A DNA stretch of 64,000 nt from positions 1,860,001-1,924,000 of the forward strand of contig NZ_JAVDYG010000001.1 in NCBI RefSeq assembly GCF_031458325.1, in the 5' to 3' direction. The translations under genes were made by a program, and so were the position numbers. The DNA is from Nocardioides marmoribigeumensis. Its GTDB lineage: Bacteria > Actinomycetota > Actinomycetes > Propionibacteriales > Nocardioidaceae. Position 1 is the first letter of the stretch. Every line of letters begins with the position of its first letter. Positions 1 through 64,000 of this stretch are shown one piece after another. The notes under the pieces were generated by a model, which ran no database searches, was not told the DNA's origin, and saw nothing but the letters and a program-made list of their open reading frames with translations.

Positions 1-1503
1 GGGCAGCACCCACGCGACCGGGTCGGTCTCGGCGGCGTCGAGCGCGGCCACGTCGCCCGCCGTCGGCTCGGCCCCGGGGCGCTCACCCGCGGGCCGTCGT
101 ACGTCGTCCACGACGCGGGTCAGCGGGTCCTCGAAGGCGGCGTGCAGCTGGCCCGGGGGGAGCCCGAACCGCTCGGTGACCAGCCGGGCGAGGGCCGCGG
201 CGTGCTCCCGGGCCGACGGGTCGGGGTCGTCGGTCCAGGGGTCGGCGAGGAGCTCGGGGTGGCTCCACAGGGCGACCCCGTCGTGGCGCCAGTGCAGGGC
301 GATCTGCCAGCGCGGGAGGGGCTCGCCGGGGTACCACTTGCCCTGGCCGCGCTGGACCAGCGCGTCCCGGCCGAACACGTCACCGAGCCGGGCGGCCAGG
401 TCGGTGGCGAGCGCGCGCTTCTCCGGCCCGTCGGCCTCGGTGTTCCACTGCGGGCTCTCCATGTCGTCGACGGAGACGAACGTCGGCTCGCCGCCCATGG
501 TCAGCTCGAGGCCCTCGTCGGCGATGATCCGGTCGACCTCGGCCCCGAGGGCGTCGACGCGCGCCCACTGCTCGGCGGTGTAGGGCTTGGTGACCCGCGG
601 GTCCTCGTGGAAGCGGGTGACCACGTTGGAGAAGTCCAGCGTCACCTCGCAGGGGTCGACCAGGCCGCTGATCGGGGCGGCGCTGGAGGGGTGCGGCGTG
701 GCGGACAGCGGGATGTGGCCCTCGCCGGCGAACAGCGCGCTGGTGGGGTCGAGCCCGATCCAGCCGGCGCCCGGGACGAACACCTCGGTCCAGGCGTGCA
801 GGTCGGTGAAGTCCGCGACCGGGCCGCTCGGGCCGTCGAGGCTCTCCTGGTCCGGGGCGAGCTGCACGAGGTAGCCGGAGACGAAGCGCGCCGCCAGGCC
901 CAGCTGCCGCAGGACGCTGACCAGGAGCCACGCCGAGTCCCGGCAGGACCCGATGCCGGCGCCGAGCGTCTCGTCGGGCGTCTGGACGCCGGGCTCCATG
1001 CGGATCGAGTAAGCCACCGCCTCGTGGACCGCCAGGTTGACCCGCACCAGCGCGTCGACGATCGGGCGGCCCTCCAGGTCGGCGAGACCGCCGACCAGCG
1101 TCTCCACGAGCGGGCCGGGCCCGCTGCCGGGGGGCTCCGCCACCGGCCGGAGGTAGGGCTCGAGGTCGTGGCGCAGCAGCGCGTCGTACTCGAAGCCGAA
1201 CTCCTCGGCGTACTCCTCGACGAAGAAGTCGAAGGGGTTGACCACCTGGAGGTCGGCGATGAGGCCGACGGTGACCTCGAGGCGGTCGACCGGCTCGGGG
1301 AAGACCAGCCGGGCCACGTGGTTGCCGAACGGGTCCTGCTGCCAGTTCACGAAGTGGCCCTCGGGGGCGACGCGCAGCGAGTAGGCCTCGATCGGCGTCC
1401 GGCTGTGCGGCGCCGGCCGCAGCCGGACGGTGTGGGGACCCAGCCCGACCCGCCGGTCGAACGTGTACGTCGTGCGGTGCTCGAGCGCCACCTTGATCCC
1501 CAT
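1..1503 (-). CDS. Transglutaminase-like/DUF2126 protein (3' end outside window)
   Basis: The frame starts at an ATG at 1503 and runs off the left edge, so about 501 N-terminal codons are visible. The first ~110 residues resemble the bacterial transglutaminase N-terminal beta domain. A transglutaminase core follows with the likely triad Cys187 (GSCRDSAWLL), His236 (DLHAWTEVF) and Asp252 (WIGLDPTSA). From about residue 320 the DUF2126 region begins (GLELTMGGEPTFVSVDD). Proteins of this architecture are usually around 1,100 residues, so roughly half is missing. They are cytoplasmic, often encoded near circularly permuted ATP-grasp (DUF404/407) genes, and may make or process small peptides; the substrate is unknown. 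The 102 bp to the divergent START-like gene should hold both promoters. Confidence 0.9.
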   Translation of the reverse strand, partial: MGIKVALEHRTTYTFDRRVGLGPHTVRLRPAPHSRTPIEAYSLRVAPEGHFVNWQQDPFGNHVARLVFPEPVDRLEVTVGLIADLQVVNPFDFFVEEYAEEFGFEYDALLRHDLEPYLRPVAEPPGSGPGPLVETLVGGLADLEGRPIVDALVRVNLAVHEAVAYSIRMEPGVQTPDETLGAGIGSCRDSAWLLVSVLRQLGLAARFVSGYLVQLAPDQESLDGPSGPVADFTDLHAWTEVFVPGAGWIGLDPTSALFAGEGHIPLSATPHPSSAAPISGLVDPCEVTLDFSNVVTRFHEDPRVTKPYTAEQWARVDALGAEVDRIIADEGLELTMGGEPTFVSVDDMESPQWNTEADGPEKRALATDLAARLGDVFGRDALVQRGQGKWYPGEPLPRWQIALHWRHDGVALWSHPELLADPWTDDPDPSAREHAAALARLVTERFGLPPGQLHAAFEDPLTRVVDDVRRPAGERPGAEPTAGDVAALDAAETDPVAWVLP

Positions 1504-1605
1504 GGGGCGAACTCTGTCACCCGGTGGGCGTGTGACGTCCGCCCTACCAGATACCGTCGGTATTCGACTAGCCTGGGCGCCTTCCCGACCGACCAGGAGT
1601 GAACC

Positions 1606-2070
1606 GTGCCGCTGCAGAACGTCGCCCCGATCGAGGCCACCGTCGAGATCGACGCCCCCGTGGACAAGGTGTGGGGCCTGGTCTCCGACCTGCGCAACAT
1701 GAGCCGCTGGAGCCCCCAGAACGCCAAGACGTTCCTGCGCGGCGACGGCGGGGTCGGCACCAAGATGATCAACGTCAACCGCCGCGGCCTGCTGGTGTGG
1801 CCGACCCAGTCCAAGGTCGTGCGCTTCGCTCCCCGGAAGGAGATCGCCTTCCGGGTCAAGGAGAATTACACCGTCTGGTCCTACGAGCTGGAGGACCTCG
1901 GCGACGGGCGCACCCGCTTGACCTCGCGCCGCGAGGCACCGCAGGGTGTGAGCGACCTGTCGGTGCGCCTGACCAAGGTGGCCTTCGGCGGCGTCGACTC
2001 CTTCACCACCGAGCTGGAGCAGGGCATGCAGCAGACCCTCACCAGGATCAAGGCGGACGCGGAGCGCTGA
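1606..2070 (+). CDS. SRPBCC (START-like/polyketide cyclase) family protein
   Basis: A 154-residue protein starting at GTG, preceded by AGGAG about 8 nt upstream. The N-terminus (IEATVEIDAPVDKVWGLVSDL, then RWSPQN) is the typical first strand and helix of the SRPBCC ligand-pocket fold, and the length fits a single-domain member. Such proteins bind hydrophobic ligands or act as cyclases, and some mycobacterial members (Rv0910 type) are toxins. No catalytic assignment is possible here. The stop overlaps the proposed start of the DUF1992 gene by four bases, so the two are probably translationally coupled. Confidence 0.85.
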   Translation: MPLQNVAPIEATVEIDAPVDKVWGLVSDLRNMSRWSPQNAKTFLRGDGGVGTKMINVNRRGLLVWPTQSKVVRFAPRKEIAFRVKENYTVWSYELEDLGDGRTRLTSRREAPQGVSDLSVRLTKVAFGGVDSFTTELEQGMQQTLTRIKADAER

Positions 2071-2666
2071 GCGACTCCCCCGACCCTCCCGAGCCGCGGG
2101 ACGACCCCGCGGAGAGGGAGGCGCGCGCCCGTGCCGAGCGCCGGGCGCGCAGGGCCCGCATCGAGCAGCAGCAGACGTGGGTCGACCTGCAGGTCCGGCA
2201 GGCGATGGAGCGCGGCGACTTCACCGACCTCCCCGGGCTCGGCAAGCCGCTGGAGGACCTCGGCCCCGCCGAGCAGGGGCACGACCCCGACTGGTGGCTC
2301 AAGCGCCTGGTCGAGCGGGAGAAGATCACCGTCCTGCCGCCCGCCCTGCAGCTGCGGCGCGACGACGCCGCCCTCGACGACCACCTCGACCGGCTCGGCG
2401 GCGAGGCGGAGGTCCGGCGCGAGCTGACCGAGTTCAACGACCGCGTGCGGCGGGTGCTCTACTCCACCCACGGCGGGCCCCCGGTCACCACCCCTCCCCG
2501 CGACGTCGAGGAGGAGGTGCGCCGCTGGCGGGCTCGCCGCGAGGAGCGCCGTGCCCGTCGTACGGCGGCGCTCGCGGCCCGGGAGCCCGAGGCACCACCG
2601 CCCTCGCGACGCGGCAGGTGGTGGCCGTTCGGCCGGACAGGTGCAGCGGGACCTTCCGACGGTTGA
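2067..2666 (+). CDS. DUF1992 (DnaJ-homologue subfamily C member 28-like) protein
   Basis: A 199-residue charged cytoplasmic protein carrying the DUF1992 core (WVDLQVRQAMERGDFTDLPG, then GKPLED and DPDWWLKRLVEREKI). The frame contains no ATG, GTG or TTG that would include the conserved N-terminus: the first ATG falls inside the core at MERGDF. The only sensible start is the CTG at 2067 (CTG AGC GAC), which overlaps the TGA of the START-like gene as CTGA, a coupling geometry usually seen with ATGA or GTGA. The C-terminus is Arg-rich and ends in RRGRWWPFGR. Function of the family is unknown; a chaperone-related role has been suggested by similarity only. Confidence 0.8.
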   Translation: MSDSPDPPEPRDDPAEREARARAERRARRARIEQQQTWVDLQVRQAMERGDFTDLPGLGKPLEDLGPAEQGHDPDWWLKRLVEREKITVLPPALQLRRDDAALDDHLDRLGGEAEVRRELTEFNDRVRRVLYSTHGGPPVTTPPRDVEEEVRRWRARREERRARRTAALAAREPEAPPPSRRGRWWPFGRTGAAGPSDG

Positions 2667-2779
2667 GTTGCCCGAATTGCCCTGTCGCGGGACTCTGGGC
2701 TCCGGCAGCCTGAGACTGCCCCCGATCCCATCGGTCACCCCCTCGGCCGAGCCTCCGCCCACCCAGGAGACACCCACCC

Positions 2780-3187
2780 GTGGTTCCGCGTCGCACCAGC
2801 GAGGTCTCCGACCAGGTCCGCGAGATCTACGCGGGCCTGGGCTCCCGCGACCCCGAGCGCACCGCGCGGACCTGCCGCGAGGACGTGACGGTCCACGTCG
2901 CCGGCTCCCACCCCCTGTCCGGCACCTACGTCGGGGTGCCGGCCGTGCGCGACCTCTTCGCGCGCATCGAGGCCGCGGCCGGGCGCGGCACCTTCACGGT
3001 CACCGGCCTCATGGCCGACGACGACGAGCGCGAGCTGCTGGTGGAGGCGTGCGTGGCCCACCGCGGCTTCGTCCGCACGATCGTCCACCGGCTCGTCCTG
3101 TGCGAGGGCCGGCTCGCCGCGCTGCACGAGCACCCGATGGACCAGGCCGCCGAGAACGAGTTCTGGCGAGGGCTCCTCCCCTCCTGA
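2780..3187 (+). CDS. SnoaL-like/NTF2-fold protein
   Basis: A 135-residue protein with GTG start and an AGGAGA ribosome site about 10 nt upstream. The pattern VREIYAGLGSRDPERTARTC, HPLSGTYVGVPAVRDLF and a C-terminal HRLVLCEGRLAALHEH matches the cone-shaped NTF2/SnoaL fold of ketosteroid-isomerase-like proteins. Members are small cytoplasmic enzymes or ligand binders; no catalytic Asp/His set can be assigned with confidence. It stands alone between the DUF1992 gene (113 bp upstream) and a dehydrogenase remnant. Confidence 0.8.
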   Translation: MVPRRTSEVSDQVREIYAGLGSRDPERTARTCREDVTVHVAGSHPLSGTYVGVPAVRDLFARIEAAAGRGTFTVTGLMADDDERELLVEACVAHRGFVRTIVHRLVLCEGRLAALHEHPMDQAAENEFWRGLLPS

Positions 3188-3215
3188 CGGTCGCGACGGT
3201 GGGCCTGCTCACAAC

Positions 3216-3227
3216 CGGACATGTCCG
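3216..3227. promoter_or_regulatory. 12-bp perfect palindrome upstream of the dehydrogenase remnant
   Basis: CGGACATGTCCG is an uninterrupted 12-bp palindrome in the 65 bp between the SnoaL-like gene and the dehydrogenase stub, 26 bp before the stub's GTG. It has the form of an operator for a dimeric regulator and may be left from the promoter of the intact dehydrogenase. This is inferred from symmetry only. Confidence 0.35.
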
Positions 3228-3252
3228 ACCCGTCCCGACCGTTCACCCCTGC

Positions 3253-3426
3253 GTGCGAGCGATGACCTACGCCGAGTACGGCGACACCTCCGTCCTGTCC
3301 CTGACCGACCGGCCCGACCCCAAGGTCGGACCCGGCGAGGTCCTGGTGCGCGTGCGCGCGGCCTCGGCGGCGTTCGCGGCGAGCCAGGAGGGGCACACCC
3401 CCGGCAAGATCGTCGTCACCGTCTGA
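3253..3426 (+). pseudogene. Internally deleted zinc-type alcohol dehydrogenase/quinone oxidoreductase remnant
   Basis: The 57-codon frame opens like a medium-chain dehydrogenase (GTG CGA GCG ATG, giving MRAMTYAEYGDTSVL, then PKVGPGEVLVRVRAAS). It then jumps to what looks like the family's extreme C-terminus (EGHTPGKIVVTV, stop). A normal member has about 310-340 residues, so roughly 270 residues including the whole NADPH-binding fold are gone. The join around position 3370 is in frame, so the stub is still an open frame. It cannot be an active enzyme. The likely cause is a clean internal deletion. Confidence 0.75.
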
Positions 3427-3438
3427 GCCGAGGGACCC

Positions 3439-4437
3439 TCACAGCCGCTCGCGGTGGTGGGGCGTGTGCCAGCCGGACAGGTCGGGCCCCCGGGGGACGA
3501 TCGCGGTCGGGTTGATGTCGGTGTGCACGACGTAGTAGTGCTGCTTGACCTGCTCGAAGTCGACGGTGTCGCCGAAACCGGGGGTCTGGAAGAGGTCGCG
3601 GGCGTAGCCCCACAGGGCCGGCATCTCGACCAGCTTGTTGCGGTTGCACTTGAAGTGGCCGTGGTAGACGGCGTCGAAGCGCACCAGCGTGGTGAACAGC
3701 CGCACGTCGGCCTCGGTGATCGTGTCGCCCATCAGGAAGCGGCGACCGGTCAGCCGCTCCTCGAGCCAGTCCATGGCCGTCCACAGCCGGTCGTAGGCCG
3801 CGTCGTAGGACTCCTGGTCGCCGGCGAAGCCGCAGCGGTAGACGCCGTTGTTCACCTCGGTGTAGACGCGCTTCATCACCTCCTCCATCTCCTCGCGGCA
3901 GTCCGCGGGCCACAGGTCCGGCGCGTCGGGGCGGTGGTGGTCGCGCCACTCGAAGAAGAGGTCGTGGGTGATCTGCGGGAAGTCGTTGGTCACCACCTGC
4001 GTGGTCCCGACCTCGACCATCGCCGGCACCGTGATGCCCTTGGGGTAGTCGGGGAAGCGGTTGAGGTAGGCCTCCTGCAGGCGGTGGATGCCGAGGACCG
4101 GGTCCGTCTCGTCGGGGTCGAGGTCGAAGACCCACGACCGGGCGTCGTGGGTCGGGCCGGGGGTGCCGAGCGAGATCACGTCCTGCAGCCCGAGCAGCTC
4201 ACGCACGATGATCGAGCGGTTGGCCCACGGGCAGGCCCGGGCGGCGACGAGACGGTAGCGGCCCGGGGTCGCCGGCCACGTGCGCGACTCCAGCTGCCCG
4301 ACGTACGGATCCTGGCTGCGGCCCTCCTCGAGCGTGATCCGGTCGGGGATGTAGTCGGTGTCCCGCTCGAACCCGCCCTTCTCGAGGTAGCGCGGGGTCC
4401 AGTCCTGCGCCTGCGTCCTGTCGTCGGTGGTGGTCAT
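3439..4437 (-). CDS. Glutathionyl-hydroquinone reductase-like (ECM4/YqjG-type) glutathione S-transferase
   Basis: A 332-residue protein with ATG at 4437. The N-terminal thioredoxin-like domain carries the ECM4-class active-site motif ARACPWANRS, where Cys replaces the usual GST Ser/Tyr. The C-terminal helical domain includes NNGVYRCGFAGDQESYDAAYDRLW and MGDTITEADVRLFTTLVRFD, both typical of the class. Length matches the family (about 320-340). These enzymes reduce glutathionyl-(hydro)quinones in the cytoplasm; in actinobacteria the thiol is probably mycothiol (inference). It diverges from the penicillin-binding protein gene with 55 bp between the two starts. Confidence 0.92.
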   Translation of the reverse strand: MTTTDDRTQAQDWTPRYLEKGGFERDTDYIPDRITLEEGRSQDPYVGQLESRTWPATPGRYRLVAARACPWANRSIIVRELLGLQDVISLGTPGPTHDARSWVFDLDPDETDPVLGIHRLQEAYLNRFPDYPKGITVPAMVEVGTTQVVTNDFPQITHDLFFEWRDHHRPDAPDLWPADCREEMEEVMKRVYTEVNNGVYRCGFAGDQESYDAAYDRLWTAMDWLEERLTGRRFLMGDTITEADVRLFTTLVRFDAVYHGHFKCNRNKLVEMPALWGYARDLFQTPGFGDTVDFEQVKQHYYVVHTDINPTAIVPRGPDLSGWHTPHHRERL

Positions 4438-4492
4438 GTCAACAACGTATCCACAGGGCCGGGCCGCGAACCGTGCGTGGCAGTGTGGGGCC

Positions 4493-6367
4493 ATGTCTCG
4501 TGCCGCTCGGGCCGCGCTCCCGACCCTCGCCGTCCTGGCCCTGCTGACCGGTGGACTCACGGCCTGCACCGACCAGGACGCGGTGGCGAAGGAGGCCGCC
4601 GACGCCTTCGCCGCGGGCCTCTCCAAGGGTGACGTGGCGGCCACCGCCGGCAGGTCGGCCCAGGCGGCCTACGCCGAGCTGAGCCGGCCACTGGGCGACA
4701 CCGAGCCCGAGGTGCGGGTCGAGCAGGTCGGCGACGGCGACGACGAGCGCTCGGTCGCGCTCGCGTGGACCTGGGACCTCGGCCCCGGGGACTCCACCGA
4801 CCTCGGCTACACGACCGAGGTGAGGTTCACCCGGGACGGCGACACGTGGCGGCCGACGTGGGCCCCCGCCGTCGTGCACCCCGACCTGCGCGACGGCGAG
4901 CAGGTCGACGTGCGCGTCCTGCGGGCCGAGCGCGGCGACATCCTGGGCGCGCGGGGCGCCCGGCTCGTGACCGCCAGGCCGATCCAGACCTTCGGGCTCG
5001 ACAAGTCGCGGATCGAGCCGTCGCAGGTGAGGTCGAGCGCCCGGGCCGTGGCCCGCTTCCTCCGGGTCGGGGTGCCCGCCTTCGTCAGGCTCGCCGAGGC
5101 CAGCGGCCCCAAGGCCTTCGTCGAGGCCCTCGCGCTGCGGCCGGCGCACGCCCGGGAGGTCGGCCCGGCCTTCAGCGACATCCCCGGGGCCGGGGTCGTG
5201 CGCGGCACGCGCCACCTCGGGATCACCCGCGACTTCGCGGCGCCGATCCTCGGCCGGGTCGGCCCGGTGACCGCCGAGATCGTGGAGAAGTCCGAGGGCC
5301 GCTACCGCGCGGGCGACCAGGCAGGCCTGTCCGGCCTCGAGGCGAGGTACGACGCGCAGCTCGCCGGCAAGCCGGGCGCGGCCCTGCTCGCCCTCGACGC
5401 CGACGGCACGGAGCGGACGCTGGCCCAGGTCGAGGCCACGGCGGGCGCGCCCCTGAGGCTGACCCTCGACGCGCCCCTGCAGCAGAAGGCGGAGTCGGCC
5501 CTGGCCACGCTGCCGCGGTCGGCCGGGGTGACCGCGCTCGTGGCGGTCCGGCCGAGCGACGGGGCGGTGCTCGCCGCGGCCAACGGGACCGGCAACAACG
5601 GGCTCGACGCGGCGACGTACTCGCGCTACGCGCCGGGCTCGACGTTCAAGGTGGTCACCACCCTCGCGCTGTTGCGCGCCGGCCTCCGGCCCGGCTCGAC
5701 GGTCTCGTGCCCCCGCACGATCGACGTCGACGGCAAGGACTTCGAGAACTACGACGACTACCCCGCCGGGGGCTACGGCGACATCCCGCTCGCGACGGCC
5801 CTCGCCAACTCCTGCAACACCGCCTTCGTCGGCGAGCGGGACAAGGTCGACGGGTCCGCCCTCGGCGACGCCGCCGCCTCCCTGGGACTGGGCGTCGACC
5901 ACGACCTCGGCGCCCCGGCGTACTTCGGCCAGGTGCCGCCGCCCGAGGGCGAGACCGAGCTCGCGGCCGACACGATCGGCCAGGGCAAGGTGCTCGCCTC
6001 CCCGCTGGCGATGGCGACGGTCGCCGCGTCGGTCGCGGCCGGCACGACCGTCGTGCCCCACCTCGTCGCCGGCGTGGAGCCCACCGGCAGCGCCGAGCCG
6101 CTGACCCCCGCGGAGTCCCGGTCGCTGCGCTCGATGATGCAGGGGGTCGTCGCCAACGGCTCCGGGCGCGTCCTGGCCGGCCTCGGCGGCGGCGTCGGCG
6201 CCAAGACCGGCACGGCGGAGTACGGCGACCCCCGGCCCGACGGGTCCCTGGCCACCCACGCCTGGATGATCGCCTTCCGCGGCGACCTCGCCGTCGCGGC
6301 GTTCGTCGAGAAGGGCGCCTCCGGATCCCAGGTCGCCGGGCCGGTCCTGGTGGACTTCCTCTCCTGA
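4493..6367 (+). CDS. Class B penicillin-binding protein (MecA_N/PbpA-like), predicted lipoprotein
   Basis: A 624-residue D,D-transpeptidase for peptidoglycan cross-linking outside the membrane. The N-terminus is a lipoprotein signal (hydrophobic LPTLAVLALL, lipobox LTAC), so it is anchored by lipid rather than a helix. Residues ~30-130 form an NTF2-like MecA_N domain, ~140-320 the PBP dimerisation domain, and ~340-624 the transpeptidase. The three active motifs are present: S383-T-F-K386, S440-C-N442 and K571-T-G573. The MecA_N plus lipobox combination is seen in actinobacterial low-affinity PBPs. Start is the ATG at 4493, 55 bp from the divergent GST-like gene. Confidence 0.95.
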   Translation: MSRAARAALPTLAVLALLTGGLTACTDQDAVAKEAADAFAAGLSKGDVAATAGRSAQAAYAELSRPLGDTEPEVRVEQVGDGDDERSVALAWTWDLGPGDSTDLGYTTEVRFTRDGDTWRPTWAPAVVHPDLRDGEQVDVRVLRAERGDILGARGARLVTARPIQTFGLDKSRIEPSQVRSSARAVARFLRVGVPAFVRLAEASGPKAFVEALALRPAHAREVGPAFSDIPGAGVVRGTRHLGITRDFAAPILGRVGPVTAEIVEKSEGRYRAGDQAGLSGLEARYDAQLAGKPGAALLALDADGTERTLAQVEATAGAPLRLTLDAPLQQKAESALATLPRSAGVTALVAVRPSDGAVLAAANGTGNNGLDAATYSRYAPGSTFKVVTTLALLRAGLRPGSTVSCPRTIDVDGKDFENYDDYPAGGYGDIPLATALANSCNTAFVGERDKVDGSALGDAAASLGLGVDHDLGAPAYFGQVPPPEGETELAADTIGQGKVLASPLAMATVAASVAAGTTVVPHLVAGVEPTGSAEPLTPAESRSLRSMMQGVVANGSGRVLAGLGGGVGAKTGTAEYGDPRPDGSLATHAWMIAFRGDLAVAAFVEKGASGSQVAGPVLVDFLS

Positions 6368-6394
6368 ACTCCGGTCGCCCCGCATACTGGCGCG

Positions 6395-6781
6395 GTGAAG
6401 GTGAGGACCGCGGTCGGGACCCACGAGCCGGGGACGGTCGTGGTCGCCGAGGACGACGTCGACATCCGTGACCTCGTGCAGCTCGTGCTCGAGGGCCTGG
6501 ACCTCGACGTCGTGGCCGTCGGCAACGGCGCCGACGCGCTCGAGGCGTGCCGCGAGCACCGCCCCCGCCTGCTGCTCCTCGACGTCACCATGCCGGTGAT
6601 GGACGGTCTCGAGACCTGCCGCCGCGTGCGGGCCGACCCCGAGCTCAAGGACCTCAGGGTGATCCTCATGACCGGCCGCGCCCTGCGCCGCGACTTCGAG
6701 GCCGGGATGGACGCCGGGGCCGACAGCTACATCGTCAAGCCGTTCGGCCCGATCGAGCTCCGCGAGCTCCTCGAGCACTGA
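6395..6781 (+). CDS. Single-domain response regulator (CheY-like receiver)
   Basis: A 128-residue stand-alone receiver with GTG start, 27 bp after the penicillin-binding protein gene. The phosphorylation pocket is complete: acidic cluster E19-D20-D21, phospho-acceptor D63 (LLLLDVTMP), T93 (ILMTGRA) and K115 (YIVKPFG). There is no output domain, so it must act by protein contact or in a phosphorelay. No histidine kinase is adjacent; the closest is the GAF kinase at 20-22 kb. The HATPase protein is on the opposite strand just downstream, with the 3' ends 17 bp apart. Confidence 0.93.
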   Translation: MKVRTAVGTHEPGTVVVAEDDVDIRDLVQLVLEGLDLDVVAVGNGADALEACREHRPRLLLLDVTMPVMDGLETCRRVRADPELKDLRVILMTGRALRRDFEAGMDAGADSYIVKPFGPIELRELLEH

Positions 6782-6798
6782 CCCGGCGTCCGGTCGCC

Positions 6799-7716
6799 TC
6801 AGGTCCTCTCGGGCAGGTCGAGCTCGAACCACGCCAGGCACTCGACGGGGTCACGCCCCGACCTGCTGGCGAGCGCGCCCACGATCTCGAGCCCTCGTCC
6901 GTGGGCCGCGGTCTCGGGCGGGGTCGGGGCGACCCGGATGGGGCCGAGACCGCCGTGGTCCGCGACCCGCACGCGGAGCACCCGGCCGGCGAGCGTGACG
7001 TGCACGCGGCAGCCGCCGTGCGTGTGGACCAGGGCGTTGGTGGCGAGCTCGTCGAGGCACAGCACCGCGTCGCCCACGAGCCCGGCGTCGAGGCCCCAGT
7101 CCTCGAGCACCGTGCGGAGGAAGCGCCGGGCGTGCCCGACCGCGCCGGGCTCGCCGGGCATCTCGTGGCTCGCGCTCAGGACGGCGCCGGGGCCCCGGCC
7201 GGCCCGGGCGGCCCGTGCCGGCGCGCGACGACGCTGCTCGTGGCGGGTGGTGGCCAGGTCCTTGCCGATGGAGCGGCCCAAATCGACCAGGCCCGCGACG
7301 AGCTGCGGGCCGCCCTGCTGGACCCGGTCGAAGTAGAGGACGAAGCCGCCGAGGTGCTCGCCGTCGTAGGAGACCGGGGCGGCGGCCACGTAGCGGATCC
7401 CGGTGTCGGCCTGGCCCCCCACGAACGACGGGAACCGCGGCTCGAGCTCCTCGAGGGTGCCGGCCACGAGCTCGCCGTCGCGGGCGGCGCCGTTGAGGGG
7501 CACCTCCCAGGCCGCGTCGATGCGGCACCACTCGAAGCTGCCGCCCTCGTCGCCGCGGTCCGTGGCCGTGAAGAGCAGCTGGCGGCGGCCGCCCTCGCTC
7601 ACGGCGAACCCGGCCCGGGTGACGTCGGGCAGCGCGACGAGGCGCTCGAGCGCGCGCTGAGCCACCCGGTCGAGCGCACTGGGCCCGGCTCGATCCGCAG
7701 GGCGAGCGGAGGTCAC
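6799..7716 (-). CDS. GAF-domain protein with RsbW-like HATPase domain
   Basis: A 305-residue protein. Residues ~15-155 form a GAF-like sensor. After an Arg/Ala-rich linker, residues ~190-300 are a GHKL ATPase of the anti-sigma/serine kinase type, with N box CLDELATNALVHTHGG, G1-like VADHGGLGP and G2 AHGRGLEIVGAL. There is no phospho-acceptor His domain, so it is not a classical histidine kinase and more likely phosphorylates a STAS anti-anti-sigma factor. The GTG at 7716 directly abuts GGGAGG, which is tight for a ribosome site, so the true start could be slightly downstream. No STAS or sigma gene lies nearby. Confidence 0.85.
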   Translation of the reverse strand: MTSARPADRAGPSALDRVAQRALERLVALPDVTRAGFAVSEGGRRQLLFTATDRGDEGGSFEWCRIDAAWEVPLNGAARDGELVAGTLEELEPRFPSFVGGQADTGIRYVAAAPVSYDGEHLGGFVLYFDRVQQGGPQLVAGLVDLGRSIGKDLATTRHEQRRRAPARAARAGRGPGAVLSASHEMPGEPGAVGHARRFLRTVLEDWGLDAGLVGDAVLCLDELATNALVHTHGGCRVHVTLAGRVLRVRVADHGGLGPIRVAPTPPETAAHGRGLEIVGALASRSGRDPVECLAWFELDLPERT

Positions 7717-7745
7717 CTCCCGATGCTAGGACACCCCGGACGGGA

Positions 7746-9224
7746 TCAGGGCGCCTTCGAGCCGCGCCGGTCCTCCTGCTCCACCAGCGCGTCGAGGTCC
7801 GCGAGCCGGTCCAGACCGCGCACCGCCTGGCGCATGCGCGGGGCGTGCTCGAAGCGCTCGCGGTGCCGGTCGAGGAACCACCAGTAGCCCGCGGTGAACG
7901 GGCAGGCGTCGTCGCCGACCCTCACCTTGGGGTCGAATCGGCAGCCGCCGCAGTGGTCGGTCATCCGGTCCAGGTAGGCCCCGCCGGAGGTGTAGGGCTT
8001 GGTCGCCATCACCCCGCCGTCGGCGTGCTGGGACATGCCGACCACGTTGGGCACCATCACCCGGTCGTAGCCGTCCACGAACGACCGGTGGAACCAGTCG
8101 GTCAGCTCGGCGGGGTCCCAGCCGCGCTGCAGCGCGTAGGAGCCGAGGATCATCAGGCGTGGGATGTGATGGACCCAGCCGTGCGCGTGCACGCCGGCGA
8201 GGGTGTGCGAGAGGCAGGCGGCCTCGGTCGCGTCGGCGTCGAGGTCGGCGAACCAGCCGGGGATCCTCCGCCGGGCCCGCAGGGCGTTGCGGTGGCGGTA
8301 GTCCTCGCCGAGGTGCCAGTAGAGGTGCCAGACGTAGTCGCGCCACCCCATCACCTGGCGCACGAACCCCTCGACGCTCGCCAGGCGGGTGCCGTCGGTC
8401 GCGTGCCGCTCCGCTGCCCGGCGTACGACGTCGAGCGGGTCGAGCAGGCCGAGGTTGAGGGGCGCGGAGACCAGGGAGTGGGCCATCCAGGGGTCGTCGT
8501 GGAGGACCGCGTCCTCGTAGGTGCCGAACACCTCCAGGCGGTGCTCGAGGAAGTGGTCGAGCGCGCGGTGGGCCTCGTCCTGGGTGACCGCGAAGCGCCG
8601 CGGCCCGTCGGCCCCGAGGAACGCGACCTCACCGGAGGCCTCCCAGTCGTCGAGGTCGCGCCGGACCTGCTCGTCGATCTCGTCCTCCTCGGGCCACCAC
8701 GGTCCCGGGACGTCCAGCCCCGTGCGGGGAGGTGGCTCGCGGTTGTCCTTGTCGTAGTTCCAGGCGCCACCGACCGGCTCGTCGCCGTCCATCAGCACGC
8801 CCGTGCGACGGCGCGAGTCGCGGTAGAAGTCCTCCATCAGCAGGCGCTTGCTGCCTCGCCCCTCGGCCCACGAGGTGAAGTCGTCCATCGACGTGACGAA
8901 GCCGCGCGCGGGGAGGAGCTCGACCTCCTTGCCGCCCGGCTGCGACCGCACGAGCGCCAGCGCCGCACGGGAGGTCGGGTGGACCACCTGGAGACCCTTG
9001 CTGCGCACCCGGGCCAGCCCGTCGGCGTACGTCTCCGCCCTGACGTGCTGCACCCGGTCGCCGAGCTCGGCGGCGCGGTGGCGCATCGCGGAGAGCACGA
9101 GGTGGGCCTTGGCGCGCTGGAAGCGGCGGCGCCGGAACACCGCGCGCGACTCGATCATCAGGAAGCGACCGTCGTGGTCGTCGGTGAAGTGGTCGCCCAG
9201 CTGGTCGCCGAACAGCAAGCGCAT
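7746..9224 (-). CDS. FeS-type bacterial cryptochrome/(6-4) photolyase-like protein
   Basis: A 492-residue member of the deoxyribodipyrimidine photolyase-related (PhrB/CryB) group, with ATG at 9224 (MRLLFGDQLGDHF). The N-terminal Rossmann antenna domain is followed by the helical FAD domain. Four cysteines placed like the iron-sulfur ligands of this group are visible: TEAACLSH, the pair in DHCGGCRFDPK, and DDACPFTAGYWWF. Also conserved are QVMGWRDYVWHLYW and HHIPRLMILGSYAL. Family members repair UV (6-4) photoproducts with light and FAD. It forms a probable two-gene unit with the DUF2867 gene 13 bp upstream. Confidence 0.93.
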   Translation of the reverse strand: MRLLFGDQLGDHFTDDHDGRFLMIESRAVFRRRRFQRAKAHLVLSAMRHRAAELGDRVQHVRAETYADGLARVRSKGLQVVHPTSRAALALVRSQPGGKEVELLPARGFVTSMDDFTSWAEGRGSKRLLMEDFYRDSRRRTGVLMDGDEPVGGAWNYDKDNREPPPRTGLDVPGPWWPEEDEIDEQVRRDLDDWEASGEVAFLGADGPRRFAVTQDEAHRALDHFLEHRLEVFGTYEDAVLHDDPWMAHSLVSAPLNLGLLDPLDVVRRAAERHATDGTRLASVEGFVRQVMGWRDYVWHLYWHLGEDYRHRNALRARRRIPGWFADLDADATEAACLSHTLAGVHAHGWVHHIPRLMILGSYALQRGWDPAELTDWFHRSFVDGYDRVMVPNVVGMSQHADGGVMATKPYTSGGAYLDRMTDHCGGCRFDPKVRVGDDACPFTAGYWWFLDRHRERFEHAPRMRQAVRGLDRLADLDALVEQEDRRGSKAP

Positions 9225-9237
9225 CGTCACGGCACCG

Positions 9238-9732
9238 TCACCGGCCGGCCTCCGCATGCCGCCGCTCCGCGTCCCGGGCCAGGTCGCGGACCATCGAGGC
9301 GAACACCAGCTTGTGGCCCGGCAGCTCGGCGAACCACATCAGCCGCCCGGGGATCCCGAAGGGCCCGCCGGGCTCGAACACGACGTCCTGCGTGAGCAGG
9401 GTGCGGTCGGCGCTCAGCGGCATGACCTGCAGGCGCATCCAGGCCGTGCCCGGCATCCGCGCCTCGGTGCGCAGCACCAGTGCCTCGCCCGGCGTCAGCT
9501 CCTCGACCCGCCACAGGTCGACCGCGTCGCCCACCTTGAGCCGGCGCCGCGGGCGCCCCCGCATCCCGGGGCCGCCCACGGCCTCGTCGAGCCGGCCGCG
9601 CAGCCGCCACGCGGGGTCGAGCAGGCCCCATCCCCCGGGTCCGCCGACCGACATCACGGTGTCCCAGACGACTCCGGCCGCGGCCGCCACCGGACGGGCG
9701 CGGTGCTCGGTGATCGCTCGGCTCGGGTCCAC
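9238..9732 (-). CDS. DUF2867 family protein
   Basis: A 164-residue protein with GTG start. The sequence (VVWDTVMSVGGPGGWGLLDP, RLRGRLDEAVGGPGMRGRPR, VGDAVDLWRVEEL and GIPGRLMWFAELPGHKLVFA) matches DUF2867. That domain usually forms the C-terminal part of NAD-dependent epimerase-like proteins; here it stands alone. It ends 13 bp before the photolyase start on the same strand, and similar pairs would suggest a shared UV or stress role, but the biochemical function is unknown. Confidence 0.85.
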   Translation of the reverse strand: MDPSRAITEHRARPVAAAAGVVWDTVMSVGGPGGWGLLDPAWRLRGRLDEAVGGPGMRGRPRRRLKVGDAVDLWRVEELTPGEALVLRTEARMPGTAWMRLQVMPLSADRTLLTQDVVFEPGGPFGIPGRLMWFAELPGHKLVFASMVRDLARDAERRHAEAGR

Positions 9733-9824
9733 GCCGCGAACGTACCCGCGGCGCCGCCGCGCACCCGCGGATCGGAGAACGGGAAACCTCAGGGAAGTCT
9801 CAGCCCCTCGACCTTGTCGGCCCC

Positions 9825-9840
9825 TGTGGCCTGTGCCACA
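9825..9840. promoter_or_regulatory. Interrupted palindrome just upstream of the acyl-CoA ligase start
   Basis: TGTGGC and GCCACA form 6-bp arms around CTGT, ending 8 bp before the ligase ATG. It sits where a ribosome site would be and could be an operator for a TetR- or FadR-type fatty-acid regulator or a small leader hairpin. Support is symmetry and position only. Confidence 0.3.
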
Positions 9841-9848
9841 GTCCGCCC

Positions 9849-11444
9849 ATGACCGACCATCACGCCGTGCAGCTGCCCTTCCGCCCCGCGACGCTCGACG
9901 AGCCCGTCGCGCACTGGGCCAAGGAGAAGCCCGACGAGCTGGCGGTCGACTACGGTCCCCGCAGCTGGACGTGGGCCGAGTGGGACGAGCGCGTACGCCG
10001 CACGGCCGGTGCGCTGCGCGGGCTGGGCGTCGGCAAGGGCGACACGGTCGCGTTCCTCGACAAGAACCACCCGGCCTGCGTCGAGGTGACGCTCGCCTGT
10101 GCCTCGATCGGCGCCGCCAACGCGATCGTCAACTGGCGCTCGGCCGGCGACGAGGTCGACTACGCGGTCAACGACTCCGGCGCCAAGGTGGTCTTCGTGG
10201 GCACCGAGCTGGCCCCCACGATCGACCGGATCCGCGACAACCTGACCGCCGTCGAGCATGTCGTGCGCGTGACCCCCGACGGGTCGGAGGGCGACGAGTA
10301 CGAGGCTCTCCTGGCCGAGGCCACCCCGGTGCCGGTCGGCGAGGGCGGCGGCTCGTCGGAGGACGTCTGCCTGGTGATGTACTCCTCCGGCACGACCGGG
10401 CGTCCCAAGGGCGTCATGCTCCGCAACGCCAACATGGTCGCCCACACCTACAACGCCCACGAGGGCTGGGGCTTCGAGGAGGGCGACCGGTCGCTGGTGG
10501 CGATGCCGCTGTTCCACGTGGGCGGCTCGTCGTACATCCTCTTCAGCATCTTCGACGGGGTGCCCAGCATCATGACCCGCGAGCCCGACGGCGGCTCGCT
10601 GGCCAAGGCGATCCTCAACGGCGCCAACTGCGCCTTCCTCGTGCCCGCCGTGCTCGCGCAGGTGCTCCAGAGCGGCGAGGACGCGGTCAAGCTCTTCGGC
10701 GCGCTCAAGATCTACACCTACGGCGCCGCGCCGATGCCGAGCGCGCTGCTGCGCGCGGCGATGCAGGCGTGGCCCGACACCAAGTTCATGCAGGTCTACG
10801 GCCTGACCGAGGTCTGCGGCGTGATCACGCACCTGCTGCCCGAGGCCCACCACGACAAGGAGCACCCCGAGCGGCTCGTCTCCGCGGGCACGTGCCTGCC
10901 CGCGACCGAGGTGCGCGTGGTCGACGTCGAGTCCGGCGAGGAGGCGGCGACCGGTCAGCCGGGCGAGCTGTGGTTCCGGACGCCGCAGCTGATGAAGGGC
11001 TACCTCAACAAGCCCGAGGAGACCGCCGAGGTCATCGACGACGACGGCTGGTTCCACACCGGCGACATCGGCCACGTCGACGAGGGCGGCTACGTCTACG
11101 TCTCCGACCGGCTCAAGGACATGATCATCAGCGGCGGCGAGAACATCTACTCCCCCGAGGTCGAGCGGGTGCTCTCCGAGCACCCGGCGATCGCCGAGGC
11201 CGCGGTCATCGGCGTGCCCGACGACACCTGGGGCGAGTCGGTCAAGGCCGTGGTCGGCCTCAAGCCGGACACGCAGGCCACCGAGCAGGAGATCATCGAC
11301 TTCTGCCTGGAGCGCCTGGCGAAGTTCAAGTGCCCCAGGAGCGTGGACATCATCGAGGCGCTGCCGCGCAACCCCACCGGCAAGATCCTCAAGAAGGACC
11401 TGCGGGCGCCGTACTGGGAGGGCCGCGAGTCCCAGGTCGTCTGA
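9849..11444 (+). CDS. Acyl-CoA synthetase (AMP-forming, FadD-like)
   Basis: A 531-residue adenylate-forming enzyme that activates a carboxylic acid with ATP and CoA in the cytoplasm. The P-loop-like motif YSSGTTGRPKGVM, the linker motif YVSDRLKDMIISGGENIYS and the C-terminal lysine motif NPTGKILKKDLR are all present, and the length is normal. The acid substrate cannot be told from sequence; fatty acid or steroid-derived acids are likely in this group. It is monocistronic here, flanked by divergent and convergent minus-strand genes, with a small interrupted palindrome in front. Confidence 0.93.
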   Translation: MTDHHAVQLPFRPATLDEPVAHWAKEKPDELAVDYGPRSWTWAEWDERVRRTAGALRGLGVGKGDTVAFLDKNHPACVEVTLACASIGAANAIVNWRSAGDEVDYAVNDSGAKVVFVGTELAPTIDRIRDNLTAVEHVVRVTPDGSEGDEYEALLAEATPVPVGEGGGSSEDVCLVMYSSGTTGRPKGVMLRNANMVAHTYNAHEGWGFEEGDRSLVAMPLFHVGGSSYILFSIFDGVPSIMTREPDGGSLAKAILNGANCAFLVPAVLAQVLQSGEDAVKLFGALKIYTYGAAPMPSALLRAAMQAWPDTKFMQVYGLTEVCGVITHLLPEAHHDKEHPERLVSAGTCLPATEVRVVDVESGEEAATGQPGELWFRTPQLMKGYLNKPEETAEVIDDDGWFHTGDIGHVDEGGYVYVSDRLKDMIISGGENIYSPEVERVLSEHPAIAEAAVIGVPDDTWGESVKAVVGLKPDTQATEQEIIDFCLERLAKFKCPRSVDIIEALPRNPTGKILKKDLRAPYWEGRESQVV

Positions 11445-11450
11445 CCGCGC

Positions 11451-11681
11451 TCAGGCGCCGCCCACCCGGGACGACAGCGCGGCGTGCTTGCTGCGCACGA
11501 GCGCCACGGCACCGACGAGGACGACCGCGCCCACGACGAGGCCGACCGGCAGCTCGTGCACGGCCAGGCCGACCACGAGGGCGGCTCCGGCGGTGACGAG
11601 GAGCGCCATCACGCAGACGTTGAGCAGCGTCTCGAGGAGGAGCAGGCCGACCTCGGCCGGCGTCAGGTCACGACTGGTCAT
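11451..11681 (-). CDS. Small two-helix membrane protein, unknown
   Basis: A 76-residue protein with two predicted membrane segments (about residues 17-41, VCVMALLVTAGAALVVGL, and 44-62, PVGLVVGAVVLVGAVAL) and short charged ends. Its 3' end is only 7 bp from the acyl-CoA ligase stop. It lies 17 bp downstream of the F420-dependent reductase gene on the same strand and may be co-transcribed with it. No family is recognised. Confidence 0.7.
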   Translation of the reverse strand: MTSRDLTPAEVGLLLLETLLNVCVMALLVTAGAALVVGLAVHELPVGLVVGAVVLVGAVALVRSKHAALSSRVGGA

Positions 11682-11698
11682 GCCGAGAACCTAGTGGC

Positions 11699-12331
11699 TC
11701 AGCGGACGACGTGGACGTTGAACGCCGGCGTGCCCAGCGCGCCCATGAGTCGCAGCCACAGCGGGAGGTACATCTCGGTGCCGCGGGCGGTCTCGATGCC
11801 ACCGAGGTCGACCACGTCGGTGTGCCCGAGCTCGCCGAGCAGTCCCGTCACCACCTGCTTGGCCTCGGCGTCCTCGCCGGAGACGAAGACGCTGTGCGGA
11901 CGGCCGAGCTGCTCGGGATGCACCATCAGGTCGGCGTTCATCGTGTTGAGCGTCTTGACCACCCGGGCGTCGGGGAACGCACGCTGCACCTGCTCGCCGA
12001 GCGAGTCGGTGTCCTTGATGCTCAACGTGGGCGGCATGCCCTGGCTGAAGTCGAGCGGGTTGGACACGTCGACCAGCACCTTGCCCGCCAGGTTGTCGGC
12101 CCCGGCGAGGCCGAGCACCTCCAGCGTGGCCAGGCCGTTGCTCGCGTTGACGACGAGCTCCGCCCCGGCGGCCGCGGCGGCGTACGTCGCGAGGGGGGCG
12201 GGCAGGTCGCCCTCACGCGCGCCGGTCACCGCGGGGTCGCGGGTGCCGATGGTGACGTCGTGACCGAGCTCGGTGAGCCGGCCCCCGATCGCCTTGCCCA
12301 CCATGCCCGTGCCGAGCACGGCGATGCGCAT
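11699..12331 (-). CDS. NADPH-dependent F420 reductase-like (NADP oxidoreductase, F420-dependent) protein
   Basis: A 210-residue Rossmann protein with ATG at 12331. It opens with the dinucleotide-binding motif MRIAVLGTGMVGKAIGGRL followed by the NADP-phosphate-binding pattern TIGTRDP. The later segments LVDVSNPLD, VVKTLNTMNADLM and DVVDLGGIETARGTE match the F420H2:NADP oxidoreductase family and its YrpG/NADPH relatives. It would transfer hydride between F420 and NADP in the cytoplasm, but some members have other partners. Its ATG shares one base with the stop of the PhnB-like gene (TGATG), indicating translational coupling. Confidence 0.88.
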   Translation of the reverse strand: MRIAVLGTGMVGKAIGGRLTELGHDVTIGTRDPAVTGAREGDLPAPLATYAAAAAGAELVVNASNGLATLEVLGLAGADNLAGKVLVDVSNPLDFSQGMPPTLSIKDTDSLGEQVQRAFPDARVVKTLNTMNADLMVHPEQLGRPHSVFVSGEDAEAKQVVTGLLGELGHTDVVDLGGIETARGTEMYLPLWLRLMGALGTPAFNVHVVR

Positions 12332-12744
12332 CACTCGCTCCCGATGTCGATCATCCAGGGGATGCCGAAGCGGTCGACGAGCATGCCGAACTCGTCGCCC
12401 CACATCTGCTTCTGCAGCGGCATCGTCACGCTGCCGCCGTCGGCGAGCGCCTCGAAGTAGCGCCGCATCACCTCGGCGTCCGCGGCCGGCCCCGAGATGC
12501 TGATGCTGTCGCGGTCACCCGAGACCGGGTCGTAGCCGGGGCCGGTGTCGGAGGCCATGAGCGTGAACCCCGCCTCGCTCTCGAGCTGGGCGTGCATCAC
12601 CCCCTCGGGGTCCACGCCCTCCGTGGCGCCGTACTCCCCGAAGGTGCTGAGGCGCAGGTCGCCGCCGAGCACTCGTTGGTAGTGCTCCATCGCCTGGCGG
12701 GCGTTGCCGTTGAACGTGAGGTAGGGGTTGAGCTTCATCGCCAT
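12331..12744 (-). CDS. PhnB-like/VOC-superfamily protein
   Basis: A 137-residue protein starting MAMKLNPYLTFNGNARQAM at 12744 (a second ATG follows two codons later). The sequence HYQRVLGGDLRLSTFGEY, a metal-site-like stretch around MHAQLE, and WGDEFGMLVDRFGIPWMIDI are typical of the PhnB/3-demethylubiquinone-methyltransferase-like branch of the vicinal-oxygen-chelate fold. These are small cytoplasmic dimers of mostly unknown substrate. It is the first gene of a coupled pair with the F420-dependent reductase. Confidence 0.88.
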   Translation of the reverse strand: MAMKLNPYLTFNGNARQAMEHYQRVLGGDLRLSTFGEYGATEGVDPEGVMHAQLESEAGFTLMASDTGPGYDPVSGDRDSISISGPAADAEVMRRYFEALADGGSVTMPLQKQMWGDEFGMLVDRFGIPWMIDIGSE

Positions 12745-12784
12745 CGACCCAACGTAGGACGCTGCGCCGACGACCGCCAGGGAC

Positions 12785-15700
12785 CTAGAGCCGTCGAAGC
12801 ACCGCCCCGGTGTGCCCGGGCGCGTGGACCTCGCCGAGCCCCAGCGCCACGGGTGTCGGTGTCGACCAGACGACCTCCCAGGTGCCCTCCGGCAGCGGCA
12901 CCGTGGCGGCGTCACCGAGCGCGGCGACGACGACCAGCGAGCCGCGCTCCATGCGGAACCAGCGGGCGTCCTCGTCGACCTCGCAGGAGGTACGACGCAT
13001 GTCAGGATCGGTGAGGTCGGCCTCGGCCCGGCGCAGGGCAGCGAGCTCGCGGTAGGACTGCAGCAGCACCGCGTGGTCCCCGGTGGCGGCCTCGTCCCAG
13101 TCGAGCTTGGACGAACGGAACGTCTCGGGGTCCTGCGGGTCCGGCACCGAGTCGGCGTCCCAGGCCATGCGCTCGAACTCGCGGAGCCGGCCCTCGGAGA
13201 CCGCCTTGCCCAGCTCGGGCTCGGGGTGCGAGGTGAAGAACGCGAACGGCGTCGAGGCGCCCCACTCCTCGCCCATGAACAGCATCGGGGTGAACGGTCC
13301 GGTCAGGGTGAGCATGGCCGCCAGCGCGAGCTGGTCGGTGTCCAGCGACTCGGCGAGCCGGTCCCCGCGCGCACGGTTGCCGACCTGGTCGTGGTTCTGG
13401 TTGCAGACCACCAGGCGCCAGGCGGGCAGGCGCGCGCGGTCGACCTCCACACCGTGCTCGCGGTCGCGGAAGGACGACCAGGTGCCGTCGTGGAAGAACC
13501 CCTTCTCGCAGACCTTGGCCAGTGCGGAGAGCGGCTCGAAGTCGGCGTAGTAGCCCTCGGTCTCGCCCGTCAGCGCGACGTGCACGGCGTGGTGGAAGTC
13601 GTCGGACCACTGCGCGTCGAGGCCGTAGCCGCCGGCCTCCCGCGGGGTCACCAGGTGCGGGTCGTTGAGGTCGGACTCGGCGATCACCGTGATCGGCCGG
13701 CGCTGCTGGGCCGAGATGCGCGCCGCGAGCATCGCGATCTCCTCCAGCAGGTGCACCTCGGAGGTGTCGGTCAGGGCGTGCACCGCGTCGAGGCGCAGCG
13801 CGTCGACGTGGAGGTCCTCGAGCCAGCGGCGCACGTTGTCGAGGACGTAGGACCGCACCTCCGCCGACTGCGCGCCGTCGAGGTTGACCTCGGCTCCCCA
13901 GGGGTTGTCGCCCTCGGCCTTGAGGTAGGGCCCGAACATCGGGAGGTAGTTGCCCGACGGCCCGAAGTGGTTGTAGACCACGTCCTGCACGACCCCGAGC
14001 CCGGCCGCGTGGCAGGCGTCGACGAACCGGGCGTAGGCCGCGGGGCCGCCGTACGGCTCGTGGACGGCGCCCCAGAGCACGCCGTCGTAGCCCCAGCCGT
14101 GCTCGCCGTTGAAGGCGTTGACCGGCATCAGCTCGACCAGGTCGACCCCGATCTCGCGCAGGTGACCCAGGCGCGTGATCGCGGCGTCGAGCGTGCCCTC
14201 GGGAGTGAAGGTGCCGACGTGCAGCTCGTAGACCACCGAGCCGGCCAGCTGGCGACCGGTCCATGCCTCGTCGGTCCACGAGAAGGCCGCGGGGTCGACC
14301 GTCCGCGAACGATCGTGGACGCCGCGCGGCTGGCGCCACGAGCGCGGGTCGGGGACGACGTCACCACCATCGATGCGATAGCCGTAGTCCACCTCGCCGA
14401 GCGGCTCGGGGCCGTCGGGGGTCCACCAGTCGTCCTCGCCGCGACGCATCGGGACCTCGCGCGTCAGCTCGGACCCGGGCGCACCCACCGAGAGCGCGAC
14501 CTCGTGGGCCAGCGGGGCCCAGACGTCGAAGCGTCCCCGCTCCGGCTCGCCCGCTGTGGTGACCAGCAGGGCGACCGGCAGCTTCGCGAGGAGGTCGGCG
14601 AGGGCGACGTAGCCCTGCCAGACCTTGCCGGTGAGTCGGTCGCGCCACTGCCCGGGCGGCAGGGCGACGGTGGTGTCGCCCCAACCGCCGCGGCGCTCGA
14701 GACCGACCGGCAGGCGCGTGCCGACGGCGACGACCCCACCGCGGTCGAACGCCACCGCGTGCTCGGCGGCCTCCCCGACCACCTCCAACGGGCTGAAGCG
14801 GGTGAGCAGCTCGGGACGGTCGCGGCGCACCGACAGGGCGAGGTGGGTCAGCAGCAGCTTGGCGCTGCCGTCGTCGTCGAGCTTCTCGGGGCGGTCGGGA
14901 CGCCGTCCGAGGCGCAGGTCGCGCAGCAGGTCGGCGCGGCGCTCGTAGTCGACCGGCCGGCGGTTGTCGGGGTCGACCAGGCTCTGCTCCCACAGCTCGG
15001 AACCCTGGTAGACGTCGGGAACCCCGGGGACCGTCAGCGTCAGCAGCTTGGCGGTGAGCGAGTTGCTCCACCCGGGAGCGGCCAGCTCGGCCGCCACCTC
15101 CTCGACGAGCGCGCGGACGCGAGGGTCGTCGTACGCCGCGTCGACGGCGGCGTGGACGACCGCCTCGTAGGCCTCGTCGGGCGCGGTCCACTGCGTGCGG
15201 TCGCCCGCCTCACGCATCGCCTTCTCCGCATAGGCGTGCAGCCGCTCGCGCGACGCCGGCCAGCAGCCGACGACGGCCTGCCAGAGCAGGTTGCCGAACG
15301 CCGGGTCGGGCAGGGGTACGGCGGCGAGCAGCTGGTCGAGCACCTCGCTCCAGCGCTGCGGCAGCTCGGCGATGACCGAGATGCGGGCGCGGACGTCCTC
15401 GCCGCGCTTGGTGTCGTGCGTGCTGCCGGCCGTCATCGCCTGCGGCCAGACTTCTTGTCGCTGCGACATCAAGTCGAAGAAGCCGGACTGGTCGAGGGAG
15501 AAGACGCTCGGGTCGCCGCCGACCTCGTTGAGCGACGTCAGCCGGCCGTAGCGGTAGAACGAGCAGTCCTCCACGCCCTTGGCCATCACCATGCCGCTGG
15601 TCTGCTGGAAGCGCAGCGCCGCGGGGTCGGCCCCGTCGAACAGCACCGGCTCGAGCGCGGTGTAGGCCTCCTCCAGGTCGGGTCGGTGGCGCCGGGCGCC

Positions 15701-16903
15701 GGCGAAGGCCTGCTCGAGGTGCTCGCGGCCCTCCGGCAGGTAGGAGCGGTAGACCGGGAAGCACGCCAGCAGCTCGGCCACCGCGTCGTCGAGGGTCGTG
15801 GTCTCGACAGGCTCGACCACCGAGGGGCCGGCGTCCCGGACGATCCGCCGCACCTCCGAGTGCAGCATCCCGTCGGCCACGGCTCGCTTGGCGTCGTGCA
15901 CGAGGGCGTGCCAGTCCAGCTCCTGCCCGCCGCGCAGACGGGTGTCGAGCTCGGTCAGCGGCTGCTCGCCGGCCGGGTCGGTGAGGAGGCGGTCGATGTG
16001 CGCGAGCACGTCGTAGCCGGTGGTGCCGGCCGTGTCCCAGGTGGTCGGGAGCTCCTCGCCGGGCTCGAGGATCTTCTCGACCAGGACGTAGGCGTGGCCG
16101 GTCGCCTCGGCGAGCGAGGCGAGGTAGCCGACCGGGTCGCGCAGGCCGTCGGGGTGGTCGACCCGCAGGCCGTCGACGAGCCCCTCGTCGAACCACCGCA
16201 CGATCTCGGTGTGCGACTTGTCGAACCACTCGGGGTCCTCGACCCGGATGGCGACCAGGGTGTTGACCGCGAAGAAGCGCCGGTAGTTGAGGTCGGTGTC
16301 GGCCCGCCGCCAGGACACCAGCTCGTAGTGCTGGCGCGCGTGGACGGCGTCGGGGTCCTCCTCGGCGCCCAGCTCGGCCGTCCCGGGAGCCAGCGGGAAA
16401 CGCTGGTCGTGGTAGTGCAGCTCACCGGCGAGGACGCGCAGGTTGCGGATGCGGGGCGGGCCGCCGGCCGGGTCCTCGACCAGGTCGTCGTCCCCCACGA
16501 CCGGGATGCGCACGCGCCCGTCGCCGAAGTCCCAGTCGATGTCGAAGGCCGAGGCGTACGGCGACTCCTGGCCGTGGGTCAGGACGTGCCACCACCACTC
16601 GTTCTCCCACGGTGCCGCGACGCCCACGTGGTTGGGGACGATGTCGACCAGCACGCCCATGCCGAGGCGCCGGGCCTCGCTCGAGAGGGCGGCCAGCCCA
16701 CTGGCCCGCCCGCGGGACGGGTCGATCGCACGATGGTCCGCGACGTCGTACCCGTGGCTGCTGCCGGACTCCGAGGCCAGCAGCGGGGACAGGTAGACCC
16801 AGTCGACGCCGAGGTCACGCAGGTAGGTCAGGGTCTTGGCGGCCTCGAGGAGGTCGAAGTCCTCGGTGACCTGCAGGCGGTAGGTGCTGGCGGGTGTGCG
16901 CAA
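12785..16903 (-). CDS. treYZ: Fused malto-oligosyltrehalose synthase/trehalohydrolase (TreY-TreZ)
   Basis: One uninterrupted 1,372-codon frame makes both enzymes that turn maltodextrin into trehalose. Residues 1-~785 are TreY, converting the reducing-end linkage to alpha,alpha-1,1 (start TYRLQV; D249 in [11 protein letters not shown]276 in [10 protein letters not shown]). Residues 791-1372 are TreZ, which releases trehalose (RFDVWAP at 791, D1039 in [10 protein letters not shown]1076 in VIAESDLND, then [14 protein letters not shown]). No stop, start or long linker lies between the parts; in most bacteria these are two adjacent genes. Start is a TTG at 16903 with TGAGGAAA about 8 nt upstream. 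The 259-bp gap to the divergent peroxidase gene should contain both promoters. Confidence 0.93.
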
Positions 16904-17162
16904 CGGGGTTTCCTCAGCGGGCTCGTGGTTCTGGGACCCTCAGCCAGGTCCCGGACCCCTCGACCGTACCCACGACTGGAACGCTCAACTACGCTCCGGC
17001 ACCACGGGGAGGTGGCCTGCGACACCTCACACGGCGGGGGGCAGGCGCCGCCGCTGCACCCATCCGGGCGCGAGTGCGATCCGAACCACAGGACGACCCT
17101 CGGGGCGGCCTGCCGCCGTACCCTGGACACCGGACTCGCACCCACCCGGAGGTACACCCCCC

Positions 17163-17645
<483 letters not shown>

Positions 17646-17683
17646 CGCTCGTCGAGGCCCGCCCGGGCCCGCCGACGCCCGTC

Positions 17684-17740
17684 GTACTCCGACGTACGTG
17701 CTGGACAAATCGGACATCCACCACGCATACGTCGGAGTAC
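17684..17740 (-). repeat. 57-bp dispersed palindromic element, copy 1
   Basis: The arms GTACTCCGACGTA...TACGTCGGAGTAC enclose an asymmetric centre, and the stem extends 5 bp outward on each side (CCGTC/GACGG, 17679-17745). The reverse complement of the copy at 63894-63950 matches it at 53 of 57 positions, including the centre, so the two are copies of one element in opposite orientation. It lies between convergent genes, 38 bp after the peroxidase stop and 44 bp from the GlgX stop, where it could also serve as a bidirectional terminator. Confidence 0.9.
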
Positions 17741-17784
17741 GACGGCGCCGGGCGCCGGCGCCGGGCGTTGGGCCCCAGCGGCGG

Positions 17785-19986
<2,202 letters not shown>

Positions 19987-20072
19987 AGGGCTCCTCGGGG
20001 TGGGGCTGGAGTCTCTTGATCGATACAAACGTACCCACGTGGAGGCCGCCCAGACAGCCGAGGGCGTGAGGC

Positions 20073-21986
20073 TCAGGTCTCCCAGGCCGGGACCACGAGG
20101 CGGAAGGTGCTGCCCCGGCCCAGCTCCGAGTCCACCTCGACGCGGCCGTGGTGGCGCGCCATCACCCGCTTGACGATCGCGAGCCCGAGGCCGGACCCCG
20201 GACGCCGCTTGGCGTCGGGGTTGGACGAGCGGTCGAACTCGTCGAACAGGGTGGCGAGGTCGCCCTCGGCGATCCCGATCCCGGTGTCGGTGACCGAGAG
20301 GACCGCGTCACGGCCACGGCGCTCGAGGGAGACCTCCACGCTGCCGCCGTCGGGGGTGTACTTGACCGCGTTGGCGTAGACGTTGCCCACCGCCATCAGC
20401 AGCTCCTCCGGCATCCCCCGCACGAGCAGCACGCCCTCACCGCCGGGCCCGGTGACCTCCAGCTGCGGCCGCAGGTGCTCGACCGACTGTCCGGCCATGG
20501 CGTCCTCGACGACCGCGCGCAGGTCGACCGGCACGGGCACGAACGGACGGCGGCCCTCGTTGACCCGCGCGAGCATGAGCATGTCGGCGCAGAGCCGGTC
20601 GAGCCGGTCGACGTTGCGGGAGATCACGCGCACGCTCCTGGCCGGGATGCTGTCCTCGTCGAGGACCTCCCCGAGCAGCTCGGTGTGGCCGCGGATCGCG
20701 GTCATCATGTTCTTCAGCTCGTGGGTGACGCTGCGGATCATCTCGCCCTTGTAGTGGTCGAGGTCGGTCAGCTGGGCCACGAGGAGGCGCTCGCGCTGGT
20801 AGAGCCGCGCGCGGCGTACGGCGAGGCCGATCTCGCGACCGATCTCCAGCGCCGCCTCCCGCTCCTGGACCGACCACCGGGCATGGGTGCCGAGCCGGAA
20901 GAGGGTGAGGTAGCCCAGCACCTCGGTGCCCGCCCCGATCGGCACGAAGGTGACGCTGGCGGCGCCGAACTCCTGCACGACCAGGCGCACCGCGGCGCTC
21001 TCCTCGACCGTCAGGATGTCGCCCGCGTCGTCCCCCTCGGCGGTGATGGTGATCGTGCGGTGGGGCCAGGTGCCGTGGACCATCTTGCGCGTCGCGCGGG
21101 AGATGACGACCCCGAGCTCGGCGGCCTCCTCCTCCCCCAGCCGGTCGGCCAGCGGCTTGAGCGCGCTGATCTCCTCGGCCGGGTAGAGGAGCCCGTCGCG
21201 GTCGACCTGCACCCGCGCGCGGTCGATCGGCGGCGCCTCGGGGGACTCCAGGTCCATGAAGAGCCTGATCCGCACCAGGTCGCAGCCGAAGCCCTCCAGC
21301 AGCGGGTCGTGGCAGGCCGTGAGCACGTCGACGATGTCCAGGCCCGCCGCGGCGGCCTCGACCACCTCGCGCACGGCCTGGTCGATCCGCAGCCGCTCCT
21401 CGAGCACCGCCCGCTCGTGCGCGTGGTGCAGCGCGAGGCCGGCCTGGACGGCGTACACCTCGAGGACGCGGCGCTCCGCGAGGGTGGGGCGGCGTCCGTG
21501 CTCGGGGAGGTCGACGCTGAGGACGCCGAGGAGGTCGCCGCCGGGGCCGATCAGCGGGGCGTAGAGCGCGTCGAGCGGGTGCCACGCGTCGGGGTCGACG
21601 GGCACCGGGATGTCGGGCACCCAGGTGCTCGCCGCGTCCTTCGGCAGCCGGTCGTGCGGCAGGAAGCGCAGCGAGCCCCAGTGCTCGGCCAGGTCGATCT
21701 CCTCGAGCATCCCCTGGGCCGGGATGCGCCGGTTGAGCAGGACCGCGCAGCCCGCGGGGTCCCCGGCGACGGCCACGGCCTCGAACATGTGCATCGGGCC
21801 GCTGTCGTCGAGACGGTCGACCAGCGCGACCTGGAAGCCCAGGCGCGCGACGACCCCGTCGACGACGCGCTGGAGCATCGTCAGCACGTCGCTCGAGGCG
21901 TGCATGGAGGCGATCAGGTCGGTCACGCCGTCGAGCGCGGCCAGGCCGGCCTCGGTCTCGGCGGAGTGCTCGTGTCGCGGGCCCAT
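20073..21986 (-). CDS. GAF-domain sensor histidine kinase
   Basis: A soluble kinase of about 637 residues. Two GAF-like regions (about 20-170 and 190-380) are followed by a HisKA dimerisation domain with the phospho-acceptor in SVTHELKNMMTAIRGH, then the HATPase with NVYANAVKYTPDGG, DTGIGIAEGD and GSGLGLAIVKRV. No membrane segment is visible, so it senses a cytoplasmic signal. The ATG at 21986 is chosen; GTG at 22025 or TTG at 22040 would add a His-Val repeat (GHVSDHASDHVGGHV) encoded by phased CACGTG copies. There is no cognate regulator next to it. It diverges from the SpoIIE phosphatase gene. Confidence 0.9.
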   Translation of the reverse strand: MGPRHEHSAETEAGLAALDGVTDLIASMHASSDVLTMLQRVVDGVVARLGFQVALVDRLDDSGPMHMFEAVAVAGDPAGCAVLLNRRIPAQGMLEEIDLAEHWGSLRFLPHDRLPKDAASTWVPDIPVPVDPDAWHPLDALYAPLIGPGGDLLGVLSVDLPEHGRRPTLAERRVLEVYAVQAGLALHHAHERAVLEERLRIDQAVREVVEAAAAGLDIVDVLTACHDPLLEGFGCDLVRIRLFMDLESPEAPPIDRARVQVDRDGLLYPAEEISALKPLADRLGEEEAAELGVVISRATRKMVHGTWPHRTITITAEGDDAGDILTVEESAAVRLVVQEFGAASVTFVPIGAGTEVLGYLTLFRLGTHARWSVQEREAALEIGREIGLAVRRARLYQRERLLVAQLTDLDHYKGEMIRSVTHELKNMMTAIRGHTELLGEVLDEDSIPARSVRVISRNVDRLDRLCADMLMLARVNEGRRPFVPVPVDLRAVVEDAMAGQSVEHLRPQLEVTGPGGEGVLLVRGMPEELLMAVGNVYANAVKYTPDGGSVEVSLERRGRDAVLSVTDTGIGIAEGDLATLFDEFDRSSNPDAKRRPGSGLGLAIVKRVMARHHGRVEVDSELGRGSTFRLVVPAWET

Positions 21987-22028
21987 CACGTGTCCCCCCA
22001 CGTGATCGCTCGCGTGGTCACTCACGTG
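21987..22028. repeat. Four 12-bp-phased CACGTG-type sites at the kinase 5' end
   Basis: CACGTG occurs at 21987, 21999 and 22023 and the variant CGCGTG at 22011, giving four sites at exactly 12-bp steps. If the kinase starts at its ATG (21986) this is leader DNA and a possible cooperative operator; if it starts upstream, it encodes a tandem four-residue x-His-Val/Ala-x repeat. Sequence alone does not decide. Confidence 0.55.
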
Positions 22029-22171
22029 CCCAGTCCCCAACGACCTGTCCCCTCGCCCCAGCGGGCGATCCGCCCTACGGACAAAATAGGTCGACTTCGC
22101 TGCTTTGGGGAGGGGTGCGGCCCCGCGGATGCGCTCCGGGGAGTCACCCGACGGGGGGATAACCTGGCCCG

Positions 22172-23935
22172 ATGCCTGCTGAGCTCCACCATCCCCACGT
22201 GCGGGTGGACATCGCGGCCGGCTCCTTCGACCACTTCGCCAGGCTCGTCCGCCGCGCGCTGGACGTCCCGACAGCCCTGGTCACCCTCGTCGAGCAGGAC
22301 CGGCAGTGGTTCCCCGGGGCCGTCGGCCTCGGCGACCCGTGGGCCCTCACGCGGGAGACACCGCTGGCCTACTCCTTCTGCCAGCACGTCGTGCACGACG
22401 CCGAGCCGCTGGTCGTCGACGACGCCCGCGAGCACATCCGGCTGCGCGCCAACCCCGCCATCGTGGAGATGGGCGTCGTGGCCTACGCCGGCCACCCGAT
22501 CACCAACGCCGCCGGGGAGGTCGTCGGGGCGCTCGCCGCGATCGACACCTGCTCGCGCCGCTGGAGCCACGACGAGATGGGCGCGCTGGCCGACCTGGCC
22601 CTCGCCTGCTCCGGCGAGCTCGCCTCCCGCGAGCTGGCCGACGAGGCCATGCGGCGCGAGCGCGAGGCCCTCGACCTCCACGAGCGCAGCCGGGTGGCGC
22701 TGTCGCTGAGCAACGCCCTCGTGCAGGCCTCGACCACCGGGGAGGTGGCGCTGGCCACCGAGCAGGTCGTGCGCGAGCACCTGGGCGCCGGCAAGTGCGG
22801 CATCTGGCTGCGGCCCTCGGCCGGCCTGGCCGACCCCGACGTCCTGCGCTTCGTGCCCACGGCCACGCCGTGGGCGGCCGCCCTGGAGTACGTCCGCATC
22901 CCGCTCAGCACCGCCAACCCGGTGGGCGCGGCCCTGGTCGAGGCGCACCCCCTCTACTACCCGACCCACGCCGCCCAGCTGCTCGACTTCCCGGCCGTCA
23001 CGACGTCGGTGAGCTCCGGCGAGGCCCGGGCCCTCCTGCCCCTGCTCGCCGAGGGCCGCGCCTTCGGCACGCTCGTGGTCGTCTGGGACGAGCCCCTGGA
23101 GTTCACCGAGGACCTGCGGTCGACCCTGCAGATGGCCGCCCAGGCCGTCGCCCAGGCGGTCCGCCGCGCGGTCTACGCCGAGGAGCGCAGCCGCTCCCTC
23201 CTCACCTTCCAGAAGGGGCTGCTCCCGCGCCTGCCCGAGATCCCGACCCTCGAGCTCGCGGCCCGCTACCTCCCCGCCTCGGAGCACGACCGCATCGGCG
23301 GCGACTGGTACGACGTGTTCCCGCTGCCCTCGGGCGACGTCGCCGTGGTCATCGGTGACGTGGCCGGGCACAACACCGCCTCCGCGGCGACCATGGTCCA
23401 GGTGCGCACGATGATGCGGTCGCTGTCGTGGGGCGTCGAGGACACCCCGGCCGGCAACGTGGGCCGGCTCGACCGCTTCCTGCTCGACGTGGGCGAGGAG
23501 GGCGTGGCGACGATGGTGAGCGCCCACCTGTCCTCGGAGGCCGACGACGAGGGACGCCACCTGCTGCGGTGGACCAACGCCGGTCACCCCCCGCCGCTGC
23601 TGCTCGAGGAGGACGGCCGGGTCCGCTGGCTGGAGGACGCCGACTTCTCCCACACCGACGTCATGGTGGGGGTCGACCCGCACGTCACGCGGTCCGACCA
23701 CGTCGCGCTCGTGCCGCGCGGCGGGACGGTCCTGCTGTTCACCGACGGGCTGACCGAGCGGCGGGGCGAGGACCTGACCGAGGGGCTGGACCGCCTGGCG
23801 GCGGCGGCCGCCGCGCACCACCGCCTCCCGCTGGAGCTCTTCGTCGACAGCCTGCTCGAGGTGATGGCACCCGGCGACCTCGACGACGACGTAGCGCTGC
23901 TCGCGCTGCGCTTCCGCGACGCGGGCGCGGCCTGA
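22172..23935 (+). CDS. GAF/SpoIIE-type PP2C serine phosphatase (RsbU-like)
   Basis: A 587-residue soluble protein. Two GAF regions (about 8-150 and 180-330) precede a SpoIIE/PP2C catalytic domain (~350-585). Metal-binding motifs are GGDWYDVFPLPSGDVAVVIGD, VLLFTDGLTERRGED and DLDDDVALLAL. Such enzymes dephosphorylate STAS anti-anti-sigma factors and so release stress sigma factors. ATG at 22172 lies 27 nt downstream of a purine-rich GACGGGGGGATAA stretch. It shares a 185-bp divergent region with the GAF kinase, suggesting one signalling unit; the missing STAS partner must be elsewhere. Confidence 0.92.
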   Translation: MPAELHHPHVRVDIAAGSFDHFARLVRRALDVPTALVTLVEQDRQWFPGAVGLGDPWALTRETPLAYSFCQHVVHDAEPLVVDDAREHIRLRANPAIVEMGVVAYAGHPITNAAGEVVGALAAIDTCSRRWSHDEMGALADLALACSGELASRELADEAMRREREALDLHERSRVALSLSNALVQASTTGEVALATEQVVREHLGAGKCGIWLRPSAGLADPDVLRFVPTATPWAAALEYVRIPLSTANPVGAALVEAHPLYYPTHAAQLLDFPAVTTSVSSGEARALLPLLAEGRAFGTLVVVWDEPLEFTEDLRSTLQMAAQAVAQAVRRAVYAEERSRSLLTFQKGLLPRLPEIPTLELAARYLPASEHDRIGGDWYDVFPLPSGDVAVVIGDVAGHNTASAATMVQVRTMMRSLSWGVEDTPAGNVGRLDRFLLDVGEEGVATMVSAHLSSEADDEGRHLLRWTNAGHPPPLLLEEDGRVRWLEDADFSHTDVMVGVDPHVTRSDHVALVPRGGTVLLFTDGLTERRGEDLTEGLDRLAAAAAAHHRLPLELFVDSLLEVMAPGDLDDDVALLALRFRDAGAA

Positions 23936-23950
23936 CCGGTCCGGCCCTCC

Positions 23951-23969
23951 TGCACGGATCGGCCGTGCA
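23951..23969 (+). terminator. Possible terminator after the SpoIIE phosphatase
   Basis: TGCACGG and CCGTGCA pair around ATCGG, 16 bp after the phosphatase stop. It is a compact 7-bp hairpin without a U-tract, as is common in high-GC actinobacteria. Support is moderate. Confidence 0.4.
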
Positions 23970-24071
23970 CGAACTCGCACCACCACGAATCGGGCGAACC
24001 CCCTCCCGGTCGACCGGTCCCTGATGCATGATCCATCGGACGGCCCGCTGCGGGCCCCGAAAGGACGCTCG

Positions 24072-25067
24072 ATGACGCGACGTGCCCGACGCCCCTCTCG
24101 GCTGGGCCTGGTGACCCTCGCCGGTGGCGTGCTCCTGCTCGGTGCCCTGAGCCCTGCCTCCGCCATGCCGGCGGCGAGCGACGGCGGCAGCACCACCTCG
24201 ACCTGCTTCGACCCCTCGGCCTGGGGCATCGGCGGCTCCGCGGCGCGCGGGGGCCACGGGGGCCTCGACCACGCCGCGGTCAGCGCGGCCCAGCAGCGCG
24301 CGATCGAGCGCCAGACGGCCAGGATCCTCGCCGCGAAGGGCAAGGGCGGCAAGAAGCCCGGTGGCGGTGGCGGTGGGGGCTCCACCGGCGGCACGGTGAC
24401 GCCCGTCTCCGTCCCGGTCTACGTCCACGTGATGACCGCCAGCAACGGCGACGGCGACGTGAGCAACTCCCAGGTCACCCAGCAGATCGCGGTGCTCAAC
24501 AAGACCTACGCCGGGCAGGAGTCGTCGGCGGCGTCCAACACGGGCTTCAGCTTCACGCTCGCCGGCCTCGACCGGCACGCCAACGACGCGTGGCACACCG
24601 ACCAGCAGAGCACGACCTACCGGGCCGCCACGCGCCTGGGCGGCAAGAACGCGCTCAACATCTGGCTGGTCGACTTCTCCTACCTCGGCATCGCGACCTT
24701 CCCGTGGGACTACGCCGCCAACCCCGCCATCGACGGGATCCGGGTGCAGTACTCCTCGCTCCCGGGCGGGAGCATCGCCAACTACAACCTCGGCGAGACC
24801 GCGACGCACGAGGCCGGCCACTGGCTCGGGCTCTACCACACGTTCCAGGGCGGCTGCCAGAACCCGGGCGACGAGGTGAGCGACACCCCGGCCCAGAGGA
24901 GCGCGACGACCGGCTGCCCCGAGGGGCGGGACTCGTGCCGCAACCAGCCGGGTCTCGACCCGATCCACAACTACATGGACTACTCCTACGACAGCTGCTA
25001 CAACCAGTTCACCGCCGGCCAGACCAGCCGGATGCAGCAGATGTGGACGGCCTACCGCGCAGGGTGA
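24072..25067 (+). CDS. Secreted zinc metalloprotease, M43 (pappalysin-like)
   Basis: A 331-residue exported protease. The N-terminus is a Sec signal (Arg-rich start, hydrophobic LVTLAGGVLLLGALS, cleavage near SPASAMPA). A propeptide-like region ends in a Gly/Lys linker (residues ~92-118) before the catalytic domain. The extended zinc motif HEAGHWLGLYH and the Met-turn region HNYMDYSYDSC are both present, and paired cysteines (GGCQNPGDE, TTGCPEGRDSCRNQ) suggest disulfides. ATG at 24072 follows AAAGGA. It is followed by a strong terminator, so it is monocistronic. Substrate unknown; extracellular protein degradation is the likely role. Confidence 0.93.
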   Translation: MTRRARRPSRLGLVTLAGGVLLLGALSPASAMPAASDGGSTTSTCFDPSAWGIGGSAARGGHGGLDHAAVSAAQQRAIERQTARILAAKGKGGKKPGGGGGGGSTGGTVTPVSVPVYVHVMTASNGDGDVSNSQVTQQIAVLNKTYAGQESSAASNTGFSFTLAGLDRHANDAWHTDQQSTTYRAATRLGGKNALNIWLVDFSYLGIATFPWDYAANPAIDGIRVQYSSLPGGSIANYNLGETATHEAGHWLGLYHTFQGGCQNPGDEVSDTPAQRSATTGCPEGRDSCRNQPGLDPIHNYMDYSYDSCYNQFTAGQTSRMQQMWTAYRAG

Positions 25068-25088
25068 CCTGAGCACGGCAGGCGACGT

Positions 25089-25120
25089 GGAGGCCCGGGA
25101 CCAGGTGGTCCCGGGCCTCC
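25089..25120 (+). terminator. Strong terminator after the metalloprotease
   Basis: A perfect 14-bp stem (GGAGGCCCGGGACC with GGTCCCGGGCCTCC) closes on the loop AGGT, 21 bp downstream of the protease stop. No T-run follows, as usual for this GC content. Confidence 0.85.
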
Positions 25121-25198
25121 GGCTCGCCCGGGGGTCTTGACCACGCGCACCGAGGGGAGTCTCATGGGGCCGTTGGTCCCCACTCGGGAGGATTCGCC

Positions 25199-25504
25199 AT
25201 GTCCGCACCCCGCCCCACCCCGGCCGACGACCAGGTCCCGCCGCCCCCCGAGGGCTCGGCCTCCCGGGGCCTGTGGGTCGCGATCTGGGCGCTCCTCGCG
25301 CCGGCCGTCGTGCTCCCGCTCCTGGTCGGGATCTACGACCGGACCGATCCCGAGCTGGCCGGGTTCCCCTTCTACTTCTGGTTCCAGTTCGCCCTGATCC
25401 CGGTGGCAGCGGTGCTCACCCTCGCCGCGTTCGCGCTGTCGCGGAGGGCCGACGCCCGCGACCGGGCGGCTCGGGCGGCTCGACCGGGACGGGGTGGTCG
25501 CTGA
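25199..25504 (+). CDS. Small membrane protein, symporter-associated (DUF3311-like)
   Basis: A 101-residue protein with ATG at 25199 and GGAGG 8 nt upstream. Two membrane segments are predicted (about 27-46, LWVAIWALLAPAVVLPLLVG, and 60-82, FWFQFALIPVAAVLTLAAFA), with a Pro-rich N-tail and Arg-rich C-tail. Small two-helix proteins of this type are typically encoded directly before sodium:solute symporters and are thought to be accessory subunits. Its TGA overlaps the symporter ATG by one base (TGATG), supporting coupled synthesis. Confidence 0.85.
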   Translation: MSAPRPTPADDQVPPPPEGSASRGLWVAIWALLAPAVVLPLLVGIYDRTDPELAGFPFYFWFQFALIPVAAVLTLAAFALSRRADARDRAARAARPGRGGR

Positions 25505-27144
25505 TGGACGCCGTGGCGGTCAGCGTCTTCGTCTTCCTGTTCCTGCTCGTCACCGTGCTGGGCTTCGCGGCGGCCCGGTGGCGTCGCGCCGACGACATGG
25601 GGAGCCTCGACGAGTGGGGCCTCGGCGGTCGCGGGTTCGGGTCCTTCATCGCCTGGTTCCTCATCGGCGGCGACCTCTACACGGCGTACACCTTCGTGGC
25701 CGTGCCGGCCCTGATGTACGCCGGCAGCGCGGTCGGGTTCTTCGCCGTCCCCTACACGATCGTGGTCTACCCGATCATCTTCCTGTTCCTCCCGCGACTG
25801 TGGTCGGTCAGCCACCGGCACGGCTACGTCACGCCGGCCGACTTCGTGCGCGGGCGCTACGACTCGCGGCCCCTGGCGCTGGCGATCGCCCTGACCGGCA
25901 TCCTCGCGACGATGCCCTACATCGCGCTGCAGCTGGTCGGCATCGAGGTCGTGCTCCAGGTGATGGGCCTGCAGGCCGGCGAGGACGCCTCGTGGATCGT
26001 CCAGGACGCGCCGCTGTTCCTGGCCTTCGCCGTGCTCGCCGCCTACACCTACTCCTCGGGCCTGCGCGCCCCCGCGCTCATCGCCTTCGTCAAGGACGCG
26101 CTGATCTACGTCGTCATCATCGTGGCCGTGATCTACCTGCCCACCAAGCTCGGTGGCTGGGGCGCGATCTTCGACGCCGTCGGGGCGTCGTTCGACAAGT
26201 TCAACAAGGACAACGCCGACGCCATCGCGACTGGCGCTGCTGCGCCCAAGGCGATCGTGCCGCCCGCGACGGCGCAGTGGGCCTACGCCTCGCTGGCGCT
26301 GGGGTCGGCCCTCGCCCTGTTCATGTACCCCCACTCGGTCACCGGCGTCCTGTCGACCCGCGACCGCTCGGTGATCCGGCGCAACGCGGCGCTCCTGCCG
26401 GCGTACACCTTCCTGCTGGGGCTGCTGGCCCTCCTCGGCTTCGTCGCGATCGCGGCCGGGGTGCAGGTGAGCAACGGTCAGCAGGCCGTGCCGCAGCTGT
26501 TCGAGAACGAGTTCCCCAGCTGGTTCGCCGGCGTCGGGTTCGCCGCGATCGCGATCGGTGCGCTGGTGCCCGCAGCGATCATGTCGATCGCCGCGGCCAA
26601 CCTCTGGACGCGCAACATCTACAAGGCCTTCCTCAAGCCCGACGCGACCGCGTCGGAGGAGGCCACGCAGGCCAAGGTGGTCTCGCTGCTGGTCAAGGTC
26701 GGGGCGCTGGTCTTCGTGCTCGGGCTCCCCAAGGAGTTCGCGATCAACCTCCAGCTGCTGGGCGGCGTCTGGATCCTGCAGACGCTCCCCGCGCTCGTGG
26801 TCGGGCTCTACACGCGGTGGTTCGACCGGTGGGCGCTGCTCGCCGGCTGGGCCGTCGGCATGGCCTGGGGCACCTGGCTGGCGTACGGCGTCGAGGTCGT
26901 CGGCAAGCCCGGCAGCCACTTCGGCGGTCCGCTGGTCGCCGTGCCCGGCACCGAGACCAAGGTCTACATCGCCGTGCTCGCGGTGATCGCCAACCTGGTC
27001 GTCACGATCGTGCTCACGCTGCTGTTCCGCGCGGTCGGGGTCGCCGGCGGCGAGGACGAGACGCGCGCGGAGGACTACGCCGCCGACGTCGGGGACGTCG
27101 GGGTCGAGGACGAGCTGGACCCCCACGCGCCGAGCCACACCTGA
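25504..27144 (+). CDS. Sodium:solute symporter (SSF family)
   Basis: A 546-residue polytopic transporter with about 13 predicted membrane helices. The N-terminal pattern GLGGRGFGSFIAWFLIGGDLYTAYTFVAVPALMY and the later MYPHSVTGVLSTRD and IMSIAAANLWTRNIYK are characteristic of the SSF family, branch of monocarboxylate/organic acid symporters. It would couple sodium influx to uptake of a small organic acid; the substrate cannot be read from sequence. The ATG overlaps the stop of the small membrane protein gene. It converges on the beta-propeller-like gene with 13 bp between the stops. Confidence 0.92.
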   Translation: MDAVAVSVFVFLFLLVTVLGFAAARWRRADDMGSLDEWGLGGRGFGSFIAWFLIGGDLYTAYTFVAVPALMYAGSAVGFFAVPYTIVVYPIIFLFLPRLWSVSHRHGYVTPADFVRGRYDSRPLALAIALTGILATMPYIALQLVGIEVVLQVMGLQAGEDASWIVQDAPLFLAFAVLAAYTYSSGLRAPALIAFVKDALIYVVIIVAVIYLPTKLGGWGAIFDAVGASFDKFNKDNADAIATGAAAPKAIVPPATAQWAYASLALGSALALFMYPHSVTGVLSTRDRSVIRRNAALLPAYTFLLGLLALLGFVAIAAGVQVSNGQQAVPQLFENEFPSWFAGVGFAAIAIGALVPAAIMSIAAANLWTRNIYKAFLKPDATASEEATQAKVVSLLVKVGALVFVLGLPKEFAINLQLLGGVWILQTLPALVVGLYTRWFDRWALLAGWAVGMAWGTWLAYGVEVVGKPGSHFGGPLVAVPGTETKVYIAVLAVIANLVVTIVLTLLFRAVGVAGGEDETRAEDYAADVGDVGVEDELDPHAPSHT

Positions 27145-27157
27145 CCCGGCAGGCAGG

Positions 27158-28309
27158 TCACCGGTCGATCCGGAGGCAGCGGCGCACCTTGCGCTGCCCA
27201 CCTGGGAGGCTCATCTGGTCGGCGAGGTCCGCGACGGAGTAGCGCACGAGCTGCGGGACGACCGCGTCACCGCGGTCGTAGTAGAGCCGCACGCTGGCCT
27301 CGCTGAGCATCCAGAGCCCACCGCGGCCGTCGAAGGCGATCCCCTCCGCACCCGGCACCACCGGCACGCGCTGGCCCCGGGGTCCGATGAGGACGCCGCA
27401 GCCGCTGCGCGTCATGGTGACCCACAGGCCCTTGGCCGCCCGCTCCCGCAGCCGGCCGTAGGTCAGGCCCTGCAGGCCGCTGGGGGCGTGGTCGGTCTCG
27501 CGGGCACGCAGCACCCCGCGGGGGGACCGTCGGATCCGGCGGGGGTCGAACCAGTCGATGCGGCCCTTGCCCGGCGCCGCGTGGCGTCCGAGGCCCAGCC
27601 CCCTGCCCGGCACGAGGACGCCGACCGAGCCGCGCACCCCGTCCTCGAGGCGCCAGACGCGGCGCACCGCGTCCTGGTGCCCGATGCGGTGCGGGTCGAG
27701 CAGCCACAGCCGGCGGGTCTCCACGACCCAGAGCCGCTTGGGTCCGTCGGCCACCACGGCCCCGCCGTGGCGGCAGTACGTCGTCCCGCGGCCCGGCACG
27801 GCGCCCTGGAGCTTGGCCTGCACCTTGACGACCCGCGCGCGGCGCAGGTCGATCTGGAGCAGCCGACAGGCCCGCTTGCTGCGCGGGGCGCTGCCGTTGT
27901 AGCCCGTCACCCAGCCGGTGCGGCCCTGGACGGCGAGCCCCTGCGGGACGAAGCGGCCGATCCTCCCGCCGAGCCACATCCCGCGGCAGATGGCCTCGTC
28001 GCCCCAGAAGCGGGTGAGCCGCCGGGGCAGGTGGGCGGGGCGCTGACCGTGCACCTCGCGGGAGGACAACGGGCCGCAGCGCTCGGTCCGGGAGGCGGAC
28101 TGACGCGCCGACCCCTCGGGGTGGTCGGGCCCACCGTCGGACACCGCCAGGCGGACGGCGAGCCCGCTGACCGCGAGCACCACGACCGTGACGCCGGCGA
28201 CGACGGCCCGGCGGCGGGGCCGCGCGAGCCTCCCGCTCGGGGTCGGGGCGGGCGGTTCCGCGGCGGGGCTCACCGCAGAAGGATAGGGCGATCTGTGAAA
28301 GTTGGTCAC
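27158..28309 (-). CDS. Membrane-anchored or exported protein with probable beta-propeller repeats, unknown
   Basis: About 383 residues. A Pro/Arg-rich N-terminus is followed by one hydrophobic segment (VVAGVTVVVLAVSGLAVRLAV) that is either a signal anchor or an export signal. The remaining ~300 residues have repeated strand-rich blocks (FVPQGLAVQGRTGWVTGY, LWVVETRRLWLLDPHRI, GLQGLTYGRL, AEGIAFDGRGGLWMLSE) that look like NHL/YncE propeller blades, with several Cys. No catalytic motif is seen. Start is uncertain: TTG at 28312, GTG at 28309 or GTG at 28273, none with a clear ribosome site. Confidence 0.7.
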   Translation of the reverse strand: MTNFHRSPYPSAVSPAAEPPAPTPSGRLARPRRRAVVAGVTVVVLAVSGLAVRLAVSDGGPDHPEGSARQSASRTERCGPLSSREVHGQRPAHLPRRLTRFWGDEAICRGMWLGGRIGRFVPQGLAVQGRTGWVTGYNGSAPRSKRACRLLQIDLRRARVVKVQAKLQGAVPGRGTTYCRHGGAVVADGPKRLWVVETRRLWLLDPHRIGHQDAVRRVWRLEDGVRGSVGVLVPGRGLGLGRHAAPGKGRIDWFDPRRIRRSPRGVLRARETDHAPSGLQGLTYGRLRERAAKGLWVTMTRSGCGVLIGPRGQRVPVVPGAEGIAFDGRGGLWMLSEASVRLYYDRGDAVVPQLVRYSVADLADQMSLPGGQRKVRRCLRIDR

Positions 28310-28358
28310 CAAAGGGGCACCAGTGGCGATCTCGCCCCCTCCGAGCAGCTCAGCCGGC

Positions 28359-29396
28359 TCAGCCGGCGAGCAGCTCGAGCGTCCGCGTGCGTCCGGCCGA
28401 GAGGGTCACGTCGGCGCCGTCGTGCTCACCGGCCACCGGATGGATCATCACCTCGTCGACGCCGAACCGCTCGGCGAGCGCCGTCACCTCGCCCCGCGCG
28501 GTCTCCCGGTCTCCGACGACCCAGCGCGCGCGCATCGCGTCGTACACCTGCTGGTGGGCGGGCGGGAGGTCGACCGCCTCGGCCTTCTCCACGCTGGCCT
28601 GGGCGCGCATCGGCTGGCCGGTGCGCAGCGCGACCATCGCCAGGAGGTAGGGCCGGGCGAGGCGCTCAGCCTCCTCGGCGGTGTCGGCGACGCAGGCGTT
28701 GACGGTGAGGAACGTGGTCGGACGCTCGGCGTGGGCGCTGGGCCGGAAGCTCTCGCGGTAGAGCGCGAGCGCCTCGGCGGTGCCCTGGCCCGAGAAGTGG
28801 TGGGCGAAGACGTAGGGCAGACCCTCCTGCGCCGCGAGGCGGGCGGAGTAGTCCGAGGAGCCGAGCAGCCAGACCGGCGGGCGCGAGCGCGCCTGCGGGG
28901 TCGCGCGCAGGGCGTACTCCTGGCCGCGCAGATCGAGGGCGACCCCTTCGGGTGACATCATCGCCAGCACGTGCCGCACGTGGTCGGGGAAGTCGTTGAC
29001 CGCGTCGGGACCGATCCCCGACCCGGTGCGCAGCGCCCAGCTGGTGACCGGGTCGCTGCCGGGTGCGCGGCCGATGCCGAGGTCGATGCGGCCGGGGTGG
29101 GCGGCCTCGAGCAGCGCGAACTGCTCGGCGACCACGAGCGGGGCGTGGTTGGGCAGCATCACCCCGCCCGACCCGACGCGGAGGCGGTCGGTGGCCGCGG
29201 CCAGCATCGAGATCAGGACGGCCGGGTTGGTCGCGGCGACCGACGGCATGTTGTGGTGCTCGGCGACCCAGTAGCGGCGCAGGCCGAGGTCGTCGGCACG
29301 GCGGGCCAGCGACCGGCTCGCGGCGAGGGCGTCGCTGGTCGACTGGTCCTCGCGGACCGGGACGAGGTCGAGGACGGAGAGGGCGGGAGAGCTCAC
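28359..29396 (-). CDS. LLM-class flavin-dependent oxidoreductase (luciferase-like)
   Basis: A 345-residue TIM-barrel flavoprotein. Segments such as RYWVAEHHNMPSVAATNPAV, RVGSGGVMLPNHAPLVVAEQ, RIDLGIGRAPGSDP and PVWLLGSSDYSARLAAQEG are typical of the luciferase-like monooxygenase group using FMN (or F420). GTG at 29396 (MSSPALSVLDLVPV) is chosen because the upstream in-frame ATG at 29429 lies inside the terminator hairpin of the preceding gene. Substrate unknown. Confidence 0.93.
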   Translation of the reverse strand: MSSPALSVLDLVPVREDQSTSDALAASRSLARRADDLGLRRYWVAEHHNMPSVAATNPAVLISMLAAATDRLRVGSGGVMLPNHAPLVVAEQFALLEAAHPGRIDLGIGRAPGSDPVTSWALRTGSGIGPDAVNDFPDHVRHVLAMMSPEGVALDLRGQEYALRATPQARSRPPVWLLGSSDYSARLAAQEGLPYVFAHHFSGQGTAEALALYRESFRPSAHAERPTTFLTVNACVADTAEEAERLARPYLLAMVALRTGQPMRAQASVEKAEAVDLPPAHQQVYDAMRARWVVGDRETARGEVTALAERFGVDEVMIHPVAGEHDGADVTLSAGRTRTLELLAG

Positions 29397-29408
29397 GTCA
29401 GACGACAA

Positions 29409-29446
29409 CGGGCGGGTGGCACGGGACATTCCGTGCCACCCGCCCG
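29409..29446 (-). terminator. Strong terminator between START-like and luciferase-like genes
   Basis: A perfect 16-bp stem (CGGGCGGGTGGCACGG with CCGTGCCACCCGCCCG) with loop GACATT follows the stop of the START-like gene by 26 bp on the minus strand and ends 12 bp before the luciferase-like start. It separates the two transcription units and argues against the ATG at 29429. Confidence 0.85.
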
Positions 29447-29472
29447 CTCTCCCTTCAGGCCCTCGCCGACCC

Positions 29473-29937
29473 TCAGGAGCCGGTGACCTGCTGGTCGAGC
29501 CGCTGCAGGGTGTCCTCGAGCTGGTCGGCCGAGACCAGGGGGAACAGGCCCTTGTCGAGCAGCGCGCGGTCGGTGACCTTGCTCCAGTCGTAGGTGTGGC
29601 GCACGAGCGTGCGGTCGGAGCCCTGGCTCTCCAGCTCCCACACCCACTCCCAGCCCGGGGGCTCCTTGCCCGCGGGCGCGGTCTGCCAGGACAGCAGGTG
29701 GTTCTTGTCGAAGCCGGTGACGGTGTTGTCGGTCTGGTAGTCGCCACCCATGTGGTCGCCGGTCATGTTCATCCGGAACGAGTCGCCGACGCCCTCGATG
29801 CGGTCACCCTTGGCCACCGCGGTCACGAAGCCCGACCCGTCGAGGTCGGCGTGCCGGTCGGGGTTGCTCAGGACGTCGAAGATGGCGTCGCTGGAGGCGT
29901 TGATGGTGCGTTCGACGGTGATCGTGGAGTCGCTCAT
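29473..29937 (-). CDS. SRPBCC (START-like) family protein
   Basis: A 154-residue protein with ATG at 29937. It begins with the SRPBCC pattern ITVERTINASSDAIFDVLSNPDRH and contains FRMNMTGDHMGGDYQTDN and WEWVWELESQGSDRTLVRHTYDW, the long beta-sheet and binding pocket of the family. Probably a cytoplasmic ligand binder. It sits about 730 bp from an MT0933-like antitoxin gene; in M. tuberculosis such an antitoxin (Rv0909) pairs with a START-like toxin (Rv0910), but here another gene intervenes and orientation differs. Confidence 0.85.
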   Translation of the reverse strand: MSDSTITVERTINASSDAIFDVLSNPDRHADLDGSGFVTAVAKGDRIEGVGDSFRMNMTGDHMGGDYQTDNTVTGFDKNHLLSWQTAPAGKEPPGWEWVWELESQGSDRTLVRHTYDWSKVTDRALLDKGLFPLVSADQLEDTLQRLDQQVTGS

Positions 29938-30011
29938 GGACAACCCATGCTCGTTCCCCAGAGCCTCAAACGTCCCCTGGGTCGCCGGCGGGCCCGACTC
30001 GCCCCGTCAGG

Positions 30012-30596
30012 TCAGCTCCTCGAGCGGGGCGACCAGGCCGGGTCGCGGCCGATCAGCCCGATCAGGCGGTCCTGGACGTCGGCGCCCTCGGGCACCGGCA
30101 CGCGCTGCCCGAACTGGCCCGAGGCGGAGAGCACGTCGGCCATCGGCTCCATCCCGGCCAGGGACTGCTCGCAGAAGGTCCGGGGCAGGCGGTCGTCCTG
30201 GCCGGTGGCCCGGGCCAGGTCCCACGTGTGCATGACCACGTCGTTGGTGTAGAACCGGTCGACCACGTCGGCCAGCGTCATCTCCCCGAACATCTCGGAG
30301 GTGTAGGGACGCCCGGCCTCCGCCGGGTCGTCGAGCAGGCGCTGCACCTCGGCGCCGCGCCGGTCCCAGGCCGCGGCCAGGCCGTCGTCGTCGGGACTCT
30401 CCGGGGTCAGGTCGACGCCCAGGCTGCTGCTCAGCAGGCCCGGCAGCCACTCGAGCAGGTGGTGCACGACCGCGCGCGCGTCCCAGCCGTCGGGCGGGGC
30501 GTCGGCCGACCAGTCCTCCACCCCGCGCACCCGGCGGGCGAAGAGCTCGGTCGCGACGCGATGACGGTCGGCAGGGTCCTCGGGCCAGTCGCTCAC
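30012..30596 (-). CDS. Maleylpyruvate isomerase N-terminal/TIGR03086-like DinB-fold protein
   Basis: A 194-residue protein, GTG start at 30596 (an ATG six codons upstream is possible). It has the four-helix mycothiol-dependent/DinB-like fold signatures: RVRGVEDWSADAPPDGWDAR, AVVHHLLEWLPGLL (metal-binding His candidates), and DVVMHTWDLARATGQDD, the standard HxWDLA motif of TIGR03086 proteins. Related enzymes use mycothiol as cofactor; the reaction is unknown here. It diverges from the antitoxin-like gene with 72 bp between starts, containing a 14-bp palindrome. Confidence 0.87.
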   Translation of the reverse strand: MSDWPEDPADRHRVATELFARRVRGVEDWSADAPPDGWDARAVVHHLLEWLPGLLSSSLGVDLTPESPDDDGLAAAWDRRGAEVQRLLDDPAEAGRPYTSEMFGEMTLADVVDRFYTNDVVMHTWDLARATGQDDRLPRTFCEQSLAGMEPMADVLSASGQFGQRVPVPEGADVQDRLIGLIGRDPAWSPRSRS

Positions 30597-30641
30597 GGGC
30601 CCACCCTGGGCCATCCGTGCGCCGCGGACAACCCCGTGGCG

Positions 30642-30655
30642 CCGACCCGGGTCGG
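30642..30655. promoter_or_regulatory. 14-bp perfect palindrome in the divergent promoter region
   Basis: CCGACCCGGGTCGG is an uninterrupted 14-bp palindrome centred in the 72-bp gap between the DinB-fold gene and the antitoxin-like gene, 13 bp before the latter's ATG. Its placement suits an operator shared by both promoters or autoregulation by the small protein. Symmetry is the only evidence. Confidence 0.4.
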
Positions 30656-30668
30656 GGACACTGGACCC

Positions 30669-30908
30669 ATGGGCCTCAGCGACGACCTCAAGAAGGACCT
30701 GCAGAAGGCGGTGACCTCGGTGGGCGGCTACGTCGCCGCACGCGAGGAGCAGATCAGCGAGCTGATCGAGCGCACCGCCGGCAAGGTCGACGAGCGCACG
30801 GAGAAGCGCTACTCCGGCACGATCGACAAGGTGAAGGCCGGGCTGCACACCGGCGTGGCCAGGCTGGCCGAGCAGAAGGACGACGAGGGCGGTCCGGCGA
30901 CGAGCTAG
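30669..30908 (+). CDS. MT0933/Rv0909-like antitoxin-family small protein
   Basis: A 79-residue, highly charged helical protein (MGLSDDLKKDLQKAV, VDERTEKRYSGTIDKVKAG). The DERTxxKYSxxIDK pattern is the hallmark of the MT0933 antitoxin family; the first half is longer and more divergent than usual. No toxin-like gene follows. Its stop shares the palindrome CTAG with the stop of the convergent MarR gene, so the 3' ends overlap. Many family members may be stress or cell-envelope proteins rather than antitoxins. Confidence 0.75.
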   Translation: MGLSDDLKKDLQKAVTSVGGYVAAREEQISELIERTAGKVDERTEKRYSGTIDKVKAGLHTGVARLAEQKDDEGGPATS

Positions 30909-31384
30909 CCGAGCGCCTCGGGGTGCGGCCGCTCCTCCGGGGGTACGACGGCCAGCAGCGCCTCGACGCTGCCCTCCAGGAAGCGGGCCACCACCTCGCG
31001 GTCGTGCTCGTCGAGCTCGGCGTCGAGCTGCTCGAGCCGCTCGAGCATCGGGGTGAGCAGCCGCACGGTGTCGACCCGGCCGCGGTCGGTGATCTCCACG
31101 ACCAGCCGCCGCCGGTCGCTGGGATGGGGGGTGCGGACCGCGTGGCCGTGGGCCACCAGCCGGTCCACGATGCCCGACGAGGCGGCCGTGCTCACGTCGA
31201 GCCGCCGGGCGATCTCGGCCGGGCCGAGGGGCCCGCGCGCGAGCATCTCGAGCGTCCGGACCTCGCTGCGGGTCAGGCCGGCCTGCTGGGCCACGGCGGG
31301 CTGCACCAGCTCGGCGACCGCCACCAGCCGACGCAGCGCGACCAGGGCCGGTGAGCTCGCGGCTGGGCGCTGGGCGACGTCCAT
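30905..31384 (-). CDS. MarR-family transcriptional regulator
   Basis: A 159-residue winged-helix protein, ATG at 31384. The DNA-binding domain spans about residues 35-100 (LTRSEVRTLEMLARGPLGPAEIARRLDVSTAASSGIVDRLV), with the wing signature HPSDRRRLVVEITDRG. It probably represses itself and the divergent MMPL exporter; a clear inverted repeat lies between the starts. The ligand is probably a toxic or lipophilic compound exported by the pump (inference from arrangement). Confidence 0.93.
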   Translation of the reverse strand: MDVAQRPAASSPALVALRRLVAVAELVQPAVAQQAGLTRSEVRTLEMLARGPLGPAEIARRLDVSTAASSGIVDRLVAHGHAVRTPHPSDRRRLVVEITDRGRVDTVRLLTPMLERLEQLDAELDEHDREVVARFLEGSVEALLAVVPPEERPHPEALG

Positions 31385-31394
31385 TTGAATCTCG

Positions 31395-31411
31395 CTAACT
31401 GGGTTAGTAAC
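31395..31411. promoter_or_regulatory. Putative MarR operator between marR and mmpL-like genes
   Basis: CTAAC-TGG-GTTAG is an inverted repeat overlapped by a second one, GTTA-G-TAAC, in a locally AT-rich patch 11 bp upstream of the marR ATG. The overlap of two symmetric sites at a divergent promoter is a typical MarR binding arrangement and would shut off both genes. Confidence 0.75.
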
Positions 31412-31450
31412 TTCTTGAGAGACATCCTCAGCCTACCCCCGGAGACCCCC

Positions 31451-33508
31451 GTGAGCCTGCTGCGACTCCTGACCGCTCGGCGTACCTCCTGGGTGGTGGT
31501 GGTGCTCGGCCTCCTCGCCGCCGGCGCCCTCATCGGGGCGGTGGGACAGGCCGAGCAGCCCGTCGGCCCCCTCGTCTCCGCCGCCAGGGGCGCGGACAGC
31601 ACCGAGGGCACGGCCCTGCAGCAGCGGCTGCCGGAGGCCGACGGCTCGGTGGCGGTCGTGGTGGCCACGGCGCCCGGCGACGGCACGCTGCCGCCGGCAG
31701 CGACCCGCCGGATCGCTGCCGCGGTCGCCGACGCCGCCGGCCCCGGGGTGCTCGGCGACGACAGCGAGGAGAGGCTGCAGGTCCTCGGCCCGCCGGTGCA
31801 GCCCAGCAAGGACGGCACCGCCGCCCTCACCGTGCTCCAGGTCCCCGACCTCGGCAACGAGGCCAACGCCGAGGCGATCGACCGGCTGCGCGACCGGCTC
31901 GACACGGCCGCCCCTCAGGACGTGCGGTTCCAGGTGACCGGCCCGGCCGCGGTCCAGGCCGACCTCGCCTCGGTGTTCGACGGCGCGACCTTCCGGCTGC
32001 TCGCGGTCACGGGCGCGGTCGTCGCCCTGCTGCTGCTCATCACCTACCGCAGCCCTGTCCTGTGGCTGGTCCCGCTCACCGTGGTCGGCGTCGCCGACCA
32101 GCTCGCCGGCGTGCTCGCCACCCGCTTCCTCGCCGCGATCGACGTGCCGTGGGACGAGTCGACGATCGGCATCCTGTCGGTGCTGGTGTTCGGCGCAGGC
32201 ACCGACTACGCCCTGCTCCTGATCTCGCGCTACCGCGACGAGCTGCACGTGCACGAGGACCGCGGCGAGGCGATGGCGGCGGCCCTGCGGCCCACCCTGC
32301 GGGCCGTGGTCCCGAGCGCGGTCACCGTCGTCATCGGGCTGGTCACCCTCGCCCTCTCGGTCTTCCCGACCACCCGCGGCCTCGGGCTCGCCTGCGCGGT
32401 CGGCGTTCTCACCGCGGGGGTCATGGTGATGGCGGTGCTCCCCGGCGCGCTCGTGCTGGTCGGCCGTTGGGCGTTCTGGCCGCGCATCCCGCACTACGAC
32501 GGCCGGGCACCGTCCCACGACCGCTCGCTGTGGGCCAGGGTCGGCCACGGCGTCGCGCGGCGTCCGGTCGCCATGGCGGCCACGCTGGTCGTCGTGCTCC
32601 TCGGCGTCGCCCTGGGCACGCTGCGCCTCGACAGCGGCCTGAGCACCGCCGACCAGTTCCTCGACACCCCCGAGTCGATCACCGCCGCCGACCGGGTGGC
32701 GCAGTCCTTCCCCGCCGGCCTCGTCGACCCCCTCGCGGTCGTCACCGAGGCCGACCCCGACGAGGTCGCCGCCGCGGCCGGACGGGTCGACGGGGTCGAG
32801 TCCGCCCGCGTGGGTGCACGGGGGGACGGCGTCGCCCAGGTCGACGTCGTCCTCGACGGGTCCGGGTCCACCGCCTCGCGCATCGAGTCGCTGCGCTCCG
32901 CGCTCTCGTCGTACGACGGCACGCACGTCACCGGGACCGAGGCGGTCGCGCTCGACGAGGAGAAGGGCAGCGAGCGTGACCGCGGCCTGATCATCCCGCT
33001 GATCCTCGGGCTCGTGGTGGTCGGCCTGGCCCTGCTGCTGCGCTCGGTGGTGGCTCCGCTGCTGCTCGTGCTCAGCGTGGTGCTGACCTACTTCGCCAGC
33101 CTGGGCCTCGCGGGCTTCCTGTTCGGGCCGGTCCTCGGCTTCGAGGCGATGAGCTCCAACGTGCCGCTGCTGGCGTTCCTGTTCCTGGTCGCGCTCGGTG
33201 TGGACTACAACATCTTCCTCGTCACCCGCGCGCTCGAGGAGACCCCGGGGCACGGCCTGCGCGACGGGATGGTGCGGGCCCTGGCCAGCACGGGCGGGGT
33301 GATCACCAGCGCCGGCGTGCTGCTGGCCGCGGTGTTCGCCGCCCTGGGGGTGCTCCCCCTCGTGGTGCTCGCCCAGCTCGGGGTGATCATCTGCATCGGC
33401 GTGCTGATCGACACCCTGCTCGTGCGCACCGTGCTCGTGCCGGCCCTGGCGATCTGGCTCGGTGACCGGTTCTGGTGGCCGCGCAGAGTCGACGCCGGCG
33501 GGGCGTGA
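31451..33508 (+). CDS. MMPL/RND-type lipophilic exporter
   Basis: A 685-residue transporter with about 12 membrane segments in two repeats, each with an extracytoplasmic domain after the first helix. The RND/MMPL signatures GAGTDYALLLISRYRDEL and GVDYNIFLVTRALEE (proton-relay Asp-Tyr pairs) are present. GTG at 31451 is chosen for the GGAG site just upstream and because the protein then opens with the Arg-flanked first helix (LLTARRTSWVVVVLGLLAAG). Regulated by the divergent MarR protein. Substrates could be lipids, siderophores or drugs. Confidence 0.93.
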   Translation: MSLLRLLTARRTSWVVVVLGLLAAGALIGAVGQAEQPVGPLVSAARGADSTEGTALQQRLPEADGSVAVVVATAPGDGTLPPAATRRIAAAVADAAGPGVLGDDSEERLQVLGPPVQPSKDGTAALTVLQVPDLGNEANAEAIDRLRDRLDTAAPQDVRFQVTGPAAVQADLASVFDGATFRLLAVTGAVVALLLLITYRSPVLWLVPLTVVGVADQLAGVLATRFLAAIDVPWDESTIGILSVLVFGAGTDYALLLISRYRDELHVHEDRGEAMAAALRPTLRAVVPSAVTVVIGLVTLALSVFPTTRGLGLACAVGVLTAGVMVMAVLPGALVLVGRWAFWPRIPHYDGRAPSHDRSLWARVGHGVARRPVAMAATLVVVLLGVALGTLRLDSGLSTADQFLDTPESITAADRVAQSFPAGLVDPLAVVTEADPDEVAAAAGRVDGVESARVGARGDGVAQVDVVLDGSGSTASRIESLRSALSSYDGTHVTGTEAVALDEEKGSERDRGLIIPLILGLVVVGLALLLRSVVAPLLLVLSVVLTYFASLGLAGFLFGPVLGFEAMSSNVPLLAFLFLVALGVDYNIFLVTRALEETPGHGLRDGMVRALASTGGVITSAGVLLAAVFAALGVLPLVVLAQLGVIICIGVLIDTLLVRTVLVPALAIWLGDRFWWPRRVDAGGA

Positions 33509-33533
33509 GCCGGGCCTGAGGCACCGGACAAGG

Positions 33534-33571
33534 CCGAGACCCGCCGGGCCCGAGGGCGCGGCGGGTCTCGG
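33534..33571. terminator. Bidirectional terminator between converging genes
   Basis: A perfect 13-bp stem (CCGAGACCCGCCG with CGGCGGGTCTCGG) encloses a 12-nt loop, 25 bp from the MMPL stop and 7 bp from the stop of the convergent exported protein. It can terminate both transcripts. Confidence 0.8.
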
Positions 33572-33578
33572 TCGAGGG

Positions 33579-35048
33579 TCACTTCCTGGTGCTGTAGTGC
33601 AGCGGGTGCCCGGTCCACGCGCCCATGGCGATCGTGAACTTCTTGACGCACCGACCGCCCGCGAGGTACTTGCGGGTGTAGACGTCCTTGACGTAGCGGC
33701 AGGTCGACAGGCCCGTGCTGAGCGTCGGCTTGCTGGTGGTGCCCTTGACGTTGACCACGTCCATGCCCAGGGCGTAGGGACGGAACCACACGCAGCTGAC
33801 CAGGCTGCCGCTGGCGCACTTGGTCCGGCTCGGACCGGTCGTGCGCGGGGCACCGAAGGTCGTGTTGACCAGGTCGGGGTAGTTGCCGTAGCGGTTGCAG
33901 ACGCCGCTGTCGCTGCCGTCGGGACCGCAGCCGCCGTCACCGGTGTTGACCGCGACCGGCAGGTTGAACAGCTTGACCCGCGACCAGGCGTAGCTCACGT
34001 CGCGCCGGTTCTGGTGGGTCCGGCCGCCGAGGCTGGAGGTGGTGATCAGGTTGAGCACCCGGTGGCCGTGCGTCGCGTCGCGCTCGTTGAGCTTGTTGGC
34101 GGCGAAGTGGCGCTTCCAGTCCTTGATCCGGGGCGCGGTGGGCACCTCGCTGAGGATCAGGTCCACCGCGTTCCAGATGTCGTTCTTGAACGTGCAGGCG
34201 CTCCAGCGGGCAGCGCGGCAGTCCGCGTCCTTGGGGTCGGGGCGCATGCGCACCGGCCGGTCGAACGGCGAGCGGCCGTTGTTCATGACCGAGCCCAGGC
34301 CCACCGCGCGCGCCAGGCGCAGCATCGAGACGTAGGAGTCGGCGAACGTGGCGCCCTGGACCACCGGGTCGCTGGTGCACTGCGACTGGGCGGACCAGAC
34401 GGGGCGCCCGTTGATGTCCTTGATGTACTGCGTCGCGGCCTGGCCGCGGTCGAACATCACGCCGTCCCAGCCGTCGGCCTTGAGGTCGGCGAGGATGCTC
34501 TTGATCCGGGTCTGGACGGCCCGCTCGTTGGCGTCGACGAACCACCACGTCGTCTTGCCGCCATCGGTCCTGCGGCCGACGGCGGGCGTGCCGTTGGGGT
34601 CGAGGAGCGTGCCCTTGTTGAAGCAGAACGCGCCGTCACCGTTGCTGATGTCGAGCCGGTCCTGGGTGCCGTTGCTCGGCGCCCAGAAGAACTGGATGTA
34701 GCGGTAGGCCTTGGCGCCGGTGGCGTGGATCGCGTTGACCGTCGGGGTCTCGTCGGTCGGGTGCTTGGCCGTGGTGACCACGACCGCGGCGCGGCCCCAC
34801 TTCCGCTTCAGCGTGCTCACGTTGGCCATGGTGATCGGCGTGCTGCCGTCGTAGTAGAAGACGCCGTTGCGAACCTGCTTCTTGGAGTTCGTGAACGGGT
34901 TCTTGACCGTCGTCGCGCGGGCCGACGTGCCGTCGGGCGCGCCGTTGGCCGGCGCCTGGACCAGCGAGAGACCGACCAGGGCGGTCGCCGCGACGGCGAG
35001 CACCCCGACCCCTCGACGTGCGGACCGTCGTCCGAGACCTCGTGCCAC
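33579..35048 (-). CDS. Exported hydrolase-like protein of unrecognised family, paralogue A
   Basis: A 489-residue exported protein with GTG at 35048 and GGGGGAAAC before it. The Arg-rich N-terminus and VGVLAVAATALVGLSLVQAPANGA form a Sec signal. The mature part shares with paralogue B an ordered set of motifs: VFYYDGS, VVVTTAK, GAKAYRYIQFFWAP, DGWDGVMFDRG, CTSDP, SPFDRPVRMRPDPKD, VAVNTGDGGC and SGVCNRYGNYPDL. The alternating strand/helix pattern with Asp-rich strand ends suggests a TIM-barrel glycosidase-like fold (GH114-like idea, unproven); the WDGVMFD acid is the best catalytic candidate. A 7-bp inverted repeat (35071-35098) lies upstream. Last gene of a three-gene set. Confidence 0.8.
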   Translation of the reverse strand: MARGLGRRSARRGVGVLAVAATALVGLSLVQAPANGAPDGTSARATTVKNPFTNSKKQVRNGVFYYDGSTPITMANVSTLKRKWGRAAVVVTTAKHPTDETPTVNAIHATGAKAYRYIQFFWAPSNGTQDRLDISNGDGAFCFNKGTLLDPNGTPAVGRRTDGGKTTWWFVDANERAVQTRIKSILADLKADGWDGVMFDRGQAATQYIKDINGRPVWSAQSQCTSDPVVQGATFADSYVSMLRLARAVGLGSVMNNGRSPFDRPVRMRPDPKDADCRAARWSACTFKNDIWNAVDLILSEVPTAPRIKDWKRHFAANKLNERDATHGHRVLNLITTSSLGGRTHQNRRDVSYAWSRVKLFNLPVAVNTGDGGCGPDGSDSGVCNRYGNYPDLVNTTFGAPRTTGPSRTKCASGSLVSCVWFRPYALGMDVVNVKGTTSKPTLSTGLSTCRYVKDVYTRKYLAGGRCVKKFTIAMGAWTGHPLHYSTRK

Positions 35049-35134
35049 CGTTGTTTCCCCCTGCGTCGTTGGTGAGAAGTAACCGGACAAGTCTCACCCG
35101 AGGAGCGTCCGCTTCACACACGTTTGCGCGAATC

Positions 35135-37225
35135 CTATGAGGCGGGGTGGCTCCGGGGCGAACCGAGACGGCGCAGCAGGAGGACGGCCCCGGCGAGCAC
35201 CGCGGCGACGACCGCGAACCCGCCCAGCACGGCTCCACCGAGGGGTCGTGCGGGGCCCACGGACTCGACGGCGACCGGGGTCCCGGGGGCCTTGAACAGG
35301 CGTACGTCGCCCTGTCGCCACACCAGGTCGAGGTCCGCTGCGCTGCGCAGGCTCGAGGAGGGGCGGGCGTACTGCAGCCCCGATCCGAGCTCGGCGGGCC
35401 GGGCCAGCAGGAGGTAGTCGGCGCCGACCCGCTCGAGGCCCCCCGGCGACGGCGACACGAGGAAGTCGTGGACGGCCCGCAGGTCGGCCACGGCCGCCTG
35501 GAGGAACCCGCGCTCCTCGATCAGCGGCTGGCGGCCCTCGAGCGGGTTCTCGACGTGGCTGAAGTACTCCAGCGTCCCGCGGGTGGCCACGTTGGAGACC
35601 ACCCGGGAACCGCGGGGGAGGTGCGAGCGCATCCAGGTCAGAGCCGCCAGGCCGTCGCCCTCCAGGACGTGCCGGGTCTGCATCGTGCGGTAGGTCAGCG
35701 GCGCCGACAGCACGAGGACCGCGGCGACAACCGCCACGACCGCGCCCCGGGCGGCCCGGGGGCGCCGTGCGGCGCGGGCGGCGAGGCGCTCGAGGACGGC
35801 CACCCCGCCGGCCACCATGAAGCAGTAGCCCAGCGGGAAGTAGCCGGCGATCCGGGCGTTGCCCGTGTGCTCGGGCACATAGGTGTCGTAGCGCAGCTCG
35901 AAGTACAGGACGGCCACCGCCATCAGCCCCATCGCCGCGACCGCGACACCCACCCCGCGCGCGGCCCGCGTGCGCCACGACACCGCGGCGCCCGCCAGGC
36001 CGACCACCCCGAGCACGACCAGCCAGCCCCAGTGCCAGGAGAGCAGCCCGTGGGCGGGCAGCGGCGAGAGCAGCGAGTCCCGCAGCGAGTCCCGCACCAC
36101 CGGCTGGTCGAAGCGGCCGTTGCTGAACTGCACGAAGTCGAAGGTCGGGTCGCTCCCGCCGGAACCACGGGCGGGGTTGCCGGCGTCGGCCAGCGGGCTC
36201 GGCCGGCCCTGGACGGCGACGCCCTGGGTGACCAGGACGACGACCGCGGCGACCCCCGAGAGGCCGAGGACCGCGAGACGGCGGAAGAGGCCCTCCCGGC
36301 GGGTGGCCACCTCGAGCAGGACCGCAGGCACCAGCACCAGGCCGGTCACCGCGGCGGCGATGCCGTGCACGCTGACGTCCAGGGCCAGGGTCACCGCGGC
36401 GAGCAGGACCAGGTGGTGCTCGGACCGGCGCACGCCGACGACGGCCAGGCGCACGGCCGCGAACCCGAAGGCGATGCCGAGCGCCTCGGGCGAGTTGTTG
36501 CCCGCGGTCTCGACGAAGAACGTGGTCGCGGTCAGCACGAGCACCCCCGCGGCCGCCGGCAGGGGCCGGAACCACGAGCGCAGCGCGAGGTAGGCGGTGG
36601 CCACGAGCAGGAGGGTCATGGGCAGCCGCCACACCGCGACCGCGAGCGGGTCGGCCAGGTGCGGGGTGAGCCCCAGGAACGCCTGGGAGAGCAGGTTGAA
36701 GTCGAGGTAGTCGGGCTGCCACCGGACCTCACGGCCCCACTCGAGCACGTGGTCGGGCACGCCACCTGCCAGCGACAGCTGGCGACCCAGGCCCCAGTAG
36801 AACCACTGGTAGCTGTGCGAGGGCCGGTAGCCGCGACCCAGGACGCTGACCGACAGCGGCGCGGAGGCGACGAGCACGAACGCCGCGACCAGCGCGTGCC
36901 GCCACCGCACCCGGCGTACGGCGGCCAGGAGCGCGACCAGGCCGGCCAGCCCCAGCAGCCCGGTCGTCCACCCCATCGTCACCGGGGACAGCCGAGCGAG
37001 CCCGATCAGCGCGACCCCCAGCACGGTCGCGGAGACCAGGCTCAGGCAGACAGCGGCGGCGAAGCGGTCACCGGCTGACCAGGACGGGCCGGGCTGGCGA
37101 CCCGCCCTGCGGCGTACGGCGTCACGAGCGGCCAGCAGGCCCGCACCCGGCAGCACGAGGACCGCGGCCCCCGCGGCCAGGCCGGTCAGGGCCGCCCAGA
37201 CCGTCGCGCCGTCGACCACCGCCAT
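35135..37225 (-). CDS. Polytopic membrane protein, GT-C glycosyltransferase-like
   Basis: A 696-residue protein with about 13-14 predicted membrane helices, ATG at 37225. The large first loop (YRPSHSYQWFYWGLGRQLSL to RWQPDYLDFN) and the extracytoplasmic C-terminal domain (LTWMRSHLPRGSRVVSN, VGADYLLLARPAELG, VWRQGDVRLFKAPG) follow the plan of GT-C glycosyltransferases that use polyprenyl-phosphate sugars. No exact family could be named. It lies 12 bp downstream of paralogue B and 86 bp upstream of paralogue A, so the three probably form one operon acting on an envelope or secreted polysaccharide. Confidence 0.75.
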   Translation of the reverse strand: MAVVDGATVWAALTGLAAGAAVLVLPGAGLLAARDAVRRRAGRQPGPSWSAGDRFAAAVCLSLVSATVLGVALIGLARLSPVTMGWTTGLLGLAGLVALLAAVRRVRWRHALVAAFVLVASAPLSVSVLGRGYRPSHSYQWFYWGLGRQLSLAGGVPDHVLEWGREVRWQPDYLDFNLLSQAFLGLTPHLADPLAVAVWRLPMTLLLVATAYLALRSWFRPLPAAAGVLVLTATTFFVETAGNNSPEALGIAFGFAAVRLAVVGVRRSEHHLVLLAAVTLALDVSVHGIAAAVTGLVLVPAVLLEVATRREGLFRRLAVLGLSGVAAVVVLVTQGVAVQGRPSPLADAGNPARGSGGSDPTFDFVQFSNGRFDQPVVRDSLRDSLLSPLPAHGLLSWHWGWLVVLGVVGLAGAAVSWRTRAARGVGVAVAAMGLMAVAVLYFELRYDTYVPEHTGNARIAGYFPLGYCFMVAGGVAVLERLAARAARRPRAARGAVVAVVAAVLVLSAPLTYRTMQTRHVLEGDGLAALTWMRSHLPRGSRVVSNVATRGTLEYFSHVENPLEGRQPLIEERGFLQAAVADLRAVHDFLVSPSPGGLERVGADYLLLARPAELGSGLQYARPSSSLRSAADLDLVWRQGDVRLFKAPGTPVAVESVGPARPLGGAVLGGFAVVAAVLAGAVLLLRRLGSPRSHPAS

Positions 37226-37237
37226 CCCGGGGCCGTC

Positions 37238-38680
37238 TCAGGCCGGGTCGTCGACGAGGAGCAGGGGCCGGCCGCCCCATGCCGGCAGGTCGACCTCGAC
37301 CGACCGGACGCACGCGTCGTCGGCGAGCCGCTTGCCGCTGAAGAGGTCCACGACGTGACGGCACGTGCCACCGGGGATCTCGACCTCGAGGCCGCGGACG
37401 GGCCGGGGCCTGACGTTGACCAGGACCACGCCGTGCTCGTAGGTGCGCGACCACACGCACCGCACGTCGGAGACGCACTTGCGCGAGACCGGCTCCTCGT
37501 CGACCGGCTCGCCCAGCTGGGCGTCGGTGAGCTCGGGGTAGAGGGCGTAGCGGTTGCACACCCCGCTCCTGGTGCCCCCCTTCGGGCACCCGCCGTCACC
37601 GGTGTTGACCGCGAGCGCGAGGTCGAAGAGCTTCACCCGTGCCCACTCGTAGTAGACGGTCGCGCGGTTCTGGCCCCGCGGCCCGCCCAGGGTGAAGGTG
37701 GTCAGGAGCCCGACGGTCCGGCGCCCGTGGTCGGGGTCCTTCTCGCTGAGCCGGTTGGCCCGGAAGGTCTCCTTCCAGTGCTGGTCGCGGGGGAAGGCGA
37801 TCGCCTCGTTGAGCACCAGGTCGACGCCGGCCCACGCGTCGTCGAGGGTGCGGCATCCCTGGCGACCACGCACGGAGCACCGCGGGTCCTTGGGGTCGGG
37901 TCGCAGGGGGATGCGGGAGTCGAAGGGCGAGGTGCCGTAGTTGAGCATGACCTTCAGGCCCGCCTGCCGCGCGAGACCCAGGGTCGCGACGTAGGCGTCG
38001 GAGAACGTCGCGCCCTTCTGGTGCGGGTCGGACGTGCACGAGGAGGTGGCGTTCCACACCGGCCGGTGGTGGGCGTCGGCGGCGCTGGTCAGCGCGGCGC
38101 CGCCGCGGTCGAACATCACGCCGTCCCAGCCCACGGCCTCGAGCTTGCGGAGCTGGTCGAGGATCTCGGCGCGCACGGCCTTCTCGTTGGCGTCGATGAA
38201 GTGCCAGTCGGCGGCCTGGGACCCCTTGCCCGTGCGGCGCCCGAGGACCGGCGCGTCGCCGGAGCGGCAGAACGCCCAGCCGGGATGGGTCTTGAGGTTG
38301 ATGCCCTCGTAGGCCTCGTCGTCCGGGGCCCAGTAGAACTGGACGTAGCGGTAGGCCTTCGCGCCGAGCGCGTGGATGGCGTCGACCGCCTTGCGCTCGT
38401 TGTCCTTGGCGGTCGTGACCACGACCGACGGGCTCCCCAGCGCGGACAGGTCGGCGCCCACGTTGAGGGGGTGCGCGCCCTGGTAGTAGAAGGTGGGGTT
38501 GCGCACCTCGCCCGACTTGTCGATCACGGGGTTCGACCCCGTCGACCGTTCGGGGGCGTCATTCCCGCCACTGCACGCGGTCAGGGCGAGCGCGGCGAGG
38601 AGCAGCGAGACGAGGAGGGGGCTCCTGCGGCGCCCGAGGCGCCTCGTCCGGTGGTCGGGCTGAGGCGAGGCCGGGTGCAC
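37238..38680 (-). CDS. Exported hydrolase-like lipoprotein of unrecognised family, paralogue B
   Basis: A 480-residue protein with a lipoprotein signal (Arg-rich HRTRRLGRRRSP, hydrophobic LLVSLLLAALAL, lipobox LTAC), so it is tethered to the outer face of the membrane whereas paralogue A is released. It carries the same motif series: TFYYQGAHP, VVVTTAKDN, GAKAYRYVQFYWAP, GWDGVMFDRGG, CTSDPHQKGATFSDAYV, SPFDSRIPLRPDPKD, AVNTGDGGC and SGVCNRYALYPEL. GTG at 38680 is preferred because AAGGGA lies 6 nt upstream; a GTG two codons earlier is too close to it. It is the first gene of the three-gene set. Confidence 0.8.
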   Translation of the reverse strand: MHPASPQPDHRTRRLGRRRSPLLVSLLLAALALTACSGGNDAPERSTGSNPVIDKSGEVRNPTFYYQGAHPLNVGADLSALGSPSVVVTTAKDNERKAVDAIHALGAKAYRYVQFYWAPDDEAYEGINLKTHPGWAFCRSGDAPVLGRRTGKGSQAADWHFIDANEKAVRAEILDQLRKLEAVGWDGVMFDRGGAALTSAADAHHRPVWNATSSCTSDPHQKGATFSDAYVATLGLARQAGLKVMLNYGTSPFDSRIPLRPDPKDPRCSVRGRQGCRTLDDAWAGVDLVLNEAIAFPRDQHWKETFRANRLSEKDPDHGRRTVGLLTTFTLGGPRGQNRATVYYEWARVKLFDLALAVNTGDGGCPKGGTRSGVCNRYALYPELTDAQLGEPVDEEPVSRKCVSDVRCVWSRTYEHGVVLVNVRPRPVRGLEVEIPGGTCRHVVDLFSGKRLADDACVRSVEVDLPAWGGRPLLLVDDPA

Positions 38681-38723
38681 CAGCACGTCCCTTCGTCGGT
38701 CGGTCGCGGACAGGCTCCGCATC

Positions 38724-39254
38724 CTAGAGGGGCCTGACCGCCCGGACATGGACGGCGTACCCGTCGCCGAGCGCCTGCACGGTCGGCGGCTCGGTCCCGA
38801 AGCCGTAGCCGGCCAGCGCCCCCAGCACGGGTCGCACCCCCGCGTCGACGTCGGCCGGGTGGTGCCAGCCGGGCGAGTGCTCGACCAGGTGGAGGGATCC
38901 GCCTGGCCGCAGCACCCGCCACACCTCGGAGGTGAGGTAGGCCGAGCGCCACACCGGCGGGACCGACACCGCGAGCACGTGGTCGACGGACGCCGTCGCC
39001 GGCCCCAGGTGCAGCAGGTCCGCGTGGACGAGCACGGCCCGGCCCTCCTCGAGCCAGCCGGCCAGGGTCACCCGCGCCTGCGCGACCGCCTCCGCCGACC
39101 GGTCGACCGCGAGCACGTGGCCCTCGGGCCCGACGGCCTCGCACAGCCGTGCCGCGGCGGTGCCGTCGCCGCAGCCCACCTCCAGCACCGTCTCGCCGCC
39201 GCTCAGCCGCAGCTGCTCGACCGCCCACACCTGGCGCAGGACGGAGTCGGGCAT
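38724..39254 (-). CDS. Class I SAM-dependent methyltransferase
   Basis: A 176-residue methyltransferase, ATG at 39254. Motif I VLEVGCGDGTAAARL, the acidic motif HVLAVDRS, VDHVLAVSVPPVW and the post-motif VWRVLRPGGSLHLVEHSPG are clear. It is short for the fold and has no extra substrate domain, so the substrate is unknown. It ends 43 bp before the start of paralogue B on the same strand and could lead that operon, but the spacing leaves room for a separate promoter. Confidence 0.9.
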   Translation of the reverse strand: MPDSVLRQVWAVEQLRLSGGETVLEVGCGDGTAAARLCEAVGPEGHVLAVDRSAEAVAQARVTLAGWLEEGRAVLVHADLLHLGPATASVDHVLAVSVPPVWRSAYLTSEVWRVLRPGGSLHLVEHSPGWHHPADVDAGVRPVLGALAGYGFGTEPPTVQALGDGYAVHVRAVRPL

Positions 39255-39342
39255 GCGGCGAGGCTACGGGTCCCCGGAAGCCCGGACGGGCCCCCTGCGT
39301 GCGGGTTACCGTGGTCGTCCGCCTCACCTGGGAGCCCGAGGT

Positions 39343-39882
39343 ATGTCCCCCACGCCGCCACGTCCCGCGTCCGCACGGTCCGCCGTCGCCGCGGTCCTGA
39401 CCGTCCTGCTGGCCCTCCTCGCCGGGCTGCTGTCCGCGGGCCCTGCCGACGCGCGGATCTACGACGCCGTGGTCGTCGACGACCCGGCCGGCGACCTGGT
39501 CGACGCCCGCTTCCCCGACCTCGTCCGGGTCAAGTTCCACCACGACGTCACCGACGGCCGGGAGTACTTCATCGCCAAGCTCCAGCTCAACCGCCACGTG
39601 CGCTGGCAGGGCTTCCGGACCGTGGGGTTCCGGGCCAACCGCTACTCGGTGACCACCAACTCCCTCGAGGGCCGCTACCGCGTCCACGTCCGGAGGCCCG
39701 GCGGGTCGGAGTACGTCTGCCACCGCTGCTCGGTCCGGGTCTCCCCGGCCCGCAGGCGGATCGTCTTCGTCCTCCCGTGGCGACGCATCGGCCGCCCCGA
39801 GCACGTGCGCGTGTCGCCGTCGTACGTCTCGTCGGGCTACCTGATGGACACCGCCGACGCCCCCTACCGCGTCCTGTACTGA
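39343..39882 (+). CDS. Exported protein of unknown function
   Basis: A 179-residue protein with a Sec signal (SARSAVAAVLTVLLALLAGLLSAGPADA, cleavage after ADA). The ~145-residue mature part is strand-rich (YDAVVVDDPAGD, DLVRVKFHHDV, VRWQGFRTVGF, VHVRRPGGSEYVCHRC, IVFVLPWRRI) and contains one close Cys pair (CHRC). It looks like a single beta-sandwich domain; no family is recognised. ATG at 39343 follows GGGAG. Divergent from the methyltransferase gene. Confidence 0.75.
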   Translation: MSPTPPRPASARSAVAAVLTVLLALLAGLLSAGPADARIYDAVVVDDPAGDLVDARFPDLVRVKFHHDVTDGREYFIAKLQLNRHVRWQGFRTVGFRANRYSVTTNSLEGRYRVHVRRPGGSEYVCHRCSVRVSPARRRIVFVLPWRRIGRPEHVRVSPSYVSSGYLMDTADAPYRVLY

Positions 39883-39935
39883 CCCACCGCGAGGGGGCAC
39901 TTGTCCTGCTCCCCCGGCCGCGCCAGAGTCGGGGC

Positions 39936-40406
39936 ATGAGTCCGGCGAGCAGCGACGCGCAGTGGTACGAGGCCAAGGTCCCCCCGCCCCTCCTCGGGCT
40001 GGCCGGGCTGTTCCTGCAGCACCGGCTCGCCCCCGCCGGGGGCGGGTCCTGGCCCAGGCGCGCCGCGGGCCTCGGCCTGAGCGGCGGTGCGGTTGCGCTG
40101 ATGGGGTCCGCGGCCGGCACGTTCCGCCGGCGCGGGACCACGGTCGACCCGCTGCACCCGGACCGCGCCGAGCAGCTGGTCACCGACGGGCCGTTCGCGC
40201 GGACCCGCAACCCGATGTACCTCGGGATGGCCGCCGTGCTGGCGGCGCACGCCGTCGCCCGGGGCGGCGTGCTCACGTGGCTGCCCGTGGCGGGCTTCGT
40301 CGCGGCGATCGACCGCATCCAGGTGCCGCCCGAGGAGCGGGCCCTGCACCGGGTCTTCGGCCAGGACTACGCCGACTACACCCGCACCGTCCGGCGCTGG
40401 GTCTGA
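39936..40406 (+). CDS. Isoprenylcysteine carboxyl methyltransferase-like membrane methyltransferase
   Basis: A 156-residue protein with two to three hydrophobic segments and the ICMT/phospholipid methyltransferase signature in its C-terminal half: LVTDGPFARTRNPMYLGM, followed by IDRIQVPPEERALHRVFGQDYADYTRTVRRW. The ARTRNPMY and ExxxLxxxFG-xxYxxY elements bind S-adenosylmethionine at the membrane face. Substrate could be an isoprenoid or lipid. ATG at 39936, 11 bp upstream of the pirin gene, with which it probably forms an operon. Confidence 0.85.
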   Translation: MSPASSDAQWYEAKVPPPLLGLAGLFLQHRLAPAGGGSWPRRAAGLGLSGGAVALMGSAAGTFRRRGTTVDPLHPDRAEQLVTDGPFARTRNPMYLGMAAVLAAHAVARGGVLTWLPVAGFVAAIDRIQVPPEERALHRVFGQDYADYTRTVRRWV

Positions 40407-40417
40407 GGAGCACGGCG

Positions 40418-41455
40418 ATGACCCGGCCCACGAGCGACCCCGAGAGCACCGACGAGACCCGCTGCGCGCCCACCGGCGCATCGGCCGTGCAGGTGCTGAC
40501 CCCACGCGAGGTGCCGCTGGGCGGGCCGCGCGCGATGACCGTCCGCAGGACGCTGCCGCAGCGGGCGGTGAGCCTCGTGGGCCCCTGGTGCTTCCTCGAC
40601 CACTACGGCCCGGACGAGGTCGGCACCACCGGGGGGATGAGGGTGCCGCGGCACCCCCACACCGGGCTGGCCACGGTGAGCTGGCTGTTCACCGGCGAGG
40701 TCGACCACCTCGACTCGGCGGGCCACGCCGCCCGCGTCCGCCCCGGCGAGCTCAACCTCATGCTGGCGGGCCGCGGGATCACCCACTCGGAGTTCTCCAC
40801 CGCGGAGACGACCGTGCTGCACGGCGTCCAGCTGTGGTTCGCGCTGCCCGAGGCGACCCGGCACTCACCGCCGGGCTTCGCCCACCACGTGCCCCGCCCG
40901 GTGCGCGTCGGCGACGCCGAGCTGCGGGTGTTCCTCGGCTCGCTGGCCGGCGAGACCTCCCCCGTCGACCCCCGCACCGGCCCGATGGTCGGGGCCGAGG
41001 TGCTGCTCCCCTCCGGCAGCTCCCTCGTCCTCGACGCGTCCTCGGGCCTGGACCCGGCGTTCGAGCACGCCGTCCTCGTCGACACCGGCGAGGTGAGGCT
41101 GGTGGACGGCGACCCGGCCTCCGACGTGCTCGTCCCGCGTGACCACCTGGTCCACCTGCCGCCCGGGCGCGAGCGCCTCGAGCTGCGGGCCGGCGACGGT
41201 GCCACGGGGGACGCGCGGCTGGTGCTCCTCGGCGGCGAGCCGTTCGGGGAGCAGATCGTGATGTGGTGGAACTTCGTCGGCCGCAGCCACGAGGAGGTCG
41301 CCGACTTCCGCGCCCGCTACCAGGCCGAGCTCGGCTTCGAGGAGCCCGACCGCCCGCTCGAGGGCGAGGAGTGGTTCGGGCCGTTCCCCGAGGACACCCC
41401 CGACCCGCTGCCGGCCCCGGCGCTCCCCCGCACGCGGATGAGGCCGCGTGGCTGA
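40418..41455 (+). CDS. Pirin-family protein
   Basis: A 345-residue double-cupin protein, ATG at 40418 with GAGGAG ahead. The pirin metal site is in VPRHPHTGLATVSWLFTGEV plus GELNLMLAGRGITHSEFS, with the usual His-His-His-Glu ligands. The C-terminal cupin ends with GEQIVMWWNFVGRSHEEVADFRARY. Bacterial pirins act variously as quercetinases or metabolic regulators. It converges with the exonuclease-family gene; the 45-bp gap contains the GC palindrome CGCGCCGGGCCGGCGCG (about 41461-41479), which may terminate both. Confidence 0.93.
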   Translation: MTRPTSDPESTDETRCAPTGASAVQVLTPREVPLGGPRAMTVRRTLPQRAVSLVGPWCFLDHYGPDEVGTTGGMRVPRHPHTGLATVSWLFTGEVDHLDSAGHAARVRPGELNLMLAGRGITHSEFSTAETTVLHGVQLWFALPEATRHSPPGFAHHVPRPVRVGDAELRVFLGSLAGETSPVDPRTGPMVGAEVLLPSGSSLVLDASSGLDPAFEHAVLVDTGEVRLVDGDPASDVLVPRDHLVHLPPGRERLELRAGDGATGDARLVLLGGEPFGEQIVMWWNFVGRSHEEVADFRARYQAELGFEEPDRPLEGEEWFGPFPEDTPDPLPAPALPRTRMRPRG

Positions 41456-41500
41456 GGGTCCGCGCCGGGCCGGCGCGACGTCGTACGCCGCAGGGGTGTG

Positions 41501-42412
41501 TCAGAGGCTGGTGCGGGCCAGCACCAGCGGGTGGTCGGTGGCCCAGTCGACCAGTCCGCCGTCGACCTTGAGGTAGCCGGAGAACGTGACGCCCGGGGTG
41601 CCCCAGACCCAGTCGATGCCGGCACGCCGCGGCAGGGCGCACGGAGCGGGGGTGACCTCGCCGGTCACCGGGTCCGTGGTCGGCGCGGCCGGGGTGCTCC
41701 ACCAGGTCGAGGACGAGGTGAAACCGTTGGCGACCATGCGGCAGTAGAAGTTCACCCGGCGGTCGTTGAAGTCGCCGACGAAGACCACCGGCAGACCGGT
41801 CTGCGCGGTCAGGCGGGTCACGGCGGCCAGCTCGCGGCGCACCGAGATGTTGCGACGCCGCTGCCACTTCAGGCCCTTGCCGGCCACGTTGTGGACCGAC
41901 ATCACGACCGTGCGCTTGCCGGTCACGCGGTCGCGGAGGATCACCACGGGCATGGTGCGCACGAAGCGGCGGTAGGGGATGCGGAGCGAGGAGTCCGTGC
42001 CGACCAGCTCGAAGCGATCGCGGCGGAACGCGATCGCGTCCCGCGGGTCCTTGCCGGGGAAGAAGAGCTGGTAGGTGTCCCCCGCGATCCGGTTGAAGGC
42101 GCGCGCCTGGGGCTTCTCCAGCTCCTGGAGGCCGACCAGGTCGACGCCGTTGTCGCGGAGCAGCTGCACCGACCAGGCCATCCGTGTGGTGCCCGAGGGG
42201 CGCGGGTCCGCGCCGGCCGTGTGCGAGTTGCCGAGCACGTTGAGGGTGGCGGTGACGAAGGTGCCGGGCACCGCCTCGCCGAGGGTGCCGGGGTCGGTGG
42301 TGAGGCCGTCCGCGACGGCCTGCCCTCCGGTGGTGGCCAGGAGCGCGGCTCCCAGCGTGGCGGCGGTGGCGACGGTGAGGCGTCGCGCCGATCCGAGTCC
42401 GAACATGCGCAT
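41501..42412 (-). CDS. Exported endonuclease/exonuclease/phosphatase-family protein
   Basis: A 303-residue protein with a Sec signal (RRLTVATAATLGAALLATTGGQAVADG). The EEP fold motifs are in order: TLNVLGNSH (N), VGLQELEKPQ (metal Glu), VVMSVHNVAGKG (His), VVFVGDFNDRR (Asp-Asn) and ATDHPLVLA (Asp-His). It should be a metal-dependent extracellular nuclease or phosphodiesterase. ATG at 42412 (MRMFGLGSARR) follows GGGAGGG. The 194-bp leader contains no other gene. The Cys pair near FYCRMV and APCALP may form a disulfide. Confidence 0.92.
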   Translation of the reverse strand: MRMFGLGSARRLTVATAATLGAALLATTGGQAVADGLTTDPGTLGEAVPGTFVTATLNVLGNSHTAGADPRPSGTTRMAWSVQLLRDNGVDLVGLQELEKPQARAFNRIAGDTYQLFFPGKDPRDAIAFRRDRFELVGTDSSLRIPYRRFVRTMPVVILRDRVTGKRTVVMSVHNVAGKGLKWQRRRNISVRRELAAVTRLTAQTGLPVVFVGDFNDRRVNFYCRMVANGFTSSSTWWSTPAAPTTDPVTGEVTPAPCALPRRAGIDWVWGTPGVTFSGYLKVDGGLVDWATDHPLVLARTSL

Positions 42413-42606
42413 GTGGTCTGCCCTCCCAAGCAGATGTGGTCGCCGCCCTCTCCCTGGGCGACACCTCGAGCGTAGGGACCTCCGGGCCGCTTGTCCGGAC
42501 TTTGGTCCCAAATCACCCCGATCAGCCCAGATCAGACGGGCCGGACATGGCACCGCCCCCGGCCCGGGGAGGGCACGGGGGCGATGGCCGGGCGGACCGT
42601 GCCGCG

Positions 42607-43254
42607 TCAGGCCTTGCGCTGCTCGACGACCACGGTCGACATGATCTTGTCGGCGAAGGTCTGCTTCTTGGCGTCCCACAGCGGCCACAGGTAGCCCAGG
42701 TAGCACGGGATGCCGTCGACGATGTGGACGATCATGCGCACGAAGCACAGGCCGGCGCCCATCGGCTCCCCCGAGTCCTCCTTGACCAGGCGGATGCCGA
42801 GAGCCTGCTTGCCGATGCTCCAGCCGGTGCGACCCTGCCGGAAGACGGTGTTCCACAGCAGGATGGCGAAGATCAGGACGTAGCCGATGACCGCGATCAC
42901 GATGCCGACGGCGTTGCCGCCCTCGACGGACTGGACCCCGGTCGTCGGGTCGGTGGTGGCCCTCGCGCCCGCCCCGGCGATCGCGATGCCGATGCCGATC
43001 ACGACGTAGGCCGGGATCGCCACGAGCAGGTCGACGAGGTAGGCCCCGACCCGCTTGCCCCAGTGGGCGTAGGCCAGGCCGGCGCCCTGCTGGGCGTAGG
43101 GGTCGGCGTAGGGGTCCCCGTAGCCACCTGCCTGGCCGTAGCCCTGGCCGTAGCCGGGCGGCGGGGGCGGCGGGGGCGGTGGCGCGGACGAGCCGCCCTG
43201 GTCCCCGGACGCGGGCGGGTCGCCCCAGGCGGGCGGGTCGGACTGGTTGCTCAT
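42607..43254 (-). CDS. RDD-family membrane protein
   Basis: A 215-residue protein. The first ~65 residues are a disordered Pro/Gly/Tyr tail with a nine-Pro run and repeats of GYGQ and DPYA. The RDD domain follows: WGKRVGAYLVDLLVAIPAYVV (with the R and D signature), a second helix VGIVIAVIGYVLIFAILLW, then TGWSIGKQALGIRLV and a last hydrophobic segment near VRMIVHIVDGIPCYLGYLWPLW. Role unknown; some RDD proteins act in ion or osmotic homeostasis. ATG at 43254, 116 bp from the divergent PLP gene. Confidence 0.9.
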   Translation of the reverse strand: MSNQSDPPAWGDPPASGDQGGSSAPPPPPPPPPGYGQGYGQAGGYGDPYADPYAQQGAGLAYAHWGKRVGAYLVDLLVAIPAYVVIGIGIAIAGAGARATTDPTTGVQSVEGGNAVGIVIAVIGYVLIFAILLWNTVFRQGRTGWSIGKQALGIRLVKEDSGEPMGAGLCFVRMIVHIVDGIPCYLGYLWPLWDAKKQTFADKIMSTVVVEQRKA

Positions 43255-43369
43255 GGTGCGGGAAACCCCCCTCTGGTGTGCGGCCCCGAGAGGTGACCCG
43301 GGCGCCGTGCCGGGCACGGGTGGCCCGGGCGCACAGCAACCTAACAGCGGCGCCGGGCAGAGTGGGGGC

Positions 43370-44380
43370 ATGACGCACACGCCTGGGGAGGCCGGGACGG
43401 CACCGCCGACCCGCCTGCACCGACGCCTCCCCGGACTCGACCTCGGGCACGTCCGGCTCGGCTCCGGGCCCAGTCCCGTCCGCGAGCTCGGCGCGGAGCT
43501 CGGGGTGCCTGCCGGGCTCTGGGTCAAGGACGACGGGGCCTACGGCGACGGGCCGTGGGGCGGCAACAAGGTCCGCAAGCTCGAGTGGATCCTCCCCGAG
43601 GCGCAGCGGCGCGGCGAGCAGGTCCTGTTCAGCGTCGGTGGCATCGGGACGCACTGGGGACTCGCGCTCGCGACGTACGCCCGGAGGCTGGGGCTGAAGA
43701 CGCTCCTCGGGCTCGTCGACCAGCCCGTCGACGACCACGTGCGCGAGCAGCTGGCGCGGCTGCTCACCAGCGGCGCGGAGATCCACCGGTTCTCCTCCCC
43801 GGCGCGGCTCAGGGCGGCCGCGCCCTGGCTGCTGTGGCGGGGTCACCGCGGCCGCCGGCTGCCGTGGTACCTCCCCGCCGGGGGCTCCAACCCGTTCGGG
43901 ACGCTGGCCTACGTCGACACCGCGCTCGAGATCGCCGACCAGGTCGCGACCGGCGAGCTGCCCGAGCCCGGCACGGTGGTCGTGCCCGTGGGGTCGGGCG
44001 GCACCGTCGCCGGCCTCACCCTCGGGCTGCGCCTGGCCGGCCTGCGCAGCCGCGTGCTCGGCGTCGTGGTCAACGACGCCCTGCGCCTCGACGCCGAGGC
44101 CATGGCGGGGCTCGCCACCCGCACCGCCGAGCTGCTCACCTCACGCGGCGCCGGCCACCTCGCGCCGGTGTCGCCGGCCGACCTCGACCTGCGCACCGAC
44201 TGGCTCGGCACGACGTACGGCGACCCGACGCCGGCCTCGCAGGCCGCGGTCCGTGACGCCGCTCGTGCGGGGCTGGGGCTCGAGCCCGTCTACACCGGCA
44301 AGGCCCTCGCCGCCGTACGCGACCTGCACGACCGGCTCGACGGGCCGGTCCTGTGGGTGCAGACCCACGGCCCGCGCTGA
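43370..44380 (+). CDS. PLP-dependent enzyme, ACC deaminase/D-cysteine desulfhydrase-like
   Basis: A 336-residue fold-type II PLP enzyme, ATG at 43370. The cofactor lysine lies in WGGNKVRKLEWIL, the motif of the D-cysteine desulfhydrase/ACC deaminase group; the phosphate-binding loop is VVPVGSGGTVAGLTLG. LPAGGSNPFGTLAYVDTALEI is also typical of the family. It likely deaminates a small D-amino acid or ACC-like substrate, but the substrate loop cannot be assigned. Confidence 0.9.
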   Translation: MTHTPGEAGTAPPTRLHRRLPGLDLGHVRLGSGPSPVRELGAELGVPAGLWVKDDGAYGDGPWGGNKVRKLEWILPEAQRRGEQVLFSVGGIGTHWGLALATYARRLGLKTLLGLVDQPVDDHVREQLARLLTSGAEIHRFSSPARLRAAAPWLLWRGHRGRRLPWYLPAGGSNPFGTLAYVDTALEIADQVATGELPEPGTVVVPVGSGGTVAGLTLGLRLAGLRSRVLGVVVNDALRLDAEAMAGLATRTAELLTSRGAGHLAPVSPADLDLRTDWLGTTYGDPTPASQAAVRDAARAGLGLEPVYTGKALAAVRDLHDRLDGPVLWVQTHGPR

Positions 44381-44462
44381 CCCCCCGGGCTACCGACCGG
44401 ACCATGCCGCCTGACCCGAAAGGACGGCGTGACCCGCCGCGCGCCTGGCGCGTTGTCCCGTC

Positions 44463-45593
44463 ATGGGAGACACGAGGATCGCCGCAGCGCTGGCCTGCGC
44501 GCTGCTGGTGACGCTGGCGCCAGGTGCGGTGGGCCGGGCCGACGGGGCAGTGGGCGACGCGCTGGTGGCCGAGGCGCAGCGGCCGCGGCTGTTCGCCAGC
44601 GACGGCACGGACACGGCCCGTGCGGCGCGCAACCTGGCCGAGATCAACCTGGTCCCGTCGGTGGACACCGGCTACACGCCCCGCACCGACCCACCACGGA
44701 CCGACGACCGGGCGTGCCCGCCCTCGCGGTGCCGCGACTACGACCTGCCCCGCCCGGCCGGGGTGAAGGTGACCCGGCCGCGGGTGCGGGTCCTGCTGCC
44801 GGTCGGCTACGCCTCCGACCCCGCGGTGCGCTACCCGGTCGTCTACCTGTTCAACGGCTCGCTGAGCCCCTACGTGCGCTGGACCCGCTCGACGATGCTC
44901 ACCTCGATGTCGCGGAGCATGAAGGCGATCTTCGTGATGCCCGAGGGTGGCTACGCCGGCAACGCCGGCTACTTCACCGACTGGAAGGACGGTTCCTTCG
45001 ACTGGGAGACCTGGCACACCAGGCACCTGGTCCCCTGGGTCGACCGGCACTTCCGGACGCTGCCGGGCGCCCGGGCCGCGGCCGGTGCGTCGATGGGCGC
45101 GTTGGGGGCGCTCAGCTACGCCGCCCGGCACGCCGGGCTGTTCCGTGCGGTGCTGTCGATCTCCGGGCTGATGGACACCGCCTCGCTGGTGCAGAACGGC
45201 ACGGTGCTGCAGGACCTGCCCGACGACGTCGCCGACCAGGCCGGCATCCGCGGGCCCGACCTGCGACGGATCTGGGGCGACCCGGTGCGCGACCGTGCCA
45301 CGTGGGCGGCCCACAACCCGGTCGACCTGGTGCCCCGGCTGCGCGGGGTCTCGCTGTTCGTCGCGGCGGGGACCGGCTACCCGCAGTACGACCCCGCCGA
45401 CGCGATCCACTCCGGGGTGACCGAGCAGAACCTGTGGAACACCCACCGCGGGTTCTTCGCCGCCCTCACCCGGGACGGGATCCCCTACCGGGCACGGATC
45501 TCGGTCGGCCAGCTGCACGACTGGCCCTACTTCCACGACGCCATGGTGTGGGGGCTGCCTCGGATCATCTCCGCCGCGGCCCGCCGCCGTTGA
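44463..45593 (+). CDS. Exported alpha/beta-hydrolase esterase (antigen 85/esterase D-like)
   Basis: A 376-residue protein with a signal-like N-terminus (IAAALACALLVTLAPGAVGRADG). The putative nucleophile is in AAGASMGALGALSYAARH; VYLFNGSLSPYVRW and FVMPEGGYAGNAGYFTDWKDGS form the oxyanion/substrate region and LHDWPYFHDA supplies the His. It resembles mycolyltransferase-like esterases of the Ag85 fold. The ATG at 44463 has no ribosome site; AAAGGA instead lies 5 nt before an out-of-frame GTG at 44429 that would encode an Arg-rich signal start. It is probably an exported esterase or acyltransferase. Confidence 0.85.
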   Translation: MGDTRIAAALACALLVTLAPGAVGRADGAVGDALVAEAQRPRLFASDGTDTARAARNLAEINLVPSVDTGYTPRTDPPRTDDRACPPSRCRDYDLPRPAGVKVTRPRVRVLLPVGYASDPAVRYPVVYLFNGSLSPYVRWTRSTMLTSMSRSMKAIFVMPEGGYAGNAGYFTDWKDGSFDWETWHTRHLVPWVDRHFRTLPGARAAAGASMGALGALSYAARHAGLFRAVLSISGLMDTASLVQNGTVLQDLPDDVADQAGIRGPDLRRIWGDPVRDRATWAAHNPVDLVPRLRGVSLFVAAGTGYPQYDPADAIHSGVTEQNLWNTHRGFFAALTRDGIPYRARISVGQLHDWPYFHDAMVWGLPRIISAAARRR

Positions 45594-45613
45594 CCCGTCG
45601 GTAGGGTCGGGAC

Positions 45614-46825
45614 ATGCAGCGACGACTCAGCGACGAGGACCGTGAGTTCCAGGCCCGCATGCGGGAGATCATGACCACCAAGGTCCCGCAAGAGGTGCGT
45701 GACAAGGTCCGGCTGGGCCGGCTCCTGGGCAAGGACGACATCCGGGCCGCCCACCGCGCGCTGCACGCCGAGGGCGTGGCCGTGCCGTCGTGGCCCGAGG
45801 AGTACGGCGGCTGCGGCTGGACCCCGCTGCAGAAGGCCATCTGGAACACCGAGATGCAGCTGGCCTACGTGCCGCCGCCGCTGGCGTTCAACGCCGGCAT
45901 GATCGGCCCGGTCATCGCGCAGTTCGGCAGCAAGGAGCTCAAGGACCGCTTCCTCCCGCCGACCGCGTCGCTCGACATCTGGTGGGCCCAGGGCTTCTCC
46001 GAGCCCGACGCCGGCTCCGACCTCGCCGGCCTGCGCACCACCGCGGTCCGTGACGGCGACGACTACGTGATCAACGGGCAGAAGACCTGGACCACGCTCG
46101 GTCAGTACGCCGACTGGATCTTCGTGCTCGCCCGCACCGATCCCGACGCCCGCAAGCAGGCCGGCATCTCGATGTTCCTGGTCGAGATGAGCACGCCCGG
46201 CGTCGAGCTGCGGCCGATCGTGCTGGTCGACGGGCACCACGAGGTCAACGAGGTGTTCTTCACCGACGTGCGCGTGCCGGCCGACCAGATGGTCGGCGAG
46301 GAGAACTCCGGCTGGTCGCAGGCCAAGTTCCTGCTCGGCAACGAGCGGGTCGGCGTCGCCCCGGTGTGGGCGATCAAGCGCCGCCTGGCCGACCTCAAGG
46401 CCCACGCCGCCACGGTCGCGACCGTCGACGGCACGGTGCTGGAGGACCCGCTGGTCGCGGCCCGCATCGCCGAGCTCGAGGCCGACATCATGGCGCTCGA
46501 GCTGACCGTGCTCCGCGTCGCGGCCAACTCCAAGGACGGCCGGCCCGACCCGGCCTCCTCGATCCTCAAGCTGCGCGGCAGCGAGCTCGAGCAGGCCGTG
46601 TTCTCCCTCGGCGTCGACGTCGCCGGCGCGATGGCCTCGGCCTGGGAGCCGGCCGACGAGTTCGTGCCCCCGGCCGACGGGTCCGACGAGGTCGGCGGCA
46701 TCCCCGAGTGGGCGACCCACGCGATGCCCTACTACCTCAACTTCCGCAAGGCCTCGATCTACGGCGGGTCCAACGAGGTCCAGCGCCAGATCATCGCCAC
46801 CGGCATCCTCGGCCTCCGCGGCTGA
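45614..46825 (+). CDS. Acyl-CoA dehydrogenase (FadE-like), large partner
   Basis: A 403-residue flavoenzyme, ATG at 45614. It has the family signatures WWAQGFSEPDAGSDLAGLRT and VINGQKTWTTLGQYADW (FAD/substrate), and FRKASIYGGSNEVQRQIIATG near the C-terminus. The YEGT-type catalytic Glu is replaced (YGGS); a Glu at LLGNERVGVA, as in isovaleryl-CoA-like enzymes, may serve. Together with the shorter dehydrogenase 66 bp downstream it resembles the alpha2beta2 FadE pairs used for steroid or branched side chains in actinobacteria (known family pattern; substrate inferred). Confidence 0.92.
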   Translation: MQRRLSDEDREFQARMREIMTTKVPQEVRDKVRLGRLLGKDDIRAAHRALHAEGVAVPSWPEEYGGCGWTPLQKAIWNTEMQLAYVPPPLAFNAGMIGPVIAQFGSKELKDRFLPPTASLDIWWAQGFSEPDAGSDLAGLRTTAVRDGDDYVINGQKTWTTLGQYADWIFVLARTDPDARKQAGISMFLVEMSTPGVELRPIVLVDGHHEVNEVFFTDVRVPADQMVGEENSGWSQAKFLLGNERVGVAPVWAIKRRLADLKAHAATVATVDGTVLEDPLVAARIAELEADIMALELTVLRVAANSKDGRPDPASSILKLRGSELEQAVFSLGVDVAGAMASAWEPADEFVPPADGSDEVGGIPEWATHAMPYYLNFRKASIYGGSNEVQRQIIATGILGLRG

Positions 46826-46830
46826 CCGAC

Positions 46831-46870
46831 CCGCCGACGACCCGCGACGACCCGCGACGACCCGCGACCA
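46831..46870. repeat. 10-bp tandem repeat between the two dehydrogenase genes
   Basis: The unit CCCGCGACGA is repeated exactly at 46841 and 46851, with one mismatch at 46861 and a degenerate copy at 46831. It fills most of the 66-bp spacer between the two acyl-CoA dehydrogenase genes. Unit length is not a multiple of three, so copy changes would alter spacing but not coding. Confidence 0.85.
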
Positions 46871-46891
46871 CACAGACTCCGGAGACACACC

Positions 46892-47950
46892 ATGGACTTC
46901 ACCCCCACCGCCGAGCAGAAGGCCCTGCGGGACGCCGTGCGCGACCTGCTGGGCCGCCGCGAGCCCTCCACGGCGGTCGGCCGTCCCCGCCTCGACCCCG
47001 AGCTGTGGGGTGCCCTCGCCGAGATGGGCGTCCTCTCGCTGGCCTGGGAGGTCGCCGACGACGACGAGCCCGCTGCCGGTGCGGTGGAGGTCTCGCTGGC
47101 CGCCGCCGAGCTCGGTCGCGCGCACGCGGTCACGCCGTACGCCGAGAGCGTGACGGCCGCCCACGTGCTCGCCGCGACCGAGGAGGGTCGCGCCGTGCGC
47201 GAGGACCTCGGCACGGGCGAGGCCGTCGTCATCCCCGTCCTCACCGAGCCCAACCGGGCCTGGGGCGCGCCCCCGACCGTGACCGCCAAGGAGTCCGGCG
47301 ACGGCTGGGAGCTGACCGGCACCAAGGGCCCGGTCGCCTACCCCGAGGCCGCGACCCACGTCGTCGTGACCGCCGACCAGGGGGTCTTCCTGGTGGCGTC
47401 GCCGACGGTCGAGGGCTCGGTGCTCGTGCTCGACGCCACCCCGGCGACGCTGCTCACCGACGACCCGGCGCTGCTGGTCCACGCGGTCGCGCAGGGCACC
47501 CTCGCGGCGTGCGCCGAGCAGCTGGGCGCGCTGGAGCAGGCGCTGGCGATGACGGTCGACTACCTCAAGAGCCGCAAGCAGTTCGGCGTCCCGCTGATGA
47601 GCTTCCAGACGCTGACCCAGCGCGCCGCGGTGATGTACACCCACCAGGAGCTCGCCCGCTCCGCGGTGCAGTACGCCGCGCTGGTGCTGGCCGACGCGAC
47701 CGCGGCCGACGACGGCGTCGACGTGGCCGCGACCGTGGCGCGCGCCAAGGCCGTGGTCGGCAAGGCCGCGACCCTGGTCGGTGAGGAGGCGGTGCAGCTG
47801 CACGGCGGCATCGCGGTCACCCAGGAGTACGCCGTCGGGCACCTGCTCTCCCGGCTGGTCACCCTCGAGCACCTCTACGGCGACACCCGCAGCCAGCTGT
47901 CCCGCCTGGGCCGCTCGATCGCCGACCACGACGTCGTCCGCGTGCTGTAG
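46892..47950 (+). CDS. Acyl-CoA dehydrogenase (FadE-like), small partner
   Basis: A 352-residue protein, ATG at 46892 with GGAG upstream. It is recognisably an acyl-CoA dehydrogenase (MDFTPTAEQKALRDAVRDLL, YLKSRKQFGVPLMSFQTLTQRAAVMYT, AVQLHGGIAVTQEY), but the middle beta domain is shortened and the usual FAD-binding TEPxAGSD motif is absent, as in the non-catalytic or half-site subunit of heteromeric FadE enzymes. It probably forms a complex with the preceding gene product. A hairpin (GGTCGCTC/GAGCGACC, 47962-47999) follows. Confidence 0.9.
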   Translation: MDFTPTAEQKALRDAVRDLLGRREPSTAVGRPRLDPELWGALAEMGVLSLAWEVADDDEPAAGAVEVSLAAAELGRAHAVTPYAESVTAAHVLAATEEGRAVREDLGTGEAVVIPVLTEPNRAWGAPPTVTAKESGDGWELTGTKGPVAYPEAATHVVVTADQGVFLVASPTVEGSVLVLDATPATLLTDDPALLVHAVAQGTLAACAEQLGALEQALAMTVDYLKSRKQFGVPLMSFQTLTQRAAVMYTHQELARSAVQYAALVLADATAADDGVDVAATVARAKAVVGKAATLVGEEAVQLHGGIAVTQEYAVGHLLSRLVTLEHLYGDTRSQLSRLGRSIADHDVVRVL

Positions 47951-47961
47951 ATCGGAGTGAC

Positions 47962-47999
47962 GGTCGCTCATCTCCCGTCGTACCACCGCAGGAGCGACC
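47962..47999 (+). terminator. Possible terminator after the dehydrogenase pair
   Basis: GGTCGCTC and GAGCGACC form 8-bp arms with a 22-nt loop, 11 bp after the small dehydrogenase stop. The long loop makes it weak; an alternative is an operator for the following locus. Confidence 0.4.
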
Positions 48000-48056
48000 A
48001 CAGCACCGCACCAGTCCCGCCAGGGTTGGCAGCCCGCACCCGGGGGCAAGTAACCC

Positions 48057-48101
48057 GCGACACGTTGTCGCGGTTACCCCTTTACTGCAACACCGTGTCG
48101 C
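48057..48101. promoter_or_regulatory. Two matching 15-bp operator-like palindromes 30 bp apart
   Basis: Site 1, GCGACACGTTGTCGC (48057-48071), is a perfect 6-3-6 palindrome with wider arms GTAACC/GGTTAC. Site 2, GCAACACCGTGTCGC (48087-48101), matches it with one arm mismatch. Start-to-start spacing is 30 bp, about three helical turns, placing both on the same face. They lie 62-106 bp before the diiron gene. The TetR protein encoded at 50980 is the natural candidate binder (inference). Confidence 0.75.
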
Positions 48102-48162
48102 ACTAACCTCGAGCACCTGGCCGTGCCCGGCCAGGCTCAGCCGTCCACGACGAGGTGACGAC

Positions 48163-49227
48163 ATGACCGCAGCCCCCAGCCGCCCGGCCACCCGCTCCCC
48201 GCGCGCCGCACGACGTACGCCGCGCCCGGCCCGCTCGCTGCCCGGCAACACGCGCGCGCCCCAGGTGGCGTCCTACGAGGAGACGCTGCGCACCCTGTCC
48301 GAGGCGTCCGTGCACCAGCACTTCGACGCGTTCAAGGACATCGACTGGGACCACCCCGACTTCGCGATCCGCCGCGACGACCCGCGCTGGGTGCTGCCCG
48401 AGGCCGACGTGCTCGGCCGCCATCCCTGGTACAAGGCGCTCCCGCTCGAGCGTCAGATCGAGATCGGGATCTACCGCCAGGCCAACATCTGCAAGGTCGG
48501 GCTGCAGTTCGAGCAGATCCTGATCGCCGGGCTCATGCAGCACGCGTTCCACCTGCCCAACGGGTCGCCGGAGTTCCGCTACTCCACCCACGAGGCGACC
48601 GAGGAGTGCCACCACACGCAGATGTTCCAGGAGTTCGTGAACCGCTCCGGCGTCGACGCCCCCGGCGGCCCGCGCTGGTTCCGTGCGGTCGCGCCGTTCC
48701 TGCCGCTCGTCGCCCGCCCCCTCAAGGCGGCGTTCTTCGCCGGCATCCTGGCCGGCGAGGAGCCGATCGACCACGTGCAGAAGACCGTGCTGCGCGGCGG
48801 CGGCGAGATGCACCCGCTCATCCGGCGGATCATGCAGATCCACGTCGCCGAGGAGGCCCGTCACATCGGGTTCGCCCACATGTACCTCGAGCAGGTCGTC
48901 CCCCGGATGAACCGCGCCCAGAAGCTCGGGCTCTCGGTCGCCTACCCGGTCGTGATGCGGGTGCTGTGCGACGCGATCCTCGTGCCCCACAAGCAGATGG
49001 TCGAGGACATGGGCATCCCCCAGCACGTCGTCGACGAGCTCTGGTGGGACTCAGAGGAGTCGCAGGAGATGCTGCGCGACCTGTTCGGCGACGTCCGCAC
49101 GCTCGCCCACGAGCTCGGCCTGATGAACCCAGTCAGCCGCCGGGTCTGGCGCGCGATGCGCATCGACGGACGCCCCTCGAGGTTCCGCAGCGAGCCGGCG
49201 GCCGCGTCGGCGAGCCGCGCCGCCTGA
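48163..49227 (+). CDS. AurF-like diiron oxygenase family protein
   Basis: A 354-residue helical protein, ATG at 48163. Two carboxylate-His iron motifs are visible, ATEECHHTQMFQEF and HVAEEARHIGFAHMYLEQV, with a further Glu in GLQFEQILIAG and in LAGEEPIDHVQKT, giving the ligand set of the AurF N-oxygenase/DUF4873-type diiron family. These enzymes use O2 for N-oxidation or hydroxylation and need an electron donor; the ferredoxin/FAD reductase encoded 6 bp downstream is the obvious one. Substrate unknown. Confidence 0.85.
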   Translation: MTAAPSRPATRSPRAARRTPRPARSLPGNTRAPQVASYEETLRTLSEASVHQHFDAFKDIDWDHPDFAIRRDDPRWVLPEADVLGRHPWYKALPLERQIEIGIYRQANICKVGLQFEQILIAGLMQHAFHLPNGSPEFRYSTHEATEECHHTQMFQEFVNRSGVDAPGGPRWFRAVAPFLPLVARPLKAAFFAGILAGEEPIDHVQKTVLRGGGEMHPLIRRIMQIHVAEEARHIGFAHMYLEQVVPRMNRAQKLGLSVAYPVVMRVLCDAILVPHKQMVEDMGIPQHVVDELWWDSEESQEMLRDLFGDVRTLAHELGLMNPVSRRVWRAMRIDGRPSRFRSEPAAASASRAA

Positions 49228-49233
49228 CCCGCC

Positions 49234-50853
49234 ATGCCGTACGTCGTCACCCAGTCCTGCTGCGCCGACGCCTCCTGCGTCGTCGCCTGCCCGGTCAACT
49301 GCATCCACCCCGCCCCCGGGGAGCCCGGCTTCGCCGAGGCCGAGCAGCTGTACGTCGACCCGGAGTCCTGCGTGGACTGCGGCGCCTGCACCACGGCCTG
49401 CCCGGTCGGGGCGCTCGTGCCGCACACGCTGCTGACGCCCGAGCAGGAGCCGTTCCTGGCGACCAACCGCGACTACTACACGGTCCACCCGCACTCCGAC
49501 CGCGCACCGCTGGCGATCGTCGCGCCGCAGCGCCGGTTGCGGCGGCCCGGTCCGTTCCGGGTCGCGGTCGTCGGGGCGGGACCGGCCGGGCTCTACACCG
49601 CCGACGAGCTGCTCAAGCACCCCGAGATCAGCGTCGACGTGCTCGACCGGCTGCTCACGCCGTACGGCCTGGTGCGCGCGGGGGTCGCACCGGACCACCA
49701 GCACACCAAGCAGGTCACGGACCTGTTCGCCGCGATCGAGGAGCAGCCCGGCTTCCGCTACCGGCTGGGCGTCGACGTCGGGCGGACCATGTCTCATGAC
49801 GACCTGAGGGCGCAGTACGACGCCGTCGTCCACGCCGTCGGTGCGTCCGGGGCGAAGCGTCTCGGCATCGAGGGCGAGGACCTGCCCGGCTCGGTCTCGG
49901 CGACGGAGCTGACCGGGTGGTACAACGGCCGCCCCGAGTGCCAGGACCTGCTCGTGCCGCTCGACCGCGAGCGAGCCGTCGTGGTGGGCACCGGCAACGT
50001 CGCGCTCGACGTGGCCCGCCTGCTCACGATCGACCCCGACGAGCTGGCGACCACGAGCATCGCCCGGCTCCCCGAGACCGCGCTCGGCCGCAGCGCCGTG
50101 CGGGAGGTGGTCGTGCTGGGTCGGCGGGGTCCCGAGCACGCGGCCTTCACCGTCCCCGAGCTGATCGGCCTGCGCGGCCTCGTGGCCCGGGGAGCGCTGC
50201 GGGTGGTGGTCGACACGGGCGGGCGGCCCCTGGACCCGGCCGACCCGAAGTCCGCGCTCCTCGCCGACCTCGCGGAGCTGTCGCGGGTCGGAGACCGACC
50301 GCCCCGCACCCTCGTCGTGCGGTTCCACACCACGCCGACCCGGGTGCTCGGCACCGAGCGGGTCGAGGGGCTCGAGGTGACCCGCGACGGCGTGAGCGAG
50401 GTGCTGGCGGCCGGGCTCGTGGTGCGGTCGGTGGGGTTCAAGGGCGCTCCCGTGCCGGGACTGCCCTTCGACGACGCGACCGGCACCGTGCCGCACGAGG
50501 CCGGACGGGTCGAGCCGGGGACGTACGTCGTCGGGTGGATCAAGCGCGGCCCCCGCGGCTTCATCGGCACCAACAAGTCCGACGCGGCCGAGACCGTCTC
50601 GGCGATCCTCGACGACCTCGACGCCGGGCTGCCCGCACCGGACGCGGTCCCCGGGCCCCTGCCCGGCGTGATCGGGCTCGAGGGCTGGCGCGCGATCGAC
50701 GCGGAGGAGCGCCGCCGCGGCGCGGCGCAGGGCCGGACCCGCGCCACGATCGTCGACCTCGACGAGCTGCGCCGGATCGCCGAGGAGGCCGAGCACCGGA
50801 CCCCCGCCACCCGGCCCACCCGCAGGCCGGCGCTCCGGCGTCGCCGCAGCTGA
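49234..50853 (+). CDS. fprB: FprB-type ferredoxin-fused ferredoxin/NADP reductase
   Basis: A 539-residue protein, ATG at 49234, separated by 6 bp from the diiron gene. Residues ~1-75 are a bacterial-type ferredoxin domain: a degenerate SCCADASCVVACPVNCIH and a complete CVDCGACTTACPVGAL cluster motif. From ~105 an adrenodoxin-reductase-like part follows: FAD site VAVVGAGPAGLYTADELL, NADP site VVVGTGNVALDVARLL and GWIKRGPRGFIGTNK. It moves electrons from NADPH through FAD and iron-sulfur clusters and may serve the diiron enzyme and the nearby P450. The C-terminus is unusually Arg-rich. Confidence 0.95.
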   Translation: MPYVVTQSCCADASCVVACPVNCIHPAPGEPGFAEAEQLYVDPESCVDCGACTTACPVGALVPHTLLTPEQEPFLATNRDYYTVHPHSDRAPLAIVAPQRRLRRPGPFRVAVVGAGPAGLYTADELLKHPEISVDVLDRLLTPYGLVRAGVAPDHQHTKQVTDLFAAIEEQPGFRYRLGVDVGRTMSHDDLRAQYDAVVHAVGASGAKRLGIEGEDLPGSVSATELTGWYNGRPECQDLLVPLDRERAVVVGTGNVALDVARLLTIDPDELATTSIARLPETALGRSAVREVVVLGRRGPEHAAFTVPELIGLRGLVARGALRVVVDTGGRPLDPADPKSALLADLAELSRVGDRPPRTLVVRFHTTPTRVLGTERVEGLEVTRDGVSEVLAAGLVVRSVGFKGAPVPGLPFDDATGTVPHEAGRVEPGTYVVGWIKRGPRGFIGTNKSDAAETVSAILDDLDAGLPAPDAVPGPLPGVIGLEGWRAIDAEERRRGAAQGRTRATIVDLDELRRIAEEAEHRTPATRPTRRPALRRRRS

Positions 50854-50863
50854 CCGGCGGGCC

Positions 50864-50895
50864 GGTGAGCCGGTGAGCCGGTGAGCCGGTGAGCC
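50864..50895. repeat. 8-bp tandem repeat upstream of the TetR gene
   Basis: GGTGAGCC is repeated exactly four times (50864, 50872, 50880, 50888) directly after the FprB stop and 84 bp before the TetR ATG. It is a simple-sequence tract outside coding DNA, where copy number could change promoter or leader spacing. Confidence 0.85.
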
Positions 50896-50979
50896 ACATC
50901 GGCGCCCATGTCGGGGCCGGCCCCGCCCGCTATCCTGCGCAGGTCCACACGAGAGCGACACGAGCGGGGCGTGACCCGG

Positions 50980-51729
50980 ATGGCCGGCCACAGCGGCAAG
51001 ACCGACGGTCGACAGTCACGCTGGGACGAGCACAACGAGGCCCGTCGCACCGCCGTCCTCGACGCCGCGATCGCCGCGATCGAGGCGGCCCCGGAGGGCG
51101 CCGAGGTGCCGGTGGCCGACATCGCCGCCCGCGCCGGGCTCAGCCGCACGGTGCTCTACCGCCACTTCGACGACCGGGCCGACCTCGACAAGGCGATCCG
51201 CGGCCGGATCTTCGAGCACCTCCAAGGGGTGCTCCTCCCGCGCGTGACCCTCGACGGCACCCCGGTGGAGATCATCCAGCGCATCGTCGGGGCCTACGTC
51301 GACTGGGCGACCGCCCACCCCCGTCTGCACCACGTCGTCCACCAGCAGCCGCTCGGCCTGCCGGGCAGCCCCACCGACCAGGCCATCGGCCAGCTGGCCC
51401 GCCAGATCCGTGACCTCATCGTGCTGGGCACGACGGTGCTGGCCTTCGAGGCCGACGACGACGTCCAGGCCGCGCTGGACCCCCTCGTCTTCGGCTTCAT
51501 CGGCATGGTGATGGCCGCGGTCCACCGGTGGCTCGGGCGAGCCGATCCGGCGCCGGCGGCCGAGGCGTTCACCGGCCTGCTGAGCGAGGCGATCTGGATG
51601 CAGATCCACGGGATGGCCGCGGCTCGCGGTCTCGAGCTCGACGCCGACGTGCCGATCGAGCAGCTGCTCGCCGGCGCCCTGGAGAGCCCGGAGTCGGAGC
51701 CGGCGCTCGAGTCGACGGAGACGCCGTGA
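50980..51729 (+). CDS. TetR-family transcriptional regulator
   Basis: A 249-residue regulator. The N-terminal helix-turn-helix is ARRTAVLDAAIAAIEAAPEG, VADIAARAGLSRTVLYRHF and DDRADLDKAIRGRI; the rest is a helical ligand domain. ATG at 50980 is used; GTG at 50971, preceded by GAGCGGGG, is equally possible. Its stop overlaps the P450 start by four bases (GTGA), so the regulator and enzyme are coupled, which suggests it senses a P450 substrate or product. The paired palindromes at 48.06-48.10 kb are candidate targets. Confidence 0.92.
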   Translation: MAGHSGKTDGRQSRWDEHNEARRTAVLDAAIAAIEAAPEGAEVPVADIAARAGLSRTVLYRHFDDRADLDKAIRGRIFEHLQGVLLPRVTLDGTPVEIIQRIVGAYVDWATAHPRLHHVVHQQPLGLPGSPTDQAIGQLARQIRDLIVLGTTVLAFEADDDVQAALDPLVFGFIGMVMAAVHRWLGRADPAPAAEAFTGLLSEAIWMQIHGMAAARGLELDADVPIEQLLAGALESPESEPALESTETP

Positions 51730-53093
51730 GGGGCGCGAGCGGCGTGGTCACCCTTCCCCGGCACTCGGTGCGCTGGGTGCTGGCCCACGGCATCATCCGC
51801 GCGCTCAACGCCCGGGAGGCCCGGCGCGGCAACCCGATCGCCCGCCTCATGAGCGACCCGACCGCACGGGCCGAGCCGTGGTCGACGTACTCCGGCGTCC
51901 GCGAGCAGGGACCGGTCCTCGGCGAGGGCTCGTTCCGCGTCACGGCCTCCCACGCGGTCGCCGCGGAGATCCTGCGCAGCGACGCCTTCGGCGTCCCGGC
52001 GGCCAACGCCCACTTCCCCGAGCCGCTGCACTCGATCTTCCTGGCCACGCTCTCGGAGTACGACGTCGGGCCGGTCGACCCGCCGTCCCTCCTGGCCCTC
52101 GACGCCCCCGACCATACCCGGCTGCGCCGCCTGGTGGCCCGGCACTTCACGGCTCGCCGGGTGGCACAGCTGGAGGCCGACGTCGTCGCGACGACGAAGG
52201 CGCTGCTCGACGGGCTCGACGGGCTCGACGGGCTCGACGGGCTCGACCGGCCGCACGGCGACGGAGCGGTCGACCTGGTCGAGCACTTCTCCGCCCGGCT
52301 GCCGGTCGCGGTGATCTCGCGCCTGCTCGGGGTGCCCGACCACCGGCGGGACGAGGTCCTCGCCTGGGGCAACGAGGGTGCCAAGCAGCTCGACGGCGGG
52401 CTGGGCTACCGCGAGTTCCTCGGCACCACCCGGGCCGTGACCGACATGCACCGCGCGATGGACGAGCACATCGCCGACCTGCGTGCCCACCCCGGGGACG
52501 ACCTGCTGAGCAGCGTGATCCGCTCGGCGGACGCCCTGCCCGCCGACGAGCAGCCGACCGCGGTCGAGCTGCGGATGATCGCGCTGCTGGTGCTGGGCGC
52601 CGGCTTCGAGACCACGGTCAACCTGATCAGCAACGCGGTCGCGCGCCTCGACGAGCACCCCGAGGAGAAGGCGCGCTGCCTGGCCGACGAGTCCCTGTGG
52701 GACAACGCGGTCGAGGAGGTGCTGCGCCACGACTCCCCGGTGCAGCTGACCGGCCGCACCGCCGTCCGGGACACGACCGTCGAGGGCGTCGCGATCCCGG
52801 CCGGCACGACGGTGCTGATCATGCTGGGCGGGGCCAACCGCGACCCTGCGGTCTTCGCGGACCCCGACCGCTTCGACGTCGGTCGCGCCGAGGCCGGCGA
52901 GCACCTCGCCTTCAGCCTCGGCGCACACTTCTGCCTCGGCGCCCAGCTGGCCCGGCTGGAGGCGCGGGTGGCGCTGCGCGAGCTCTACTCCCGCCACCCC
53001 GACCTGCGCGTGGTCGGCACCCCTGTGCGCAAGCAGACCCAGGTGCTGCGGGGCTACGAGCACCTGCCCGTGGAGCTCGGCCCCCGTGCCTGA
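51726..53093 (+). CDS. Cytochrome P450
   Basis: A 455-residue soluble P450 with GTG overlapping the TetR stop. The I-helix oxygen motif is LVLGAGFETTVNLISN, the K-helix ExxR is EEVLRHDSP, and the heme-Cys loop is FSLGAHFCLGAQLARLE. N-terminal residues before the first conserved region (WVLAHGIIRALNAREARRGN) are longer than in CYP10x types. It needs ferredoxin and reductase; FprB upstream may provide both. An in-frame 9-bp repeat (52209-52244) encodes four Asp-Gly-Leu units on the surface between helices. Substrate unknown. Confidence 0.94.
   Translation: MRGASGVVTLPRHSVRWVLAHGIIRALNAREARRGNPIARLMSDPTARAEPWSTYSGVREQGPVLGEGSFRVTASHAVAAEILRSDAFGVPAANAHFPEPLHSIFLATLSEYDVGPVDPPSLLALDAPDHTRLRRLVARHFTARRVAQLEADVVATTKALLDGLDGLDGLDGLDRPHGDGAVDLVEHFSARLPVAVISRLLGVPDHRRDEVLAWGNEGAKQLDGGLGYREFLGTTRAVTDMHRAMDEHIADLRAHPGDDLLSSVIRSADALPADEQPTAVELRMIALLVLGAGFETTVNLISNAVARLDEHPEEKARCLADESLWDNAVEEVLRHDSPVQLTGRTAVRDTTVEGVAIPAGTTVLIMLGGANRDPAVFADPDRFDVGRAEAGEHLAFSLGAHFCLGAQLARLEARVALRELYSRHPDLRVVGTPVRKQTQVLRGYEHLPVELGPRA
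52209..52244 (+). repeat. In-frame 9-bp tandem repeat within the P450 gene
   Basis: GACGGGCTC is repeated exactly four times, encoding (Asp-Gly-Leu)x4 at residues 162-173. The unit is a multiple of three, so length changes would keep the frame while altering a surface linker. Confidence 0.9.
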
Positions 53094-54081
53094 ACCGGGC
53101 GCGAGCCCCTACCCCCGACGCCTCGACCGCGTCACGCTCCGGCTGATGCGGGTCGCCGACGCCGAGGTCCACGCGGCCTACCGCTCCGACCCCGAGGTCG
53201 CCCGGCACCAGCTGTGGGAGGTGCCCTACCCGGTCGAGAAGGCCGTCGAGTCGTTCCGCGACCAGGAGGAGCTCGACGACCTGGTCGTCGGCGGCTGGAC
53301 GACTCTGGCGATCGAGGTCGACGGGCAGGTCGTCGGCGACGTGGTCTGTCGCGTCGACGAGACCGGAGGGGTCGCCGAGATCGGCTACACGCTGGCCCGG
53401 GCGCACCAGGGCAGGGGCTACGCGTGGGAGGCCGCCTCGGCGCTGGTCGAGGACCTGGTCGAGCGCATCGGGGTGGGCCGGGTCCTCGGCGAGCTCGACC
53501 CCGTCAACGTGCCCTCCCAACGGGTCCTCGAGCACGTCGGCCTGGTGTTCGAGTCCTTCACGCTCAGGTCGTTCCTGTGGCGCGGGGTGTGGAGCGACAA
53601 CATGGGCTACGCCGCGACCGCCGAGCAGTGGCGGGCCTGGCACGACCGGCCGCGCACGCCGTTCGAGGACGTCCGGCTGGTCGAGCTCGACGCGACCACA
53701 CAGGCGTCGTACGCCGCCCTGGGCACGCACCACTCCCAGCTCCGCTTCGTCCCCCCGCCGCTGGAGGTGTACGCCGCCGCGCAGTTCGGCGACCGCCTGC
53801 TGCTCCGCGGGATCGAGGCGGACGGGCAGCCGGCCGGGCTCGTGCTCCTCGGCACCGGGGACGAGTCGTGGACCGTCGAGGCCCTGCTGGTCGACCGGAT
53901 GCTGCAGCGGCGCGGGGCCGGACGTGCGGCGCTGGACCTGGTCACGGACCTCGCGCGGACCTCCGGCGCCGGGTCGCTGCGGGCCCCGCGGCACGAGGGA
54001 CCGGGGAGCCCGACCCGCTTCCTGCAGGCCTGCGGCTTCGTCGACGACGCGGAGCACCTGACGCGGCGGCTGTCCGGCTGA
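53086..54081 (+). CDS. Tandem GNAT-family acetyltransferase
   Basis: A 331-residue protein with GTG start overlapping the P450 end by 8 bp. Residues ~10-180 are a RimJ/RimL-type GNAT domain (VTLRLMRVADAEVHAAYRSD, acetyl-CoA loop ARAHQGRGYAWEAASALV, VNVPSQRVLEHVGLVFE). Residues ~200-330 form a second, diverged GNAT-like half (VEALLVDRMLQRRGAGRAAL, RFLQACGFVDDAEHL). Tandem GNATs often acetylate small molecules. Coupling to the P450 suggests joint action on one compound or protection from it (inference). Confidence 0.88.
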   Translation: MPEPGASPYPRRLDRVTLRLMRVADAEVHAAYRSDPEVARHQLWEVPYPVEKAVESFRDQEELDDLVVGGWTTLAIEVDGQVVGDVVCRVDETGGVAEIGYTLARAHQGRGYAWEAASALVEDLVERIGVGRVLGELDPVNVPSQRVLEHVGLVFESFTLRSFLWRGVWSDNMGYAATAEQWRAWHDRPRTPFEDVRLVELDATTQASYAALGTHHSQLRFVPPPLEVYAAAQFGDRLLLRGIEADGQPAGLVLLGTGDESWTVEALLVDRMLQRRGAGRAALDLVTDLARTSGAGSLRAPRHEGPGSPTRFLQACGFVDDAEHLTRRLSG

Positions 54082-54187
54082 CCCGGGCCGACGGCCCAAG
54101 TCGCCTGCAAGTCAGCCCCAAGCGGCGCGCCCCAGGGTGGGTGACGTCCCCGAGAGACGGGGCCACACCTCCCGAAAGGTCCACCCG

Positions 54188-54748
54188 ATGCGCCAGATCG
54201 CCGGCCTCGCCGCCGCCCTCACCCTGTCCACCGTCGCCGTCGGCGCCGCCGTCCTCGGCCCGGCCGTCGCCTCGGCCGAGCCCGCACAGGTCTCCGACGG
54301 CCACGCCGTGGCCGGGGCGCAGAACGCCACCCTGGCGCAGCTCAAGAAGGCGCTGCGTCCCTTCCAGGACAGCCCCGCCGCCGCGGAGGCCGCGGGCTAC
54401 GAGCCGTCCACGACCTGCGTCGCGGCGCCGATGGGCGGCATGGGCTACCACTACGTCAACCTGTCGCTGGCCATGCAGCCGGCAGACCCGATGCACCCCG
54501 CGGTGCTGGTCTACGTCCCGGGCGACGACGGCCGCCTCGCCCTCGGGGCCGCGGAGTGGTTCAAGGTCGACGAGGACCAGGACCTCTCCACCGACGGGGA
54601 CCGCCCCGCGCTGTTCGGCCGTGACTTCGACGGCCCGATGCTCGGCCACGAGCCCGGCATGCCCACCCACTACGACCTGCACGCGTGGCTGTTCCAGCCC
54701 AACCCCAAGGGCGTCTTCCAGCCCTGGAACCCGACCGTCTCCTGCTGA
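54188..54748 (+). CDS. Exported protein of a widespread unknown family
   Basis: A 186-residue protein with a Sec signal (IAGLAAALTLSTVAVGAAVLGPAVASAEP). The mature part has MGGMGYHYVNLSLAMQPADP, AVLVYVPGDDG, AEWFKVDEDQDL, PALFGRDFDGPMLGHEPGMP and THYDLHAWLFQPNPKGVFQP, ending in a Cys. I have seen this arrangement of GYHYVN, FDGPMxGHEPGMPxHYDLHxWL and PWNP in uncharacterised exported proteins of many bacteria; several conserved His/Asp residues could bind a metal. ATG at 54188 follows AAAGG. Function unknown. Confidence 0.8.
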   Translation: MRQIAGLAAALTLSTVAVGAAVLGPAVASAEPAQVSDGHAVAGAQNATLAQLKKALRPFQDSPAAAEAAGYEPSTTCVAAPMGGMGYHYVNLSLAMQPADPMHPAVLVYVPGDDGRLALGAAEWFKVDEDQDLSTDGDRPALFGRDFDGPMLGHEPGMPTHYDLHAWLFQPNPKGVFQPWNPTVSC

Positions 54749-54791
54749 GCGTTCGCCTGCTCCGGCCGGCGTCCGCGGGCATCCTGTCCCC

Positions 54792-55169
54792 ATGGAGACC
54801 ATCGGGTGGGTGCTCGCGGCGCTGGCCGGGCTGCTGCACGTCTACATCTTCGTCCTCGAGGCCCTGCGCTTCGACGACCCCGGCACCCGCGCGGTGTTCC
54901 GGATCGAGCCGGAGCACGCCGACGCGGTCCGGCCGTGGGCCTGGAACCAGGGCTGGTACAACCTCTTCCTCGCCGTGGGCGCCCTGGCCGGCGCCGGGTT
55001 CGGGCTCGCCGACCACCACGGCACGTCGGTCCCGCTGGTGGTGCTGGCCTGCGGGAGCATGACGGCCGCGGCGCTCGTGCTGGTCCTCACCGACCGCCGC
55101 ATGCAGCGCTCGGCCCTGCTCCAGGGCACGATCCCCACCCTGGCGCTCCTCGCCCTCGCGCTGGGCTGA
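54792..55169 (+). CDS. DUF1304-family small membrane protein
   Basis: A 125-residue protein with four predicted membrane helices (WVLAALAGLLHVYIFVLE, GWYNLFLAVGALAGAGFGL, VPLVVLACGSMTAAALVLV and GTIPTLALLALALG). The HVYIFVLE and NQGWYNLFLA motifs are the family signature. ATG at 54792. Members are widespread but uncharacterised; it has no obvious functional link to its neighbours. Confidence 0.88.
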   Translation: METIGWVLAALAGLLHVYIFVLEALRFDDPGTRAVFRIEPEHADAVRPWAWNQGWYNLFLAVGALAGAGFGLADHHGTSVPLVVLACGSMTAAALVLVLTDRRMQRSALLQGTIPTLALLALALG

Positions 55170-55240
55170 CCGGCGCGCCTTCCCGTCGTACGACGGCGCG
55201 GGGGTTCCGCCTGTCGGTGCGGTCGGCGAGAGTGGCAGGC

Positions 55241-55906
55241 ATGAGCCCAGACCGCAAGCAGACGCTGACCGGGTCCCAGGTCGAGGCCGAGGGACTGACC
55301 GGGTGGACCTTCGCCCTCGACGAGCTGTCCACCCGCATCTCGTGCCCCGACTTCGCCGCCGCCCTGCGCCTGGTCGTCGCCATCGGCGAGGCCGCCGAGA
55401 GCGCCGACCACCACCCCGATCTCGACCTGCGCTGGGGGCGGGTCGACGTGCGCATGTCGAGCCACGACGTCGGCGGGGTCACCAGCCGAGACGTCGACCT
55501 CGCCCGCACGATCAGCCGCCTCGTGCAGGAGCAGGGGGCCGAGCAGGCCAGCGACACCGTCTCGCGCCTCGAGCTGGCGCTCGACACCCCGTCCGCCGCG
55601 GAGATCCGGCCCTTCTGGGCGGCGATCCAGGGCCTGGAGGACGCCGGCGACGGCGAGTGGGCCGACCTGAAGGACCCCTTCGACCGCACGCCCACGCTGT
55701 GGTTCCAGGAGTCCGGCGACGAGGAGCCCCGGCAGCGCTGGCACCCCGACATCTGGGTCGACCCCGCCCAGGCCCGCGCGCGCATCGACGCCGCGCTGGC
55801 CGCCGGCGGGACCCTCGTGAGCGACGAGCACGCCCCGTCGTTCTGGGTGCTCGCCGACGCCCAGGGCAACAAGGCGTGCATCTGCACGTGGCAGGAGCGC
55901 GGCTGA
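55241..55906 (+). CDS. Pterin-4a-carbinolamine dehydratase fused to a VOC/glyoxalase domain
   Basis: A 221-residue protein, ATG at 55241. Residues ~1-100 are a pterin carbinolamine dehydratase domain (WTFALDELSTRISCPDFAAAL, ESADHHPDLDLRWGRVDVRM, GGVTSRDVDLARTI; the HHPD motif binds the pterin). Residues ~108-221 form a half-VOC domain (LELALDTPSAAEIRPFWAAI, TLWFQES, WHPDIWVDPAQARARID, FWVLADAQGNKACICTWQ). Such fusions occur in actinobacteria. The first part recycles tetrahydrobiopterin-type cofactor; the second probably binds a small ligand. Cofactor need here is unproven. Confidence 0.9.
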   Translation: MSPDRKQTLTGSQVEAEGLTGWTFALDELSTRISCPDFAAALRLVVAIGEAAESADHHPDLDLRWGRVDVRMSSHDVGGVTSRDVDLARTISRLVQEQGAEQASDTVSRLELALDTPSAAEIRPFWAAIQGLEDAGDGEWADLKDPFDRTPTLWFQESGDEEPRQRWHPDIWVDPAQARARIDAALAAGGTLVSDEHAPSFWVLADAQGNKACICTWQERG

Positions 55907-55946
55907 TCCCACCCGCGCCGAGCACCGCGACTGTCACCATGTCGGC

Positions 55947-57536
55947 GTGAGCGACACCGACCAGGCGGCCCAGGAGCGGGCCGAGGAGACCGTCCCCGCC
56001 TCGGAGGTCCGGGCCGAGCGCGCGGACCGCGTCTCGGCGACGCGCTCCCTCCGCCGGGGCCGCCGACTGTGGCGGGTGGCCAACCTCGGCGTCATCAGCG
56101 TGCTCATGGTGTCCAACACCGTCGGCGCGATCATCGCGCTGGTGCTGCCGATGTTCGTCATCCCGCTGCCGCCCTACCGGCCCGGCCACGAGCGCTCGAC
56201 GCTGTTCTTCGTCGTCACCGTCGCGATCTACGTCGGCGCCGCGCTGCCGCTGGGCATCTGGCTCGGCCGCCGCGCCCAGCGCGCCGCGCGGCAGTGGCTG
56301 CTGTCCGGCCGACCGGCCACGCTGCGCGAGCAGCGCATCGTGCTGCGCACCCCGAGCCGGCTGTTCCTGGTGCAGATGTTCTTCTGGCTGCCCGCCGCCC
56401 TCCTCTTCGGCGCGCTGAGCCTCGGCCGCGGCTTCATGGGCGCCTTCTGGGTCACGGCCACTGTCGCCCTCGCGGGCGCGACGACCGCCGCGTCGACCTA
56501 CCTCCTCGCCGAGCGGATCCTCCGCCCGATCGCCGCCAAGGCGCTGTCCCGGGGCGCCCAGGGCGACTTCCGTGTCAGCGGCGTGCGGCGGCGCGCGATC
56601 CTGGCGTGGGTTCTCGGCACGGGTGTGCCCGTCGGGGGCCTGCTCGCGGTCGGCATCGTCTCCCTGAGCACGGGCGACGGCTCCCGGCAGCAGGTGCTCG
56701 TCGCCGTGATCGTGCTCTGCGGCATCGGCGTGGTCGTCGGCTTCGCGACCGTGAGCGCGGTGGCGCGGGCCACCGCGGGCCCGATCCTCGGGGTGTCCCG
56801 CGCGCTGCGCCGCGTGCAGGACGGCGACCTCGACGTGTCGGTGCCCGTCTACGACGCGACCGAGATCGGGCGACTCCAGGTCGGCTTCAACGCGATGGTC
56901 GTCGGGCTGCGCGAGCGGGAGCGCATCCGCGACGCGTTCGGCACCTATGTCGACCCGGCGATCGCCGAGCTGATCCTGCGGGAGGGCACCGACCTCGACG
57001 GCGAGGAGCTCGAGGTGACGGTGATGTTCATCGACATCCGCGGCTTCACCACCTACGCCTCCGAGACCGAGGCCCACGAGGTGGTCACGCGGGTCAACCA
57101 GCTGTTCTCCACCGTGGTGCCGATCGTCCACGAGCACGAGGGGCACGTGGACAAGTTCGTCGGCGACGGCCTGCTGGCCGTCTTCGGCGCCCCGCGGCGC
57201 AACGAGCGCCACGCCGACGCCGCGCTGGCGGCCGCGCGGGCCATCGCCGAGGCCGTCCCCCAGGTCGACCCCGACCTCGGCATCGGCATCGGCCTCAACT
57301 CCGGGCCGGTCGTCGCCGGCAACGTAGGCGGCGGCGGTCGGCTGGAGTTCACCGTCATCGGCCACACCGTCAACATCGCCGCCCGGGTGGAGTCCGCGAC
57401 CCGCGAGACCGGTGACACCGTGCTGCTCTCGGAGGCGACCCGCGACCAGCTGGCCGACCCTCCGGACCTCACCGCGCGCGAGGGCATCCACCTCAAGGGC
57501 CGCGACGGCGAGGTCACGCTCTACGCACCCGCCTAG
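55947..57536 (+). CDS. Membrane class III adenylate/guanylate cyclase with HAMP
   Basis: A 529-residue signalling enzyme with GTG at 55947. Six hydrophobic segments fall between about residues 45 and 270 (VISVLMVSNTVGAIIALVLP, FFVVTVAIYVGAALPLGIWL, further pairs), followed by a HAMP linker (VSRALRRVQDGDLDVSVPVYD) and the catalytic domain (~345-505). Metal-binding Asp residues are in VTVMFIDIRGFTTYAS and VDKFVGDGLLAVFGAP; transition-state residues lie in GHTVNIAARVES. It makes cAMP (or cGMP) inside the membrane face. No effector is encoded nearby. Confidence 0.95.
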   Translation: MSDTDQAAQERAEETVPASEVRAERADRVSATRSLRRGRRLWRVANLGVISVLMVSNTVGAIIALVLPMFVIPLPPYRPGHERSTLFFVVTVAIYVGAALPLGIWLGRRAQRAARQWLLSGRPATLREQRIVLRTPSRLFLVQMFFWLPAALLFGALSLGRGFMGAFWVTATVALAGATTAASTYLLAERILRPIAAKALSRGAQGDFRVSGVRRRAILAWVLGTGVPVGGLLAVGIVSLSTGDGSRQQVLVAVIVLCGIGVVVGFATVSAVARATAGPILGVSRALRRVQDGDLDVSVPVYDATEIGRLQVGFNAMVVGLRERERIRDAFGTYVDPAIAELILREGTDLDGEELEVTVMFIDIRGFTTYASETEAHEVVTRVNQLFSTVVPIVHEHEGHVDKFVGDGLLAVFGAPRRNERHADAALAAARAIAEAVPQVDPDLGIGIGLNSGPVVAGNVGGGGRLEFTVIGHTVNIAARVESATRETGDTVLLSEATRDQLADPPDLTAREGIHLKGRDGEVTLYAPA

Positions 57537-57687
57537 CACCTCGGGTCCGTCCCCTGGGTCACACCGATCCCTGCGGTCACGACCTCGGCCCGGGAAGGTA
57601 AAGACCCGTCCTCGGTGCTTCACCGGGCCGCACGGTCCGTCGTAGTTTTCTCGGGCCTCGCACCCCCTGCGGGGCGGCCACCGTCGT

Positions 57688-57836
57688 ACGCCGAGTCCTG
57701 CCGGTCGGTGGTCCCCGAACCGCTTGGCAGGAGCGGGGGACCCACGTTCCACGGGCTGCCACCGCAGCCCTCGGGGTGAAGCCGCGCGAGCGGCCGGGCA
57801 CTCCTGCCCGAACCCGACAGCTGACCTCGCAGGCGT
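57688..57836 (+). ncRNA. c-di-AMP riboswitch (ydaO-yuaA type) in the rpf leader
   Basis: The 314-bp leader contains the conserved ydaO/yuaA elements in order: CCGAGTCCTGCCGG, GGCAGGAGCGGGGGACCCAC, CGGGGTGAAGCC, CGGGCACTCCTGCCCGAACC and CGACAGCTGACCTCGC. The closing P1 helix is ACGCC (57688-57692) with GGCGT (57832-57836). In actinobacteria this class commonly controls resuscitation-promoting factor and other cell-wall hydrolase genes. It ends 14 bp before the ATG of the transglycosylase gene, so ligand binding could affect termination or ribosome access. Confidence 0.88.
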
Positions 57837-57850
57837 GTGGAGGAACCTTC

Positions 57851-58309
57851 ATGCGCTCACGCATGCCTGCCGTCCGACGGGCGTCCCGTCGTACCCCCCT
57901 GACCGTCCTGTCCCTGCTCTCCTCGGCCCTGATGTCGCTGGTGCTGGTCACCGGCGCCGGCCTCGTCGTCGCCGGCGCCGCCCAGGCCGACACGCGGCCC
58001 TCGCCCGGCCCCACGATGCACTCGACCCAGCGGACGCCCCGTCCGCAGGCGCGGCCCCGGCACTACCGCGCCTGGCAGCGGATCGCCCACTGCGAGAGCA
58101 CCGGCCGGTGGCACGTCGACACCGGCAACGGCTACTACGGCGGCCTGCAGATCAGCGCCGGCACGTGGCGGGCGTACGGCGGCCGGCGCTACGCCCGGCT
58201 CCCGCACCGCGCCACGAAGGTGAAGCAGATGCGGGTCGCCGAGCGCATCCTGCGCGGGCAGGGCTGGGGCGCCTGGCCCCACTGCTCGCGCGTCGCCGGC
58301 ATGCGCTGA
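57851..58309 (+). CDS. Rpf-like transglycosylase (resuscitation-promoting factor domain)
   Basis: A 152-residue exported muralytic enzyme with ATG at 57851 and GGAGGAA just upstream. A Sec signal (LTVLSLLSSALMSLVLVTGAGLVVAGAAQA) precedes a short Pro-rich segment and an Rpf domain: RAWQRIAHCESTGRWHVDTG (catalytic Glu in CES), NGYYGGLQISAGTWRAYGG and a C-terminal WGAWPHCS with the second Cys. It cleaves peptidoglycan glycan and may promote regrowth from dormancy. There are no LysM or other anchoring repeats. Expression is under the c-di-AMP riboswitch. Confidence 0.93.
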   Translation: MRSRMPAVRRASRRTPLTVLSLLSSALMSLVLVTGAGLVVAGAAQADTRPSPGPTMHSTQRTPRPQARPRHYRAWQRIAHCESTGRWHVDTGNGYYGGLQISAGTWRAYGGRRYARLPHRATKVKQMRVAERILRGQGWGAWPHCSRVAGMR

Positions 58310-58387
58310 GCCTCGCGGGTCGTCCCGCACCGGCGACCTGCGCCGGCGTCGTGGCCGGACGGGCCGCGCGCTCCTAGGCTGTGCGGC

Positions 58388-61300
58388 GTGGGAGAGCAGG
58401 AGGTCTCGGGGGCGACGCGCTACCGCGCGTTCGGCGGGCTGGTGGTGCAGACCGCCGCGGGCGAGCAGGAGCTGCGCCGGCGCCGCGAGCGCGACGTCCT
58501 GGCGGTGCTGCTCGCCGTCCGTGCTCCGGTGTCGGCCGACCGGCTGCTCGGCGAGGTGTGGGACTCCGGCGCGGCGCTCGGCTCCCTCCAGGCGGTGGTC
58601 TCACGCCTGCGCGACACGGTCGAGCCGCGACGGACCGCGCGCGGGGAGAACCGCTGCCTGGTGAGCACGTCGGCGGGCTACGCGATCCGCGCCGACGTCG
58701 CGGACGTCGACACCTGGCTGTTCGAGGACGCCGCCGGACGGTGCCTCGCCTCGACCGACCCGGCCGGGGCGCTGACGCTCTTCGAGCAGGGCGAGGCGCT
58801 GTGGACCGGCGAGCCCTACGCCGACTGCTCGCCCGAGGCCGTGGTGGCGGCCCGGGCCCGGCTGGTCGAGCTGCGCGCCGCGGCCACCGAGCGCGCGGCC
58901 CAGGCCCTGCTCGACCTCGGCCGCCCCGAGCAGGTCGGGCTGGTCCTGGCGCGCCTGGTCGAGGAGCACCCGTTCCGCGAGCGCCTGTTCGCGCTGCTGG
59001 CGCTGGCGCACTACCGCTGCGGCCGCCAGTCCGAGGCGTTGGAGACCCTCCGCGACCTGCGCTCGCGCCTGGCCGACGAGCTGGGAGTCGACCCGACGCC
59101 GGAGGTACGCCGGCTGGAGACCGACCTGCTGCGGCAGGACCCGGCGCTGGACGGTCCCGTCGCGGCCCCGCGGTCGCCCGCGCCCGCCCCGGACCGTCCG
59201 GCGGCGCCCGGCGACGCGCTGGTCGGCCGGCAGGAGCCCCTGGCCCGCGTGACCACCCTGCTCGACCGGCTGCCGGTGGGGCGGCAGGTCGCCACCGTGC
59301 TGGGCGAGCCCGGCATCGGCAAGACCCGGCTCGTCGAGGAGGTCCTGCGCGGGGCGGCCGGTCGCGGTCTCACCACCGTGGTCGGCCAGTGCCACCAGGG
59401 CGACGTCGCGCCGGCGCTGTGGCCGTGGACGCAGGTCGTGCGTGCCCTCTCGCCCGACGCGGGGGCCGACCCGCTCCTGCACCCCCTCCTGGCCGACGGC
59501 GTGCCGGTCGACACCGGCTCGGGCTCGCTGCGCCTGTTCGACGCGGTCGCCGGCCTGCTCGAGGCCGCTGCCCGTGACGCGGGTGGGCTCGTGGTCGTGC
59601 TCGAGGACCTGCACTGGGCCGACAGCACCTCCCTCCAGCTGCTCGCCCACCTCGTGGAGCGCCCCTCCTCCGCCCCGGTCCTGCTGCTCGTGACCCGGCG
59701 GACCACCGAGGAGGACGGCGCCGAGCAGCTGCTCACCACCCTGGCCGCCCTCGCCCGTGCCGGGGCGGAGCGGGTCCGGCTCGACGGCCTGGGCCGGGAC
59801 GACGTGGGGCTGCTGCTCGGCCGATTCCTCGGCCGCGAGCCCTCCACCGTCCCCGCCGGCCTGGTCGACGTGGTCGACGAGGCCACCGCGGGCAACGCGT
59901 TCTTCGTGCACGAGTACGCCCGGCTGCTGCAGACACTGGACGACGTGGACGCGGTCGACACGCTCCCGGTGCCGGAGGGGGTGCGCGACGTCATCGGCCA
60001 GCGCGTCACCCGGCTCCCGGCCGAGACCCGCGAGCTGCTGCGGGCCGCCGCCGTGCTGGGCCGCGACATCGTCCCCCAGGACGCAGCGGCGCTGGCCGGC
60101 CAGCCGCTCGACGAGGCGCTGGACCACCTCGACCTCGCCCTCGCGACCGGGCTGCTCGACGAGCACGGCGACGGCTACCGCTTCGCCCACGCCCTGACCC
60201 GTGAGGCGCTCTACGCCGACCTCTCCGCCGCCCGCCGGCTCCGCTGGCACGCACGCGCCGCCGACGTGCTCGCCGAGCGGCTCGGCGACGTGCCCGACGC
60301 CGCCGCGGACATCGCGCACCACGCCTCGCTCGCCGTGCCCCTGGGTCCCGACCGGGCGCGTACGGCGTTCACCTGGCTCGGGCGGGCCGCGCGGGTCGCG
60401 CTCGCGCGGCAGGCCCCGGTCGAGGCGCGCGACCTCTGGCTGCAGGCCCGGCGGGTGGCCGAGGAGCTCGGCCTCGAGGACGAGCGCCTGCACGCCATGC
60501 TCGGCGTCGCCCGCAGCGCCGTCCGCATGGGCACCTTCACCGAGGCGCCGGGGCTGGTGGAGGAGCTCGCCCGCGAGGCCAGCCGGCTGGGCCACTGGGA
60601 CCTGGTCGCCGCCGCGGCCGCGACGTTCCACCAGGCGGGGGCCTGGACGTGGCGCACCCACGGCAGCAAGAACGAGGAGCTGATCGACCTCTTCACCGCC
60701 GCGCTCGACCACGTCGACGCCGCCGACGAGGCGACGCTCTGCGCGACGCTGACCATCGAGCACCAGTTCGGCTGGGACACCGCCGCCAGCGACGCCTACG
60801 CGGCGCGCGCGATCGCGGCCGCACGGACGGCCCAGGACCGCGACCTGCTCTGCTCGGCGCTGCTGGTGCGCCAGATCGCCAGCGCCGGCCGCCCCGACCT
60901 CGGGGGGCGGTCCTGGCTCGGCGAGGAGCTCCTCGCCGCCGGGCCCAGCGCGGAGATCGAGGTCGCCGGACTGTTCCACCTCGGCTTCGCCCAGCACGAG
61001 GAGGGCCGCGTCCGCGAGGCCGAGGAGACGATGGAGGAGGCGCGGCGCAAGGCCGCGACGCTGACCCACAGCGGCCTCGACGTCCCGCTCGCGTGGTGGC
61101 GCGCGGCGGTGGCCGCCAGCCACGAGGACCCCGACGCGCGACGGATCGCCGACGAGGCGCTGGCCCTCCACCTGGGCCAGGGCTTCTACTACGGCACCGA
61201 GCTGCAGACCCTGCACGCCGTCCTGCACCGGCCCCCCGGCACTCCCCTCGCGTCCGACGTCCTCGCCGGCGCCCGCAGCGGGCTCCACGCGGAGCGGGCG

Positions 61301-61696
61301 CTGGTGGCCTGGTCGCTGGTCGAGTCCGGTGAGCTCGACGCGGCCGCCGAGGTGGTCGGGGAGATGCCGCCGGCGTACGCCGTGGACTACTCCATCGAGG
61401 CGTCGTGGTGCTTGCGACTGCTGGTCGCCGCGGCGCTCGACCGCCGCGACGACGTCGCCGAGCTGCTGCGGCGCATCGACCGCTACACCACCCCGCTGGC
61501 CGTCTACGGCTCGGTCCTCCACCTCGGCGCGCTCGACCACTTCCGCGCGGTGGCGCACCGCGCCCTCGGCGACCCGGAGCGTGCCCTGGTGCTGGCCAGG
61601 TCGGCGGTCGAGATCAACCGGCGCTGCGAGATCCGCCCGTGGCTGCGCCGCAGCGAGGCGCTGGTGGCCGAGCTGGAGCAAGCCACACCCAAGTGA
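58388..61696 (+). CDS. SARP/BTAD-AAA transcriptional regulator
   Basis: A 1,102-residue regulator with GTG at 58388. Residues ~10-95 are an OmpR-type winged helix of the SARP kind (RRERDVLAVLLAVRAPVSADRLL, LQAVVSRLRDTVEP), ~100-245 a BTAD repeat domain, and ~275-560 an AAA/STAND ATPase (Walker A GEPGIGKTRLVEE, Walker B VVVLEDLHWADS). The C-terminal ~500 residues are helical TPR-like repeats without a LuxR HTH. Proteins of this plan activate nearby metabolic genes; the FAD oxidoreductase 73 bp downstream is the likely target or partner. Confidence 0.92.
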   Translation: MGEQEVSGATRYRAFGGLVVQTAAGEQELRRRRERDVLAVLLAVRAPVSADRLLGEVWDSGAALGSLQAVVSRLRDTVEPRRTARGENRCLVSTSAGYAIRADVADVDTWLFEDAAGRCLASTDPAGALTLFEQGEALWTGEPYADCSPEAVVAARARLVELRAAATERAAQALLDLGRPEQVGLVLARLVEEHPFRERLFALLALAHYRCGRQSEALETLRDLRSRLADELGVDPTPEVRRLETDLLRQDPALDGPVAAPRSPAPAPDRPAAPGDALVGRQEPLARVTTLLDRLPVGRQVATVLGEPGIGKTRLVEEVLRGAAGRGLTTVVGQCHQGDVAPALWPWTQVVRALSPDAGADPLLHPLLADGVPVDTGSGSLRLFDAVAGLLEAAARDAGGLVVVLEDLHWADSTSLQLLAHLVERPSSAPVLLLVTRRTTEEDGAEQLLTTLAALARAGAERVRLDGLGRDDVGLLLGRFLGREPSTVPAGLVDVVDEATAGNAFFVHEYARLLQTLDDVDAVDTLPVPEGVRDVIGQRVTRLPAETRELLRAAAVLGRDIVPQDAAALAGQPLDEALDHLDLALATGLLDEHGDGYRFAHALTREALYADLSAARRLRWHARAADVLAERLGDVPDAAADIAHHASLAVPLGPDRARTAFTWLGRAARVALARQAPVEARDLWLQARRVAEELGLEDERLHAMLGVARSAVRMGTFTEAPGLVEELAREASRLGHWDLVAAAAATFHQAGAWTWRTHGSKNEELIDLFTAALDHVDAADEATLCATLTIEHQFGWDTAASDAYAARAIAAARTAQDRDLLCSALLVRQIASAGRPDLGGRSWLGEELLAAGPSAEIEVAGLFHLGFAQHEEGRVREAEETMEEARRKAATLTHSGLDVPLAWWRAAVAASHEDPDARRIADEALALHLGQGFYYGTELQTLHAVLHRPPGTPLASDVLAGARSGLHAERALVAWSLVESGELDAAAEVVGEMPPAYAVDYSIEASWCLRLLVAAALDRRDDVAELLRRIDRYTTPLAVYGSVLHLGALDHFRAVAHRALGDPERALVLARSAVEINRRCEIRPWLRRSEALVAELEQATPK

Positions 61697-61769
61697 GTGG
61701 CAAGCGGGCCCGCTGATGCTCGTCCCACCACCGGGGAGGTCCCGGTGACCGGACGAGAGAAGGCACCCG

Positions 61770-63191
61770 ATGACCACCAACCCGACCCAGCACCCGACCG
61801 CCGTCCCCGGCCAGGCCGCACCGGCCGGCCCCCGCGGCGCGCTGCGCTCGCTCGCCGAGCGGGTCTCCGGCCGGCTGCTCACCCCCGCCGACCCCGAGTG
61901 GGCCGCAGCGGTCGTGCCGTGGCGGGTCAACGTCGCCCAGCGCCCGGTCGCCGTGCTCGAGACCCACGACGCCCACGACGTGGTCGCGGCGGTGAGGTGG
62001 GCCGCCCATCACGAGGTGCCGGTGACCACGCAGACCACGGGCCACGGCGCGACCCACGTCGACGGGGTCAGCCCGGCCGACGGTGCCCTGGTCGTGCGGT
62101 GCACGGGCCTCACCGAGATCGAGGTCGACCTCGAGCGTCGTACGGCGTGGGTGGGCGCGGGCGTGCGCGCCGGACAGCTCCTCGCCGCCCTCGACGGGAC
62201 CGGCGTGACGTTCCTGTGCGGCTCCAACCCGAGTCCGAGCGTGGTCGGGATGACCGTCACCGGCGGCCTCACCTGGTTCGGCCGTGCGTACGGCGTCGGC
62301 GCGGACTCGATCCGCACCGTGGAGCTGGTCGACGGTCTCGGCCGGCTGCGTCGCATCGGACCGGACGAGGCCGAGCGCTTCTGGGCCGTCCGCGGCGCCG
62401 GCGGCGACTTCGGCGTGATCACCCGCGTGGAGCTCGCACTGCACCCCGCGCCCCAGGTGCACGGCGGCCGCATGGTCTGGCCGGTCGAGCGGCTCGCCGA
62501 GGTGCTCGCGGCCTTCCGCGCCGTCACCGCGACCGCGCCGCGCGAGCTCACGGTGTGGCTGCAGGTGCAGCACTTCCCGGACGTGCCGTTCCTGCCCGAG
62601 GAGATCCGCGGGAAGTCGTTCGCCGCGGTGGCCTACACCTTCCTCGGCGCGGAGGTCACCGCCCTGATGCGCATGGCACCGCTGGCCGGCGTGGCGGGCC
62701 GGTTGACCGACACGTCCGGCCCCGTGGCGATCGGGGCCCTCGGCGACGTCGCGGCGGAGCCGGTCGACCCGACGCCCGCGATGGAGTACGCCCAGCTGCT
62801 GTCGACGATCGACGACACCACGGCCGACGCCCTGGTCGAGCAGGTCGGCACGCGGGGAGCCTGCCCGATCACGATCGTGCAGGTGCGCCACCTCGGCGGT
62901 GCGCTGCGCGAGGGCGGGACCTCGGCCTTCGGCACGATCGAGGAGGAGTACCTGCTGCAGGGCATCGGCATCCCCGCCGTCCCCGCGGTCGTCCCGGCGA
63001 TCGAGGGCGCCTTCGTGGGGCTGGACTCCGCGGCCGCCACGGTCGGCACCGGCCGCGCGCCGCTGGCCTTCCTCGGCGAGACGCCCACCGCGCGCTGGTG
63101 GAGCCCGGAGACCCGGGCCCGGCTGGTCGCCGCCAAGCAGGACCTCGACCCCCTCGGCGTCATCCGCTCCAACCGGCCGGTGGCGGGCTGA
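61770..63191 (+). CDS. FAD-linked oxidoreductase (VAO/BBE family)
   Basis: A 473-residue flavoenzyme with ATG at 61770. The FAD-binding domain has the covalent-type His in TTGHGATHVDG, the loop CGSNPSPSVVGMTVTGGLTWFGRAYG and WAVRGAGGDFGVITRVEL; the C-terminus ends with the berberine-bridge-like motif KQDLDPLGVIRSNRP. It resembles 6-hydroxynicotine and oligosaccharide oxidases, oxidising an alcohol or amine with O2. There is no Cys for a second covalent bond, so flavin is probably single-linked to His or non-covalent. A strong terminator follows. Confidence 0.92.
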   Translation: MTTNPTQHPTAVPGQAAPAGPRGALRSLAERVSGRLLTPADPEWAAAVVPWRVNVAQRPVAVLETHDAHDVVAAVRWAAHHEVPVTTQTTGHGATHVDGVSPADGALVVRCTGLTEIEVDLERRTAWVGAGVRAGQLLAALDGTGVTFLCGSNPSPSVVGMTVTGGLTWFGRAYGVGADSIRTVELVDGLGRLRRIGPDEAERFWAVRGAGGDFGVITRVELALHPAPQVHGGRMVWPVERLAEVLAAFRAVTATAPRELTVWLQVQHFPDVPFLPEEIRGKSFAAVAYTFLGAEVTALMRMAPLAGVAGRLTDTSGPVAIGALGDVAAEPVDPTPAMEYAQLLSTIDDTTADALVEQVGTRGACPITIVQVRHLGGALREGGTSAFGTIEEEYLLQGIGIPAVPAVVPAIEGAFVGLDSAAATVGTGRAPLAFLGETPTARWWSPETRARLVAAKQDLDPLGVIRSNRPVAG

Positions 63192-63197
63192 CCGCGC

Positions 63198-63234
63198 ACG
63201 GCGCCCTCCTCGCCCGTGGCGAGGAGGGCGCCGT
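63198..63234. terminator. Bidirectional terminator after the FAD oxidoreductase
   Basis: A perfect 17-bp stem (ACGGCGCCCTCCTCGCC with GGCGAGGAGGGCGCCGT) with loop CGT sits between converging genes, 7 bp after the oxidoreductase stop and 6 bp from the stop of the minus-strand gene. It is the strongest hairpin in the window. Confidence 0.9.
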
Positions 63235-63239
63235 CGTCC

Positions 63240-63800
63240 TCAGGCCGCGGGGCCGGCCTTGCGCGCCTCCTGCACCGCGACGAGCGCCTCGCGCAGCTGC
63301 TGGATCCAGTCGGCCTCGTGCTGGGCGACCAGGCGCACCGACCAGGCGAGGGCGTCGGAGCGCGAGCGGGCGACGCCGGCCTCGACGAGGGTGTCGAGGA
63401 CCTGCCGCTCGGGCTGGCGCAGCCGGGTCATCACCGGCACCGACAGGTGGGTGAACAGCACCCGGGTCTCGCCGCAGGCGGCTCCCCAGGCGACCTTGCG
63501 GTCGAACTGGCGCTCGGCCTCCTGGGCGATGCGGATGCGCTGGGCACGGGTCTCCTCGCGCCAGCGCTGGATGCGGCCGCGCTCGGCGGCACGCGCCTCG
63601 GTCCCAGGGTCGGTCCCAGGGTCGGTCCCGGGGTCGGTCTCGTCGCCCTCGTCGGCGGCGGGGGTCGCGTCCGAGGCGGTGCCGGGTGCCGGGATCCGCC
63701 CCACGATCACGATCTCGTCCTTGTCGAGGCTCACCTCGGGAGCCTCGACGAACCACTCGTCGGGAAGTCGCCCCGACAGCCAGGCACTGATCGTCGTCAT
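63240..63800 (-). CDS. Ribbon-helix-helix-like protein, unknown
   Basis: A 186-residue protein, ATG at 63800. The N-terminus (WLSGRLPDEWFVEAPEVSLD, KDEIVIVGRIPAP) is a compact strand-rich region; an acidic linker contains three DPGT repeats from a 12-bp tandem repeat (63601-63636); the C-terminal part (RQPERQVLDTLVEAGVARSRS, DALAWSVRLVAQHEADW) looks like a CopG/ribbon-helix-helix fold. Probably a DNA-binding regulator, though unrecognised. The leader carries two TGTAAT copies (63804-63822) that may be its operator or promoter. Confidence 0.65.
   Translation of the reverse strand: MTTISAWLSGRLPDEWFVEAPEVSLDKDEIVIVGRIPAPGTASDATPAADEGDETDPGTDPGTDPGTEARAAERGRIQRWREETRAQRIRIAQEAERQFDRKVAWGAACGETRVLFTHLSVPVMTRLRQPERQVLDTLVEAGVARSRSDALAWSVRLVAQHEADWIQQLREALVAVQEARKAGPAA
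63601..63636 (-). repeat. In-frame 12-bp tandem repeat coding DPGT
   Basis: GTCCCAGGGTCG occurs at 63601 and 63613 and, with one change, at 63625. On the minus strand it encodes three DPGT units in the linker of the ribbon-helix-helix-like protein. Unit length keeps the reading frame. Confidence 0.85.
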
Positions 63801-63802
63801 AC

Positions 63803-63825
63803 TGTGATTACAGCATTACACCGCA
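63803..63825 (-). promoter_or_regulatory. TGTAAT direct repeat in the leader of the RHH-like gene
   Basis: Read on the minus strand, the leader contains GTGTAATGCTGTAATCACAG, an AT-rich island in very GC-rich DNA, with TGTAAT repeated 8 bp apart and GTG/CAC ends. It ends a few bases before the ATG and could be an autoregulatory operator or a -10 region giving a nearly leaderless mRNA. Which of these holds is not decidable by eye. Confidence 0.45.
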
Positions 63826-63893
63826 ACGCGCACAACGGCCCCGCCGTTCGCCCTGGGCGGAACCGCGCCCACTGGCCCGGCGCCCCGCGCCGC

Positions 63894-63950
63894 GTACTCC
63901 GACGTACGCGTGGTGGATATCCGATATGTCCAGCGCGTACGTCGGAGTAC
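63894..63950 (+). repeat. 57-bp dispersed palindromic element, copy 2
   Basis: Perfect 17-bp arms (GTACTCCGACGTACGCG and CGCGTACGTCGGAGTAC) flank an asymmetric 23-nt centre (TGGTGGATATCCGATATGTC, then CAG). Its reverse complement matches the copy at 17684-17740 at 53 of 57 positions. It lies in the ~200-bp stretch right of the RHH-like gene, where no gene was found before the window ends. Confidence 0.9.
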
Positions 63951-64000
63951 CCGCGGGGGAACACCGGCGCGCGGGGTCGTGTTCAGCACACGTGAGCACC
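63951..64000. other. Terminal stretch with no supported gene
   Basis: After copy 2 of the palindromic element the last 50 bases show no ribosome site or coding pattern that I can support. A gene could begin just beyond the edge. Confidence 0.3.

Follow-up and report, generated by a model that had tools for sequence, protein, structure and literature searches.

The genome of Nocardioides marmoribigeumensis contains at least 19 full-length copies of a 61-bp palindromic element, which is probably a non-autonomous, lineage-specific mobile palindrome of REPIN architecture, moved in trans by an enzyme. The copies descend from one element, are dispersed over unrelated loci and are absent from the orthologous sites looked at in congeners; their ends are conserved around a variable centre, they lie 3' of genes, and no match to the Y1/RAYT profile was found. 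Two copies lie in the window, by which we mean the whole 64-kb stretch of DNA that was analysed (its start is genome position 1860001). The coordinates are collected in Table 1.

Table 1. Coordinates of the element in the window (window numbering) and in the genome (genome numbering)
Feature	Position	Strand	Basis or remark
Element copy 1 (c1)	17682..17742	+	between 3' ends of two convergent genes
Left conserved arm, copy 1	17682..17698	+	19-copy alignment
Centre of copy 1 (27 nt, asymmetric, semi-conserved)	17699..17725	+	19-copy alignment
Right conserved arm (inverted), copy 1	17726..17742	+	19-copy alignment
Element copy 2 (c2), orientation opposite to copy 1	63892..63952	-	sequence match
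Centre of copy 2	63909..63935	-	19-copy alignment
61-mer starts in genome, 1-7	166128, 739336, 901741, 911303, 912527, 1083806, 1677932		
61-mer starts in genome, 8-14	1679060, 1877682, 1923892, 2347600, 2442925, 2683534, 3107020		
61-mer starts in genome, 15-19	3133185, 3645282, 3706504, 3995302, 4182223		

An earlier note, made from the letters of the window, had described a 57-bp palindrome present twice in opposite orientation, and its count was reproduced: positions 17684-17740 match the reverse complement of 63894-63950 at 53 of 57 sites (differences at 16, 25, 32 and 44, which are spread over arms and centre). The unit is 61 bp, a 27-nt centre between two inverted 17-bp arms, over which the 19 copies align without gaps and copies 1 and 2 agree at 54 positions. 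The asymmetric centre, and not the arms alone, takes part in the 53/57 match, as the note had held; within the window, the centre sequence was found in two places only, namely copies 1 and 2 (expectation from shuffles, 0). Both copies fold better than shuffles on either strand (z from -5.1 to -7.9). When the inverted repeats listed for the window, seven in all, are ranked by strength, the two copies come first and joint second; of the remaining five, one spans 85 nt and four have loops of 2-6 nt. Elsewhere in the window, a c-di-AMP riboswitch (RF00379) was matched at 57703-57849 on the + strand with 57.6 bits.

Among the 19 copies, mean pairwise identity is 95.3% in the arms (columns 1-17 and 45-61) versus 73.0% in the centre (columns 18-44), and inside the centre it is 86% in columns 18-23, 75% in columns 24-37 and 58% in columns 38-44. 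The inner stem that had been proposed for the TGGTGGATRTCC strand is predicted for copies 1 and 2 on that strand, but it is not a general feature of the 19 copies because of the low identity of the last columns of the centre. A coding reading of the triplet-like variation at positions 38-46 was rejected, since it is the would-be third codon positions that do not vary. The consensus arm can pair with itself to give a small hairpin (GCGTAC-TCCGAC-GTACGC; 6-bp stem, 6-nt loop), which is weak (z = -1.8; 14 of 200 shuffles fold equally well). Pairing between the arms was scored over 18 copies (16 distinct rows): 11 of the 17 pairs are invariant and two have a two-sided change, and among the 272 arm-pair cells 97.4% pair, with two changed on both sides, three changed on one side and seven broken. 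Because the pairing measures were reached by only 8 to 16 of 500 shuffles, some covariation signal remains in the arms; this weak excess over the shuffles would be compatible with selection acting on the fold as well.

The copies in the 4.44-Mb genome were counted with a covariance model built on 18 copies, by which the best 150 of 6224 first-look candidates were scored, and 19 is therefore a lower bound. The model gave 41 matches, which comprise the 19 full-length places on both strands, one partial tandem region (both strands, 30.6 bits) and one weak further match (E 0.2); the weakest full-length copy scores 68 bits on its better strand. At up to three mismatches the whole element occurs seven times, and the 12-bp arm TACTCCGACGTA has 34 exact occurrences (reversed control pattern, 0), so that the family is neither confined to the window pair nor a matter of arms alone. 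Outside the full copies, exact arms are found only in tandem partial duplications adjoining copies (30-bp units at three loci, 18-bp units at one). The better-kept part of the centre alone, at up to two mismatches, has 17 matches, 13 in known copies and four elsewhere, the latter with two mismatches each (reversed control, one match). Three copies (c5, c6 and c7) are identical at 61/61 bp, c6 and c7 being 26 kb apart and c5 2 Mb from both, and their 40-bp flanks are unlike (28-62% ungapped identity); together with the number of copies, at least 19, this supports the earlier view that a single element gave rise to all of them. The flanks are C-rich before the element in 18 of the 19 copies and G-rich after it in 17, and in these GC-rich, diverged flanks neither a duplicated target site nor an exact boundary of insertion could be made out. 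Insertion into a locus-specific palindrome was also considered and rejected, as the own flank pairs of the copies fold no better than swapped pairs.

Gene context was assigned with a simple codon-position gene caller, whose output was corrected against the stops and ORF lists; for several neighbours the assignment was made by eye, and the gene names (PAC2, cysS, rpmB, dapB, pit etc.) were mostly read by eye from the translations. When mapped against gene ends, the copies proved to lie mostly 3' of genes: 18 of 19 are directly downstream of a gene, with 11 in convergent, seven in co-directional and one (c2) in divergent arrangement. Six of the 41 adjacent gene pairs in the window are convergent, and the binomial probability of 11 convergent copies among 19 is 1.6e-5 at this rate and 0.002 at a rate of 25%. 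The note had called both window copies intergenic. This holds for copy 1, which lies between the stops of its neighbours (17645 and 17785). Copy 2, the sole one of the 19 between divergent genes (minus-strand on the left, plus-strand on the right), is intergenic only if the right-hand gene starts later than called, for which GTG at 63992 is preferred; as called, the plus-strand ORF starts inside the element (ATG at 63926). A possible operator, TGTGATTACAGCATTACAC, was seen at 63803-63821 upstream of the minus-strand gene 63240-63800, and the region of the putative orthologue of this gene in genome G003 has a perfect palindrome, TGATGTAATCATGATTACATCA.

At up to three mismatches, the element was found in none of four congeners, and the covariance model had no match better than E 0.07 in them. 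With 17 joined flank-gene pieces as queries, putative orthologues of 12, adjoining 13 of the 19 copies, gave 33 congener regions. Judged by the listed inverted repeats, the element is absent from all 33 of these regions beside putative orthologues; a different inverted repeat with a score of 11 or more is present in 11 of them. For regions L184, L199 and L202 the stop-codon tracing went astray, and the hairpin scan still covered the full stretch. Where the facing neighbour is the same, the spacers between stops are longer here than in the congeners: between PAC2 and cysS the spacer is 119 bp here and 19, 7 and 48 bp in the three congeners compared, and the spacers between stops at the aminopeptidase, radical SAM and rpmB loci are 250 bp (versus 13 and 40 in congeners), 117 bp (versus 16 in a congener) and 227 bp (versus 59, 79 and 79 in congeners), respectively. 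Because most of these excesses are larger than the 61 bp of the element, GC-rich flank was gained along with it. We regard the copies as insertions, since they are absent from the four congeners and from the 33 regions. Among 341 genomes of the family, no match of comparable score was found outside this genome, and in the open-access literature, within the terms used, nothing on an element of this kind in Nocardioidaceae was found.

Mobilisation by a RAYT-type transposase, as the note had suggested, was not supported: no Y1 transposase (PF01797, Y1_Tnp) was found in this genome or in the four congeners. This search covered five genomes of the genus (one congener being 82% complete), and it was positive in 5 of 14 controls, including E. 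coli. A Y1 gene was found in 3 of the 341 family genomes, in a search for which 5 of the 14 controls were again positive, and this genome is not among them. With PF01797 as the profile searched, no mobilising gene was found. We infer that the movement is enzymatic and that the ends of the element are recognition sites; the mobilising enzyme would be something other than a Y1 transposase, or would have been lost.

All 34 exact TACTCCGACGTA arms belong to 61-bp elements or to the adjoining tandem partial duplicates, and thus the genome has no parent with exactly this end. This argues against the element being a MITE, that is, a DDE insertion sequence shortened by internal deletion, with the arms as its terminal inverted repeats, a reading we consider unlikely. 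Bacterial MITEs are short, non-autonomous, dispersed elements with terminal inverted repeats, and the repeats here are near-perfect; a MITE requires no Y1 enzyme, and none matched. The motif TACTCC...GGAGTA has TA at either end, which would suit TA-targeting types such as IS630/mariner, but the bases outside the TA (GCG/CGC) are conserved too (93% and 90%). Moreover, inverted pairs spaced by 0.6-4 kb within the window do not exceed 17 bp, and a search of phages and plasmids with one 61-mer (E up to 1) gave nothing similar. A parent whose ends have diverged may exist.

The location of 18 of the 19 copies after a gene, 11 of them between convergent genes, would also suit a functional site of the host, namely a bidirectional terminator or a stabiliser of mRNA 3' ends that gene conversion has spread and selection has retained, as would the high stability of the hairpins and the arm pairing, which is slightly better kept than in shuffles. 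We hold this to be very unlikely, because the 33 congener regions do without the element, even though 11 of them have another hairpin scoring at least 11. As regards termination, none of the 19 copies (oriented by the centre) is followed by TTTT or preceded by AAAA within 40 bp, the centre is partly conserved over its 27 nt, and ahead of its copy rpmB keeps a GC hairpin of its own with a short T-run behind it (CTCTTTGCT). Of the strong hairpins in a 400-kb sample of this genome, 30 have a loop shorter than 12 nt and ten a loop of 12-42 nt; the two strongest and the fourth of these ten are copies of the element. The element is no ordinary terminator, as a short-loop GC hairpin with a T-run is not what is found. 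Least credible of all is that the copies, scattered over 3' UTRs, act as a riboregulator or a structured non-coding RNA (the note had hinted at a structured RNA): the centre is asymmetric and semi-conserved and 97.4% of the arm cells pair with two two-sided pairs, a level reached by 16 of 500 shuffles, but broken cells outnumber two-sided changes seven to two, no Rfam family reaches its cut-off over the element (two miRNA families at E 0.004-0.005 are far below theirs) and comparable scores are absent from the other family genomes, so that the hint is weak even though the pairing still beats most shuffles.

The mobile palindrome of REPIN architecture would consist of two inverted recognition ends of 14-17 bp, kept a constant distance apart by a spacer that tolerates change, and an enzyme acting in trans would move it. 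If copying depends on the ends, these would stay near-invariant along replicating lineages and the spacer would drift; each copy would decay once inserted, and copies would survive where insertion harms least, directly downstream of genes.

Two genes are flanked by inverted pairs of the element. One, between c12 and c13 (L046:2433-3621), encodes a protein of 327 aa with a weak DUF2726 match only, below the cut-off; the other, between c11 and c4 (L044:1304-2588), encodes a GDSL lipase. At the corresponding position, G001 and G003 lack the former and G003 lacks the latter (identities partly by eye). In G002, an HspR-like/Hsp20 pair (assigned by eye; C1:1164860-1165900, L238:4860-5900) is flanked by inverted copies from that genome's own family of hairpins, CATGTAACGCGGGGTTATGGACG, with inverted ends of 27 bp. 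Inverted hairpin pairs may carry cargo genes; this idea was set aside, because every hairpin sits at a gene end anyway.

At E <= 0.01, the covariance model matched 13 other genomes of the 341. Four of the 13 best cross-genus loci look by eye like intergenic palindromes (L086, L087, L090 and L094), and a Bacteroidales MAG has one further palindrome (L054); these share similar inner arms (YGACGWACG or close) and a nearly equal length. One ancient cross-genus family was rejected: in a hairpin scan free of arm bias, the long-loop hairpins of relatives have mostly different arms, and the shared core therefore mainly reflects the search. L054 is the sole such hairpin in its genome, about 0.4 chance matches being expected with uniform bases; the strongest cross-genus locus, L086 (E 5e-6), may be a real homologue of the element. 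The arm pair with one free base per arm was found 0 times in viral contigs and once in the genome collection (the Bacteroidales locus), and a pattern of the two arms matched 117 of the 341 genomes, with many of the hits in what looks like coding sequence.

Hairpins with loops of 12-42 nt, some of which may lie in genes, numbered 19, 11 and 22 in 400-kb samples of G001, G002 and G338 versus 6, 7 and 5 after each sample had been shuffled locally once, so that the excess is slight in G002. Examples of multi-copy hairpins with different arms are, for G002, CATGTAACGCGGGGTTA and CAGATGCGTGGGAAAAGCAC and, for G338, TTTTGTATCTATC, whose centre recurs; in G001, GTTCCCGACGTACGGACGG-like arms occur in four hairpins that differ in their loops. 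In these three samples from the family, long-loop hairpin families look common, with sequences that seem private to each lineage. Other repeats were also seen. In this genome, a palindrome CACTCCCCGAGCGAA-ac-TTCGCTCGGGGAGTG occurs twice in the 400-kb sample (2393343-2393384 and 2449824-2449909), and G001 and G002 carry ACTGGYRCTCCCC arms similar to it; a GGTGGTCGAGCTTGTCGAGACCAC-type palindrome lies at 2520716-2520777, with a similar one in G001. In G002, a tandem array with a unit of about 22 bp containing GCGCGAAGCGTCA lies at a gene 3' end, downstream of pit (L189:265-460), and a related unit was found in L203 beyond fumarase. We suggest only tentatively that Actinobacteria of this family have REPIN-type mobile palindromes with lineage-specific ends and an enzyme other than Y1/RAYT, in which case the REPIN lifestyle would have arisen repeatedly.

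The placing of the element in a REP/BIME-like family by the earlier note stands, in the sense that it works like a REP doublet, BIME or REPIN, with inverted conserved ends at fixed spacing, a variable spacer and an extragenic, mostly 3' location. With regard to MITEs, no parent insertion sequence was found by the exact-arm search, and no target duplication was made out in the GC-rich flanks. According to the available parts of PMC3116915, the REPINs of Pseudomonas fluorescens consist of two highly conserved inverted 16-mers at a fixed distance with a less conserved spacer, and they are thought to depend on RAYT transposases. The element resembles them in its conserved inverted ends at a fixed distance, its hairpin and its extragenic, dispersed copies, and in the occurrence of single ends (PMC3116915); like their end, its arm may also fold into a small hairpin, a fold that is weak here. 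Unlike them, it has no Y1/RAYT match in its genome or in the four congeners, its single arms occur only as tandem partial duplications, and its host is an actinobacterium (PMC3116915); moreover, no GTAG/GTGG tetranucleotide is conserved at the foot of the hairpin (19 rows, by eye). Because this tag and a RAYT are both missing, the element was not filed as a REPIN proper. The CGTC-tagged REPs of PMC3733652, as described in the available parts of that paper, likewise form palindromic inverted doublets without a dedicated transposase, and they are mostly downstream of genes, between co-directional and convergent genes. By-eye comparison of their rules with the arm hairpin showed that the element lacks the unpaired CGTC foot, the 8-9 bp stem started by AT, the 4-5 nt loop and the CCA tail (PMC3733652). 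The same parts mention untagged REP-like sequences in M. tuberculosis, and no word starting with 'actinobacter' stands in the available main text. REPIN anatomy and evolutionary signature in a genome that, like its four congeners, has no Y1 match open the way to testing whether enzymes of another kind can drive such elements; for the CGTC REPs, PMC3733652, in the same parts, leaves the mover open. The element is also a fresh marker of gene-end mobility in a high-GC group. Membership among the REPINs is not claimed; by analogy, the element works like a REPIN whose mobiliser would be other than a Y1/RAYT transposase or would have been lost.
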